A stretch of DNA of 54,416 bases from positions 1-54,416 of the forward strand of contig JAUSOQ010000059.1 in the NCBI GenBank assembly GCA_030655755.1. Reading direction: 5' to 3'. The DNA comes from Coriobacteriia bacterium. GTDB lineage: Bacteria; Actinomycetota; Coriobacteriia; Anaerosomatales; Anaerosomataceae. Shown here piece after piece: positions 1 to 54,416 of the stretch. The notes under the pieces are model-generated. The model worked only from the letters and a program-made list of their open reading frames with translations. It was not told the DNA's origin and ran no database searches. How positions within the stretch are numbered: position 1 is the stretch's first letter; each line of letters opens with the position of its first letter. The position numbers and the translations under genes are program-made.

Positions 1-134
1 TCATGCCCGGTGACAACGTCGAGATCCGTGGTGAGCTCATCAACCCGATCGCGATGGAAGACGGCCTGCGCTTCGCTATCCGTGAAGGCGGTCGTACCGT
101 CGGCTCGGGTCGTGTGACGAAGATATTGAAGTAA
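1..134 (+). CDS. tuf: Elongation factor Tu, C-terminal end (partial)
   Basis: The window opens inside this gene; about 43 codons and the TAA stop are present. The readable tail runs from [12 protein letters not shown] through the conserved [13 protein letters not shown] to [10 protein letters not shown]. This is the last beta-barrel domain of EF-Tu, which delivers aminoacyl-tRNA to the ribosome. Its place 40 bases before rpsJ is the usual junction of the str and S10 operons. The start and GTPase domain lie outside the window, so only the family can be judged. Confidence 0.95.
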
Positions 135-174
135 TCGAGGCGACTCGTTTCTTTTTGTGACGGAGGGTTGAGAG

Positions 175-483
175 TTGGCGAACCAGAAGATCAGGATTCG
201 GCTGAAGGCCTACGATCACGAGATCGTGGATCAGTCCACGAAGATGATCGTGGAAACAGCGCAGAAGACCGGTGCGAAGGTGGCGGGTCCTATTCCGCTT
301 CCGACCGAGCGGAATCTCTACTGCGTCATCCGTTCACCTCACGTGAACAAAGACAGCCGGGAGCACTTCGAGATGAAGACGCACAAGCGTCTCATCGACA
401 TTCTCGAGCCTACGCCCAAGACGGTCGACTCGCTGATGCGTCTTGACCTTCCAGCCGGCGTCGATATCGAGATCAAGCTGTAG
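175..483 (+). CDS. rpsJ: Small ribosomal subunit protein S10
   Basis: S10 is a 30S head protein, and in many bacteria it also acts in transcription antitermination as NusE. The 102 residues match the usual family length. The protein begins [16 protein letters not shown] and contains [10 protein letters not shown] and the [11 protein letters not shown] block typical of S10. The start is TTG, chosen because a GGAGGG ribosome binding site lies at 162-167 about seven bases upstream and no ATG fits the family's N-terminus. It is the first gene of the S10 cluster; 115 bases separate it from rplC. Confidence 0.97.
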
Positions 484-598
484 CAAGTCTATAAACCGGG
501 GTGCGTGAGCTCGCCGGTCAGTTGGAAGTGGTCCTCTGGGAAAGCGGCAACTCGTGCCACTTACCGCCCCAAGACCGCATGACGTAGAAGGTGGAATG

Positions 599-1219
599 AT
601 GGGAAAGGCGATACTCGGCAGGAAACTGGGGATGACCCAGGTCTGGAGCGATGACGACAGGTTGATACCTGTCACCGTCATCGAGGCCGGTCCTTGCGTC
701 GTCTCGCAGCTGCGCACGATCGCGAGGGATGGCTACAGTGCCATTCAGATCGCGTTCGGCGATATCAAGGAATCGAAAGTCAACAAGCCTATGAAGGGCC
801 ACTTCGCGAAGGCGGGCATCACCCCGAAGCGGTTCCTCTCGGAGATCCGGCTTGATGACGGTGAGAAGTTCAAGGTCGGCGAAGAGATCAAGGTCGACAT
901 CTTCGAGCCCGGTGCGCACATTCACGTGACCGGCACCAGCAAGGGTAAGGGTTTCGCGGGCGTCATCAAGCGTCACAACTTCAAGGGTGGTCCCGGGGGT
1001 CACGGTTCGCACTTTCACCGTGCACCTGGTTCTGTTGGTCAGTGTGCGACTCCCTCGCGCGTCTTCCGGGGGAAGAAGATGCCCGGCCACATGGGTAGCG
1101 AGACGGTCACCGTCCGCAATCTCGAGGTCGTGCGTGTCGATGTCGAGCAGAACCTTCTGCTCGTGAAGGGCGCCGTACCAGGTGGCAAGAACGGCCTTCT
1201 GACGATCCGTACCGCCTGA
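599..1219 (+). CDS. rplC: Large ribosomal subunit protein L3
   Basis: L3 is an early-assembly 50S protein that reaches into the peptidyl transferase centre. The protein starts MGKAILGRKLGMTQ, the standard L3 N-terminus, and carries the glycine- and histidine-rich loop with GGPGGHGSHFHRAPGS and the MPGHMGSE motif. Two ATG codons are adjacent at 596 and 599. I chose 599 because it gives better spacing from AAGGTGG just upstream and a family-like N-terminus. From 599 it is 206 residues long, normal for L3. A longer frame open to 554 has no supporting binding site. Confidence 0.96.
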   Translation: MGKAILGRKLGMTQVWSDDDRLIPVTVIEAGPCVVSQLRTIARDGYSAIQIAFGDIKESKVNKPMKGHFAKAGITPKRFLSEIRLDDGEKFKVGEEIKVDIFEPGAHIHVTGTSKGKGFAGVIKRHNFKGGPGGHGSHFHRAPGSVGQCATPSRVFRGKKMPGHMGSETVTVRNLEVVRVDVEQNLLLVKGAVPGGKNGLLTIRTA

Positions 1220-1250
1220 CCCACGCGGCAGGCTTTGCAAGGAGTGAACG

Positions 1251-1874
1251 ATGGCAACTGTTGAAGTGAAAGACATCTCGGGCAAGAAGGTGGGCGAGGC
1301 TCCTCTCGCTGACACCGTCTTCGCCATCGAGCCGAACACCTTCGCCATGCACCAGGTCGTGCGCAGCCAATTGGCGGCTCGTCGCCAGGGCACCGCGAAC
1401 ACCAAGACGCGCGGTCAAGTCCGCGGCGGTGGCGCGAAGCCGTGGCGGCAGAAGGGCACCGGGCGTGCCCGCCAGGGTACGATACGCGCCCCCCAGTGGG
1501 CGGGCGGCGGCGTGGTCTTCGGTCCGCACACACGCAGTTATGGATTCAAAGTGCCCAAGAAGCTCGTCAAGCTCGCCATGCGCAGTGCGCTTTCGGCGAA
1601 ACGAGCCGAAGACAACCTCCTCGTGATCGATGGTTTCGGTCTGACCGAGCCTTCGACCAAGATGGCTGCGGCCGTGCTCAAGGCTTTGGGTATCGAGAGT
1701 CGTGTGACCGTGGTTGTCGCCAACGATGACATGGTGGCGATCAAGTCGCTGCGCAATATCAACAAGGTGCGCGTGATCACCGCATCGGAAGCCAATACCT
1801 ACGACCTCATCGATAACGTATCCGTGCTCTTCACGAAGCCAGCTCTCGAGTGGCTCGAGGGGGTGCTCAAGTAA
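1251..1874 (+). CDS. rplD: Large ribosomal subunit protein L4
   Basis: L4 lines the peptide exit tunnel and binds 23S rRNA. The 207 residues include the basic tunnel loop with [23 protein letters not shown] and the following [13 protein letters not shown], the family hallmark. The binding site AAGGAG sits at 1239-1244, seven bases before the ATG. The TAA stop shares its last base with the ATG of rplW, so translation of the two is probably coupled. In some bacteria L4 represses its own operon; I saw no specific element showing that here. Confidence 0.97.
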
Positions 1875-2161
1875 TGTACGACGCGCACAACGTCATCCTC
1901 CGGCCGATCGTGTCCGAGAAGTCTTACGCGCTCATGGAGCAGAATCGCTACACCTTTGAGGTGGAGCGACGCGCGACCAAGCCAGCGATCGCCCAGGCGA
2001 TCCAGGAGATATTCGGTGTGACGGTCACCAGGGTGAACACGATGACGGTCAACGGGAAGCCTCGCCGTCTGCGATACAACAAAGGTTTGACGCGCACATG
2101 GAAGAAGGCGGTCGTCACCATCAAGGCTGGCGACAAGATCGACTTCTTCGAAGGTCGCTAG
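1874..2161 (+). CDS. rplW: Large ribosomal subunit protein L23
   Basis: L23 sits at the tunnel exit and docks signal recognition particle and trigger factor. The 95-residue protein has the expected opening VILRPIVSEKSY and the MTVNGKPRRLR loop. The frame is open from 1850, but the start is placed at the ATG in the TAATG overlap with rplD because the L23 family begins just before the RPIVSEK motif. About 120 bases of structured leader separate it from rplB. Confidence 0.96.
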   Translation: MYDAHNVILRPIVSEKSYALMEQNRYTFEVERRATKPAIAQAIQEIFGVTVTRVNTMTVNGKPRRLRYNKGLTRTWKKAVVTIKAGDKIDFFEGR

Positions 2162-2210
2162 GCAAGTAGAGTACACGGACCGTCAGGGCACTCGCTCCAC
2201 GATGGAGCCG

Positions 2211-2233
2211 CCCGGCACCGTGGTAGGTCCGGG
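2211..2233 (+). promoter_or_regulatory. Hairpin in the rplW-rplB gap
   Basis: CCCGG at 2211-2215 pairs with CCGGG at 2229-2233, extended inward by ACC/GGT with one bulged base, leaving the loop GTGGTA. The same loop, closed by the same CC/GG pairs, recurs in the hairpin ahead of rpmJ at 12926-12961. It has no T-run, so it is not an ordinary terminator. A role in mRNA processing or ribosomal protein feedback is only a guess. Confidence 0.4.
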
Positions 2234-2283
2234 TTCGGGTCACTAGTCCCAGGTGGACCGGCGATCGGACGGAAGGAGAAATG

Positions 2284-3114
2284 ATGGGACTGAAGAGGTA
2301 CAAACCGACATCACCGGGACGTCGCTTCCAGACGGTGTCCGATTTTGCGGACATCACGAAGACGACGCCCGAGAAGTCGCTGCTCGAGCCGCTGCCCAAG
2401 AAGGGCGGTCGCAACAATAACGGCCGTATCACCACCCGTCACCAGGGCGGCGGCCACAAGAGGCGCTATCGCAAGATCGACTTTAAGCGCAACAAAGACG
2501 GCGTTCCTGCCAAGGTCGCTGCGATCGAGTACGACCCCAACCGGTCGGCTCGTATTGCACTGCTGCACTATGCCGACGGTGAGAAGCGCTATATCCTTGC
2601 GCCGCAGAAGCTCAGCGTCGGAGACACCGTGCAGTCTGGCCCTGACGCAGACATCAAGCCCGGAAACGCACTGCCGCTGGAGAACATCCCCACAGGTACC
2701 GTAGTACACGCGATCGAGATGCAGCCCGGTAAGGGTGCAGCGTTGGCGCGCTCGGCAGGTACATCCGCGCAGCTGATGGCCAAGGAAGGTCCTCATGCTA
2801 TCTTGCGCATGCCGTCCTCCGAGATGCGTATGCTTCCGCTGGGTTGCCGTGCCACCGTTGGTGTCGTCGGTAATGCCGAGCATGAAGGCATATCGATCGG
2901 TAAGGCCGGTCGTAACCGCTGGAAGGGTATTCGTCCGACGGTCCGTGGTACTGCGATGAACCCGGTCGACCACCCGCACGGTGGTGGCGAGGGCAAGAAC
3001 AAGACTGCCGGCCGTCATCCCGTTACGCCGTGGGGTGTCCCCACCAAGGGTCACCGCACGCGGCACAAGAAGAATGCGTCCGACCGGATGATCATCCGCC
3101 GTCGCAAGAAGTAG
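2284..3114 (+). CDS. rplB: Large ribosomal subunit protein L2
   Basis: L2 is needed for subunit association and peptidyl transferase activity. The 276-residue protein begins [14 protein letters not shown] and includes the conserved [11 protein letters not shown] and the C-terminal block [13 protein letters not shown], whose histidine is the one linked to catalysis in the family. ATG codons are adjacent at 2281 and 2284; AGGAG at 2274-2278 is better spaced for 2284. The next gene, rpsS, starts 27 bases after the TAG stop. Confidence 0.97.
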
Positions 3115-3141
3115 CGCGGGCTAAGGAGCTGGAGCCAGATC

Positions 3142-3417
3142 ATGAGTAGAAGCTTGAAGAAAGGGCCATTCGTCCAGTCGCGCTTGCTGCAGCGCATCCA
3201 GGCGATGAACGAGGCCGGCGAGAAGAAGGTCATCAAGACGTGGTCGCGCGCATCCACTATCTTCCCGGAGATGGTCGGTCATACGATCGCGGTACACGAC
3301 GGCCGAAAGCATGTGCCGGTGTATGTCACCGAGTCCATGGTCGGTCACAAGTTTGGTGAGTTTGCGCCCACGCGTACATTCCGCGGGCACGCAGCTGATC
3401 GGAAGGTCAGGCGCTAG
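3142..3417 (+). CDS. rpsS: Small ribosomal subunit protein S19
   Basis: S19 binds the 30S head with S13 near the A site. The 91-residue protein opens [12 protein letters not shown] and carries [20 protein letters not shown], both standard. The last third, with [12 protein letters not shown], is complete. AAGGAGCTGGAG at 3123-3134 supplies the ribosome binding site before the ATG. Confidence 0.97.
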
Positions 3418-3487
3418 CGCCTGAGGGTCCACGACCCGGAGAGCTCTGAGCGAGCATCGAGCCGGGTGACAGTCGGAGGAAGAGTAC

Positions 3488-3829
3488 ATGGAAGCCAAAG
3501 CAACAGCGAGATACGTGAGGGTGAGTGCGCGCAAGGCGCGACTCGTCATCGACCTCGTTCGCGGTAAGTCCGTGGCAGAGGCCGAGGCGATCTTGAAGTT
3601 CACGCCTCGTGCGGCAGCTGAGATCGTCGGCAAAGTGGTGCACAGCGCTGCGGCTAACGCCGAGAAGAACCTGAAGATCAAGCCTGAGACGTTGTATGTC
3701 TCAGAAGCGTACGTGAACGAGGGTCCTACCCTCAAGCGCATGCGTCCGCGTGCCATGGGCCGTGCTTCACGGATCAATAAGCGTACGAGTCACATCACAG
3801 TCGTCGTCAAGCAGCGAGAGGAGGCGTAG
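3488..3829 (+). CDS. rplV: Large ribosomal subunit protein L22
   Basis: L22 helps form the constriction of the peptide exit tunnel. The 113 residues contain the N-terminal [21 protein letters not shown] signature and the C-terminal beta-hairpin region with [15 protein letters not shown] that projects into the tunnel in known structures. A GGAGGAAGAG binding site lies at 3476-3485. It is followed after only four bases by rpsC, so the two are likely translated together. Confidence 0.97.
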
Positions 3830-3833
3830 GGGT

Positions 3834-4556
3834 ATGGGCCAGAAGGTTCATCCTATCGGACTGCGGCTCGGCATCACCGAGGACTGGCGTTCCCGGTGGT
3901 TCGAAGGCAAGAACTACAGCAAGACTCTTGCCGAGGATATTGCAATCCGCAAGTACCTCCAGACGAAGCTTGCACGCGCTGCGGTGTCGCGTATCGACAT
4001 CCAGCGTAAGGGCGACAAGGTCATCGTCGAGCTCTACACTGCTCGTCCGGGCATCGTCATCGGCAAGAAAGGCGCCGAGGTCGACACGCTTCGCAAGGAA
4101 CTTGAGAAGCTTGGTGGCCGTTCGGTCACGGTGAACATCGTCGAGATCAAGCGTCCTGAGCTTGACGCTACGCTCGTCGCACAGAGCGTTGCCGAGCAGC
4201 TTGTCGGTCGCGTCTCGTTCCGCCGTGCGATGAAGAAGGCGGTCACGAGTGCCATGAAGAGTGGTGCCCCCGGCATCCGCATCCAGTGTTCCGGTCGCCT
4301 CGGTGGTGCAGAGATGGGTCGTCGTGAGTGGTATCGCGAGGGTCGTGTGCCGCTGCATACGCTGCGCGCCAAGATCGACTACGGAACCGCTACGGCTGTG
4401 ACCACCTTTGGTGGCATCGGCGTGAAGGTCTGGATCTACAAGGGCGATGTCATGCCCGGCCAGACCCAGACCGCCCTCGAGCAGGCGCCGGCTGAGCGTC
4501 AACGCCCGAGCCGCCCGAATCGCGGTCGTCGGCGTGAAGGTGAAGGGAGAAGCTAA
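3834..4556 (+). CDS. rpsC: Small ribosomal subunit protein S3
   Basis: S3 lines the mRNA entry channel of the 30S subunit. The 240-residue protein begins [14 protein letters not shown] and contains the KH domain motif [13 protein letters not shown] at about residues 70-82. The frame stays open from 3750, inside rplV, but the ATG at 3834 matches the invariant family start and follows GAGAGGAGG in the end of rplV. The tail is basic and rich in arginine and proline, a normal low-complexity extension for S3. Confidence 0.97.
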
Positions 4557-4557
4557 G

Positions 4558-4983
4558 ATGCTGCTGCCGAAGCGAGTGAAGCACCGCAAGGTGCAGCGCG
4601 GCTCCCGGAAGGGCGTCGCTAAGGGTGGGACCGAGGTGAACTTCGGTGACTTCGGGCTCAAGGCCCTCGAGCCGGCGTGGATCACGAACCGGCAGATCGA
4701 GGCCGCCCGTGTCGCCATGACCCGATATATGAAGCGTGGCGGTAAGGTCTGGATCAACATCTTCCCGGACAAGCCCATCACGCAGAAGCCTGCCGAGACC
4801 CGCATGGGCTCCGGCAAGGGCAACCCTGAGAAGTGGGTGGCTGTCGTTAAGCCCGGACGCATCATGTTCGAGATTGCTGGCGTCAGCGACGAGGTTGCGA
4901 AGGAAGCCATGCGCCTTGCCGCGCAGAAGCTTCCGATCAAGTGCAAGTTTGTCACGAGAGCCGATGCTGGCGGTGAGGCATAA
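4558..4983 (+). CDS. rplP: Large ribosomal subunit protein L16
   Basis: L16 contacts tRNA near the A site and completes 50S maturation. At 141 residues it has the usual size, starting [15 protein letters not shown] and containing [19 protein letters not shown] and the [17 protein letters not shown] stretch. The ATG is one base beyond the TAA of rpsC, with AAGGGAGAAG just upstream at 4543-4552. The frame is also open upstream within rpsC, but that segment resembles no L16. Confidence 0.97.
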
Positions 4984-5196
4984 ATGAAAGCGACAGACAT
5001 CAAGGATCTTCAGGACAGTGAGTTGGTCGAGAAGATCAAGGAGTCCCGCGCGGAGCTGTTCAACCTCAGGTTCCAGCTTGCGACGGGTCAGCTGAGCAAC
5101 CCCCAGCGCATCAACGCCGTGAAGAAGAACATCGCCCGACTGCACACCGAGCTGCGTACCCGCGAGATCGATGCGGCCCGCAGCCAGGCGTCCTAG
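4984..5196 (+). CDS. rpmC: Large ribosomal subunit protein L29
   Basis: L29 is a small helical protein near the tunnel exit. The 70 residues show the [23 protein letters not shown] helix and the [20 protein letters not shown] helix that define the family. Its ATG directly follows the TAA of rplP, with a GGCGGTGAGG binding site inside the end of rplP. rpsQ follows after 18 bases. Confidence 0.96.
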
Positions 5197-5214
5197 GGCG
5201 AGGAGGGACAAAGG

Positions 5215-5475
5215 ATGGACACCGTTCGTAACAGTCGCAAACAGCGGCAGGGAATAGTGGTTTCCGCAGCCGGCGACAAGACGTGCGTGGTGCTCGTGGA
5301 AGACCGCAAGAAGCACCCGCTGTACGGCAAGATGATGACTCACAGCACGAAGTTCCATGCGCACGATGAGGAGAACGTTGCAGAGGCTGGCGATCGCGTT
5401 GTCATCATGGAGACGCGTCCGATCTCCAAGCTGAAGCGCTGGCGTCTTGTCGAGATCGTGGAGAAGGCCAAGTAG
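5215..5475 (+). CDS. rpsQ: Small ribosomal subunit protein S17
   Basis: S17 is a primary 16S rRNA binder with an OB fold. The 86 residues contain [19 protein letters not shown], the [19 protein letters not shown] segment and the final [17 protein letters not shown] block, all diagnostic. GGAGGGACAAAGG precedes the ATG. It lies 18 bases after rpmC and 58 bases before rplN. Confidence 0.97.
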
Positions 5476-5533
5476 CACTGGTCCGCTCGGGCACGTCGAA
5501 CGGTCCGATGACCGGGAAGGTACGGAGGAGACA

Positions 5534-5902
5534 ATGATTCAAGCAGAAAGTCGGCTCAAGGTAGCTGACAACTCGGGTGCACGCCGGGTGCTCTGCATCA
5601 AGGTGCTGGGCGGCTCGAAGCGTCGCTATGCGCACGTCGGCGATACGATCGTGTGCACCGTGAAAGAGGCAACGCCGAACGGCGCCGTCAAGAAGGGTGA
5701 CGTCGTGAAGGCCGTTGTCGTGCGCACCAAGAAAGAGGTCCGTCGTCCCGACGGCAGCTACATCAAGTTTGACGAGAATGCCGCCGTCATCATCGACGCA
5801 CAGGGCAATCCCCGCGGCACCCGCATCTTCGGCCCCGTGGCGCGTGAGCTTCGTGATCGCAAGTTCATGAAGATAGTCTCGCTCGCGCCCGAGGTCCTTT
5901 AG
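5534..5902 (+). CDS. rplN: Large ribosomal subunit protein L14
   Basis: L14 lies at the subunit interface, where it contacts 16S rRNA and is the binding site of silencing factor RsfS. The 122-residue protein starts [17 protein letters not shown] and contains [19 protein letters not shown], both family signatures. CGGAGGAG at 5523-5530 fixes the ATG at 5534; the open frame extending back to 5447 overlaps rpsQ and is unsupported. Confidence 0.97.
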
Positions 5903-5916
5903 GAGGTTGTTCGAAC

Positions 5917-6240
5917 ATGGCGAAGTCGCTGACGATCCACAAGGGCGATAAGGTCCGGGTCATCGCCGGCAAGGACAAGGGCAAGGAAGGGAAGGTCCTT
6001 CGTGCCAATCCCCATGCCGAGCGCGTGGTCGTGGAGAACGTTCACATGATCAAAAAGCATTCACGCCCGAGCCAGAAGAACCCACAGGGCGGCATTATCG
6101 AGATGGAAGGCACGATCCACGTCTCGAGTGTGATGCTCGTGTGCCCGAGTTGCGGAGAACCCACGCGAGTGGGCCGCAGGCGCGAGGATGGCGTTCGTAC
6201 CCGCGTGTGCAAGAAGTGTGGCAAGGACATCGACAGGTAG
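5917..6240 (+). CDS. rplX: Large ribosomal subunit protein L24 with C-terminal zinc ribbon
   Basis: L24 nucleates 50S assembly. Residues 1-60 hold the KOW motif ([19 protein letters not shown]). The C-terminal part carries cysteines C76, C79, C98 and C101 as two CxxC pairs, so it should bind zinc. The length of 107 residues is normal for the zinc-bearing form. AGGAGGTTG at 5901-5909 overlaps the end of rplN and supplies the binding site, which suggests coupling. Confidence 0.96.
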
Positions 6241-6316
6241 TCGTCCGGCACCGTCGGACGCGAAGTCCCGCCGGGTCGGCAATCTGGCGGGCGCAGAGAA
6301 ACGAAGGGAAGAGGCA

Positions 6317-6859
6317 GTGACGCCACGACTCAAAGAGAAGTATCGGGACGAGGTCGTTCCCGGGCTCATCGAGAAGATGGGCTACGAGAACGTGCACCAG
6401 GTGCCCACGTTCGAGAAGATCGTGTTGAACATGGGCGTCGGCGCGGCCGTTCAGGACGCGAAAGCGCTCGATGCGGCCATGGTCGATCTGACTATCGTCA
6501 GTGGCCAGAAGCCAGCTATCACCCGTGCGAAGAAATCCATTGCTACGTTCAAGCTTCGCCAGGGTATGCCCATCGGCTGTAAGGTCACCCTTCGGGGCGA
6601 CCGTATGTGGGAGTTCATGGATCGTCTGCTTGCGACCGCTCTTCCGCGTATTCGTGACTTCCGTGGAATCAACCCGAAGTCGTTCGACGGGCGAGGCAAC
6701 TACTCACTCGGTGTCACCGAGCAACTGATCTTCCCCGAGATCGACTATGACAAGGTCGATCGCGTGCGGGGTCTCGACGTCACGTTCGTCACAAGTGCGA
6801 AGACAGACGAGGAGTGCCGTGCGCTGCTCGATGCGTTCGGTTTCCCGTTCAGTAAATAG
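6317..6859 (+). CDS. rplE: Large ribosomal subunit protein L5
   Basis: L5 binds 5S rRNA and contacts P-site tRNA. The start is GTG, giving 180 residues beginning with [16 protein letters not shown]; a frame open from 6188 overlaps rplX in another frame and is not L5-like. Signature segments are [30 protein letters not shown] and [30 protein letters not shown] lies just upstream of the GTG. A stable hairpin separates it from rpsN. Confidence 0.95.
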
Positions 6860-6867
6860 ATGAGCAC

Positions 6868-6896
6868 GAGCGGAACCGCAGCGAGCGGTACCGCTC
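6868..6896 (+). promoter_or_regulatory. Hairpin between rplE and rpsN
   Basis: GAGCGG at 6868-6873 and the following ACCGC pair with GCGGT and CCGCTC (ending 6896), broken by one A-A mismatch, around an AGCGA loop. No T-run follows, and AAGGAGG for rpsN lies four bases later. The structure may tune translation or mRNA stability; that is inference. Confidence 0.4.
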
Positions 6897-6914
6897 AGGC
6901 AAGGAGGTCACCCA

Positions 6915-7100
6915 GTGGCTAAAAAGTCAATGATCGCCAAGGCGAAGCGGAAGCCTAAGTTCTCCGTGCGTGCCGTGAGCCGCTGCAACCGTTGCGGTCG
7001 CCCGCGTGCGTACTTCCGAAAGTTTGGCCTGTGCCGCATATGTGTGCGCGAACTGGCCAGCCGCGGCGAGCTCCCCGGCGTGCGCAAGGCTAGCTGGTAG
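6915..7100 (+). CDS. rpsN: Small ribosomal subunit protein S14, zinc-binding (type Z)
   Basis: This short S14 has 61 residues and keeps all four zinc ligands, C24, C27, C40 and C43, so it is the C+ form rather than the longer zinc-free paralogue made under zinc starvation. It starts with GTG after AAGGAGGTCACCC at 6901-6913. The sequence [20 protein letters not shown] is the typical core. No second S14 gene is in the window. Confidence 0.97.
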
Positions 7101-7202
7101 GCCGAGCAGTCACGTTGGGACCCAGCCGCCCGACAGGCGCTCCGGTCATGGGTCGGAGCGAACCGGCGGGACGGATGTCCCGGACCATAGGAGGAAAGAA
7201 AC

Positions 7203-7601
7203 ATGAGTATGACAGACCCCATCGCCGACATGCTGACACGGGTGCGCAACGCCAACTCGGCGTTCCAAGGCTCCGTGTCGATGCCGTCGTCGAAGAAGAT
7301 CGTGGAGATCGCTCGCATCATGAAGGAGGAGGGTTACGTCACCGACTTCATGGTGAAGCCCGCCGATCCGCAGGCGACCCTCGAGATCACACTGAAGTAT
7401 GGTCCGCGCAAGAAACGGACGATCACCGGTATTCGCCGTATCAGCAAGCCGGGTCTTCGCGTGTATGCGAAGAAGGATGAGCTGCCCCGTGTTCTTGGCG
7501 GACTCGGCATCGCGGTCATTTCGACATCACGCGGTGTCATGACCGAGAAGCAAGCACGTTCCGCCGGAGTCGGCGGCGAAGTCATAGCCTACATCTGGTA
7601 A
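7203..7601 (+). CDS. rpsH: Small ribosomal subunit protein S8
   Basis: S8 binds the central domain of 16S rRNA and, in E. coli, represses the spc operon. The 132 residues include [14 protein letters not shown] and the C-terminal [20 protein letters not shown] signature. The start is ATG after AGGAGGAAAGAAAC at 7190-7202. The 102-base gap after rpsN is GC-rich and contains several short inverted repeats but no gene. Confidence 0.97.
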
Positions 7602-7628
7602 CGGACGGACTGAGAAAGGAGCAAAGCC

Positions 7629-8165
7629 GTGTCTCGTATCGGCAAGCAGCCCATCCCGGTCCCGTCCGGGGTGGAAGTCATCATCAACGGGAGCGAGGTG
7701 ACGGTGAAGGGTCCCAAGGGCACCCTCAGCCAGACCTTCGTGAGTGATATGAGCATCGAGCTGGCAGACGACACGATTCTCGTGACCCGTCCGACCGACG
7801 AGCGGCGTCACCGCTCGTTGCATGGTCTTACGCGTACCCTGGTGGCGAACATGGTCATCGGTGTGTCCGAGGGTTATCGCAAGGATCTCGAGATCGTCGG
7901 CGTTGGCTATCGTGCGACACTGAAAGACGGCGATTTGGATCTGAGCCTCGGCTTCAGTCATCCGGTCATCGTCACCGCAGAGGAGGGCATCACCTTCGAG
8001 GTGCCCGCACCGACCAAGATCGGTATCACAGGTATCGACAAGCAGCGTGTCGGCCAGATTGCAGCTGAGATCCGCAAGATTCGTCCGCCGGAGCCCTACA
8101 AGGGTAAAGGTGTTCGATATGCAGGCGAGCACGTCCGCCGTAAGCTCGGCAAGGCCGCCAAGTAG
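7629..8165 (+). CDS. rplF: Large ribosomal subunit protein L6
   Basis: L6 sits near the factor-binding site. The 178 residues begin with [16 protein letters not shown] and end with the family signature [19 protein letters not shown]. The start codon is GTG, supported by AAAGGAGCAAAG at 7615-7626. The two-fold repeated L6 domain is complete. rplR follows after a 58-base gap. Confidence 0.97.
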
Positions 8166-8223
8166 CAGACAGCGAGCACGCGGCGAACGAGTCGCGTGAT
8201 AAGAGGAGAGTTAGGAAGCGATC

Positions 8224-8592
8224 ATGGACAAGATGAAGGCAAAGGCGGCAGGTCTCGCCCGCCGCCAGCGCAGAGTCCGGGGTAAGATCTCCGGTACTGC
8301 CGAGCGGCCACGCCTGCGTGTCACCCGCTCGAATGCGAACATCTACGCGCAACTCATCGATGACCTTTCCGGCACCACGCTGGTCGCGGCATCGTCGATC
8401 GATCTCGAGCTGCGCTCAAAGCCCGGGAACGGCTCCAACATCGAAGCCGCGAAGGCGGTCGGTGAACTGGTCGGTCGCAGGGCCCTCGATGCAGGTATCA
8501 AGACGGTCGTCTTCGATCGTGGCGGTCAGCTGTATCACGGCCGTGTGAAGTCACTTGCTGAGGGCGCGCGTAGCGCTGGCCTCGAGTTCTAA
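8224..8592 (+). CDS. rplR: Large ribosomal subunit protein L18
   Basis: L18 carries 5S rRNA to the 50S subunit together with L5. The 122-residue protein has the basic N-terminus ([20 protein letters not shown]), the [12 protein letters not shown] strand and the C-terminal [20 protein letters not shown] block typical of L18. AAGAGGAG at 8201-8208 is rather distant from the ATG, while TAGGAAGCG at 8212-8220 may serve as the closer binding site. Confidence 0.96.
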
Positions 8593-8607
8593 GGGAGAGG
8601 AATACGC

Positions 8608-9123
8608 ATGGCACGCGAAAGCAGTGGCGCTCCGGTCTCGGAGCTTCAGGAGAAGGTCGTCTACATCAACCGCGTATCGAAAGTCGTCAAGGGTGGGCGT
8701 CGGTTCTCTCTGACGGCCCTTGTGGTCGTGGGTGATGGTAAGGGTCGCGTGGGAGTCGGTCTTGGCAAAGCCGCCGAGGTGCCGATCGCGATCAAGAAGG
8801 GCGTCGAAGACGCGAAGAAGAACATGTTCACGTTCCCGCTTGTGGGCACGACGATACCGCATGCGATCCTCGGTGAGTTTGGCGCGGGGAAGGTCCTGCT
8901 CAAGCCGGCCGCTCCCGGTACCGGCGTCATCGCAGGTGGCCCGGTCCGTGCACTACTGGAGCTGGGTGGCGTCACCGATGTTCTCAGCAAGTCACTTGGC
9001 ACCAACAACGCCCTCAATATGGTGAAGGCGGCGGCCCAAGGACTCAAGGAACTCAGCAGCCCGGAAGACGTCGCCCGCAGGCGTGGCAAGACCGTGGGCC
9101 AGGTCTACGGTTGGGAGGAGTAG
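8608..9123 (+). CDS. rpsE: Small ribosomal subunit protein S5
   Basis: S5 takes part in mRNA unwinding and decoding fidelity. At 171 residues it contains the double-stranded RNA binding core ([20 protein letters not shown]), the [16 protein letters not shown] loop and the C-terminal [16 protein letters not shown] helix. GGGAGAGG at 8593-8600 precedes the ATG. It is followed after six bases by rpmD. Confidence 0.97.
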
Positions 9124-9129
9124 TCTCCA

Positions 9130-9324
9130 ATGGCGAATGCAAGTGAGAAGATGCTCACGATCACTCAGGTCAAGAGCGGTATTGGTTTTCCGAAGGATCA
9201 GAAGGCCACCGTACGCGCATTGGGCCTGAAGCGGCTCCACGACACTGTCGTGCTGCCGGATAACCCGGCCGTGCGTGGCATGGTGTTCAAAGTGAAGCAC
9301 TTGTTGAAGGTCGAAGAGGCCTAG
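9130..9324 (+). CDS. rpmD: Large ribosomal subunit protein L30
   Basis: L30 is a small 50S protein of the type lacking in some bacteria but present here. The 64 residues contain [22 protein letters not shown] and the [22 protein letters not shown] segment that define the family. The start ATG follows GGGAGGAG in the end of rpsE at 9114-9121, so the pair is probably coupled. Confidence 0.95.
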
Positions 9325-9420
9325 ATCAGTACGGCGCATCACGCGCCACGAAACAGTCCGCCGGCGGCGAGCAGCCGGCGACCGGGAGACCATCCCGGTG
9401 GCGATATGGAGGAGAAGCAC

Positions 9421-9867
9421 ATGCAGATCAACGACCTGTTCCCGGCGCCGGGGTCCCGCAAGTCCCGCAAACGCGTTGGTCGCGGTCACGGTAGTGGCCA
9501 CGGTGGACGAAGCGGTCGCGGTGACAACGGCCAGCTTTCGCGCGCGGGTGGCGGCAAGGGTCCGGGCTTCGAGGGTGGGCAGAACCCGCTTGCGATGCGT
9601 CTACCGAAGCTTCCCGGTTTCAAGAACCGCAATCGCATCGAGTATGCGATCGTGAACGTTTCGCGTCTTGAAGACCTGTTCGACAAGGGTGCGGTGGTTG
9701 ATATCGATGCACTCTTCGCAAAGAGAGTCATCAAATCGAAGTCGGTTCCGGTCAAGGTGCTCGGTGATGGCGACATAAGCAAGTCGCTCACTGTGAAGGT
9801 GGACAAGGTGTCCGCTTCGGCCCGTGTGAAGATCGAGGCTGCGGGAGGGACGGTCGAGCTGCCGTGA
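9421..9867 (+). CDS. rplO: Large ribosomal subunit protein L15
   Basis: L15 is a late-assembly 50S protein. The 148 residues have the glycine-rich RNA-binding N-terminus (KRVGRGHGSGHGGRSGRG) and RLPKLPGFKNRNRIEY. An in-frame ATG at 9406 exists, but GGAGGAG at 9408-9414 directs initiation at 9421, six bases downstream, where the family sequence MQINDLFPAPGSR begins. The TGA stop overlaps the GTG start of secY by two bases, within a four-base overlap. Confidence 0.95.
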   Translation: MQINDLFPAPGSRKSRKRVGRGHGSGHGGRSGRGDNGQLSRAGGGKGPGFEGGQNPLAMRLPKLPGFKNRNRIEYAIVNVSRLEDLFDKGAVVDIDALFAKRVIKSKSVPVKVLGDGDISKSLTVKVDKVSASARVKIEAAGGTVELP

Positions 9868-11126
9868 TAGAGGCTCTCGTCAATGCGTTCCGCATACCTG
9901 ATCTTCGCAAGAAGATCATGTTCACACTAGGCATCATCGCGCTCTATCGCGTTGGTGCCCATATCACTGTGCCCGGTGTAGATCCGACGGCGATCAAGAC
10001 TGCGATCGAGTCGGGCGCCGCATTGGGCCTGCTGAACCTGTTCGCAGGCGGCGCACTCGAGAACTTCGCCATCTTCGCATTGGGGATCATGCCGTACATC
10101 ACGGCATCGATCATCATGCAGCTCCTCCAGGCGGTCATCCCGACGCTCGAGCGGTGGGCCAAAGAGGGAGAGGCCGGTCAGCGTAAGATAACGCAGGTCA
10201 CACGATACCTCACACTCGGTATCGGCTTGATCGAGTCTGTCGGTCTACTCTCGCTGTTCCAGGCTCCGGTTGGTCAGGGCGGTGCTGGTGTGGCGTTTGA
10301 CTGGCCGACGCGCATCATCATCGTCATCAGTCTTCTGGCGGGCACTGCCTTCATCATGTGGATGGGTGAGCTGATCACGCAGCGCGGCATCGGCAATGGC
10401 ATGTCGCTGCTGATCTTCGTGAACATCGTCGCGCGGTTCCCGGTGACGATCGTTCAGTCTTTACAGCTTTCGAATCCGCTGGTGGTCGCGCTGTTTCTGG
10501 TGATCGCGCTCGCTGTCGTTGCTGCGGTGGTCATCATGGAGAGTGGCCAGCGGCGCATTCCGGTGCAGTATGCGAAGCGAGTGGTAGGTCGTCGCGTCTA
10601 CGGCGGAGTGGGCACCTACATTCCGCTGAAGATCAACGGAGCGAACGTTATCCCGATCATCTTCGCATCTTCGCTGCTGCTGTTCCCCGCGACTTTGGCG
10701 AACTTCTTCCCGAACGTGAAGTGGCTTTACAGCTTGTCCAGTGCGCTTTCAGAGGGTGCCCCGTTCATCATCCTTTTCGCGCTGTTGATCATCTTCTTCA
10801 CGTACTTCTACACCGCTTTGATCTTCAACCCGATCGATCTTGCCGACAACCTGCGGAAGAACGGCGGTTTCATCCCCGGCGTTCGTCCCGGCAAGGCGAC
10901 CGTGGTCTATATCGAGAACGTGCTGAACCGTATCACGTTGCCTGGTGCGGTTTTCCTGGCGGCCATCGCCGTGGTTCCACAGATCCTGTTCCAGGCGACC
11001 AATGCACCGCTACTGCGGACGTTTGGCGGTGCGTCCGTCCTTATCATGGTCGGCGTCGCGCTTGAGACGATGATGCAGCTGGAGAGTCAGCTGAAGATGC
11101 GCCACTATGATGGCTTCTTCAAGTAA
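9864..11126 (+). CDS. secY: Preprotein translocase subunit SecY
   Basis: SecY forms the membrane channel of the general secretion pathway. The 420 residues give about ten hydrophobic segments. Family signatures seen are HITVPGVD and GALENFAIFALGIMPYITAS near the plug and TM2, GMSLLIFVNI, and the C-terminal cytosolic loop with GGFIPGVRPGKAT, which interacts with SecA and ribosomes in known homologues. The start is GTG, overlapping rplO, so channel and ribosomal protein synthesis are linked. The final MRHYDGFFK is close to the usual C-terminus. Confidence 0.97.
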   Translation: MIEALVNAFRIPDLRKKIMFTLGIIALYRVGAHITVPGVDPTAIKTAIESGAALGLLNLFAGGALENFAIFALGIMPYITASIIMQLLQAVIPTLERWAKEGEAGQRKITQVTRYLTLGIGLIESVGLLSLFQAPVGQGGAGVAFDWPTRIIIVISLLAGTAFIMWMGELITQRGIGNGMSLLIFVNIVARFPVTIVQSLQLSNPLVVALFLVIALAVVAAVVIMESGQRRIPVQYAKRVVGRRVYGGVGTYIPLKINGANVIPIIFASSLLLFPATLANFFPNVKWLYSLSSALSEGAPFIILFALLIIFFTYFYTALIFNPIDLADNLRKNGGFIPGVRPGKATVVYIENVLNRITLPGAVFLAAIAVVPQILFQATNAPLLRTFGGASVLIMVGVALETMMQLESQLKMRHYDGFFK

Positions 11127-11169
11127 TGCTGCGGTACAACCATGGAATCACACGTGGGGTCTCGTATAG

Positions 11170-11189
11170 GCTACGGGGCCCTGCGTAGC
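11170..11189 (+). promoter_or_regulatory. Small hairpin between secY and adk
   Basis: GCTACG at 11170-11175 pairs with CGTAGC at 11184-11189 around a GC-rich loop. No T-run follows, so it is not a clear terminator. It sits just ahead of the adk binding site and may be a processing or stability element; the function is unknown. Confidence 0.3.
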
Positions 11190-11210
11190 ACCTGAATGGA
11201 GGAGGGGATC

Positions 11211-11855
11211 ATGAACGTCATGCTATTGGGGGCGCCGGGTGCCGGTAAGGGCACTCAAGCTGCGAAGATCATCGAGGCGTACGGTTTGCCGCATATCTCG
11301 ACGGGTGACATCCTGCGCAAGGCCGTCGCCGATCAGACGCAACTCGGGCTCGAGGCCAAGCGTTACATGGATGCTGGCGAGCTCGTTCCAGATGAGGTCG
11401 TCATCGGCCTCGTCAAGGAGCGTTTGTCTCAGCCGGATACAGATGAGGGTTTCGTTCTCGATGGGTTTCCTCGTACGGTCGTTCAGGCTGATGCACTGGG
11501 AGACGTGCTGACTGAGCTCAGCAAGGAGCTCACCGCCGTCATCAGCGTCGACGTTGATAGCCAGGCTCTCATCGATCGCCTCACCGCCCGGCGTACCTGC
11601 AGGATGTGCGGTGCGATCTTCAACGTGATCGCACAGCCAGAAGTCGCGAGTGGTGTTTGCCCTACATGTGGCGGAGAACTCTTCCAGAGGGATGACGATA
11701 CGGTCGAGACTGTCACGAATCGCCTCAACGTATACGAGCGCTCCACCGCGCCGCTCATCGACTACTACGCTGACAAGGGCGTGCTCCGTCACGTGGACGG
11801 CAATCGAGACGTCGCTGACGTGTGGGTCTCGGTGGATGCTGCTCTGAAAGGCTAG
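11211..11855 (+). CDS. adk: Adenylate kinase, zinc-lid type
   Basis: The enzyme interconverts ATP and AMP with two ADP in the cytoplasm. The P-loop GAPGAGKGT is at residues 7-15 and the NMP-binding stretch HISTGDILR follows. The long lid carries C130, C133, C150 and C153, the four-cysteine zinc site of Gram-positive-type enzymes. The 214-residue length is standard. GGAGGAGGGG at 11198-11207 fixes the ATG at 11211 rather than the in-frame ATG at 11196. secY-adk-map is the classic order. Confidence 0.97.
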   Translation: MNVMLLGAPGAGKGTQAAKIIEAYGLPHISTGDILRKAVADQTQLGLEAKRYMDAGELVPDEVVIGLVKERLSQPDTDEGFVLDGFPRTVVQADALGDVLTELSKELTAVISVDVDSQALIDRLTARRTCRMCGAIFNVIAQPEVASGVCPTCGGELFQRDDDTVETVTNRLNVYERSTAPLIDYYADKGVLRHVDGNRDVADVWVSVDAALKG

Positions 11856-11861
11856 TAGCGG

Positions 11862-12608
11862 ATGATCCTGACAAAATCACTCGCCGAGATCGAGGTCATG
11901 CGTGAGGCTGGTCGCATCACTGCGAAAGCCCTGCGGATGGTCGGCGAAGCAGTGCAGGTGGGCGTGAGTACGGTGGAACTCGATCGCATTGCCGAGAAGT
12001 GCATTCGGACCGAAGGCGCGATCCCAGCGTTCAAGGGATACCATGGCTTCCCGGCCACGCTGTGTACGTCTATCAATGAACAGGTCGTGCATGGTATCCC
12101 TGGTAAACGCAGGCTCAAGGAGGGTGACATCCTCTCGGTCGACTGCGGTGCTATCATCGACGGTTTCTACGGTGACTCTGCGGTCACTTTCGCGGTAGGG
12201 GTGATCGCACCGGAGGCGCGACTGCTACTGGAAGCTACGGCCGCCTCTCTCGAGGCAGGCATGTCCCGGTGCCGTGAGGGTATGCGTCTGTATGATATCG
12301 GTGCTGCGGTCCAGGGAGTGGCCGAGGGCGCGGGTTTCTCGGTTGTACGCGAGTATGTCGGCCATGGCATCGGGCGAGCGATGCATGAGGACCCGCAGGT
12401 TCCCAACTTCGGGAAGGCGGGGACCGGACCGGCACTGAAACTCGGTATGGTGCTGGCCATTGAGCCGATGGTCAATGCGGGCGCCTATGACGTCCATGGA
12501 CTTTCTGACGGGTGGACCGTCGTGACCAGCGACTCATCGCTTTCGGCTCACTTCGAACACACCGTTGCTGTGACCGAGAATGGCCCCATGATCCTTACTG
12601 TTGAGTGA
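11862..12608 (+). CDS. map: Methionine aminopeptidase, type I
   Basis: The enzyme removes the initiator methionine from new proteins. The five metal ligands are all visible at D94, D105, H168, E201 and E232, and the catalytic H77 lies in EQVVHGIPG. The 248 residues have no N-terminal zinc-finger extension, so it is the short type Ia form. It starts six bases after adk, and its end lies within 75 bases of infA. Confidence 0.97.
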   Translation: MILTKSLAEIEVMREAGRITAKALRMVGEAVQVGVSTVELDRIAEKCIRTEGAIPAFKGYHGFPATLCTSINEQVVHGIPGKRRLKEGDILSVDCGAIIDGFYGDSAVTFAVGVIAPEARLLLEATAASLEAGMSRCREGMRLYDIGAAVQGVAEGAGFSVVREYVGHGIGRAMHEDPQVPNFGKAGTGPALKLGMVLAIEPMVNAGAYDVHGLSDGWTVVTSDSSLSAHFEHTVAVTENGPMILTVE

Positions 12609-12636
12609 GTGCTGGACGCTGGTCACATGCTTAGGT

Positions 12637-12642
12637 TATACT
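12637..12642 (+). promoter_or_regulatory. infA: Possible -10 element upstream of infA
   Basis: TATACT stands about 40 bases before the TTG start of infA, in the gap after map. No good -35 hexamer lies at the right distance; CTGGAC at 12612-12617 is two bases too far upstream. An internal promoter here is plausible but weakly supported. Confidence 0.3.
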
Positions 12643-12681
12643 CCAAGCTTGTGACTTCAGGCCTGAGAAGGAGCTACGTAT

Positions 12682-12903
12682 TTGAGCAAGCGCGAGGACT
12701 CCATAGAGATGGAAGGCACCGTCGTTGAGCCGCTGCCGAACGCGATGTTTCGCGTCGAGCTGGACAACGGACATAAGGTTCTAGCCCACATCTCCGGGAA
12801 GATGCGCATGCACTACATCCGTATCCTTCCGGGAGACAAAGTAATAGTCGAACTGTCACCATACGATCTCTCTCGGGGGAGGATAACGTACCGCTTCAAG
12901 TAG
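12682..12903 (+). CDS. infA: Translation initiation factor IF-1
   Basis: IF-1 occupies the ribosomal A site during initiation. The 73 residues are a single S1/OB domain, with [23 protein letters not shown] and [22 protein letters not shown]. The start is TTG, supported by AGAAGGAGC at 12666-12674 and by the family N-terminus [11 protein letters not shown]. It heads a stretch with a 140-base structured gap before rpmJ. Confidence 0.97.
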
Positions 12904-12925
12904 GGTGCGGCTGCTCTCGGGGTAG

Positions 12926-12961
12926 AGACACCCGGCGCCGTGGTAGGCGCCACTGGTGTCT
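12926..12961 (+). promoter_or_regulatory. Strong hairpin ahead of rpmJ
   Basis: AGACACC at 12926-12932 pairs with GGTGTCT at 12955-12961, and inside it GGCGCC at 12934-12939 pairs with GGCGCC at 12946-12951, leaving the loop GTGGTA. It is followed by TGTGTAGC, not a T-run. It lies in the leader of the rpmJ-rpsM-rpsK-rpsD-rpoA-rplQ group, whose E. coli counterpart is controlled by S4 binding to a leader structure. Whether this hairpin does that job is unproven. Confidence 0.5.
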
Positions 12962-13043
12962 GTGTAGCAACACAGCAATGAAAGAAGACGTCTGCGGCTG
13001 GACGTGGAGATAGATCTTACAGAGAGATGTGAAAGGACGATCG

Positions 13044-13157
13044 ATGAAAGTTCGACCGTCGGTCAAGAGAATGTGTGAGAAGTGTAAGGTGATCCGCCGC
13101 CACGGCCGGGTCCTCGTGATATGCGAGAATCCGCGTCACAAGCAGCGGCAAGGTTAG
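13044..13157 (+). CDS. rpmJ: Large ribosomal subunit protein L36, zinc form
   Basis: This 37-residue protein begins [20 protein letters not shown] and keeps the zinc ligands C11, C14, C27 and H32. L36 is the last, smallest 50S protein, bound near the GTPase centre. AAAGGACG at 13032-13039 precedes the ATG. It is followed after 16 bases by rpsM, the usual order. Confidence 0.96.
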
Positions 13158-13173
13158 GCAGGAGGAACCGGCT

Positions 13174-13548
13174 TTGGCGCGAATATCAGGCGTCGATCTC
13201 CCGCGCGAGAAGCGCGTTGAGATCGGATTGACCTACATCTTCGGCATCGGGCTCACTACGAGCCAGCAGATCCTGCGCGATACCGGTATCAGCCCGGATA
13301 CTCGGGTGCGTAACCTCACTGAGGAAGAAGTCGTTCGGCTGCGTGAGTACGTCGATCGCAACCTCAAGGTCGAAGGAGATCTTCGCCGCGAGGTCAGTCA
13401 GAACATCAAGCGCCTCATGGAGATCGGCTGCTACCGCGGCCTCCGTCACCGCCGTGGACTTCCTGTTCGCGGTCAGCGCACGCACACCAATGCGCGTACG
13501 CGCAAAGGTCCGCGTCGCCAGATCGGTGCGAAGAAGAAGGGCAAGTAG
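13174..13548 (+). CDS. rpsM: Small ribosomal subunit protein S13
   Basis: S13 sits at the top of the 30S head and bridges to the 50S subunit. The 124 residues start [20 protein letters not shown] and have the C-terminal [22 protein letters not shown] tail that reaches P-site tRNA. The start is TTG after GCAGGAGGAAC at 13158-13168. rpsK starts three bases after its stop. Confidence 0.97.
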
Positions 13549-13551
13549 CAC

Positions 13552-13953
13552 ATGGTAGCCAAGAAGAAGAACGTCAAGACGCGTATACGCCGCAGCGAGC
13601 GCAAGAACATCGCTGTCGGTCAGGCGCACATCAAGAGCACGTTCAACAACACGATCGTGACGATCACAGACCCCCAGGGCAACGTGGTCTCCTGGCAGTC
13701 CGCCGGTACGGTGGGCTTCAAGGGCTCGCGCAAGTCCACTCCGTTCGCCGCTCAGCTCGCCGCCGAGGCGTGTGCGAAGATGGCTCAGGAGCATGGCTTG
13801 CGTCGTGTTGAAGTGTTCGTAAAAGGTCCGGGATCCGGTCGCGAGACCGCTATCCGCTCGCTGCAGGCCGCTGGTCTGGAGATCGCGAGCATCCGCGACT
13901 GTACCCCTGTTCCGCACAACGGTTGTCGGCCGCGCAAGCGCCGTCGCGTGTAG
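13552..13953 (+). CDS. rpsK: Small ribosomal subunit protein S11
   Basis: S11 lies in the 30S platform near the E site. The 133-residue protein has the basic N-terminus, [19 protein letters not shown] and the C-terminal signature [19 protein letters not shown]. The binding site AAGAAGAAGGGC overlaps the end of rpsM. The gene is complete and ordinary. Confidence 0.97.
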
Positions 13954-13974
13954 TTCTAGGAGGAAGATACCTCT

Positions 13975-14601
13975 ATGGCACGTTACACTGGGGCGGACTG
14001 CAGACAGTGCCGCCGCGAAGGAATAAAGTTGTTCTTGAAGGGTGATCGTTGCTACAGCGATAAGTGTGGCATCGAGCGTCGCCCGTACCCTCCGGGTCAG
14101 GCTGGCAAGAAGCGGCCTCGTGACTCGGAATATCGTGTTCAGCTTCGCGAGAAGCAGAAGGCGAAGAGGATCTATGGGCTTCTTGAGAAGCAGTTCCGCA
14201 ACTACTACAAGCTTGCCACCAGGATGTCTGGCATCACCGGCGAGAACTTGTTGCGTCTGCTTGAGAGTCGCCTGGACAACGTCGTCTACCGTCTCGGTTT
14301 CGCGGCTTCTCGCGATGAGGCGCGTCAGTTGGTTCGTCATGGCCATTTCCTGGTCAACGGTCGTCGCGTGGATATCCCTTCCTTCCGCGTACGCCCGGGT
14401 CAGGTAGTCGCTGTGGCCGAGAAGTCAAAAGACCTCACGGTTCTGAAGGCTGCGATGATCTCGTCATCGAAGATCGAGATTCCCGGCTGGCTTGAGGTCG
14501 ACGTCGAGAAGCTTACCGGCAAGATCCTTTCGCTCCCGACTCGCGAGCAGATCGATGCGCCCGTGCGCGAACAGCTCATCGTCGAGCTGTACTCGAAGTA
14601 G
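13975..14601 (+). CDS. rpsD: Small ribosomal subunit protein S4 with zinc site
   Basis: S4 nucleates 30S assembly and in many bacteria represses the alpha operon. The 208-residue protein keeps four N-terminal cysteines, C9, C12, C26 and C31, so it is the zinc-binding form. The S4 RNA-binding domain is seen at [20 protein letters not shown] and [15 protein letters not shown]. The ATG at 13975 follows TAGGAGGAAG at 13957-13966. It stands next to rpoA, the common arrangement. Confidence 0.97.
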
Positions 14602-14634
14602 AACGACGTGAACGAAGCCAAGGAGGCTTAGTCA

Positions 14635-15573
14635 ATGACCGAGTTCATGAGGCCCCAGGTGTCTGTCGACGTAATCGACGACTGCACCGCGCGCTTCGTC
14701 GTGGAGCCGCTCGAGCGCGGCTATGGTTATACTCTCGGCAGTTCGATGCGTCGCGTGCTGCTATCTTCATTGCAGGGCGCAGCGGTGACATCGATCCGTA
14801 TCGAGGGTGTTCAGCACGAGTTCGCCACCATCGAGGGCGTCCGGGAGGACGTTACCGACATCGTGCTCAATGTGAAGGGACTCGTGTTTCGCGAGACCGG
14901 GATCGGCGAGGGCGAAGCGGTTGCGACTCTGACAGCCAAAGGTGCCGGCGAAGTCACCGGGGCGGGCCTGAAGATCCCCGCGGAGTTCGAACTCGTCAAT
15001 CCAGAGCATGTCATTGCGACGCTCGAGAAGGGTACGACGTTCGAGATGACCATGCGCATCGGCGTCGGGCGCGGCTATGTCACGGCTGATCGTAATAAGC
15101 GTGCCGAAGACCCGTTGGGTGTCATCACTGTGGATTCGCTGTTCTCGCCGGTTGCGCGTTGTGCGTACTCCGTCGAGAACACCCGTGTCGGTCAGCGTAC
15201 CGACTACGATAAGCTCATCCTTGAGGTGGAGACCAACGGTGCGGTCAATGCACAGGATGCCGTTGCACGAGCGAGCCGTATCATCAACGAGCACATGATG
15301 CTCTTTGCCGAACAGGCCGTGAGCGGTCTGCCCGAAGAGGGTATCTTCTCGGCCGTTCCGGACGAGAAGGAAAGCGTGCTCGACACGCCCATTGAGGAGC
15401 TCGACCTTTCGGTACGCTCCTACAACTGCCTGAAAAGGCAGGGCGTCAACACGATCGGTCAGCTCGATGAGTGTTCCGAGACGGATCTGCTCAACATCCG
15501 TAACTTCGGCGCCAAGTCGATCGAGGAAGTCAAAGACAAGCTTCAGGCGATGGGCCTGGGGCTCGCTCAGTAG
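14635..15573 (+). CDS. rpoA: RNA polymerase subunit alpha
   Basis: Alpha starts RNA polymerase assembly and contacts promoter UP elements and activators. The 312 residues divide into the N-terminal dimerisation domain (about 1-230, with GYGYTLGSSMRRVLLSS) and the C-terminal domain (about 250-312, with LDLSVRSYNCLKRQGVNTIGQL and NFGAKSIEEV). AAGGAGGCTTAGTC precedes the ATG. The flanking rpsD and rplQ confirm the alpha operon. Confidence 0.98.
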   Translation: MTEFMRPQVSVDVIDDCTARFVVEPLERGYGYTLGSSMRRVLLSSLQGAAVTSIRIEGVQHEFATIEGVREDVTDIVLNVKGLVFRETGIGEGEAVATLTAKGAGEVTGAGLKIPAEFELVNPEHVIATLEKGTTFEMTMRIGVGRGYVTADRNKRAEDPLGVITVDSLFSPVARCAYSVENTRVGQRTDYDKLILEVETNGAVNAQDAVARASRIINEHMMLFAEQAVSGLPEEGIFSAVPDEKESVLDTPIEELDLSVRSYNCLKRQGVNTIGQLDECSETDLLNIRNFGAKSIEEVKDKLQAMGLGLAQ

Positions 15574-15585
15574 GAGACACCGAAT

Positions 15586-15939
15586 ATGCGACACGCTAAG
15601 AAAGGACGCAAACTAGGCACCGATGCGAGCCATACCAAGGCTATGCTTCGCAGCCTGGCTGCGGCCCTGTTCGAGCACGAAAGGATCAAGACGACCGAGA
15701 CTCGCGCCAAGGAGGTGCGCTCCCTTGTGGATCGCATCATCACTTGGGGCAAGGCTGGTGACGTGCATTCGCGCCGCCTCGCGTTGGCCGAGATCAATGA
15801 TCGCGCACTCGTACACAAGATCTTCGATGACATCGCACCGCGCTACGCCGAGCGTGAGGGTGGCTATACTCGCATCCTGAAGCTCGGCCCCCGCAAGGGC
15901 GACGCCGCTCCGATGGTCATCCTCGAACTGGTCGAGTAG
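15586..15939 (+). CDS. rplQ: Large ribosomal subunit protein L17
   Basis: L17 sits near the tunnel exit. The 117-residue protein starts [16 protein letters not shown] and contains [24 protein letters not shown], both standard. The TAGGAG overlapping the rpoA stop at 15571-15576 can serve as binding site. The protein ends [11 protein letters not shown], a full-length tail. A hairpin that may end the operon follows at 15972. Confidence 0.97.
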
Positions 15940-15971
15940 AACGAGACGACCCGGCAATGGGTCTGCACGAC

Positions 15972-16003
15972 ACGAGGGCCTCGCTGTATGGTGAGGTCCT
16001 CGT
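15972..16003 (+). terminator. Hairpin after rplQ, possible terminator
   Basis: ACGAGGGCCTC at 15972-15982 pairs over eleven positions, one of them G-U, with GAGGTCCTCGT at 15993-16003. The following TCGTTCTCC is only weakly T-rich, so termination may be partial. It separates the ribosomal cluster from the ECF transporter genes. Confidence 0.5.
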
Positions 16004-16030
16004 TCGTTCTCCGGAACGGGAGAAACGGCA

Positions 16031-16846
16031 ATGATCGAGTTCCAGAACGTGAGCTACACCTATTCGGGAGCAGACGTCCCTGCGCTTGTCGATATCTCGC
16101 TGCGGCTTGCGCCCGGGGAGATCGTCGTTCTAGTCGGAGCGAACGGATCAGGCAAGTCGACCCTTGCTCGACTCTGTAACGGTCTGCTCGTTCCCAGTGA
16201 GGGCACCGTGACCGTGAACGGGATGTCGACGATCGATCCGGAGCGGGTCTTCGACGTGCGTTCGCGTGTGGGGCTCGTTCTGCAAAACCCGGACAACCAG
16301 ATCGTCGGCACGGTGGTAGAAGAGGACGTGGCGTTCGGTCCCGAGAATCTCGGAGTCGCTACAGCCGACCTACGCATACGTGTTGATGACGCGCTTGCAG
16401 TTGTGAGCCTGACCGGCATGGAAAGACGCGAGCCACACCTCCTGTCCGAGGGGCAGAAGCAGCGTCTCGCTATCGCGGGGGCGCTCGCGATGGGACCGGA
16501 CTACATCGTGTTCGATGAATCGACGGCGATGCTCGACCCTCCCGGTCGCGCGGACGTGCTCGCCGTGATGCAGCGCCTTCGGTCTGCCGGGCATGGCATA
16601 CTGCATATCACGCATCATCTCGATGACGCCGCACATGCTGATCGCATCGTCGCGCTCGATGCAGGTTCGATCGCCTTCGATGGTCAGGTGGAGGAGTTCT
16701 TCGAGCAAAACGAGCGGCTGTCAGATCTCGGTCTTGAGCTGCCACCACTGGCTGCCGCTGCCGCATATCTGCGGAACGCGGGTCTTGTCGTACCCGCAGC
16801 AGTGGCCGACGCACGTGGACTGGTGGAGGCGCTATGGCCCTCATAG
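16031..16846 (+). CDS. ecfA1: ECF transporter ATPase EcfA1 (CbiO-type)
   Basis: This is one of two ATPases that power energy-coupling-factor vitamin and metal importers. The 271 residues show Walker A GANGSGKST at about 38-46, the Q-loop LVLQNPDNQIVG and the signature LSEGQKQRLAIAGALAM, followed by FDESTAMLD. The DEST form in place of DEPT is typical of EcfA1. It overlaps the next ATPase by 13 bases. No substrate-binding S component is nearby, so it is probably the shared module of a group II system. Confidence 0.92.
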   Translation: MIEFQNVSYTYSGADVPALVDISLRLAPGEIVVLVGANGSGKSTLARLCNGLLVPSEGTVTVNGMSTIDPERVFDVRSRVGLVLQNPDNQIVGTVVEEDVAFGPENLGVATADLRIRVDDALAVVSLTGMERREPHLLSEGQKQRLAIAGALAMGPDYIVFDESTAMLDPPGRADVLAVMQRLRSAGHGILHITHHLDDAAHADRIVALDAGSIAFDGQVEEFFEQNERLSDLGLELPPLAAAAAYLRNAGLVVPAAVADARGLVEALWPS

Positions 16847-17655
16847 TCGACTCCGTCCGTTTCACTTATGAAGCGGGGACAGCGGTTGCGGCGCCCGTGC
16901 TCGACGGAGTCAGTCTGACCGTCGAGAGCGGTGAAGTCGTGGTCTGCGTTGGTGCTACAGGCTCGGGCAAGTCGACGCTTCTGCGCCTATGTGCGGGGTT
17001 GCTTATACCCACAGAAGGTTCGGTCGTTGTGGACGGAGCATCTGCTCGGGCACGCCATGCCGTTGGCATCGTCTTCCAGAATCCGGAGGCGCAGTTCTTT
17101 GCCGAGACAGTGGGCGCTGATGTGGCCTTCGGTCCAAAGAACCTGGGTCTTACCGATGTGGATGGGGCGGTCACCGAGGCCTTGTCCGCAGTCGGTCTGG
17201 ATGCGTCAGCGTTTCGCGGGCGTTCACCCTTCACGCTTTCGGGAGGGGAGGCGCGTAGAGTCGCCATCGCGGGCGTTCTTGCCATGCAGACTCCGTACCT
17301 GCTTCTGGACGAGCCTACGGTAGGTCTCGATCCTTTCGGCAGGCGTGCCGTGCTTCAGGTCGTGAGAAACGCGCGTGATCATGCCGGCGTTCTCGTGGTC
17401 ACACATGATGCAGATGAGTTCCTGTCGATAGCCGACCGCGTGGTGGCACTACACGATGGTCGGGTGTTGTTCGAAGGGACGCCACAGGTGTTGGCCGAGG
17501 AGCCGGAGCTGTGGGAACGTGCGGGTCTGGCGCTACCGCCGCTTGTCATGGCACAGCATCTGGCGAGGGGGCGCGGCGCGACGATCCCCTCCATCGTGCT
17601 TGACGTCGAGGGTGCTGCGCGCGCCCTTGTCGCTGCAAAGGCGGGGGTCTCATGA
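16834..17655 (+). CDS. ecfA2: ECF transporter ATPase EcfA2 (CbiO-type)
   Basis: The second ATPase has 273 residues. Walker A is GATGSGKSTL, the Q-loop region is VFQNPEAQFFAETVGADVAFG, the signature is LSGGEARRVAIAGVLAM and Walker B is LLLDEPTVGLDP. EcfA1 and EcfA2 should act as a heterodimer on EcfT at the inner face of the membrane. GGTGGAGGCGCT precedes the ATG inside the end of ecfA1, and the stop overlaps the start of ecfT in an ATGA arrangement, so all three are coupled. Confidence 0.92.
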   Translation: MALIVDSVRFTYEAGTAVAAPVLDGVSLTVESGEVVVCVGATGSGKSTLLRLCAGLLIPTEGSVVVDGASARARHAVGIVFQNPEAQFFAETVGADVAFGPKNLGLTDVDGAVTEALSAVGLDASAFRGRSPFTLSGGEARRVAIAGVLAMQTPYLLLDEPTVGLDPFGRRAVLQVVRNARDHAGVLVVTHDADEFLSIADRVVALHDGRVLFEGTPQVLAEEPELWERAGLALPPLVMAQHLARGRGATIPSIVLDVEGAARALVAAKAGVS

Positions 17656-18449
17656 GGATTCCTCGGACATTCGGTCAGTACGTTGCAGTCGAGTCTCCGG
17701 TGCATAGCCTGGATGCCAAGACGAAGATGGGTCTCGTGGCCGCCTACACTGTCGCCCTGTTCACGGTCGAGCGCTTCGCTGGCCTTGGTGCTGCCGGCAT
17801 CGTCGTGATCGGTGCGGTCGTGCTGGCACAGGTACCCTGGCGTCTGGCGCTGCGCGGCATTAAGGCCGTGTCGGTGATCTTGGCGTTCACACTGTTCGCC
17901 CACGCACTGCGATGGAATCCCGCGACGGTGTCGCTCGTCCGTTTCGGACCGCTCGCGGTAGACGGCGAAGGTCTGCGAACGGGACTCTTCTTCGCAGCGC
18001 GGATCGTGCTGTTGGTCGTGGGTACGTCATTGCTGACCCTGACGACCACGCCCGTGCAGCTCACGGACGGTCTGGAGCGACTCATGCGACCGTTCGCGCG
18101 CTTTGGCTTCCCGGCGGGGGATGTTGCGATGATGCTTTCGGTCGCGCTTCGCTTCATTCCAACGACTGCCGAGGAGGCCGACAAGATCATCCTCGCTCAG
18201 ATGGCACGCGGAGCGCGTTTCGACGAAGGCGGATTGTTGCGTCGGGCAAAAGCATACGTGCCGGTCCTCATCCCACTGTTCGTGAACCTGTTCAGGCGGG
18301 CCGAGGAGCTTGCGGTCGCAATGGAGTCTCGCTGTTATCATGGCGGTCCCGGCAGGACGCGGCTTGATCCTGCTTGCATGCGGGGGCGAGACTGGACGGT
18401 GCTATCGTGTGGAGCGGCGCTCCTGGTGGCGCTTGGAGTACTTCTATAG
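17652..18449 (+). CDS. ecfT: ECF transporter transmembrane subunit EcfT
   Basis: EcfT links the ATPase pair to exchangeable substrate-binding S components. The 265 residues give several hydrophobic segments in the first half and near the C-terminus, with coupling helices between. The two coupling motifs are seen as MARGARFDEGG and AMESRCYHGG, each with the small-Arg-small pattern that contacts the ATPases. The start ATG overlaps the ecfA2 stop. The ecfA1-ecfA2-ecfT-truA-rplM-rpsI order is widespread in Gram-positive bacteria. Confidence 0.9.
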   Translation: MRIPRTFGQYVAVESPVHSLDAKTKMGLVAAYTVALFTVERFAGLGAAGIVVIGAVVLAQVPWRLALRGIKAVSVILAFTLFAHALRWNPATVSLVRFGPLAVDGEGLRTGLFFAARIVLLVVGTSLLTLTTTPVQLTDGLERLMRPFARFGFPAGDVAMMLSVALRFIPTTAEEADKIILAQMARGARFDEGGLLRRAKAYVPVLIPLFVNLFRRAEELAVAMESRCYHGGPGRTRLDPACMRGRDWTVLSCGAALLVALGVLL

Positions 18450-18457
18450 GGGGCATC

Positions 18458-19231
18458 GTGGCCGGGTCGATCGTTCTGACACTCTCATACGACGGCTCCG
18501 GGTTCGCCGGTTTCGCGCGTCAACCCGGTCTGGAGACCGTGCAGGGCCGGGTGGAGAAGGCGTTGTCGACGGTGTTGCGCCGCCCGGTCGAGACCGTGGG
18601 TGCGGGCCGCACCGATGCGGGTGTGCACGCGCTTGGCCAGGTCATGAGTTTCCCCGCCCGGGGTGACGAACCTGACGCACACACACTGCTTCGTTCGCTG
18701 AACGGCCTGGCCCGTCCGGGTATCGTTGTGACAGAGGTGCGCAAGGCGTCTGCGGACTTCAGCGCCCGACATTCGGCAGTGGCTAGAGAGTACCGGTTCC
18801 GCATCGTTCCAGGCCCGATACCGCCGCTCTTTCTGGCGGGGCGGTCCTGGTGGGTGAAAGGCACGCTCGATCTCGCCGCGATGCGTAGGGCCTCGGCGGT
18901 CCTCGTGGGCGAGCATGACTTCAGATCCTTCTGCACGACAGAGTCCGCTGAAGGTAGGCGTACGTTCCGTCATATCGATCTCATCGAGATCACGCCCGAG
19001 AGTCAGCTTGGAGAGCATAGTGTCATCGTGCGCATGGTCGGGAACGCGTTCTTGCACTCGATGGTCCGCATCGTGGTCGGGAGTCTTGTGGAGGTAGGGT
19101 TGGGGAGGCGTTCTGAGGAGTGGCTTGCCGAAGCACTGGCTGCGAGGGCGCGAAGCGCTGCGGGCCCGACGGCGCCCCCGGAGGGCCTTGTGCTGTGGCA
19201 CGTCGAGTATCCTGAGGAGTGCTGGCTATAG
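18458..19231 (+). CDS. truA: tRNA pseudouridine(38-40) synthase TruA
   Basis: TruA converts uridines at 38-40 of the tRNA anticodon arm to pseudouridine. The 257-residue protein contains the motif [14 protein letters not shown] with the catalytic aspartate. Further conserved parts are [16 protein letters not shown] and the C-terminal [19 protein letters not shown]. The GTG at 18458 begins the family-like [15 protein letters not shown] and follows TAGGGGGC after ecfT; the frame open back to 18374 lies inside ecfT and is unsupported. Confidence 0.95.
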
Positions 19232-19279
19232 GAGTTCTGGCGGCCAACCCGTGTGGGTGGATACGCCCGGTGGCGTTTG

Positions 19280-19308
19280 TTGACACCTGGAATCGCCCTG
19301 GCTATAGT
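19280..19308 (+). promoter_or_regulatory. rplM: Sigma-70-type promoter for rplM-rpsI
   Basis: TTGACA at 19280-19285 is a perfect -35 box and TATAGT at 19303-19308 a near-perfect -10, with exactly 17 bases between. It lies in the gap between truA and rplM and predicts a start site around 19315, giving a leader of about 60 bases. It is among the strongest promoters I can see in the window. Confidence 0.85.
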
Positions 19309-19377
19309 CTAAGGGTTCGTTTCTCGAGCCCCGTGAACTCAAGAAACGCTGCAATGTCTGCATTATTTGGAGGAGCA

Positions 19378-19812
19378 TTGAAGACCTATTACGCCAAGCC
19401 CGGCGAGGTGGAGCAGGAGTGGCTGCTCGTCGACGCCACCGATATACCGCTCGGCCGCCTGTCGAGTGAGATCGCATCGATCCTGAAGGGGAAGCGTAAG
19501 CCGCAGTACACCCCTCATGTGGATACCGGCGATTTCGTTATCGTTATCAACGCCAGCAAGATCAAGCTTACCGGTAACAAGCTGGCCACCAAGAAGAAGT
19601 ACCGTCACTCTGGATCACCTGGTGGCCTGAAGGAGACTGCGATCTCCGACATGCTGGCTACGCGTCCTGAGCGCGTCATCGAGGGCGCCGTGAAGGGCAT
19701 GTTGCCGAAGAATACCCTCGGACGGGCCATGGGCGCCAAGCTCAAGGTCTATGGCGGTGCGGAGCACCCCCATAAGGCCCAGAAGCCCCGTCAGATCACG
19801 CTGGAGGTTTAA
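19378..19812 (+). CDS. rplM: Large ribosomal subunit protein L13
   Basis: L13 is an early 50S assembly protein. The proposed start is TTG at 19378, giving 144 residues that begin [19 protein letters not shown], the usual N-terminus. GGAGGAG at 19369-19375 lies just before it. An ATG at 19354 would add eight residues but lacks a binding site. The core has [15 protein letters not shown] and [12 protein letters not shown]. It is followed after three bases by rpsI. Confidence 0.94.
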
Positions 19813-19815
19813 CGC

Positions 19816-20214
19816 ATGGCTGAGAGCAAGGCAGTCTACTGGGGCACCGGCCGCCGCAAGACCGCGGTGGCGCGTGTGCGCATCACCCCGGGTACCGGTA
19901 ACTACGTGATCAATGGTCGCGATTTCAACACGCACTTCGGGCGCGTCGCGCTGAAGACGTTCGTCGAGCAGCCCTTCAAGGTCACTGAGACATTGGGCCA
20001 CTTCGACGTGTACGCCAACATCAAGGGCGGCGGCATCTCTGGCCAGGCCGGTGCGCTTCGTCACGGTATCTCCCGTGCGCTCCTAGAGGCTGGCGACGAC
20101 TATCGCGGTGAGCTCAAGCGTGCCGGGTTCTTGCGTCGCGACCCGCGTATGGTCGAGCGCAAGAAGTACGGTCTTAAGAAAGCCCGCAAGCGCCCGCAGT
20201 TCTCCAAGCGCTAG
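19816..20214 (+). CDS. rpsI: Small ribosomal subunit protein S9
   Basis: S9 has a long C-terminal tail that touches P-site tRNA. The 132 residues include [16 protein letters not shown], the [22 protein letters not shown] segment and the final [11 protein letters not shown] tail. GGAGG at the end of rplM supplies the binding site. A strong terminator follows 30 bases after the stop. Confidence 0.97.
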
Positions 20215-20243
20215 GAGCTGCGAGGCTATCCAGTGAGATTGAC

Positions 20244-20268
20244 AAAGCCCGCCTTCGTGGCGGGCTTT
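20244..20268 (+). terminator. Intrinsic terminator after rpsI
   Basis: AAAGCCCGCC at 20244-20253 pairs perfectly with GGCGGGCTTT at 20259-20268 around TTCGT, and T-rich GTTTCTT follows. It ends the rplM-rpsI unit. The glmM binding site begins only eight bases later, so any transcript reading through carries this stem just ahead of that site. Confidence 0.88.
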
Positions 20269-20290
20269 GTTTCTTGGAGGGGGAAGCACG

Positions 20291-21625
20291 ATGACCAGGC
20301 TATTTGGCACCGATGGCGTACGCGGCGTGGCGAATGACGACCTTACACCTGAGCTGGCATTCAAGCTCGGCGAGGCCGCGGGGCATTTCCTCGGCGAGCG
20401 AGGCCGCGGAAGGATCGTCGTCGGCATGGATACCCGTCGCAGCGGCGAGATGCTCGAGGCGGCTCTCGTGGCAGGCATCTGCTCCGGGGGTGCGGACGCG
20501 CTTCGGTGCGGTATCGTCCCCACGCCAGCGGTCGCATACCTCACACGCGCGTTGGAGGCCGATGGCGGCGTCGTTATCTCGGCATCGCACAATCCCGCCG
20601 AGTACAACGGCATCAAGTTCTTCGATCGCGACGGGTTCAAGCTGCCGGACGAGGTAGAAGATGAGATCGAGGAGTTCCTGGTCTCCGAGCGGGCCTGGGC
20701 TCGGCCGACGGGTGCCGACCTGGGACGTGCGATCATCGTCGGGGATGCTGTCGAACGCTACATCGCACACGTGCTGGGCGGCATGGAAGGGGATCTCTCT
20801 GGAGTGCGCATCGCCGTAGACTGCGGGCACGGTGCATCAGCGCTCACCACGCCCGTTGCATTCGAGCGTCTCGGTGCGGAGGTCGTGAGCGTGAACTGCG
20901 ACTGGAACGGGATGGACATCAATCTTGACTGTGGCTCGACGTATCTGGGCACCATCAGTGGCATCGTCAAGGTCGGCCATTTCGATCTCGGCATCGCGCA
21001 CGACGGCGATGCCGATCGCGTTCTTGCGGTTGATGAGACGGGAGCGGAGGTCGACGGCGACGAGATCATGGCCGTGTGTGCGGCTGACATGAAGGCACGC
21101 TCGGCGCTCGTGCATGACACAGTGGTGACGACGGTGATGAGCAATCTCGGTTTCGAGGTTGCCATGCGTGGGATCGGCGTGAACGTCATCAAGACGAAGG
21201 TCGGTGACCGCTACGTCCTCGACCAGATGCGCACATCGGGTGCGACGTTGGGCGGCGAACAGTCCGGACACGTCATCTTCCTGGAGCACAACACGACTGG
21301 AGACGGGCTCATATCGGCGCTTCATCTCGCCGAGATCGTGAAGCGCTCCGGCAAGCCGCTCTCGGAGCTTCGCACGGTGATGCACCGTTTCCCGCAGGTG
21401 CTCGTCAATGTGCCGGTCGCTGACAAAGCCCGACTGTCGACAAGCGCTGCGGTCCACGATGCGGTGTATGCTGCGGAGCAGCGTCTCGGCGACGAGGGGC
21501 GTGTGCTCGTGCGTGCGTCGGGCACAGAACCACTTGTGCGTGTCATGGTCGAGGCTGCGGACTACGACACTGCGCAGCAGATCGTCGACGCGATCGTCGG
21601 GGTTGTGAAGCGAGAACTCGAGTAG
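20291..21625 (+). CDS. glmM: Phosphoglucosamine mutase GlmM
   Basis: GlmM converts glucosamine-6-phosphate to glucosamine-1-phosphate for UDP-GlcNAc and peptidoglycan. The 444 residues show the phosphoserine loop ISASHNPAEYNGIKFF, with the reactive serine at about S99, the metal loop HDGDADRVLAVDE and the C-terminal phosphate-binding RASGTEPLVRVM. The ATG at 20291 follows GGAGGGGGAAG; the upstream in-frame TTG at 20267 lies inside the terminator. It stands next to glmS, the enzyme that makes its substrate. Confidence 0.96.
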   Translation: MTRLFGTDGVRGVANDDLTPELAFKLGEAAGHFLGERGRGRIVVGMDTRRSGEMLEAALVAGICSGGADALRCGIVPTPAVAYLTRALEADGGVVISASHNPAEYNGIKFFDRDGFKLPDEVEDEIEEFLVSERAWARPTGADLGRAIIVGDAVERYIAHVLGGMEGDLSGVRIAVDCGHGASALTTPVAFERLGAEVVSVNCDWNGMDINLDCGSTYLGTISGIVKVGHFDLGIAHDGDADRVLAVDETGAEVDGDEIMAVCAADMKARSALVHDTVVTTVMSNLGFEVAMRGIGVNVIKTKVGDRYVLDQMRTSGATLGGEQSGHVIFLEHNTTGDGLISALHLAEIVKRSGKPLSELRTVMHRFPQVLVNVPVADKARLSTSAAVHDAVYAAEQRLGDEGRVLVRASGTEPLVRVMVEAADYDTAQQIVDAIVGVVKRELE

Positions 21626-21656
21626 CCTTGCCGTAACCGCGCCGTCATGTGTGCTC

Positions 21657-21665
21657 TGCTAGAAT
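21657..21665 (+). promoter_or_regulatory. glmS: Extended -10 promoter candidate for glmS
   Basis: TGCTAGAAT carries the extended -10 TG followed by TAGAAT at 21660-21665; no good -35 stands 17 bases upstream. The predicted start near 21672 would place about 44 bases before the ribozyme cleavage site, which fits the architecture of glmS leaders. Confidence 0.5.
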
Positions 21666-21704
21666 CACAGCGTACAGATGGCGGATGGAAGGAGTGCCTG
21701 CGCA

Positions 21705-21851
21705 GCTGATCGCAAGCGCCGGGCCTGACTACAGTCAGGTGACGAGGCGAGGGTCTATCGAAACATTCGGCGGATGGCCCTCCGGCCCCTACCGGGGTCG
21801 AAACGGTATCGACAAAGCACCCGGGTGACCGGGAGACAAAGCGATACCGCA
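21705..21851 (+). promoter_or_regulatory. glmS: glmS ribozyme-riboswitch
   Basis: The leader matches the glucosamine-6-phosphate-activated self-cleaving ribozyme. The 5' boundary is A21715|G21716, followed by GCGCCGGGC. P1 is CCTGAC/GTCAGG at 21724-21739; the conserved core reads GACGAGG (21741-21747), TATCGA (21756-21761) and TTCGGCGGATGGCC, and the 3' domain has CGGTATCG/CGATACCG (21804-21811 with 21842-21849) enclosing a GTGA-capped CCCGG/CCGGG hairpin. In studied bacteria cleavage exposes a 5' hydroxyl and leads to mRNA decay, lowering GlmS when its product is plentiful. The exact ends are approximate. Confidence 0.93.
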
Positions 21852-21945
21852 CCGGTTTTTTCTTACGCGCCTCATGTAGTCTCACTAAAGCGCGCAAGCA
21901 CTTCCCACGGCGCAAGTCGTGCTCAACCCCTATGCAGATATCTTT

Positions 21946-21959
21946 GAGGGAGGACCCTC
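21946..21959 (+). promoter_or_regulatory. glmS: Hairpin over the glmS ribosome binding site
   Basis: GAGGG at 21946-21950 and CCCTC at 21955-21959 are perfectly complementary around AGGA, so the GAGGGAGG binding site is inside a small stem three bases before the ATG. A second layer of control over GlmS translation is possible. The stem is short and may simply be opened by ribosomes. Confidence 0.35.
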
Positions 21960-21962
21960 CTT

Positions 21963-23789
21963 ATGTGCGGAATCGTCGGATACGTGGGACCCCGACAGGC
22001 GAGTGACGTCCTGCTCGGCGGTCTGGCCCGTCTGGAGTATCGCGGCTACGACTCTGCGGGCATGGCCGTTGTCAGTGGCGGCACCCTGGAAGTCAGTCGC
22101 CGCGTCGGCAAGCTCGTCAACTTGCGCGAAGCGGTGGCCGAGACGCCCCTGCATGGCATGGTCGGCATCGGTCATACGCGGTGGGCGACACACGGAAAGC
22201 CGAGTATCGAGAACGCTCACCCGCATATGGACTGCACCGGTCACATCGCGGTCGTGCACAACGGCATCATCGAGAACTATGTCGAGTTGCGCGAGGAGCT
22301 CGCGGCCAATGGCCATGTATTGCTCTCCGAGACCGACACAGAGGTGGTCGCACACCTGGTGGAAAGTTACTTCGACGGTGACCTGAGCGATGCGGTCGCA
22401 AAGACCGTCAAGCGCCTTGAGGGCGCCTACGCACTGGCGATCGTGCATCTGGATGACCCCGAGACGATCGTTGCCGCACGAGTGGACTCGCCGCTGATCA
22501 TCGGACTCGGCGAGGGTGAGAACATCGTTGCGAGTGATATTCCGGCGGTTCTCGAGTACACCCGTGAGGTGCTTGTTCTCGAGGATGGTGACGTGGCCAC
22601 CGTGACTGCGAACGAGGTCCGGGTCATGGACGCCTCCGGAGCATCGCGACAGCGCGAGATATTGCATGTGGAGTGGAACCTCGATGCTGCCGAGAAGGGC
22701 GGTTACGAGGACTTCATGCTCAAGGAGATCCACGAGCAGCCACGCGCGATCCGCGAGACGCTGCGGGGTCGCATGGCCGCCGACGGGCGTATCCAGCTAT
22801 CCGAGTTGCAGATGACCGAGGCGCAACTCTCGGCCATCGACCGTGTATTCATCGTCGCGTGTGGGACGAGCTATCATGCGGCGATCGTCGCGAAGTACCT
22901 CATCGAGCAGTGGGCGCGCATCCCGGTCGAAGTGGATGTGTCGAGTGAGTTCCGTTACCGTGACCCGATCGTCGACGATGAGACCCTGGTGGTCGCCATC
23001 ACCCAATCGGGCGAGACTACCGATACACTTGCGGCGGTCCGCGAAGCACGTCGTCGCGGTGCGAAGGTCTTCGCCATCACCAATGTCGTTGGAAGCCGCG
23101 TGACACGAGAGAGCGACGGCGTCATCTACACGCATGCCGGTCCCGAGATCGGGGTCGCCGCGACCAAGACCTTCACGGCACAGATCGCGGCGCTCAACGT
23201 GTTGGCGCTTAAATTGGCACAGGCGAAGGGTACACTCGAGCAGGCGCGCATCGAGTCGCTGTGGGAGGAGGTCGCTCGTCTTCCCGAGATCGTCGAGGCC
23301 GTGCTTGCCGATGAGCACGAGATCGAGGCGTGCGCGCGTGAGTATACCGACGTCGTATCCTCGCTCTTCCTCGGCCGAGGCATAGGTGTGCCGGTCGCCA
23401 TGGAGGGCGCGCTCAAGCTCAAGGAGATCTCATACATTCATGCAGAGGCATATCCGGCCGGTGAGATGAAGCATGGTCCCATCGCGCTCATCACGCCCGA
23501 GGTGCCTGTGGTCGTTGTGGCGACGCAGGGTCGCACGTATGAGAAGGTCGTTTCCAACATCCAGGAGGTCCGTGCTCGCGGTGCGCGTGTCATCGTTGTG
23601 GCGACACACGGCGACGACAGTATTCGCGCGCATGCGGAGCACGTCCTGTATGTGCCGCGTACTTCCGAGGATATCTCGGCCATACCCGCGACGATCCCTA
23701 TGCAGCTGCTCAGCTATCATATCGCCAAGATGCGCGGCTGCAACGTTGACCAGCCCCGTAACCTCGCCAAGTCCGTCACCGTGGAGTAG
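21963..23789 (+). CDS. glmS: Glutamine--fructose-6-phosphate aminotransferase GlmS
   Basis: GlmS makes glucosamine-6-phosphate from fructose-6-phosphate and glutamine, the first committed step to amino sugars. The 608 residues start MCGIVGYVG, with C2 the N-terminal nucleophile after Met removal. The amidotransferase domain runs to about 240 (with RLEYRGYDSAG and GIGHTRWATHG). Two SIS domains follow, with ACGTSYHAA, ITQSGETTDTL and the C-terminal LAKSVTVE that seals the active site. The ribozyme immediately upstream fixes its identity beyond doubt. Confidence 0.98.
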   Translation: MCGIVGYVGPRQASDVLLGGLARLEYRGYDSAGMAVVSGGTLEVSRRVGKLVNLREAVAETPLHGMVGIGHTRWATHGKPSIENAHPHMDCTGHIAVVHNGIIENYVELREELAANGHVLLSETDTEVVAHLVESYFDGDLSDAVAKTVKRLEGAYALAIVHLDDPETIVAARVDSPLIIGLGEGENIVASDIPAVLEYTREVLVLEDGDVATVTANEVRVMDASGASRQREILHVEWNLDAAEKGGYEDFMLKEIHEQPRAIRETLRGRMAADGRIQLSELQMTEAQLSAIDRVFIVACGTSYHAAIVAKYLIEQWARIPVEVDVSSEFRYRDPIVDDETLVVAITQSGETTDTLAAVREARRRGAKVFAITNVVGSRVTRESDGVIYTHAGPEIGVAATKTFTAQIAALNVLALKLAQAKGTLEQARIESLWEEVARLPEIVEAVLADEHEIEACAREYTDVVSSLFLGRGIGVPVAMEGALKLKEISYIHAEAYPAGEMKHGPIALITPEVPVVVVATQGRTYEKVVSNIQEVRARGARVIVVATHGDDSIRAHAEHVLYVPRTSEDISAIPATIPMQLLSYHIAKMRGCNVDQPRNLAKSVTVE

Positions 23790-23791
23790 CG

Positions 23792-24280
23792 ATGATCACT
23801 GGTCTTGGAGTCGACATCGTCGAGATCGACCGTATGCGGGCGGCGCTTGAGCGGCACCCTCGTATGAAGGAGCGGATCTTCTCGGCGCAGGAGCGTACGT
23901 ACTGTGAGGCGCGCAACAAGCCCGAGATCCACTACGCGATGCGCTTCGCCGCTAAAGAGGCCGTGCTCAAAGCGCTTGGCACCGGCTTCGCGGGCATGCG
24001 CTTTGCCGACGTTGAGGTCCTGCGTGACGAATACGGTCGTCCAATACCGCGTCTCCAGGGTCGTGCCGCTGAAGTGGCGGTGGAGCGCGGCGTCATCGAG
24101 ATGCACCTGTCGCTCTCGTTCACACACACGACGGCGGTCGCGTCGGCGGTGGCCATCACCGAGCAGATGCGACCCCGCAAGGAGGAACCAGAGCTCACTC
24201 AGCAGCAGAAGCTCGCCGCGTCGTTCAAGGAAGCGCGAGGGCTGCTCGATGATGTGGGGAAGGATACCGACGGAGCGTGA
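23792..24280 (+). CDS. acpS: Holo-[acyl-carrier-protein] synthase with C-terminal extension
   Basis: AcpS transfers 4'-phosphopantetheine from CoA to acyl carrier protein. The magnesium ligands D8 (GLGVDIVEIDR) and E56 (RFAAKEAVLKALG) are in place, and LSLSFTHTTAVA closes the fold. The family is normally about 115-130 residues; this protein has 162. The core ends near residue 124, and residues 125-162 form a charged, probably helical tail (EEPELTQQQKLAASFKEARG) of unknown role. It starts two bases after glmS. The acpS-nnr pairing is common. Confidence 0.92.
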   Translation: MITGLGVDIVEIDRMRAALERHPRMKERIFSAQERTYCEARNKPEIHYAMRFAAKEAVLKALGTGFAGMRFADVEVLRDEYGRPIPRLQGRAAEVAVERGVIEMHLSLSFTHTTAVASAVAITEQMRPRKEEPELTQQQKLAASFKEARGLLDDVGKDTDGA

Positions 24281-24336
24281 TACCGGCGGGTGGGCCGCGC
24301 GGTGACGTGCGGTCCTCTTTCATAGGGAGGCGACGG

Positions 24337-25869
24337 ATGCAGTACGCGCTGACTGCCGCAGAGGCGCTTCGTGCGGAGCAGGAGGCGATCGCACACGGTG
24401 CGGTCACGCTCGAGACACTCATGGACCGGGCCGGGGATGCGCTTGCCGAGACGATCCTTGATGCCGCGCCCTCAGGTCCCATTGCGGTGCTCACCGGCAA
24501 AGGTAACAACGCCGGTGACGGCTGGGTCGCGGCTCGTCTGCTGCATGAGCAAGGGCGAGACGTTCGGGTGTTCGCACTCGCATCACCGAGTGCGCTTTCT
24601 GGCGCGGCCAAGACTGCGGCGCGCGCTGCGGTAGATCGCGGGGTGGCGTGGAGTACTCCTGACAGTGCCCTCGATCTTGCGCACGGTCTTCTTGGCGTCA
24701 CGGTCATCCTTGATGCGTTGTTCGGGTCCGGGTTCCGCGGTACGGCGGCCGAGCCGTATGCATCGGCCATCACGGCAATCGAGGACAGCGACGCGTTCGT
24801 GGTCGCGGCGGACATGCCCTCGGGCGTACACGCTGACACCGCAGTCGTGGTTGGACCCGCGGTCAACGCGAACATCACCGTGACGTTCTCCGCCCCGAAG
24901 ATCGGGCTGCTGCTCGAGCCCGGGGCTTCGCATGCTGGCGAGATCATCGTGAGCGACATCGGTGTTCCCGGTGTCTATGTCGACCGAGCAGGCTGTCTCG
25001 AGATATGGGACCGCGGCGACTACCGTGGGCTGATGCCGGTGCCCGTGCCCGGGGACCACAAGGGTACACGCGGGCGGGTGCTGACGGTGACGGGCTCGCG
25101 TGCCTTCGCGGGCGCGGCGGTCCTGACTGCCCGCGGCGCGTCGAGGATGGGCGCGGGGTACGTCTTCGCCGCTGTCCCTGCGTCGATCGTTCCGACCGTC
25201 CAGAGCGCACTGCCGCACGTGATCTGTCACTCGATGGCTGAGACGCTTGAAGGTACACTCGCTCGTGCTGCCGCAGATGCGCTTCTCGAACTCGCCGCAC
25301 ACGTCGATGCGGTCGTCGTGGGACCCGGGTTGACGCTGCATCCGGAGACCGTGGAGGTCGTGCGACGGCTGGTCGCCGAGACCCGCGTGCCACTCGTACT
25401 CGATGCGGACGCACTCAACGCTTTCGATGCGATCGGCCCGGCGGTGATACTGAGCAGGAGTGCGCCCACTGTCGTGACGCCGCATCCGGGCGAGTTGGCG
25501 CGACTTCTCGACCGCTCGACTCTCGACATCCAGGCGGATCGCATCGCGAGCGCCGCCATGCTGTCCGGCGGACAGGTTGCGTGTCTTCTCAAAGGTGCGC
25601 GCACCATCGTCGCGGGAGACGGAAGGGCGGTCGTCACGATGGCGGGCAACCCCGGCATGGCGACTGCAGGTATGGGTGACGTGCTTGCCGGTATGATCGG
25701 GACGCTGCTTGCACAGGGCCTGTCACCTTACGATGCTGCTGCGCTCGGAGCGTATATGCACGGAAGAGCAGGAGATCTTGGTGCCGATGAACTCACACAG
25801 ATATGTCTGACGGCGGACGACATCGACGGGTTCTTGCCACAGGCGGTACACGAAGTGCTTGGCGTGTAG
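24337..25869 (+). CDS. nnr: Bifunctional NAD(P)H-hydrate repair enzyme
   Basis: The protein repairs damaged NAD(P)HX. Residues about 1-215 are the YjeF-N epimerase domain, with LTGKGNNAGDGWVAARLL and an aspartate-rich FVVAADMPSGV. Residues about 230-505 are the ADP-dependent dehydratase domain (ribokinase-like), with the signature NPGMATAGMGDVLAGMIG. The total is 510 residues, the usual bifunctional length. GGGAGG at 24325-24330 fixes the ATG at 24337; a start at 24277 within acpS is unlikely. Confidence 0.94.
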   Translation: MQYALTAAEALRAEQEAIAHGAVTLETLMDRAGDALAETILDAAPSGPIAVLTGKGNNAGDGWVAARLLHEQGRDVRVFALASPSALSGAAKTAARAAVDRGVAWSTPDSALDLAHGLLGVTVILDALFGSGFRGTAAEPYASAITAIEDSDAFVVAADMPSGVHADTAVVVGPAVNANITVTFSAPKIGLLLEPGASHAGEIIVSDIGVPGVYVDRAGCLEIWDRGDYRGLMPVPVPGDHKGTRGRVLTVTGSRAFAGAAVLTARGASRMGAGYVFAAVPASIVPTVQSALPHVICHSMAETLEGTLARAAADALLELAAHVDAVVVGPGLTLHPETVEVVRRLVAETRVPLVLDADALNAFDAIGPAVILSRSAPTVVTPHPGELARLLDRSTLDIQADRIASAAMLSGGQVACLLKGARTIVAGDGRAVVTMAGNPGMATAGMGDVLAGMIGTLLAQGLSPYDAAALGAYMHGRAGDLGADELTQICLTADDIDGFLPQAVHEVLGV

Positions 25870-25956
25870 TTCCCGCTGCCAGCAGACGACGGGTATCATT
25901 ATCACTACAAGACAAGACGCACACTCCGGCGCAGGCCGGCCGAAGGAGGAGACAGG

Positions 25957-26418
25957 ATGGCAACACTCACGGCTCGGGACATCATGACGCCGGATCCGAT
26001 CACGGTCACGACTTCCATGTCGGTGAGGGATGCGGCGCGAGCGATGGTCGACAAAGGGGTCGGTGCGCTGCCGGTCATGGACGAGGATGCGTTGGTGGGA
26101 ATCGTGAGTGAAGGCGATTTGATCATGCAGGACGTGAAGATGGTGTTCCCGACCTACATCCATCTACTCGACGGTCTCATCATGTATCCGCCAGCAACCG
26201 CACGCTTCGAGTCTGAGCTCAAGAAAGCGATCGGCGCGACCGTGGGTGACGTGATGTCGGCCAAGCCGGTCACGGTGCAGGTGAACACATCTGTCGAGGA
26301 TATCGCAACGCTTATGGTCGACCGCGACGTCAGTCGCATACTGGTGCTCGACGGCGAGGCGCTCGTCGGTATCGTCAGCAAGTCCGACATCGTTCGATCC
26401 CTGATCATCGGGGAGTAG
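25957..26418 (+). CDS. CBS-domain pair protein
   Basis: The 153-residue protein consists almost wholly of two CBS domains. The first starts with ARDIMTPDPITVTTSMSVRDAA and has LVGIVSEGDLI; the second starts with VGDVMSAKPVTVQVNTSVEDIA and has LVGIVSKSDIVR. CBS pairs bind adenine nucleotides and act as energy sensors, usually through a partner; none is fused here. AAGGAGGAG at 25943-25951 precedes the ATG. It lies three bases before alr, so co-expression is likely, but a functional link is unproven. Confidence 0.85.
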   Translation: MATLTARDIMTPDPITVTTSMSVRDAARAMVDKGVGALPVMDEDALVGIVSEGDLIMQDVKMVFPTYIHLLDGLIMYPPATARFESELKKAIGATVGDVMSAKPVTVQVNTSVEDIATLMVDRDVSRILVLDGEALVGIVSKSDIVRSLIIGE

Positions 26419-26421
26419 GGC

Positions 26422-27540
26422 ATGTCCTATCGACGTTACGCCTGGGTCGAGGTCGATGAAGCCGCAATCACCGCGAACGTGCGTACTCTCAAGGCGCTGA
26501 CGCCCAAGGGCACGCGCTTCATGGCGGTGGTGAAGGCTGACGGCTACGGTCACGGTGCGCTTCAGGCAGCGCGCGCGGCGCTGACCGGCGGCGCTGACCG
26601 ACTCGGCGTGGCGACGGTAGAAGAGGCGGTCGGCCTTCGGGAGGCCGGGGTCACCGCGCCACTGCACATCGTCTCCGAACCTCCCGCGAGCGCTGCGGGC
26701 ATCATGCTCGAACAAGACATCGTCTCAACTGTCGCGACCAAGGAGTTCGCGGCCGCACTGAGCAAACGGGCGATGCTCGCCCAGCGACCCGCCCGCTACC
26801 ATCTGAAGATCGATACCGGGATGAACCGTATCGGTGTGCGGGCCGAAGAAGCGGCTGATCTCGTTGCCTGGCTCAAGGGCCTGCCTGCCCTTGAGATGGA
26901 GGGCGTGTTCACGCACTTCGCGACCGCTGACATTCCCGGTGATTGGGAGTTCGATCATCAGGTCGAGCGCTTCGTCGCAGTGCTTGAGAGACTGCGGACC
27001 GAAGGTGTACGTCCACCTGTCGCACACGCCGCGAACAGTGCGGCGACGATCCTTCACCCCGAGGCCCACTTCGACATGGTGCGTTGCGGTATCGCGATCT
27101 ACGGTCTCCACCCCTCCCCGGCAACCTACAGTAAGGTCGACCTGGCGCCTGCCATGTCGGTCAAAGCGCGGGTCTCGTTCGTGAAGCGCGTCGGTCTTGG
27201 CGATGGCGTGAGCTACGGTCTCACGTGGCACGCCGGGGCACCGACGACGGTCGCCACGCTGCCGCTCGGCTATGCGGATGGCGTGCACCGGGCGCTCTCG
27301 AACAAGATGGATGTCTTGATCGGCGGACGGCGCTGTCAGCAGATCGGTCGTGTGTGTATGGACCAGCTCATGGTGGAGGTGCCCTCGGGCCTTACCGTGG
27401 TTCCAGGCGACGAGGTCGTGTTGGTGGGGTCACAGGGCGGTGAACGTATTCTGATGGATGAACTGGCCGAGAAGGCCGGAACCATCAATTATGAATCGGC
27501 GTGCAGTCTTTCACGTCGTATGGAACGCCGCTATGTCTGA
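26422..27540 (+). CDS. alr: Alanine racemase
   Basis: Alr makes D-alanine for peptidoglycan. The PLP lysine is K38 in VVKADGYGHGA and the second catalytic base is Y265 in GVSYGLTWHA. The N-terminal TIM barrel and the C-terminal domain (with QQIGRVCMDQLMVEV) are both complete in 372 residues. The start follows the CBS gene stop by three bases, with CGGGGAGTAGG as binding site. With glmM and glmS it gives this stretch a cell-wall theme. Confidence 0.95.
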   Translation: MSYRRYAWVEVDEAAITANVRTLKALTPKGTRFMAVVKADGYGHGALQAARAALTGGADRLGVATVEEAVGLREAGVTAPLHIVSEPPASAAGIMLEQDIVSTVATKEFAAALSKRAMLAQRPARYHLKIDTGMNRIGVRAEEAADLVAWLKGLPALEMEGVFTHFATADIPGDWEFDHQVERFVAVLERLRTEGVRPPVAHAANSAATILHPEAHFDMVRCGIAIYGLHPSPATYSKVDLAPAMSVKARVSFVKRVGLGDGVSYGLTWHAGAPTTVATLPLGYADGVHRALSNKMDVLIGGRRCQQIGRVCMDQLMVEVPSGLTVVPGDEVVLVGSQGGERILMDELAEKAGTINYESACSLSRRMERRYV

Positions 27541-27550
27541 CTTCCTGGAG

Positions 27551-27573
27551 CTGTGGGAATGACATTCCTGCAG
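27551..27573 (+). repeat. Inverted repeat downstream of alr
   Basis: GGAATG and CATTCC flank a single A within a longer imperfect palindrome bounded by CTG and CAG. It is followed by TTGGTGCGGG and then an AT-rich stretch, not an immediate T-run, so it is either a weak terminator of alr or a protein-binding site ahead of the ATPase operon. Confidence 0.4.
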
Positions 27574-27723
27574 TTGGTGCGGGTGTTTTAAGTTAAGCAA
27601 GATTAATTAGCTTCGCTAGCAGGAAACCGTTCGACGTTTAGCGAACAAAGTCTTGAGACCGCAGCACGTGCTCGTGCTTGTGTCGCGCACTCATAGTGCA
27701 GTCCTACCCGGTGGCCGCAGAAC

Positions 27724-27738
27724 CCACCTGACAGGTGG
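27724..27738 (+). promoter_or_regulatory. Palindrome in the V/A-ATPase leader
   Basis: CCACCTG and CAGGTGG flank one central A, forming a nearly perfect 15-base palindrome about 65 bases before the first ATPase gene. A second palindrome, TCCGATCGGA, stands at 27761-27770, and GCACGTGC lies at 27664-27671. Such spaced dyads suggest an operator, but no regulator is known from this window. Confidence 0.4.
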
Positions 27739-27803
27739 TTCCGATCTCACGGGATCTGCGTCCGATCGGACCTGCAACGGTGGAGGATGAGAGGGGAGAC
27801 CCA

Positions 27804-28172
27804 GTGGACGAGAAGGTTCTGGAGGAGATCAGATTCCATCAGGACGTCGTGAACAAGGACGCCAGTTCGCCCCTCTACCAGATCCGCGAGAAGGAGATGG
27901 AGATCTCCGGACGTGTTCTGGCGGCCAAAGGTAGGGCCGAGAAGACGGTGAGCGATGCGCGTCGCAAGGCGACTGAGATCATGAAGAACGCAGAGGTCCA
28001 GGGCGACAAGGAAGTCAAGGAGTACACTCAGAAGACTCTGGCTGAAGCGGACAAAAAGGCTGAACGTCTGCGTGCGGGTGTCGTCGACGAAGCGAAGGAT
28101 CTGGAGGCCCGGCTTTCCGCGCGTCGAGAGGAAGCGGCCGACTACATCGTGAAGATCGTGACGACTGTCTGA
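27804..28172 (+). CDS. V/A-type ATPase peripheral stalk subunit (G/H)
   Basis: The 122 residues are charged and almost entirely heptad-like, rich in K, E, A and R (EKTVSDARRKATEIMKNAEV), as expected for the coiled-coil stator subunit called G in Thermus and H in archaea. It pairs with subunit E to form the peripheral stalk. The GTG at 27804 is chosen over an open frame from 27735 because GAGGGGAG at 27791-27798 precedes it. It opens the nine-gene operon, matching the Thermus order. Confidence 0.85.
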   Translation: MDEKVLEEIRFHQDVVNKDASSPLYQIREKEMEISGRVLAAKGRAEKTVSDARRKATEIMKNAEVQGDKEVKEYTQKTLAEADKKAERLRAGVVDEAKDLEARLSARREEAADYIVKIVTTV

Positions 28173-28221
28173 TAGAGATTGGTATTGTCTGTCCCATCGC
28201 ATCACTGTGGGAGGTACGCGT

Positions 28222-30192
28222 ATGTTGGTCCCAATGGCGAAGATCGAGATCATCGGTCCGAAGAACCACTTCTTCGATGTTCTTTCGCTACTGCATGAAG
28301 AAGGCACCCTGCACCTGGAGGATCTTACAAAGAAGATCCAGACCGGCGAGGTGCCGCTGGAACAGATGGAAGTCGTCGAGAACCAGGCGGTCGAGCTGGA
28401 GCGTATGGAGGATCTGCTGCTCCGATTGCGCTCGATCCTTACGGCCTTGAACTTGCCCCACGAAAAAGTCGACGGCATCTCTCGACAGAAGCAGTGTCTT
28501 GAGCTGTGGCAACTCGATAGCAAGGACCTTGCCGCCCAGGTCACGGATGTGATCGAACAGGTCGAGGACAAGACCGCAAGCCTGGCGCAGGCGCAAGCGT
28601 CCATGGAGAGGGAACTCGCTCTTCTTGCGCGCTACGAGCCCATCCTTCACAAGATCCAGCCGCTGGCGAAGCAGATCGTCACCACTGGTACGTTCGACTC
28701 GGTGGCGCTGCTTGTCGAGCGCAAGTACAAGGGCGCCCTCGAAGAGCTGAAGAAAGAGCTCGACGAGATCACCAAGAGCCAGTGTGAGATCGTATCGACC
28801 GACGTGGACGACGAGACCACGGCGGTCATCGTGGTGTTTTCCAAGAAGTATTCAGAAGCGGTTCACAAGTTCCTCGCAATGGAGAACGTGAACCAGGTCC
28901 GACTTCCCTCTGAATTCCAGGATGTGCCGTTCGACGTGGCCTACGATCAGCTCAAGGGGCGGAAGAGCGAGATCCCCGTACGTCTGGAGCAGGTGCGTCA
29001 GGAACTCAACGACATGTCTACAAAGTGGTATTTGAAATTGTCGAGTGTGCGTGACGTCCTCGTTGACAAGATCGACGAGATTCGGGCGATTCCGAAGTTC
29101 GGTCGGACTGAATACGCATTCGTCGTGACCGGCTGGATGCCCGTCTCGGACGTCAAGGCCCTGCGCCGACTCATCTATGAGGGTTTTAAAGACGACGTCA
29201 TCGTCAACCAGATGGAGATCGGCGAGCACGATTTCGAGGAAACCCCTGTCGCGCTCAAGAACTCCAAGTGGTTAGAGCCCTCGGCATGGGTGATGAGCTA
29301 CCTGATGGGCGGCAAACCGCAGTACGGCACGGTCGATCCGTCGATGGTCTGGGCGATCAGCTTCCCGCTCATCTTCGGCATGATCGTCGGTGACATCGGC
29401 TATGGCGCCATCATGCTGGCGATCATCCTGTGGATGCGGTTCAAGTTCAAGGATAAGGAAAGCGTACAGCTTGCGACCGGCCTGTTCGGTCCGGCCGCTA
29501 CCGCTGCGATCATGTTCGGTATCTTCTACGGAGAGTTCTTCGGCGGCATCCTGTGGGAAGCCGATGTGATCACGAAGATCCATCTATTCGGTGACTTCTT
29601 CCTCCCGTACAACCGCGAAGAGTTCGTCATACCACTGATGGTCATGGCGCTCGCGTTGGGTGTCATACAGATGGTGTTCGGTCTGGTCCTTGGTGCCGTC
29701 AACGCCGTCAAGACCAAGCACACGAAGCACGCCTTCGTGAAGGGTGGACTCGCCAGCTTGATACTGGGCGGAATCATCCTCGGCGTCTCGGGATACTTGC
29801 TTAGCGCCGGTATCCAGCCGATAGGGCAGATGCTCGGCGGGGCAGTGATGGTCGCTGGCGTCTACGCGGTGCTTCGCTATGGCGGTGTCATGGGCGCGGT
29901 TGAGACGCTTGAACTCATATCTCACACGGCAAGCTACATCCGTATCATGGCCGTCGGCCTGTCCGACGCGATCTTCGCCAGCGCTATCAACAAGATGGCG
30001 GAGAGCATGCCGTTCCTGGTCGGCGTCATAGTGGCAGTGTTGTTCCACGCACTCCACTTGGTATTGGCGGCATTCACGCCCACCGTTCATGCACTACGTC
30101 TCAACTTCTATGAGTTCGGCCAGAAGTACTATGAGACGAGCAATACAGAATATGAGCCGTTCCACAAAACCGGAGGTGAAAAGAGCGCATGA
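28222..30192 (+). CDS. atpI: V/A-type ATPase membrane subunit I
   Basis: Subunit I is the stator membrane protein that forms the ion half-channels next to the c-ring. The 656 residues have a soluble N-terminal half with coiled-coil stretches, attaching to the stalks, and a membrane half from about residue 370 with multiple hydrophobic segments. Conserved parts are MVGDIGYGAIML, FGIFYGEFFGG and the C-terminal SHTASYIRIMAVGLSDAIFA, which carries the essential arginine. The ATG at 28222 is preferred to the GTG at 28207 because GGGAGG at 28209-28214 lies between them. Confidence 0.94.
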   Translation: MLVPMAKIEIIGPKNHFFDVLSLLHEEGTLHLEDLTKKIQTGEVPLEQMEVVENQAVELERMEDLLLRLRSILTALNLPHEKVDGISRQKQCLELWQLDSKDLAAQVTDVIEQVEDKTASLAQAQASMERELALLARYEPILHKIQPLAKQIVTTGTFDSVALLVERKYKGALEELKKELDEITKSQCEIVSTDVDDETTAVIVVFSKKYSEAVHKFLAMENVNQVRLPSEFQDVPFDVAYDQLKGRKSEIPVRLEQVRQELNDMSTKWYLKLSSVRDVLVDKIDEIRAIPKFGRTEYAFVVTGWMPVSDVKALRRLIYEGFKDDVIVNQMEIGEHDFEETPVALKNSKWLEPSAWVMSYLMGGKPQYGTVDPSMVWAISFPLIFGMIVGDIGYGAIMLAIILWMRFKFKDKESVQLATGLFGPAATAAIMFGIFYGEFFGGILWEADVITKIHLFGDFFLPYNREEFVIPLMVMALALGVIQMVFGLVLGAVNAVKTKHTKHAFVKGGLASLILGGIILGVSGYLLSAGIQPIGQMLGGAVMVAGVYAVLRYGGVMGAVETLELISHTASYIRIMAVGLSDAIFASAINKMAESMPFLVGVIVAVLFHALHLVLAAFTPTVHALRLNFYEFGQKYYETSNTEYEPFHKTGGEKSA

Positions 30193-30512
30193 TCAAGAAC
30201 AAGCTCGCAAGAAAGGTTTTCGGTAGTGCATTCCTGGCTACCATGATGGTCCCTGCAATGGCTCTTGCGCAGGAGGCGCCCGCTGAGGCTGTTGACTATC
30301 GAGTCGGCGTTGCCAAGGCGATCGCTGCAGGCGCGGCAATGAGCATCTCGGCGATGAGCGCCGGCTACGCCCAGGCCCGTATCGGTGCCGCTGGCGCCGG
30401 AACCCTGGCCGAGCGTCCCGAGGTCGGCATGAACCTGATCATCCTGCAGGCTCTTCCTGAGATCATCGTCCTGCTCGGCTTCGTTATCGCGTTCATGATC
30501 GGTACCGCCTAG
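30189..30512 (+). CDS. atpK: V/A-type ATPase c-ring subunit (K) with signal peptide
   Basis: This is the proteolipid of the rotor ring. Of its 107 residues the first 27 look like a cleavable signal peptide ending AMALA, followed by a two-helix hairpin with the polar loop QARIGAAGAGTLAERPE. The ion-binding carboxylate is E91 in the LQALPEIIVLLG helix, with Q87 one turn away. The single-hairpin form with a signal sequence resembles Thermus c rather than the four-helix Enterococcus protein. Whether it carries protons or sodium cannot be settled by eye. Its ATG overlaps the end of subunit I. Confidence 0.93.
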   Translation: MIKNKLARKVFGSAFLATMMVPAMALAQEAPAEAVDYRVGVAKAIAAGAAMSISAMSAGYAQARIGAAGAGTLAERPEVGMNLIILQALPEIIVLLGFVIAFMIGTA

Positions 30513-30571
30513 TCCAGGCAGCAAGGCGCAGCAAACCGTTCGACCCGGTGAACGCGCGGAAGGATTGACGA

Positions 30572-31147
30572 ATGGCGATTGAGGACATCTTCAGAGCGCT
30601 CGATGAGCAGGCTGATGCCGAGTGTAGTGAACTCGTCCGTGCGGCCGAGGGCCAGGCCGAGGCGATTCTTGCTGAGGCGACGGCAGCGGCTGATCGGATT
30701 CGGCAGCAGCGGCTACAGGTGACAGGTGAGATTGTCGGCCAGAAGGCGGGCAAGGCACTCAACGCTGCCAAGCTAGACAACAGGAAGCAGCTGGCTGCGG
30801 TACGCGAGCGTGTCGTCCAGCAGGTGTTTAAGGACGCAGCAACCAAACTTGCCGCGATGCGGGAGACCAAAGAGTATCAAGATGTCTTTGCCTCACTTGC
30901 CAAAGAAGCGCTCGGCGGGGTTGATGGCGAGTGTGCCATGCGGGTGGATCCTGCCGATGCTGGATTGGCCGAGCAGGTGGCGAAGAACCTGGGTATCGGC
31001 TGCGAGGTCGTTGCAGACATCGAGGCCACCGGCGGCCTGGTCGTGTCGTCCCAGAATGATCGCGTCTCACGGAGCAACACCTTCGAGTCTCGTTTGGCCA
31101 AGGCTCAAAAGTTCACGTACGCTCGCGTATCGGAGATCTTAGGCTGA
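30572..31147 (+). CDS. atpE: V/A-type ATPase subunit E
   Basis: Subunit E is the second peripheral stalk protein. It has 191 residues: a long N-terminal helix rich in A, E, R and Q (about residues 1-95) that should pair with subunit G/H, and a globular C-terminal part with the moderately conserved ATGGLVVSSQNDRVSRSNTF. GCGGAAGGATTG precedes the ATG. The stop TGA shares a base with the ATG of subunit C. Confidence 0.9.
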   Translation: MAIEDIFRALDEQADAECSELVRAAEGQAEAILAEATAAADRIRQQRLQVTGEIVGQKAGKALNAAKLDNRKQLAAVRERVVQQVFKDAATKLAAMRETKEYQDVFASLAKEALGGVDGECAMRVDPADAGLAEQVAKNLGIGCEVVADIEATGGLVVSSQNDRVSRSNTFESRLAKAQKFTYARVSEILG

Positions 31148-32238
31148 TGGGCGTGCCAGCGACAGAAGAACGCAAAGGAACTCCCGGCAAGGACTATGGA
31201 TACTGTAATGCCCGTGTGCGAGGCATGCGGTCACGCCTGTTCTCACAGGCATTCCTTAACGATCTCATGAGCATGAAGGACATCGATGGCGTCATCCAGG
31301 TTTTAAAGGGGACGGAGTACGGTCCCGATCTGGAGGAGCAACTATTACAGGGCAAGAACGCACAACAGGTCGATGAGGCGCTGAAAGACAACATGGTCCG
31401 GCAGTTCCGGAAGGTCTTGGGTCTCATCAACGAAGAGGCGTACAGACTGGTAGGTGTACTGCTGGGTCAGTGGGATCTGTTCAACGTGAAGACCATCGTT
31501 CGTGGCGTTCACATGTCCCTATCTCTAGAAGAGATCACGGACAGCCTGATCGCGGTGGGCCAACTCTCGTATGTGGACATGGCGGAACTCGCCAAGCAGC
31601 CTTCAGTGAAGGCTGTTGTCGACACACTCGGCATGTGGGAACTCCCGTACGCGGTACCCCTCAGGGCAGTGATGGTGCAGTACATCGAGAGCGGCGACCT
31701 GTCCGTTCTTGAACTCGCCTTGGACAAGTTCTACACCGCGTGGGCAGACAAACGGCTGCGAGGCAGAGGGACGAACCGGAAGCTTGCGCGTAAGTTCCTC
31801 GGAGTGCAGGTCGACACGATCAATCTGCTGACGTGCTTACGCCTGTTGAACGCTGGCGTTGAGCTCGAAGAGGTCGGACGGTTCTATCTGCCGGGTGGTC
31901 TCCATGTCCAGGAGTCGCTGTTCATGGAGCTCGCCTCGATGTCGGACGTCGACGAGGTCTACGAACGGCTGAAACAGACGCCATACGGTCGTCCGGTCGA
32001 AGCGGTTGCGGTCAAGTACATCGAACGTGGTTCGGTGTCGGTGTTCGAACGTGCTCTCGAGGACTACCTTATGCGTCGGGCGTTCGCGGCAGGCCGCGGT
32101 GAACCTCTCGGCATCGGTATCGTGATCAGCTACCTGTGGGAGAAGGCCAACGAGGTCACGAACCTGCGGATCATCGTAAAGGGAGTATCGGTCGGTATGC
32201 CCATGGAGCGCATGAGGGAGGAGCTCATCGTTGTATAA
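31147..32238 (+). CDS. atpC: V/A-type ATPase subunit C
   Basis: Subunit C is the funnel-shaped connector between the central stalk and the c-ring. The 363 residues are almost wholly helical and begin with the typical YGYCNARVRGMRSRLF, then carry WDLFNVKTIVRGVHM and end near ANEVTNLRIIVKGV, repeated motifs of this all-helical family. The start overlaps the stop of subunit E by one base, and its own stop overlaps subunit F. Confidence 0.92.
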   Translation: MGVPATEERKGTPGKDYGYCNARVRGMRSRLFSQAFLNDLMSMKDIDGVIQVLKGTEYGPDLEEQLLQGKNAQQVDEALKDNMVRQFRKVLGLINEEAYRLVGVLLGQWDLFNVKTIVRGVHMSLSLEEITDSLIAVGQLSYVDMAELAKQPSVKAVVDTLGMWELPYAVPLRAVMVQYIESGDLSVLELALDKFYTAWADKRLRGRGTNRKLARKFLGVQVDTINLLTCLRLLNAGVELEEVGRFYLPGGLHVQESLFMELASMSDVDEVYERLKQTPYGRPVEAVAVKYIERGSVSVFERALEDYLMRRAFAAGRGEPLGIGIVISYLWEKANEVTNLRIIVKGVSVGMPMERMREELIVV

Positions 32239-32563
32239 GCTCATCGTGCTCACCGACACGGACACGGCTGACGGGTTCGGGCTTGCGGGTGTTGACGTCG
32301 TGGCCGTCGAAGGTCCCGAGGAGGCGCGTCGCATGCTCAACCAACTCATCGATGATGACACGAGCGGCATAGTCGCCGTGAACGAGGCTTTCATGGTCGA
32401 CATCGATGAACGAACACAGCAGAAGATCAACCAGACGTATCGACCGATCGTGATCACGCTCCCGATACGCGAGAAGTTGCACGCAGAAGAGGACCACAGG
32501 GCGTACCTGGCACGCCTGATCCGAAGGGCAATCGGATTCGACATAACACTGAGGCGAGGCTGA
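32231..32563 (+). CDS. atpF: V/A-type ATPase subunit F
   Basis: Subunit F is a small Rossmann-like protein of the central rotor shaft that can regulate activity by changing conformation. The 110 residues start [21 protein letters not shown] and end with a helical tail, normal for the family. The start is TTG, overlapping subunit C by eight bases, with GAGGGAGGAGC at 32214-32224 as binding site. The stop overlaps the ATG of subunit A by one base. Confidence 0.9.
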
Positions 32564-34317
32564 TGATTCTCGGAACGCTAGCCAAGATCACCGGTCCGGT
32601 CGTCGTGGCCGATGGAATGACCGGAATGAAGATGTATGACGTCGTGCGGGTCGGCAACGTCGGCCTTATGGGCGAGGTCATCCGACTCGAAGGCGACCTT
32701 GCGACGATCCAGGTATACGAGGACACCTCGGGCCTGAAGATAGGGGAGCCTGTCGAGTCGACAGACGGACCGCTGATGCTTGAACTCGGTCCGGGGCTTC
32801 TGTCGTCCATCTATGACGGCATCCAGCGGCCTCTCCCGATGATCGCGGAACAGACGAAGAGTAACTTCATCGCTCGCGGTACCATCGTCGCCGCTCTCGA
32901 CAAGGAGAAGAAGTGGGAGTTCACTCCCACGATCGAAGTCGGACAGGAGATCGCCGCCGGCGACTGTGTCGGTACGGTGCCCGAGAGCGCGATCATCACC
33001 CATAAGGTCATGGTGCCTCCCGGTATGCGTGGCAAGGTGACCAAGGTCATCAAGGCCGGTAGCTATACGGTCGACGAGGTAGTCGCTGTGCTCGATGGCA
33101 AGCTCGAGATCCGCATGAGCCAGTGGTGGCCGGTCCGCATAGGGCGTCCATACGTCCGGAAGCTGGACCCCACAACCCCGTTTTTGACGGGCATGCGCAT
33201 CTTGGATACGTTCTTCCCGATCGCCATCGGTGGTAACGCCATCATCCCGGGTGGTTTCGGGACGGGCAAGACGGTCACCCAGCAGTCGCTGGCCAAGTGG
33301 GCCGACGTCGATCTCATCGTCTACGTCGGTTGCGGCGAGCGCGGAAATGAGATGACCGAGGTCTTGAAAGAGTTCCCGGAACTCGAGGACCCGCGTACCG
33401 GTAACCCGCTCATGGAGCGGACCATCCTGGTTGCGAACACCTCGAACATGCCGGTCGCGGCACGTGAAGCATCCATCTACACCGGTGTCACGCTTGCCGA
33501 GTACTACCGCGACATGGGCTACAGCGTGGCCATGATGGCGGACTCGACGTCCCGATGGGGCGAAGCACTCCGCGAGGTCTCCGGTCGACTCGAGGAGATG
33601 CCCGGCGAGGAAGGCTATCCTGCGTACCTGGCCACGCGTCTCGCAGCGTTCTACGAGCGTTCCGGACGCGTGCGTCCTCTCGGTAGTGATGAACGTGTCG
33701 GTTCGGTCACCATGGTCGGCGCCGTTTCACCTCCCGGTGGCGACATGTCCGAGCCGATGACGCAGAACTCGCTGCGGGTGACCGGTGCATTCTGGGCACT
33801 CGATACATCGCTCGCGCATCGCCGTCACTTCCCGGCTATCTCGTGGACGAAGTCTTACACGCTCTTCCTTGGTCAGGTCCGTACCTGGTTCGAGAGCGAG
33901 ATCGCCGATGATTGGGCCGAGACACGCGAGCGCGCGATGTTCCTCCTGCAGAAGGAAACGGAACTGCAGGAGATCGTACAGCTGGTCGGTCCGGACGCTC
34001 TGCCCGAGACTGAGAAGATCATCCTGGAGGTCGCGCGCATGTTACGCGAGGACTTCCTGCAGCAGTTCGCGTTCGACGAGGTGGACGCATACTGCCCACC
34101 GAAGAAGTCGTACTGGCTGCTCAAAACGATCCTCACGTTCTACGATGCGGCAACGCAGGCGATGTCGCGCGGTGTCTCGCTGCGTCAGATCCTGCAGCTC
34201 CCGATGCGTGATGAGATCTCGACACTGAAGACGACGCCGCACGAGAAGGCGCTTGAGCGCATGCCCGAACTCGTGCAGCAGATCACCGACGATATCGCCC
34301 GAATCGAGGTGCTGTAG
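32563..34317 (+). CDS. atpA: V/A-type ATPase catalytic subunit A
   Basis: Subunit A binds and hydrolyses or makes ATP. The 584 residues include the P-loop GGFGTGKT at about 230-237, the non-homologous insert typical of V/A-type A subunits before it (about 110-185), and [33 protein letters not shown] as the conserved catalytic block. The protein is complete from the N-terminal beta barrel to the helical C-terminal domain. It overlaps subunit F by one base and abuts subunit B. Confidence 0.97.
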
Positions 34318-35733
<1,416 letters not shown>

Positions 35734-35769
35734 GAGGCCTGCCCACGGCGGTCGAGAGGAGGTGCGTAG

Positions 35770-36411
35770 ATGGAAGAAGTGCGGCCGACTAGATCCGAAC
35801 TGCTCGAACGCAAGCAGCAGATCACGCTTGCGCAGCAGGGCATGGACCTTCTCAAGCAGAAGCGTGACGCGCTGCTCATCGAGTTCATGTCAGTCATGGA
35901 CGAGACACTGCGACTGAGTAGCGACCTGCAGCGTACAGTCTCCGAGGCCCAGTTCAGTTTGGCGATCGCCAAGTCCGTTGACGGCGTTGTCTCGGTTCGC
36001 TCGGCGGCTATGGCGACTCGCGGTGAGATCACCATCGACATGACCGGCGCCAAGATCATGGGTGTCTCGGTTCCGGTGGTCACCAAGGGCGACAGTCCGA
36101 TGCGCACGTCGTTCACGCGTGGATACTCCATCACGGGTGTCTCCTCGCGAATCGACGAGACGGCCGATAAGTTCGAACGGATCCTCGATGTCATCATCGA
36201 GTATGCTGACATCGAGACACGCTTGAAGCGGCTTGGCGAGGAGATCCAGAAGACGAACCGTCGCGTCAACGCACTGGAGCAGATCACGGTTCCGGCGCTC
36301 AAAGAACAAGTGGCATACATTCGTCAGGCGCTCGATGAGCGCGCGCGCGAGGACCTCTTCCGTTTGAAGAAGGTCAAGAAGAAGATCGAGCGACGCAAGA
36401 GGGACCGCTAA
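35770..36411 (+). CDS. atpD: V/A-type ATPase subunit D
   Basis: Subunit D is the central rotor shaft. The 213 residues are largely two long helices that would form an antiparallel coiled coil, opening with VRPTRSELLERKQQITLAQQG and closing with IRQALDERAREDLFRLKKVKKK. RTNRRVNALEQ-type sequence (KTNRRVNALEQITVPAL) is the family signature. GAGAGGAGGTGC at 35754-35765 precedes the ATG. It is the last gene of the operon. Confidence 0.94.
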   Translation: MEEVRPTRSELLERKQQITLAQQGMDLLKQKRDALLIEFMSVMDETLRLSSDLQRTVSEAQFSLAIAKSVDGVVSVRSAAMATRGEITIDMTGAKIMGVSVPVVTKGDSPMRTSFTRGYSITGVSSRIDETADKFERILDVIIEYADIETRLKRLGEEIQKTNRRVNALEQITVPALKEQVAYIRQALDERAREDLFRLKKVKKKIERRKRDR

Positions 36412-36562
36412 CGGGTCCGATGTGTCCGGGTCGCAAGCCGGAGGGCCGGGGCCGATATGCTCGTGAGTTGTGTGGGGCGGTGCCGCCTACCGGGGGGTGT
36501 CTGGCACCGTCCCACCGTATTTCCAACATGAACGCAGGCTTCCATATCTGCGATGAACGCAA

Positions 36563-36591
36563 GAAGCCCGTCCGGAATCCGGACGGGCTTC
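36563..36591 (+). terminator. Bidirectional-looking terminator between the ATPase operon and the minus-strand gene
   Basis: GAAGCCCGTCCGG at 36563-36575 pairs perfectly over 13 positions with CCGGACGGGCTTC at 36579-36591, around AAT. TTTC follows on the plus strand, and A-rich sequence precedes it. It lies between convergent genes and can serve both. The 150 bases before it, after subunit D, hold no gene that I can support. Confidence 0.85.
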
Positions 36592-36615
36592 TTTCATGTC
36601 GCGTGATGGTGGTCG

Positions 36616-36960
36616 CTAGATGCTGCGGGCGCGGATGATATCGCCGACGATCTCGAGGGTCTCGACCGTGTTATGCGCCTCGGCGCGCAGCTGGTGCGCA
36701 CGGGCGATGATCGCGCGGACGTCTTCGACCGTGAGCTTGCTGAAGTGCAAATCTTCCCAGTCAAGACGCTTCTCGAATGCCCAGAGCTCTCCGATGATCC
36801 ATCGGAAGTCATCGAGCTCCTTGATCTCGAAGGAACTCCAGCTGCTCTTGAGGCCCTGGCGCAGTCGCTCCATAGAGCGTTCGACTGCCTTTTCCTTCCG
36901 AAGTTGGAAGGCCCTCATGCCGATGTCCTCGTCTGATACGTCGGGACGATTACTGTTCAT
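36616..36960 (-). CDS. Uncharacterised 114-residue helical protein
   Basis: I do not recognise this family. The protein is charged, rich in E, R, L and W, and looks mostly helical, with an N-terminal MNSNRPDVSDEDIGM, a tryptophan-containing middle (WSSFEIKELDDFRWIIGELWAFEKRLDWEDLHF is split here by positions 40-72) and a C-terminal amphipathic stretch. No signal peptide or membrane segment is visible. It is supported as a real gene by AAGGAGGTG seven bases before the ATG on the minus strand and by a shared terminator downstream. It diverges from the nitroreductase gene. Confidence 0.72.
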   Translation of the reverse strand: MNSNRPDVSDEDIGMRAFQLRKEKAVERSMERLRQGLKSSWSSFEIKELDDFRWIIGELWAFEKRLDWEDLHFSKLTVEDVRAIIARAHQLRAEAHNTVETLEIVGDIIRARSI

Positions 36961-37050
36961 GTGCCCACCTCCTTGTCTGATGGATTCGGCATCGCCGGGA
37001 ATGTTTCCTGCAACAAGCTGGCATTCTGCGATCGGATCAGGGTCCGGCTG

Positions 37051-37079
37051 TTGTCCGTATCGGCGGCCGTCCCTAGAAT
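37051..37079 (+). promoter_or_regulatory. Promoter ahead of the nitroreductase gene
   Basis: TTGTCC at 37051-37056 and TAGAAT at 37074-37079 are separated by exactly 17 bases. The predicted start near 37086 gives a 60-base leader that contains a short dyad, GTCGC/GCGAC. The promoter faces away from the minus-strand 114-residue gene. Confidence 0.65.
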
Positions 37080-37145
37080 GGAGTCGCGCCGCGACCGTAG
37101 CGGCGTGACCGTATCATCGGCATACAACAGACCCACGGGGGTTCC

Positions 37146-37661
37146 ATGGAGTTCAACGAGGTTCTGAGCAAGCGACGCAGCGTCCGCCACTTCAACACCA
37201 AGCTCGTCGTGACCGACGAGGACCTCAACGCGTTGCTCGAGGCTGCCGTGAGCGCTCCGACCGCCGGCAACATCCAGCCGTGGCGCTTCTATGTGGTGCG
37301 CTCACTGGAGGCGCGTGAGCGTCTTGCGCAGGCCTTGCCGCAGCGGTGGGCGACAGGTGCGCCCGCTGTCATCGTCGTGTGCGTCGATCCGCGGCCGTGC
37401 GCAGCTCGCTATGGTGATCGTGGCGAGTACCTCTACTCGATACAAGACACTGCGGCTGCAGCCGAGATGATCTTGCTTGCTGCCGTGGATCGCGGACTGG
37501 CATCGTGTTGGATCGGCGCGTTCGATGACCGTGCGGTGGCCGAGGCGATCGGTGTCGTCCACCCGATCACCCCGGTGGCGATACTGCCTGTCGGATACTC
37601 TGCGGAGTCGTCTGCCAAACCGGCCCGGCGTCCACTCGACGAAGTCACCAACTGGCTGTAG
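37146..37661 (+). CDS. Nitroreductase-family flavoprotein
   Basis: The 171 residues show the nitroreductase fold: the FMN phosphate-binding KRRSVRHF near residues 9-16, SAPTAGNIQPWRFYVV around 36-51, and ASCWIGAFDD with the following VAILPVGY. Such proteins reduce nitro compounds, quinones or flavins with NAD(P)H, and the substrate cannot be told from sequence. The length is on the short side for the family but typical for single-domain members. The gene probably shares a transcript with the uracil-DNA glycosylase ten bases downstream. Confidence 0.9.
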   Translation: MEFNEVLSKRRSVRHFNTKLVVTDEDLNALLEAAVSAPTAGNIQPWRFYVVRSLEARERLAQALPQRWATGAPAVIVVCVDPRPCAARYGDRGEYLYSIQDTAAAAEMILLAAVDRGLASCWIGAFDDRAVAEAIGVVHPITPVAILPVGYSAESSAKPARRPLDEVTNWL

Positions 37662-37671
37662 GGAAGTGTGT

Positions 37672-38373
37672 ATGGAGGCCGAGCGCGGCAGCGTGTTCCG
37701 GGAGACGACCGCCGAGCTGAACAGTCTCGGCGATCTTGACGCGCTACGCACGTACATCGGCGACTGCCGGCGTTGTTCGCTCGCACAGACGCGCAACACC
37801 CTCGTGTTGGGTGTTGGCGACCCTACGGCTGACCTGCTGTTCATCGGTGAGGCGCCGGGTCGCAACGAGGACCTGCGGGGTGAGCCCTTCGTAGGGGCTG
37901 CCGGCAAGCTGCTCGATGAGTTGCTCGCCAGTATCGGCCTGCATCGCTCGGAGGTCTACATCGCCAACGTCTTGAAGTGCCGTCCACCAGGCAATCGCGA
38001 TCCGCTTCAGTCCGAGATAGAGATGTGCACGCCGTTTCTGGCCGAGCAGGTCCGCATCATCGACCCGTTGGTGATCGCGACGCTCGGCAACTTCTCCACA
38101 CGTCACGTCCTTTCCACACAGCAGGGCATCACGCAACTGCACGGGCGGCTCTTCGAGGTCGGCGGGCGGCGTGTGGTGCCTATCTATCATCCGGCGGCGG
38201 CCCTCTACTCGCCCGACAAACGCCAGGTGCTGTTCGATGACTTCCGGCGTCTTCATACAGTGCTGCAGTGGGCGACCGAGGGAAGACCTGCCGCTCCGCA
38301 TGATGATGTGCCGCAGGCCGATGTCACCCCTCGTGAGGTCGGGGATGTGTCCGACCAGCCGAGCCTGTTCTGA
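37672..38373 (+). CDS. Uracil-DNA glycosylase, family 4 (iron-sulfur)
   Basis: This enzyme removes uracil from DNA at the start of base excision repair. The 233 residues carry four cysteines fit for a [4Fe-4S] cluster, C32, C35, C103 and C119. The active-site motifs are [18 protein letters not shown] (about 58-75) and [10 protein letters not shown]. The ATG at 37672 starts just after the nitroreductase stop; a longer frame from 37477 lies within that gene. Family 4 enzymes were first characterised in thermophiles but are widespread. Confidence 0.93.
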
Positions 38374-38390
38374 CTGTCGAGAGGGTGACC

Positions 38391-38876
38391 GTGGGCCTTA
38401 CGCTACACACTTCGAACGAACGCGAGACTGAGCTTCTCGGCAGATGTCTGTCCGGGTTCCTGGAGCCGGGCGATGTCGTCGTACTCTCAGGTGATCTTGG
38501 TGCGGGCAAGACGCACTTCGTCAAAGGTGTGGCCGAGGGACTCGGGGTTCCCGAGTCTGTCACCAGCCCTACGTTCAATATCCTGCTCGTCCACCCGGGT
38601 CGTCTCACGCTGTACCATCTCGACCTCTACCGGCTCGAACGTGCCGAGCAGCTGGAGGACATCGATTTCTGGGGTACGCTCGAGGCTGGTGGAGTCTCCT
38701 TCATCGAGTGGGGTGACCGCTTCCCGGAAGCGCTGCCCGATGACCATCTCGATATCGTGATCGATCGTGAGGATGTCGAGCGCAGGCGCTTCGATGTCGC
38801 CGCTTCGGGTGAGCGAAGCGCTGGCCTCGCCGTCGACTGGGTGAGGACGTGCGGGCAGCAAGAGGTACCGGAGTGA
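38391..38876 (+). CDS. tsaE: tRNA t6A biosynthesis ATPase TsaE
   Basis: TsaE is the ATPase that helps turn over the TsaB-TsaD complex in threonylcarbamoyl-adenosine-37 synthesis. The P-loop GDLGAGKT lies at about 34-41, followed by [11 protein letters not shown] and LYHLDLYRL, all family hallmarks. The start is the GTG at 38391, supported by GAGAGGG at 38379-38385; another GTG at 38385 is in frame but lies inside that site. From 38391 it has 161 residues. The stop overlaps the tsaB start. Confidence 0.93.
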
Positions 38877-39691
38877 GGTATGTCCTCGCCTTCGACACCG
38901 CGACCGAGCACGTCGCGATCGGACTGGCCGCTCTTGAGGCGCCTGACAGGATGCCGCGCATGATGGCCGAGAAGGACTTCGCTGCGCCTCGAGCTGCTCT
39001 GGGTGCGCTTCTGCCGGCGGTTCGCGATGTCGTGCGCGAAGCCGGTATTCCTGCGGGACGCATCGCGATCGTGGCGGTGGGTCGCGGGCCCGGGTCGTTC
39101 ACGGGAGTGCGCATCGGTGTGGCGTCGGCAAAAGGGTTGGCACACGGTCTGGGGGCGCCGCTCGTCGGTCTCGGTACTCTGGATGCCGTGGCGTGGCGCT
39201 TCTCGGCGCATGAGGGCCTGCTCGCGGTCGTTGGAGACGCGATGCGGGGCGAAGTCTATCCGGCGCTGTTCCGCTGCTCAGGCGGCCGTTGTACGCGTCT
39301 GGAGGAGGACTGTGTCGAGAAGCCAGTGGTTACGGCGGAGCGATGGGCGCGTACCGTCACAGAGCCGGTGCTGCTTGCAGGCAATGGTCTGACGAAGTAT
39401 CAGGGCATCTTAGCCGGAGCTCTGGGGGCACGTGCGACCATCGCCGATGAGTCGCTGTGGACCCCGAGCGGAGCGTCTCTCATCGCGGCCGCCTGGACCG
39501 AAGCGGGCCCCGGCAGCTTGCACTCCGTAGCCGGGCTCGACCCTGTGTCGGCTTTCGAAGAGGCGCATCCGGCCATACTGCTTCCCGTGTACACGCGTCT
39601 GTCTGATGCCGAGGAGGCCGAGCAGCAGCGTGGTGCCGTGTCGATACCGCCCTCAGGCGTATCAGGCCCAGGAGCGGGTGGCGTCTCATGA
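38873..39691 (+). CDS. tsaB: tRNA t6A biosynthesis protein TsaB
   Basis: TsaB is the non-catalytic ASKHA-fold partner of TsaD. The 272 residues begin with [18 protein letters not shown] and have the signature VGRGPGSFTGVRIGVASAKGL. It lacks the metal-binding histidines of TsaD. The start GTG at 38873 overlaps the tsaE stop by four bases, and its stop overlaps the next gene in an ATGA arrangement. The length is a little above the usual 220-240 because of a low-complexity C-terminus. Confidence 0.93.
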   Translation: MRYVLAFDTATEHVAIGLAALEAPDRMPRMMAEKDFAAPRAALGALLPAVRDVVREAGIPAGRIAIVAVGRGPGSFTGVRIGVASAKGLAHGLGAPLVGLGTLDAVAWRFSAHEGLLAVVGDAMRGEVYPALFRCSGGRCTRLEEDCVEKPVVTAERWARTVTEPVLLAGNGLTKYQGILAGALGARATIADESLWTPSGASLIAAAWTEAGPGSLHSVAGLDPVSAFEEAHPAILLPVYTRLSDAEEAEQQRGAVSIPPSGVSGPGAGGVS

Positions 39692-41184
39692 CGGGCTCGG
39701 TTCGCGACATGACACTTCTCGATCTTGATTCGGTGATGTCCATTGAGCGCGCGAGTTTCCTCTCCCCATGGAGTGAAGGGCAGTTCCGCGATGAGCTCGC
39801 CCGTCTAGGCGAAGGCCGCTGCTGGATGGTGGTCGAGGAGGATGGGCGGGTCATCGGTTTCGGCGGTATCGCGGTGTTCGGTGATGAGGCGCATGTGATG
39901 GATCTTGCCGTCGAGTCGGCATACCGGGGTATGGGGATAGGCAGGCGCCTGCTGCTGTCGCTGATGCGCTCGGCAGTGGAAGGTGGTGCCTCCCGGATGA
40001 CTCTGGAGGCACGCCCGGCGAACATGGCGGCCCGTGCTCTGTACGCATCGGTAGGGTTTGTGGAGGCCGGTACCCGACCCGGTTACTATACCGACACGGG
40101 TGAAGACGCCCTCATCATGTGGACGCCTGGACTCTCGGTCGAGGCCGTGGAGGCGATGGTCACCGCTGATCGTGGCGATGACCTGGTACTTGCTATCGAG
40201 ACGTCGTGTGACGAGACTGCTGCCGCAGTCATGCGCGGCGGTCGGGAACTGCTCTCGAGTGTCGTTGCGAGTCAGGTGGACTTCCACGCGCGCTTTGGCG
40301 GTGTGGTGCCGGAGATCGCCTCCCGCAAACACACCGAAGCGATCGTGGCGGCGGTCGATGAGGCGCTTGCCGAGGCGGGTGTCGGTTTCAAAGACCTCAC
40401 GGCGCTTGCGGTGACGCACGGTCCCGGACTCATCGGGGCACTTGTCGTGGGCGTCGCGTACGCGAAAGGACTCTCGCTCGCGACGGGACTGCCGCTCGTC
40501 GGTGTGAACCATCTCGAAGGGCATATCTTCGCGAACAAGCTTGCGGATCCCGCGCTGGAGCCTCCGTTGATCGCCCTCGTGGTCTCGGGCGGACACACTG
40601 CGCTCGTACACGTGCCCGAGTGGGGCGTGTACCACACCCTCGGCGAGACGCTGGACGATGCGGCGGGGGAGGCGTTTGACAAGGTCGCGAAGCTGCTCGG
40701 CCTCGGCTATCCCGGCGGACCGGCGATCTCGCGTCTCGCACTTGAGGGCGATCCGAACGCGATCGCCTTCCCGCGGGCGATGCTGCGCTCCGGGAACTAC
40801 AATTTCTCGCTGTCGGGCCTGAAGACCGCAGTCATCACCTACGTTGAGGCCGAGAAGCGCGCCGGTCGTGAGATCGCGATCCCCGACCTTGCGGCGTCGT
40901 TCCAGGCGGCCGTGATCGATGTGCAGGTCGCCAAGGCGGTACGCGCCGCCGAGGAGTACGGAGTCGAGGCCTTCTGTCTGGCTGGCGGAGTCGCGGCCAA
41001 CGCCGCGCTCCGTGAGGGATTGCGTGTCGCGATGACCGAGCGGGGTATCCGGTTCTCGGTGCCCACCTACGATCTGTGTACTGACAACGCCGCGATGATC
41101 GCAGCTGCTGGGCACTTCCGTCTGCAGAGAGGCGCTTTCCTCGGCCTTGATGCTGAAGCTGTCGCAAACCTGGCGCTCGGGTAG
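39688..41184 (+). CDS. tsaD: Fused RimI N-acetyltransferase and TsaD
   Basis: This 498-residue protein joins two activities. Residues about 1-147 are a GNAT acetyltransferase of the RimI type, with the acetyl-CoA motif RGMGIG at 80-85 and ARALYASVGFVEAG; RimI acetylates ribosomal protein S18 N-termini in E. coli. Residues about 165-498 are TsaD, the threonylcarbamoyl transferase, starting LAIETSCDETAAAV and holding metal histidines H275 and H279 in NHLEGH. A short acidic linker joins them. No stop or restart lies between, so a true fusion is likely. Confidence 0.94.
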   Translation: MTGSVRDMTLLDLDSVMSIERASFLSPWSEGQFRDELARLGEGRCWMVVEEDGRVIGFGGIAVFGDEAHVMDLAVESAYRGMGIGRRLLLSLMRSAVEGGASRMTLEARPANMAARALYASVGFVEAGTRPGYYTDTGEDALIMWTPGLSVEAVEAMVTADRGDDLVLAIETSCDETAAAVMRGGRELLSSVVASQVDFHARFGGVVPEIASRKHTEAIVAAVDEALAEAGVGFKDLTALAVTHGPGLIGALVVGVAYAKGLSLATGLPLVGVNHLEGHIFANKLADPALEPPLIALVVSGGHTALVHVPEWGVYHTLGETLDDAAGEAFDKVAKLLGLGYPGGPAISRLALEGDPNAIAFPRAMLRSGNYNFSLSGLKTAVITYVEAEKRAGREIAIPDLAASFQAAVIDVQVAKAVRAAEEYGVEAFCLAGGVAANAALREGLRVAMTERGIRFSVPTYDLCTDNAAMIAAAGHFRLQRGAFLGLDAEAVANLALG

Positions 41185-41257
41185 TCCGGGTACAAGACCC
41201 GTCTCACAGTTCTCCAGGATATGAGTCTATGACCATCAGATATCGGTTATCTGGCGC

Positions 41258-41286
41258 TTGCATCTCGCAAGCCGAGGCACTAGAAT
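41258..41286 (+). promoter_or_regulatory. groES: Sigma-70-type promoter of groESL
   Basis: TTGCAT at 41258-41263 and TAGAAT at 41281-41286 are separated by exactly 17 bases. The predicted start near 41293 falls next to the CIRCE element, so repressor binding would block initiation. The rest of the 243-base gap after tsaD shows no gene. Confidence 0.8.
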
Positions 41287-41295
41287 CACCTACTG

Positions 41296-41322
41296 TTGGC
41301 ACTCGGAGGTCGAGAGTGCCAG
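41296..41322 (+). promoter_or_regulatory. groES: CIRCE operator (HrcA site)
   Basis: TTGGCACTC at 41296-41304 and GAGTGCCAG at 41314-41322 flank nine bases, the exact layout of the CIRCE consensus TTAGCACTC-N9-GAGTGCTAA. HrcA binds this site in unstressed cells and is inactivated when GroEL is titrated by unfolded protein. The hrcA gene itself is not in this window. Confidence 0.93.
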
Positions 41323-41427
41323 AATCGTTGGGTATCGCGGTCGAGAACGGGTAGATATACGTGCGCCCATACAGACCACGGTATCGGGAGTAGTCAGGTC
41401 AGTGCGTAGAACGTAGGAGGGTAGAGC

Positions 41428-41715
41428 ATGAATCTCAAGCCACTGTTCGACAACGTCGTCGTCAAGCCGGCGAAGGCCGAGGAGCAGACCAAGTCCGGCC
41501 TCGTCATCCCGGATTCGGCCAAGGAAAAACCGCAGCGCGGCGAAGTCGTGGCCGTCGGTGAGGGTCGTTACGAGGAAGGCAAGCGTTCGCCGATGGACGT
41601 CAAGGTCGGGGACACCGTTATGTACAAGGAGTGGGGCAAGACCTCCGTCAAGATCGATGGCATCGAGTACTTCGTCATGGGTCAGATGGATCTCCTCGCT
41701 ATCGTCGAGGGCTAG
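41428..41715 (+). CDS. groES: Co-chaperonin GroES
   Basis: GroES caps the GroEL cavity as a heptamer. The 95 residues begin MNLKPLFDNVVVKPAKAEEQT, include the mobile loop TKSGLVIPDSAKEKP at about 25-39 and end MGQMDLLAIVEG. GTAGGAGGGTAG precedes the ATG. It is followed after 65 bases by groEL with no terminator between, so the two form one CIRCE-controlled operon. Confidence 0.98.
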   Translation: MNLKPLFDNVVVKPAKAEEQTKSGLVIPDSAKEKPQRGEVVAVGEGRYEEGKRSPMDVKVGDTVMYKEWGKTSVKIDGIEYFVMGQMDLLAIVEG

Positions 41716-41780
41716 TCGTACACGGACCTACGGCACATGCCGTGTGAAGAACGGGATCTACGAAGGAGGGACACAGCTGA

Positions 41781-43409
<1,629 letters not shown>

Positions 43410-43430
43410 GTCCACTCGATCCGAGTGAAG

Positions 43431-43460
43431 AAGAAGGCCCCTCTTCGGAGGGGTCTTCTT
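43431..43460 (+). terminator. Intrinsic terminator after groEL
   Basis: AAGAAGGCCCCTC at 43431-43443 pairs over 13 positions, one a G-U, with GAGGGGTCTTCTT at 43448-43460 around a TTCG tetraloop. TTCTTCGCTTC forms a T-rich tail. The element lies between convergent groEL and the minus-strand LysE-family gene, ending just before the latter's stop, and may serve both. Confidence 0.85.
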
Positions 43461-43465
43461 CGCTT

Positions 43466-44104
43466 CTACAGGGCGAGGATCCCATCGGCCAGGAAGCGCA
43501 CGCCGAGGTAGAGCAGGAACAGAGCGCATCCGCCGATCAGCGTGCGATAGATGCGGTTGGAGAGAAGGTGCCGCCCCTTTGAGACTGCCGTGATGACGAA
43601 GCCGTACCACGTCACATCCGCCAATTGATGGCCGAGGAAGAACGCCGCGACGCCGATGGGTCCGATCGCAAGTCCATCGGCGGCGAGCTTCACGCCGATC
43701 GTCGCCCACCACAGCGTCCAGTACGGGTTGCTGAGGCTGATGGCGGCACCGTGGAGTACCGGTCCCATGCGCGAGGGCTGAGCATCGGCCTTGGCCTCCG
43801 CGCTGATCGTGCCGCGTGCGGCACCGAGCAACAGGTCGCCACCCATCCACAGCAGGAACGCACCTCCGACGAAGGCGAGTATGGTCGTGACGGTGGGCCG
43901 GGCGAGCACCGTTTGCAGTCCGAACGCGAAACCGATGAGGAGCAGCCCCTCGAGTGCGGCGTGGCCGACGAGCATCATCGCAGCCGGCAGGCGGCCCTCA
44001 CGCAACGTGCGCGTGACGGTCACGGTGAGATAGGGTCCCGGCGCCATCGCTCCCGAGAGTCCGATGAGGAACGCGGCTCCGCCCAGACGCAGTGCTTCAG
44101 TCAT
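43466..44104 (-). CDS. LysE-family translocator
   Basis: This 212-residue membrane protein has about six hydrophobic segments and the LysE/RhtB N-terminal pattern FLIGLSGAMAPGPYLTVTVTR. A second conserved stretch is ISLSNPYWTLWW. Family members export amino acids or related small molecules; the substrate cannot be predicted. The frame is open from 44155, but the ATG at 44104 starts the family-like sequence MTEALRLGGAAF. The binding site is weak (GGGACG). Confidence 0.85.
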   Translation of the reverse strand: MTEALRLGGAAFLIGLSGAMAPGPYLTVTVTRTLREGRLPAAMMLVGHAALEGLLLIGFAFGLQTVLARPTVTTILAFVGGAFLLWMGGDLLLGAARGTISAEAKADAQPSRMGPVLHGAAISLSNPYWTLWWATIGVKLAADGLAIGPIGVAAFFLGHQLADVTWYGFVITAVSKGRHLLSNRIYRTLIGGCALFLLYLGVRFLADGILAL

Positions 44105-44226
44105 CGTCCCTGTGTCCACACGACCTCTCCCGAATGTGGCGACGCCCGGGCACATCGAGTACAGTACTAAGGCGTTTCCCGCTGATCGGGAACAAGGCTA
44201 TCAGGAAACCATGACGAGGAGCACCC

Positions 44227-45291
44227 TTGGCACTCTCCATCGGCATCGTCGGTCTGCCCAACGTCGGCAAGTCCACGCTGTTCACGGCGCTTACCCGTAA
44301 GCAGGTCGACGCCGCGAACTACCCGTTCGCGACCATCGAGCCCAACGTGGGGGTCGTGCCCGTTCCCGACGCCCGCATCGACCGCCTGGCCGAGCTTGTG
44401 AAGCCGGCGCAAATCGTGCCGGCAGCCGTCGAGTTCGTCGACATCGCCGGTCTTGTGAAGGGCGCCAACGAGGGTGAGGGCCTGGGCAATCAGTTCCTCG
44501 CCAACATCCGCGAGACCGATGCCATCGCCGAGGTCGTCCGGTACTTCTCGGACCCGAACGTCATTCACATCGAAGGCCGTGTCGACCCCGCATCCGACAT
44601 CGAGACCATCAAGACAGAACTCGTGCTGGCCGACCTTGGAACGATGGAGCGTGCATTGCCGCGTCTCGAGAAAGAAGCCAAGCGCGACAAGGACCTCGTT
44701 GCCAAGGTGGAGCTCGCCAAGCGCGTGCAAGCGTGGATGGAACAGGGCCATCGTGCGCGGACGATGGAGATGACCGATGACGAGCGGACCCTGTTGCGTG
44801 ACCTCCATCTACTCACCATGAAGCCGATGCTCTACGTCGCGAACGTCGACGAGAGCGACTTGGGCAAGGAGCTGGCGCCGATCGATGGTCAGCGTCCGAT
44901 CCCGATCTGCGCGAAGATAGAGTCAGAGATGGCCGAGCTTGATCAAGCCGAGCTGGCCGAGTATCTCGAGATGGAGGGGTTGGAGGAACCGGGGCTCAAT
45001 ACCCTCATCCGGGAGGCGTATCGTCTACTCGGCCTGCACAGCTACTTCACCGCAGGCGAGAAGGAGGTCCGTGCCTGGACCGTGCGGATCGGCGCGAAGG
45101 CGCCGGAATCAGCGGGAGTCATACACACTGATTTCGAGCACGGATTCATCAAGGCTGAAGTCATCTCCTATTCTGACTATGACACCCTGGGCAGTGAGGC
45201 TGCTGCGAAAGCCGCCGGCAGACTGCGGATCGAGGGTAAGGAATACGTCGTCGTCGATGGCGACGTCATGCACTTCCGCTTCAACGTCTGA
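44227..45291 (+). CDS. ychF: Redox-regulated ATPase YchF (Obg family)
   Basis: YchF is a conserved ribosome-associated P-loop protein that prefers ATP to GTP. The 354 residues show the G1 loop GLPNVGKS at 9-16, [14 protein letters not shown] with the second switch, [16 protein letters not shown] and the C-terminal TGS domain with [20 protein letters not shown]. The start is TTG, supported by GACGAGGAGC at 44213-44222. Its stop lies only two bases from the stop of the amidase gene on the other strand, and no terminator stands between. Confidence 0.95.
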
Positions 45292-45293
45292 CG

Positions 45294-46985
45294 CTACGAC
45301 GGAGGTGGTAGCCGCCTTGCCTTGGCAAGCTCCCAGTCAAGAAGGTAGTCGAGCGCGTTATAAGACCCCATGATCGTCCAGCCGCGCAGCCGGTCGTTCT
45401 CGTGCATGATGAACTCCCGCGTTCCCTTGTCGAGGTAGCGCCAGCCGAAGATCATCACGGGTTGGCCGTTCTTCGCGGCAAGGCCACCAGCGGCAAGAGC
45501 ATCGGGGAAGTTGTGTGCGGTTGCTGCGTATGGACTGATGTCACCCTCCGGCCAGAAGCGTTTCACAACAGCGAGATTGGTCGCGTAGCGGTCGGGACCG
45601 GCGAGGCGCTCAACGCTCACGGTGTCTGGCAGTGCCGCTTCCACCGCGGAGCTGACGACGGCCGTTCCGCCGACGATGACCGCCGAGGTGACCTCCGCCG
45701 AGTGGCGCGCTATGAACGCCGACGTGGCGGCGGCGAGGGAGCTCTTGGGAGTCAGCAGGATGGGCATCCCGCGCATTGCAGCGAACGAAGATGCCGAGAC
45801 GGCGTCCACGTATGTCTCGCCTGAAACGACCACAACACCTGCACCCGGCGTAGTGCCGAGACTCTCCGCGGCAAGTGCAGCGGTCTCATAGCGAGTCGCG
45901 CCCGCGAATCGCACGACCGTACTTGGGTCGATGCCTGCGGCACGGGCGGCTGCGGCGGCTGCAGCAGACGACACCGCCGCAGTGCCACCCAAAACGATCA
46001 CGTTCTTGGCGCCGAGTCGGGTGATCATGGCCGCGACGTTCGCCGGAAGCGCGGCTCTTGGCGTGAGTAGCAGTGGTGCATCCAGGCGATATGACAGCGG
46101 GCTGGCGGTGAGCGAGTCCGGCCAGTTCTCTCCCGATGCGATGAGTACGGTGTCGGCACCGTTGGACCAGCCACTGCGTGCCGCCTCGATGGCGGTCTCG
46201 TAGCGGGTGGCACCGGCGATTCGCGGTTCGAGAGGCGTGATGAGCTTGGCGCTCAGGTAGTGGTCGATCGCGTTGGCGATGCCAACAGCCACCTTGTGTC
46301 TGAACGTCGATGACAAGAGGCGCGAGCGGTCAGCCGAGCTGTCGAGAAACGCGACCTCGACCAGCGCCGCCGGCATGTTCGCCCAGCGGATCACGTAGTA
46401 GCCAACGTCATCGACCTTGCGATCGTAGGTGCCTGCAGCCGCGACGATGTCCTGTTGCAGGTAGGTCGCCAGCACTTTCGAAGGTCCTGTGTCGGTGACG
46501 GTATCCCAGCTGTTGTAGTACGTCTCGGTGCCTGTGCCTCCGCCTGCGTTGTTGTGGATCGAGATGAACACGTCGGCTTCCCACGTGTTCGCCTTATCAC
46601 AACGTGCCTGGAGGTCGTCATAGGGGATCGGATAGGCGCCCGTTCGGCCGTCGGCAGAGAGATAGTACTGCTGGTCGTCTTCGTTCCAGTTCCAGGTCGG
46701 GATGTCTTTGGAGCATACAGTAGTGTCGCCCGTGCGGCTCATCGCCACGGTGTGACCGCGCGATTGCAGTACAGCACGCGTTTCGAGTGCTATGAGCAGG
46801 TTCACGTACTGCTCCTCGATGCCACTGTAGACCGCGCCGGGGTATGCACCGCCATGACCGGGATCGATGAAGATGCGCGCTGCAGATGCGGTGGCAGGGC
46901 AAAGGAGAGACGATGTGATGAGCGAAAGAAGCGTCACGAGGAACGTGCGACGGAAGATGGCTGCGACGTGTGGGTGCGATTTCAT
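45294..46985 (-). CDS. Secreted N-acetylmuramoyl-L-alanine amidase with three cell-wall-binding type 2 repeats
   Basis: The 563-residue protein has a signal peptide (cleavage likely after about residue 35, ATASA). An Amidase_3 domain follows (about 37-245), with zinc ligands H44 in DPGHGG, E58 and H144 in SIHNNAG, and catalytic E210 in LVEVAFLD. The rest is three tandem repeats of about 90-95 residues, each with an RYETA or RYATN motif and a GGTAAVSS-like end, of the cell-wall-binding 2 type that anchors surface proteins in Gram-positives. It should cut peptidoglycan stem peptides outside the cell. CCAGGAGCACG precedes the ATG. Confidence 0.93.
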   Translation of the reverse strand: MKSHPHVAAIFRRTFLVTLLSLITSSLLCPATASAARIFIDPGHGGAYPGAVYSGIEEQYVNLLIALETRAVLQSRGHTVAMSRTGDTTVCSKDIPTWNWNEDDQQYYLSADGRTGAYPIPYDDLQARCDKANTWEADVFISIHNNAGGGTGTETYYNSWDTVTDTGPSKVLATYLQQDIVAAAGTYDRKVDDVGYYVIRWANMPAALVEVAFLDSSADRSRLLSSTFRHKVAVGIANAIDHYLSAKLITPLEPRIAGATRYETAIEAARSGWSNGADTVLIASGENWPDSLTASPLSYRLDAPLLLTPRAALPANVAAMITRLGAKNVIVLGGTAAVSSAAAAAAARAAGIDPSTVVRFAGATRYETAALAAESLGTTPGAGVVVVSGETYVDAVSASSFAAMRGMPILLTPKSSLAAATSAFIARHSAEVTSAVIVGGTAVVSSAVEAALPDTVSVERLAGPDRYATNLAVVKRFWPEGDISPYAATAHNFPDALAAGGLAAKNGQPVMIFGWRYLDKGTREFIMHENDRLRGWTIMGSYNALDYLLDWELAKARRLPPPS

Positions 46986-47063
46986 CTGCGTGCTCCTGGT
47001 TTGGAGTGGGCTACCTCGTTATTCAACCACAGATCGGGCACTGTGATAAAGCGCCGGAGGGGG

Positions 47064-48920
47064 CTATAGCGGGCGAAAATCTGGGATTATCGACTCCAGC
47101 AAGCGTCGGATCTCACTCAGCGAGCGCTGTTCGCCAGCCTGCACCAGTTGATCAATGAGCAACATTGAGGGCACGGCGGTGGAACACAGGTTCACGGTCA
47201 TTACTTTCTCGGCAGAGGTGGGAAGCAGGCTCTCCGCGTGGGAGTGAAGGATCTCGTACAGCTTCTCACCCGGGCGTAGACCTGTGAACTCGACCCCCAC
47301 CTTGGTCCCGCTGAGCGAGATCATCTTGGTTGCGAGGTCGACGATCTTGACGGGTTCACCCATATCCAGGACGAACAGGTGGCCGACGGCATCCAAAGAT
47401 TGCGCCTGCAGGACCAGTAGGCTGGCTTCAGAGATAGTCATGAAGTAGCGTGTCATGTCCGGGTGGGTGACCAAAAGCGGTTCGTGGTTGCGGAGGCGCG
47501 CTTCGAAGATGGGCACGACGCTGCCCCGGCTGCCGAGCACGTTGCCAAAGCGCACAGCACATGCGGGAACACCTCTGCGGCAGGCGGCGAAGGTAAGCCT
47601 CTCTGCGATAGCCTTTGTTGCGCCCATCACGCTAGTGGGTTCGACGGCCTTGTCGGTAGAGATGAGAACGAAGCGGTCGGGTTTGAACTTCTCGCACGCT
47701 TCAAGCACGTTGATCGTGCCGAGGACGTTTGTGAGGATAGCCTCGTCGGGGGAGATCTCCATCAAGGGTACATGTTTGTAAGCTGCTGCATGGATCACCA
47801 GGTTCGGGCGATGTTCAGCGAAGACGTTCTGCAGCTTGTTGACATTGCGGATGTTGCAGATGGTCATCACGGGTTTGCTGGGATTGTCTTTACGGAGATC
47901 AAGGTAGGTCTCGTAGAGGCGTGACTCATCGACATCAAGCAGCACGATGCGGCGAGGTCCGAACCGGAGCACCTGCCTGGCGAGTTCGGAGCCGATCGAG
48001 CCAGCAGCACCGGTGATCAGTACAACCTTGTCCGTGATGGTGTGCGCGATCTTATCGAGGTCCAGTGAGACTGCGTCACGGCCAAGCAGGTCCTCGGTTG
48101 CCACACGTCGGAAGTCACTGGTGTTGAAGTCACCCATGGTCCGCGCGAGTGATGGCGCGATCAGAGTGGGAAGTCCTGAGGTTGCACATATGTCGAGGAC
48201 CCGACGCTGTTGGAGCACGGTTGCCGAGGGCATCGCCACATATATCTTCTCGGCATCCAGTTCCTTGGCGATCTGAGCTAGTGATTCTATCGGTCCATAG
48301 ACCGAGACGCCGCGGAGAACCTTGCCGACCTTGTTGGGGTTGTCATCAAGGAAGCCGACGATCTTCAGGCCATACTCCGGGCGTGCTGCCACATCCCTCA
48401 ACATGATCGAACCTGCGTCGCCGGCTCCGACAACCAACACGCGCTTTGCTTCCCGTGGTGCTGCAGCTACCTCATGAAAGTGCGCGTTCACGCGACTGTA
48501 GGCACGCAAAGCTGCCGAGCCCACAAGTTCGAACACAGCTAGTAGTGCAAGTACGCCCAGGGGGGCGTAACGTCCACCGTCAGGTGTGTGGACGGATAGA
48601 GTCAAAAGAGAAAGGACTGCAGTGCTTCCAACGATGCTCAAGAAGAGCCGCATGTACGTGCTTGCTCCTGCGTAGCGCCATACATGGCGGTACAGCCCGA
48701 CGATGATGAACCCGGTGATGAACACCAGTGTTGCCGTTCCGGACACGAAGTAAATGTTCTCCCGGAACTCGGGAAACACTGCACCGCCGAATCGCGCCCA
48801 GTACGCAAGCAGCGTGGAGACGAAGATGATGAGCGCGTCCATTGCGATGTACAGAAGCTGGGGTAACCATGAGGGATGTTTGGAGTAGCGTCTGTGTGAC
48901 GCGTCCGTGGGAGGCGTCAC
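47064..48920 (-). CDS. Membrane-bound nucleoside-diphosphate-sugar 4,6-dehydratase/epimerase (CapD/WbpM type)
   Basis: The 618 residues have four N-terminal hydrophobic segments (about 20-140), a first Rossmann domain with VLVVGAGDAGSIML (about 160-175), and a catalytic short-chain dehydrogenase domain with LITGAAGSIGSELAR near 294-308. The STDKAVEPTSVMGATKA block carries the MxxxK form in place of YxxxK, typical of the large membrane-bound 4,6-dehydratases. It likely makes a UDP-keto-sugar for glycans. The GTG at 48920 follows ACGGAGGCGACC and overlaps a 17-codon frame upstream. The exact sugar is unknown. Confidence 0.9.
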   Translation of the reverse strand: MTPPTDASHRRYSKHPSWLPQLLYIAMDALIIFVSTLLAYWARFGGAVFPEFRENIYFVSGTATLVFITGFIIVGLYRHVWRYAGASTYMRLFLSIVGSTAVLSLLTLSVHTPDGGRYAPLGVLALLAVFELVGSAALRAYSRVNAHFHEVAAAPREAKRVLVVGAGDAGSIMLRDVAARPEYGLKIVGFLDDNPNKVGKVLRGVSVYGPIESLAQIAKELDAEKIYVAMPSATVLQQRRVLDICATSGLPTLIAPSLARTMGDFNTSDFRRVATEDLLGRDAVSLDLDKIAHTITDKVVLITGAAGSIGSELARQVLRFGPRRIVLLDVDESRLYETYLDLRKDNPSKPVMTICNIRNVNKLQNVFAEHRPNLVIHAAAYKHVPLMEISPDEAILTNVLGTINVLEACEKFKPDRFVLISTDKAVEPTSVMGATKAIAERLTFAACRRGVPACAVRFGNVLGSRGSVVPIFEARLRNHEPLLVTHPDMTRYFMTISEASLLVLQAQSLDAVGHLFVLDMGEPVKIVDLATKMISLSGTKVGVEFTGLRPGEKLYEILHSHAESLLPTSAEKVMTVNLCSTAVPSMLLIDQLVQAGEQRSLSEIRRLLESIIPDFRPL

Positions 48921-48970
48921 CTGGTCGCCTCCGTCTGTACGTCAGCGATGGCTCTGCAAATGTCGCGCAT
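48917..48970 (-). CDS. Possible 17-codon leader or remnant frame coupled to the dehydratase gene
   Basis: The frame reads MRDICRAIADVQTEATR and stops at a TGA that overlaps the GTG start of the dehydratase gene (GTGA). GAGGAG lies six bases before its ATG, a better ribosome binding site than that of many genes here. The peptide resembles nothing I know. It may be a translational coupler, a leader peptide or the surviving tail of an upstream gene lost when the adjacent region decayed. Confidence 0.35.
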   Translation of the reverse strand: MRDICRAIADVQTEATR

Positions 48971-49149
48971 GTCGTTCTCCTCAAGCGTATTGGTGCGAAA
49001 AGAGCCAAACAGGTGTTTCCAGGCAGAATGCTTGCCTGCCAATATGGTACGTCATCGAGTGCACTGAGCCTCGAACTTGAGGTGCGCCTCACGTGGCGAG
49101 GTGTTCTGCCCGCTGTCTGTGTGAACCCAGTGACGCCGAGATGAACACA

Positions 49150-49455
49150 GTGCCTTTGCGCCTACCACAGAATAGCGCATTGGCCGCCCTGCGGGTTCTT
49201 GTAGCCGAACACGGAGTGGCGTTGTCATAGGCGGCGCCACTCTCGACCCCATCGACGCGGTGATATCGAAGGTCTGAAGCTTCTTGACGAAGGCAAGAGA
49301 GGTGTACTGCCTGCCGCGGTCGGAGTGGTGTACAAGCCCGCTATCCAGCCGGCGCCTGGCCACCGCCAGGTAGAGGAAGCCGTTGGGATGCTTAGTCGTG
49401 CGGCGCGCTTCCTGCCTACGAGGATGTCGTGCTCGTCGGCCCGATCTCTTGGATG
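49150..49455 (-). pseudogene. IS3-family transposase (OrfB) remnant
   Basis: The fragment is recognisable in pieces. GRKRAARL at the 5' end resembles the IS3 helix-turn-helix 21 segment; then, in another frame, GFLYLAVA leads into LVHHSDRGRQYTSLAFVKKL with the second DDE aspartate and ASMGSR. The expected AYDNA follows in a shifted frame. Intervening parts of the catalytic core are missing, so several deletions and frameshifts have occurred. No terminal repeats were found. The rest of 48971-49473 holds no gene I can support. Confidence 0.7.
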
Positions 49456-49473
49456 CCACGGCTAGCGTGGCGA

Positions 49474-50226
49474 CTAGCTACTGCGCCTTGCGCTTACCAG
49501 AAGATTCCGGGTCAGCACCTTGCTTCCGGCTGCCCCGGTTTCCGCCAGGTTCCACGCGAGCAACCCTGACCTGATGATCTGCCACGCTATGAAGCGCACC
49601 GAGGACGCGACACTATATAGCAGGGGTACGGGTCCCGTCTCGCGCACTTCAACATCAACGAAACCCGCTTCGGTCAACAGGCGTCCTATTGAGTTGCAGT
49701 TGAATGCCAACTCATGCGTAATGTCGCCGTATCGCATGGCTGCGCCGAAAGGACTATCAGCATTCGGCGTCTGCAGCACTAACCGCCCGCCGGGTTTGAG
49801 TGCGGACATGCATTCGTCGAAAAACTTCAGAACCTCCGGCTTGCGCAGGTGCTCAACAAAATCCAGACTCGTGATCAGGTCAAATTCCTCAGGATGAACC
49901 CGCAAGTAGTCAAGTACGTTCATCTGCTGTACGTCCGGGACAACCTCACGAGCACATCGTACCTGGTCAGGACTGATGTCAACACCAGTGATGAGCTGGT
50001 ATCCCTGCGAGGAGAAGTAGTGGAGGAGACGTCCATAACCACAGGCGAGATCCACGATGCGAGCATCATGCCCCTTTGGTAGCTAACCACGCAGGTACTA
50101 CTTGTATGCGCGTTCCCAGCGGGTTGAGGCCTGTTCATCGAACTGCCTTGGCGCGTCTTGAAAGATGGTGCCGTAATTGGAATAGAGACGACTACGGTAC
50201 TCTGCAGCGTCATTCTCGTCACGCAT
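49474..50226 (-). pseudogene. Class I SAM-dependent methyltransferase broken by two in-frame amber codons
   Basis: One reading frame of 251 codons runs from the ATG at 50226 to the TAG ending at 49474. It has GAGGGAG before its start. The methyltransferase motif I is VDLACGYGRLLHYF at codons 58-71, motif post-I is GVDISPDQV, and LTSLDFVEHL and LKPGGRLVLQTPN follow. Codons 43 (50100-50098) and 48 (50085-50083) are both TAG, just before motif I. The downstream part could restart at a GTG at 50055, but that removes the helical N-terminus and has no good binding site. The neighbours suggest a surface-glycan or lipid methyltransferase. Confidence 0.75.
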
Positions 50227-50252
50227 GCTGTATATACTCCCTCTAGACCTTG

Positions 50253-51572
50253 TCAGGACCTGTCGTAGGTCGAATCACTCAGCTTGCGTGCTTTCCCGTA
50301 TAGAACATAGCGGGCGCGTGCCGCAGTCAGCAGAAACTGCCCACCAAAATATACAGGGACGGCCCACGCGGCGCCCTGAATCCCATAGGCGAGCACCATG
50401 GGCGGAACGATGAACAAGCTGAGTGCGGCCCCACCGATCTGCGCGAGGGTCACTCCGCGCGTGTCGTTTCGAGCATAACAGATGCGCTCAACAACCTGCG
50501 TACAGCCAACGAACACATAGCCCGCGCCAATCCAGATCATCAGCGATGAATACACTCGATACTCTGAAGCCAACAGCACGCTGGCGATCTGCTGGTGCAG
50601 TAAGGCTATAGTGACGAGGAGCGCTAGCGACGCGCCTAGGACAGCGGCGAGCCACACCGCAAATACTCTGCGCTGCCCCGAGCGGTCACCGACGCTCACC
50701 CGCGCGTAGTAGACTTGCCGCAAAGTCAACTCCACACCATTTGAAAGCATCAGGAACGGGCGACTCGCAAGGCCATACACCGCCGCATAGATTCCCGCGA
50801 GTTCCAATCCTGCAAGACCGCCAATGATATACCGATCCGCCTGACCACTTACCCATCCGACCAGCGGCAGTAGGATCAGCGGCTTGGCGTACATCCACAA
50901 TTCCCCGGCACCTGCAACACCCTCCTGCTGGTTCGCTGGTCTTGGCAAAACACGTACATGATGCTCTGAGCGCGACAACACCGCAAACCCCGCCAGTGTC
51001 AGCGTAGTCCCAGCAATGTAGCCACCAACCACTGCCAATGCGCTAACGCCGAACACCAACACTGCCACCACCGCGAGAACTGGCCGTAACCACGCATCTG
51101 CCGCGACCAATAACGCCATGGGCCGCTGTCTGCGTGCGGCGTTCAAGAACACCACTTGAAAAGTGCGAGCAACCTCCACAACAAACAAAGCACCACAGGC
51201 CAACCCGAGAAACGCAGTGCCACCGATGGATTGGTACCATGCCCCGAGTACGACCACGAGGAGGGCAAAACCCCACACCACGGGTCGCCGCAACGCGGCA
51301 ACCACGGTACGACGCAACTCAGACTCTCCCGAAGTACCTGTGCACTCTGGGTGGAAGCGCAGTGCGGCCTGCATCATCGGTGTCACGGCCAACCCTTGCG
51401 CCAGCACTACAATGCCAATCGCAAGTACAACGCTACCGTAGATGGATGGTGGAACCACCTCAGTAACAAGCCGTAACCCGACCAGAGTGCCCACCGCGGA
51501 TGCAAGTTGACCTGCGAACACCCAACCTGCTTCTCCGGCCAGCCTCTTGCGTGATGCCGTCAGCAGACTCAT
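50253..51572 (-). CDS. Oligosaccharide flippase-family membrane protein
   Basis: The 439 residues are mostly hydrophobic, giving about 12 predicted membrane segments, and fit the Wzx-like polysaccharide transporter family: GEAGWVFAGQLASAVGTLVGL at the start, PPSIYGSVVLAIGI next, and GQADRYIIGGLAGLELAGIYAAVYGL in the middle. Such proteins flip lipid-linked sugar units across the membrane. The start is ATG with only a weak binding site (GGACTTGAG). It lies between the broken methyltransferase and a glycosyltransferase. The substrate is not predictable. Confidence 0.82.
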   Translation of the reverse strand: MSLLTASRKRLAGEAGWVFAGQLASAVGTLVGLRLVTEVVPPSIYGSVVLAIGIVVLAQGLAVTPMMQAALRFHPECTGTSGESELRRTVVAALRRPVVWGFALLVVVLGAWYQSIGGTAFLGLACGALFVVEVARTFQVVFLNAARRQRPMALLVAADAWLRPVLAVVAVLVFGVSALAVVGGYIAGTTLTLAGFAVLSRSEHHVRVLPRPANQQEGVAGAGELWMYAKPLILLPLVGWVSGQADRYIIGGLAGLELAGIYAAVYGLASRPFLMLSNGVELTLRQVYYARVSVGDRSGQRRVFAVWLAAVLGASLALLVTIALLHQQIASVLLASEYRVYSSLMIWIGAGYVFVGCTQVVERICYARNDTRGVTLAQIGGAALSLFIVPPMVLAYGIQGAAWAVPVYFGGQFLLTAARARYVLYGKARKLSDSTYDRS

Positions 51573-51616
51573 TGCTCAAGTCCAGAATATGGACCTCGAA
51601 GCGCGGGACTCAACAT

Positions 51617-52621
51617 TCAGATTCGCCCCAGGTCTCGAGACGACACGCCCACTATCTCGGTGTACAAGTCAAGGTACCTGCCCGCTATCGTCTCTGCGGA
51701 GAAGCGGCAAACGTTCACTGTGCCCTGCTCAATGACTCGCTCCCTATAGGCCTTGTCATGAATGAGCCTCAACACCGACGAACGAATCTCCTCGACGTTG
51801 AAGGGATCGACCACGCAAGCACCCGGACCTGCGACTTCCAGCATAGGAGAGATCGCGGATGTGATCACCGGCCGTCCAACAGCCTGCGCCTCGATGATTG
51901 GAAGACCGAACCCTTCACGCTCGGAGACGAATGCGACTAGATCACAGGCGAGGTATTGCGCGTGCAGAGCTTCGTCGCTAAGTCCTACGTGATTCTCGAA
52001 GTCCAGGCCCATATGTACCAGTCTCTCGCGTGTCGCCTCGTCAAGTGACCCGACTACTATGAGCTTGCATGGAATCTCTTGCAGGGCTTCGCTCACTCGG
52101 CCCAAGTTCTTCCATGGGGCGGTGCCGATGAACAGGATTCTCGGGCACAGCTCATCGAATTCATGAGGAACCGTGTGGTATCGTTGCGCCACGGGACACT
52201 CGATGACGTGCACCTCTGAGCAAACTGCGGGACAGTGGGTCTCCAGTTGGCTCTTCGTTTCCTCGGAAATGGCAGTCACGGTTGTTGCCCGGCCTAACGG
52301 CCAATCGAACCACAACTTCTTAAACACCCGTTTGCGCAGCCCCTGGAGTCCATACAGATAGTGATTAATGTCGCACACGGTCACGATGGTCTTCCTGCGC
52401 GGCAAGAACAGTGCGATGTAATGGACATCCCCGGTCACATGATAGATGTCGGACTTCATGCGCCTGAGGGTCAGAACGTCACGAACACTGCCCCACTTCG
52501 TTGCGAGCGAGTATTCGGAGACGGCAACCTCCTGTCTTAAGACGTCCGCGATTTCGGAGAAAAGTGTCTCAATGCTGTAGCGGCCACGAACGCGGCTGCG
52601 ATAGACCAACGTAACCTTCAC
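51617..52621 (-). CDS. Glycosyltransferase family 4
   Basis: The 334 residues follow the GT-B layout. The N-terminal half has VYRSRVRGRYSIETLF and YHVTGDVHYIALFLP; the C-terminal half has ILFIGTAPWKNLGRVSEAL and the donor-binding SEREGFGLPIIEAQAVGRPVIT with the E-x7-E pattern. The start is GTG, two bases beyond the stop of the wzz-like frame, so the two were once coupled. It should transfer a sugar to the growing glycan; donor and acceptor are unknown. Confidence 0.88.
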   Translation of the reverse strand: MKVTLVYRSRVRGRYSIETLFSEIADVLRQEVAVSEYSLATKWGSVRDVLTLRRMKSDIYHVTGDVHYIALFLPRRKTIVTVCDINHYLYGLQGLRKRVFKKLWFDWPLGRATTVTAISEETKSQLETHCPAVCSEVHVIECPVAQRYHTVPHEFDELCPRILFIGTAPWKNLGRVSEALQEIPCKLIVVGSLDEATRERLVHMGLDFENHVGLSDEALHAQYLACDLVAFVSEREGFGLPIIEAQAVGRPVITSAISPMLEVAGPGACVVDPFNVEEIRSSVLRLIHDKAYRERVIEQGTVNVCRFSAETIAGRYLDLYTEIVGVSSRDLGRI

Positions 52622-52622
52622 T

Positions 52623-53086
52623 TCAGCGTACCTCCGAGATCATGAGCGAACGGTGGCGTACGTTCTCAAGCACTTCACGTCCCTTGCGTGATGCGGTCTG
52701 GATGCTTGCAGCCTCCATCGCCGTCTGCGAGTCGCCGTAGGTGCCTCCGACGCTCACGATATTGGCCTGCGCCACCACAGAGATTGTCGCGTGTTTCATG
52801 AGTTCATCAGGCGGACGTCCAGCCCAAGCGTGCTGATGGCGTTCTCCGGTACCCTCCAGCTGCGTCTGTGTCGTCAGACCGCGTTCCGCCTGATTGTACT
52901 CGGAAATCGTCGTTCCTAAGAGCGCGGCACGGGTGTGCTTATCTGAGGCCAGTATGCGAGCTTTGGACTCGTACGTGGGCGCTTGGATGACGCTGACCAC
53001 TACCGCCACAATTGCAGTGACCCAGACTGCTGACATGATGAGCGCTTGCGAACACGCATGACTTTCAGGTAATCGTGCAGTTCCAC
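52623..53086 (-). pseudogene. Wzz-like chain-length determinant, frameshifted and truncated
   Basis: The gene starts at the GTG at 53086 with AGGAGG at 53099-53094. The first codons read VELHDYLKVMRVRK, the N-terminus of Wzz/BY-kinase adaptor proteins. Near 53040 the frame shifts, and the hydrophobic segment VTAIVAVVVSVIQAPTYESKARI continues in another frame. The periplasmic part ends early (137 residues after the shift), and the second membrane helix is missing. The total span is 464 bases, not a multiple of three. It once regulated polysaccharide chain length, and is probably inactive. Confidence 0.72.
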
Positions 53087-53157
53087 ACGTATGCCTCCTG
53101 ATTTATGAGCGGTTGTGTCCCGGAGTCTCTCCAAATTGCCATCCGGACGGCTCCATT

Positions 53158-53179
53158 CTAGCTGACAGCCGTCAGCTAG
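53158..53179. repeat. Perfect inverted repeat at the IS630 insertion site
   Basis: CTAGCTGAC at 53158-53166 and GTCAGCTAG at 53171-53179 flank AGCC. Each arm ends with a CTAG. The IS630 element lies in the CTAG of the right-hand arm, so the palindrome is complete only because the target TA is duplicated. It may have been a terminator or operator before the insertion. Confidence 0.75.
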
Positions 53180-53208
53180 TAGTGCATTCCTGAACAACGG
53201 TTACACAT
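53179..53208. repeat. IS630 left terminal inverted repeat
   Basis: This repeat starts GTAGTGCATTCC and matches the right end at 54384-54413 in reverse complement, with about six mismatches over the roughly 30 bases, mostly in the middle (TGAACA against CACAAT). Its inner edge runs into the transposase stop codon at 53208-53210. Confidence 0.88.
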
Positions 53209-54335
53209 CAGACCAGCCCCAGATCGAACTTGTTCCAGCGGAACACGACGGGTGATGCGTTGAACTCGTCGATGCCCTGCAGGATGCGCGTTTTCAGCTC
53301 GTCGATCGAATCCACTCGGATGTGGCGCAGGAACGTCCTGGCCATCTTCGAGAACACGCACTCGATGAGGTTGAGCCAGGAGCCGTGCTTGGGCGTGTGG
53401 ACGTACTCGAACCTCCCCGGCCGTGTGCCGAGATAGGCCATGGTCTCCTTCGAGATGTGAGCCGAGTGGTTGTCCAGCACCACCCGGATGGTCGCGTCGG
53501 GCGGGTAGTACCCGTCGAGCCGCTTGAGCAGCCCGATGAACTCCACGCTGCGATGGCGGTCCTCCACGTTCGCGAAGATGTGGCCCGAGTGCAGGTCGAT
53601 CCCGGCCAGGATCGAGACCGTGCCGTGCCGGACGTATTCGTGGTCGCGCGCGACGCACGCGGCACGGCCCGGGACCGGCGGCAGGTCGGGCGCGGTCGTG
53701 CCCAGCGCTTGGACCCCGGGCTTCTCGTCGACGCTGACGCTGTAGACTGGGGCCGACCCGCTCACTTCGGCGTTGATCGAGACCTCCCGGTACACCATCA
53801 GGACCTCTTGCATCTTGCGGTCGAAGTCAGGATCCCGCTTCTCAAGGTAGTAACGGATCCTGTGGGGTTTGATGTCGTTGTCGTCGAGGATGCGCCACAC
53901 GGTGGTCTTGCCCGCACGCGCGAGCCGGGGGAAACCGGCGGCCCCGGCGTGTTCGGACACGAACCGCGCCAGCTCCGAGACCGTCCACAGTTCAGCGGCC
54001 AGGCCATGGTCCTTGGGTCTGGTGCAGGCGACGCTCACCACCCACGCCTTGGCCTCGTCGCCGATCTCCGGCTCGTGCGGACGGTGGTAGGTGTCCTTCA
54101 GTCCAGCCTGCACGCCCGCCGCCAGCGCCTTGTCGATGCACCTGTAGATCGCGGGACGGCTGAGGCCGATCCGCCGCTGCAGGCCGGTGATCGAGGCGCC
54201 TTCCGCGTAGCCGAGTAAGACCTTGGCGCGCTCCACCTCGCGCACCGACGCCGTTCTCGATCCGGCCAGTCCCTTGAGCATGGTCCTTTGCCCCTCCGTC
54301 AACACGAGCGCCGCACGTCTCGTCTTCCCCGCCAT
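53208..54335 (-). CDS. IS630-family transposase
   Basis: The 375-residue protein has an N-terminal helix-turn-helix (about 45-75, ITGLQRRIGLSRPAIYRCIDKAL) and a DDE catalytic domain. The triad is visible as D203 in VDEKPGVQA, D288 in VLDNHSAH and E325 in HGSWLNLIECVFS, with 36 residues between the last two, as in IS630/Tc1-mariner enzymes. A frame from 54374 is open, but GGAGGCGATC at 54345-54336 directs the ATG at 54335. No break is seen, so the enzyme could be active. Confidence 0.94.
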   Translation of the reverse strand: MAGKTRRAALVLTEGQRTMLKGLAGSRTASVREVERAKVLLGYAEGASITGLQRRIGLSRPAIYRCIDKALAAGVQAGLKDTYHRPHEPEIGDEAKAWVVSVACTRPKDHGLAAELWTVSELARFVSEHAGAAGFPRLARAGKTTVWRILDDNDIKPHRIRYYLEKRDPDFDRKMQEVLMVYREVSINAEVSGSAPVYSVSVDEKPGVQALGTTAPDLPPVPGRAACVARDHEYVRHGTVSILAGIDLHSGHIFANVEDRHRSVEFIGLLKRLDGYYPPDATIRVVLDNHSAHISKETMAYLGTRPGRFEYVHTPKHGSWLNLIECVFSKMARTFLRHIRVDSIDELKTRILQGIDEFNASPVVFRWNKFDLGLV

Positions 54336-54383
54336 GATCGCCTCCGTCGAGAGCTGGGACAGCATCATGGCCATTGTAGCCTA

Positions 54384-54413
54384 ATATGTAACCGTATTGT
54401 GGGAATGCACTAC
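54384..54413. repeat. IS630 right terminal inverted repeat
   Basis: Read on the minus strand it starts GTAGTGCATTCC and continues CACAATACGGTTACATAT, matching the left end. It is followed outward by TA and then G, completing CTAG at 54413-54416, where the window ends. Confidence 0.88.
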
Positions 54414-54416
54414 TAG

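Follow-up and report, generated by a model that had tools for sequence, protein, structure and literature searches.

The window analysed here is a stretch of 54,416 nucleotides from a Coriobacteriia bacterium (contig JAUSOQ010000059.1). It contains a methyltransferase frame with two stop codons inside it, and the question arises whether this gene is broken, wrongly sequenced, or expressed in spite of its stops. The frame occupies 50226-49474 of the minus strand and is assigned to the class I SAM-dependent methyltransferases (Pfam Methyltransf_23, Methyltransf_11 and Methyltransf_25). It starts with ATG and comprises 251 codons, the last of which is the terminal TAG (49474-49476). Exactly two internal stops are present, both TAG and 15 bases apart, at codon 43 (50098-50100) and codon 48 (50083-50085), and apart from these the frame is open from its ATG to the terminal TAG. 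The stretch VDLACGYG, which we take to be motif I of SAM-dependent methyltransferases, begins at codon 58, ten codons behind the second TAG. Over the same 250 codons the other five frames contain 9 and 19 stops on the same strand and 6, 8 and 10 in antisense. A GGAG is located 10 bases 5' of the ATG, which lies 26 bases past the stop codon of the upstream ORF; this spacing together with the GGAG fits an operon. From a GTG at codon 58 an open body of 193 codons (49474-50055, minus strand) follows the stops; it begins at motif I, does not include the N-terminal 57 residues, and contains no further stop or frameshift. The preliminary description of this locus, which had reported two ambers just before motif I, an otherwise open frame of 251 codons and a good binding site at the start, proved accurate in these points.

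Two stops within the first 57 codons are the commonest count in shuffled sequence (1298 of 5000 mononucleotide shuffles), and the claim that this part is coding therefore leans on homology and codon usage and not on openness. With the open body only, Methyltransf_23 reaches 57.5 bits over profile positions 28-163. When X is set at both stops the score is 64.1 bits, far above the curated Pfam cut-off of 27 bits which decides membership in this class, and the match extends over profile positions 5-163 (residues 33-193) and crosses both stops. Models which start at motif I barely shift between body and read-through, as seen for Methyltransf_11 (61 to 60.5 bits), Methyltransf_25 (59.2 to 60.4) and likewise Methyltransf_12 (51.2 to 50). 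In local alignments the score of residues 28-57 against one homologue (L051) was matched by 1 of 2000 shuffles, and the same holds for residues 1-57 against another (L048). Each of the remaining ten pairs gave a weaker result, the weakest being residues 36-57 against L052, where 787 of 2000 shuffles reached the score. Codons 1-42 alone show only weak homology; the score of the best homologue was reached by 23 and 33 of 2000 shuffles in two tests, and phmmer returned no match below E=1 for them.

Codons 1-57 have a log-likelihood in codon usage of +0.25 bits per codon. None of 256 same-strand out-of-frame windows (-0.70 +/- 0.22) reached that value, and 9 of 128 in-frame windows scored as low or lower. 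A second codon test left out three neighbours and also counted antisense frames; here 6 of 110 windows in other frames reached the value of codons 1-57. Taken by homology and codon usage, the frame upstream of the stops appears to be coding. A chance frame, for which the shuffle-like number of stops would speak, was rejected on the homology across the stops and the codon usage. A frameshift around the stops was also rejected: the +1 frame reads past both of them without a stop, but its codon score is -0.24 and its translation is by eye unlike the homologues.

Homologues were searched for in a phylum sample of 396 genomes at a threshold of E <= 1e-12. Matches were found in 32 genomes, the window's own included, and give 35 rows. 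Leaving aside the row of the window itself, none of the 34 others contains an internal stop, and 14 of them span both stop columns by query range (start at or before residue 43, end behind residue 48). The disabling in-frame lesions are thus without counterpart in the homologues found, as is expected of a pseudogene. At the order level (69 genomes, same threshold) only the window's own genome and one other, G029, gave a match, and that of G029 is free of stops. With the body as query and a threshold of E <= 0.001, weaker matches occur in 36 of 60 relatives, while G001, the sole other genome of the same genus, had no match in the order search at E <= 1e-12 or in the body search at E <= 0.001. 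A close orthologue was found neither in the order nor in the phylum nor in the related-locus searches. The last of these gave one locus among genome contigs (Blautia) and none among viral contigs; 73 plasmid and 6 phage records matched, each with less than 60% identity.

Eleven chosen homologues carry A, Q, P, A, A, gap, A, R, E, R, E in column 43 and W, L, A, L, F, gap, gap, K, T, L, R in column 48. Neither column looks conserved, in an alignment which is loose at this place. The comparison proposed in the preliminary description thus leads to variable residues in stop-free matches, with no conserved residue apparent. The likeness to the Methyltransf_23 and Methyltransf_11 methyltransferases is seen in the Pfam match over residues 33-193, in the best solved relative, the methyltransferase 3dli, which aligns from query residue 40, and in the homologue L052, an open frame of 252 amino acids aligned across residues 8-248. 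What sets the gene apart from these proteins is the pair of in-frame TAGs and an identity of only 24-40% to the matches found.

All this makes it probable that the methyltransferase gene became a pseudogene recently, through two nonsense changes. The ancestral gene would have encoded a class I SAM-dependent methyltransferase, whose substrate was probably a sugar of the surface polysaccharide that the adjacent genes produce. Provided that the organism itself carries these stops, as we assume, the two nonsense changes near the 5' end would stop translation after 42 residues, ahead of the SAM-binding motif I, and for this reason a working enzyme is not expected. The remaining frame would still be open because the loss is recent. 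Against a pseudogene it counts that nothing else within the gene points independently to decay: the 193 codons are intact, and this body has a codon score of 0.29, similar to the scores of its open neighbours, the flippase-like ORF (0.19) and the glycosyltransferase ORF (0.29). Loss of a gene by mutation is an ordinary event and most likely what happened here.

The neighbourhood is rich in IS sequences. On the minus strand, beginning at 54416, the order is IS630 element, Wzz-like gene, glycosyltransferase, flippase-like gene, methyltransferase, IS3 remnant and Polysacc_synt_2 gene. The IS630 element (53176-54416) has an open transposase and 36-nt inverted repeats (81% complementary) and reaches the window end. 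The Wzz-like gene (52623-53086; Pfam Wzz 19.9 bits, cut-off 25.5) starts in a frame different from that of its body; by our own reading its 5' limit would be a GTG behind AGGAGG. The frame change lies around 53000-53090 on the minus strand, directly behind the IS630 copy. The glycosyltransferase ORF (51617-52621, Glycos_transf_1, 334 codons) and the membrane protein ORF (50253-51572, 439 codons) are both open and on the minus strand. We recognise the membrane protein as presumably flippase-like; it had no Pfam match up to E=1 and no NCBIfam match. Directly behind the methyltransferase lies the remnant of an IS3-type transposase (49052-49459, minus strand). It matches rve (positions 53-99 of 102, 25.1 bits) and NF033516 (33.6 bits), both below cut-off, and its codon score is negative. 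Decayed surroundings, as had been claimed earlier, are therefore found in the IS3 remnant, the frameshifted Wzz-like gene and the IS630 element, but not in the two upstream ORFs, both of which are open.

In a DNA search of the family's 26 other genomes, in each of which 11 candidate stretches were scored, the Polysacc_synt_2 gene was matched in 17. The region of about 48,990-53,175 gave matches only to IS3-side pieces (49,218-49,475) and to one Wzz-like stretch of 52 bases (53,035-53,086, in G004). Since the region is almost unmatched in these genomes and the Polysacc_synt_2 gene is matched in 17 of 26, it looks like an accessory polysaccharide cassette in partial decay, the loss of which is easily tolerated. 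The window's own genome gave two more short matches: contig C12 matches within the IS3 remnant, and contig C53 matches over 66 bases next to the IS630 copy. Beside the terminal stop of the methyltransferase, about 42 bases (49434-49475) are 83-90% identical in the relatives G011, G016 and G019; this stretch is probably IS sequence.

Of the other explanations, an error in sequencing or assembly survives best, although we consider it unlikely. One or both sites would then be sense codons and the gene intact. The otherwise open body agrees with this, the genome is a draft of 81 contigs, and the IS630 copy starts about 3 kb away. On the other hand, it seems improbable in our judgement that the same gene would receive two wrong bases at a distance of 15 nucleotides and that each would create a stop, and matched stretches in the same genome are free of internal stops (17 of 17 for Glycos_transf_1 and 8 of 8 for rve).

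Less probable still is readthrough, by which an amber-decoding tRNA or ordinary leakiness would yield a little full-length enzyme and the stops would damp expression. The intact body frame behind the stops is in line with it. So is the study by Belinky et al. 2021 (PMC7918605), which argues that in-frame stops in bacterial genes are not always inactivating, reports such genes with dN/dS below 1 and suggests readthrough. The genes of that study resemble ours in having nonsense codons within an otherwise open frame. Their case, however, is built on conservation and dN/dS, while both stops of the present gene are missing from every homologous match seen. Moreover, successive stops multiply the readthrough loss.

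Nor does the decoding machinery favour it. The genome encodes an open RF1 (529 bits) with the GGQ and a PxT stretch. With the Rfam tRNA model 39 tRNAs were found, all of which were read by ARAGORN. None of the 39 has a CTA anticodon, in a list that is incomplete as it holds no Phe, His or Asp tRNA. A pattern of CTA-anticodon arm and T arm occurs at one site, where ARAGORN calls no tRNA. The search for an amber suppressor tRNA suggested earlier thus yielded none among these 39, and amber decoding is without support, although the incomplete list leaves it a little room. The absence of Phe, His and Asp tRNAs from the list stands beside a completeness given as 100 for this genome. Still fainter is the chance that the closely spaced ambers are kept, so that low readthrough, owing to leaky termination or to a suppressor tRNA missing from the list, leaves the polysaccharide methylated partly or in part of the population. 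If readthrough were true, it would mean double-amber control of a surface-sugar gene.

About as improbable as readthrough in general is a restart, in which a shortened protein of 193 residues would be made from the GTG at 50055 or by re-initiation past the stops. The 193-codon frame is open and includes motif I onward. Motif I, however, lies within the first strand of the SAM-binding fold, and a start at this GTG would fall inside that strand. Homology also extends upstream of the GTG, with Methyltransf_23 matching from profile position 5 and 3dli from query residue 40, and the nearest purine-rich stretch, 15 bases before the GTG, is by eye too far away. Restart, like readthrough, is possible and has no positive support.

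General reassignment of UAG was rejected on RF1 at 529 bits and on TAG terminating 8 of 16 chosen genes of the window. Pyrrolysine decoding finds no support in the search for PylS, whose best match is far under the cut-off (30.8 against 178.15 bits), and selenocysteine was rejected because the tRNA-Sec of the genome, with anticodon tca, reads TGA and not TAG. In 14 genomes used as PylS controls, 13 had some match and one was above the cut-off. That TAG is the usual stop in the window had been stated before; it holds insofar as TAG is the commonest, the rest of the 16 genes ending with TGA (5) or TAA (3). The view that general recoding is unlikely fits the presence of RF1 and the frequent use of TAG as terminator. 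The pyrrolysine-containing methylamine methyltransferases MtmB, MtbB and MttB share with the present gene that they are methyltransferases with an in-frame amber codon. They differ by belonging to another fold and family and by having one single Pyl codon in the active site, and PylS is here below the cut-off.

A recent pseudogenisation instead of recoding, as read in the preliminary description, is accordingly the best supported explanation, given RF1, no CTA tRNA found, PylS under the cut-off, stop-free homologues and the IS-rich neighbourhood. As a pseudogene the locus is of small importance beyond annotation, which should flag it as a disrupted gene. In that case an annotation as amber-recoded enzyme, or as a protein of 193 residues with a spurious start codon, would be wrong.

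Two minor observations were made beside this gene. Two equal-scoring tRNA-Sec matches (L049 on contig C15 and L050 on contig C77) each lie 44 bases from a contig end and look like one repeat split by the assembly. Within the window, a single ORF on the plus strand (39688-41184) encodes a GNAT acetyltransferase domain followed by TsaD, which we take to be a RimI-TsaD type fusion.
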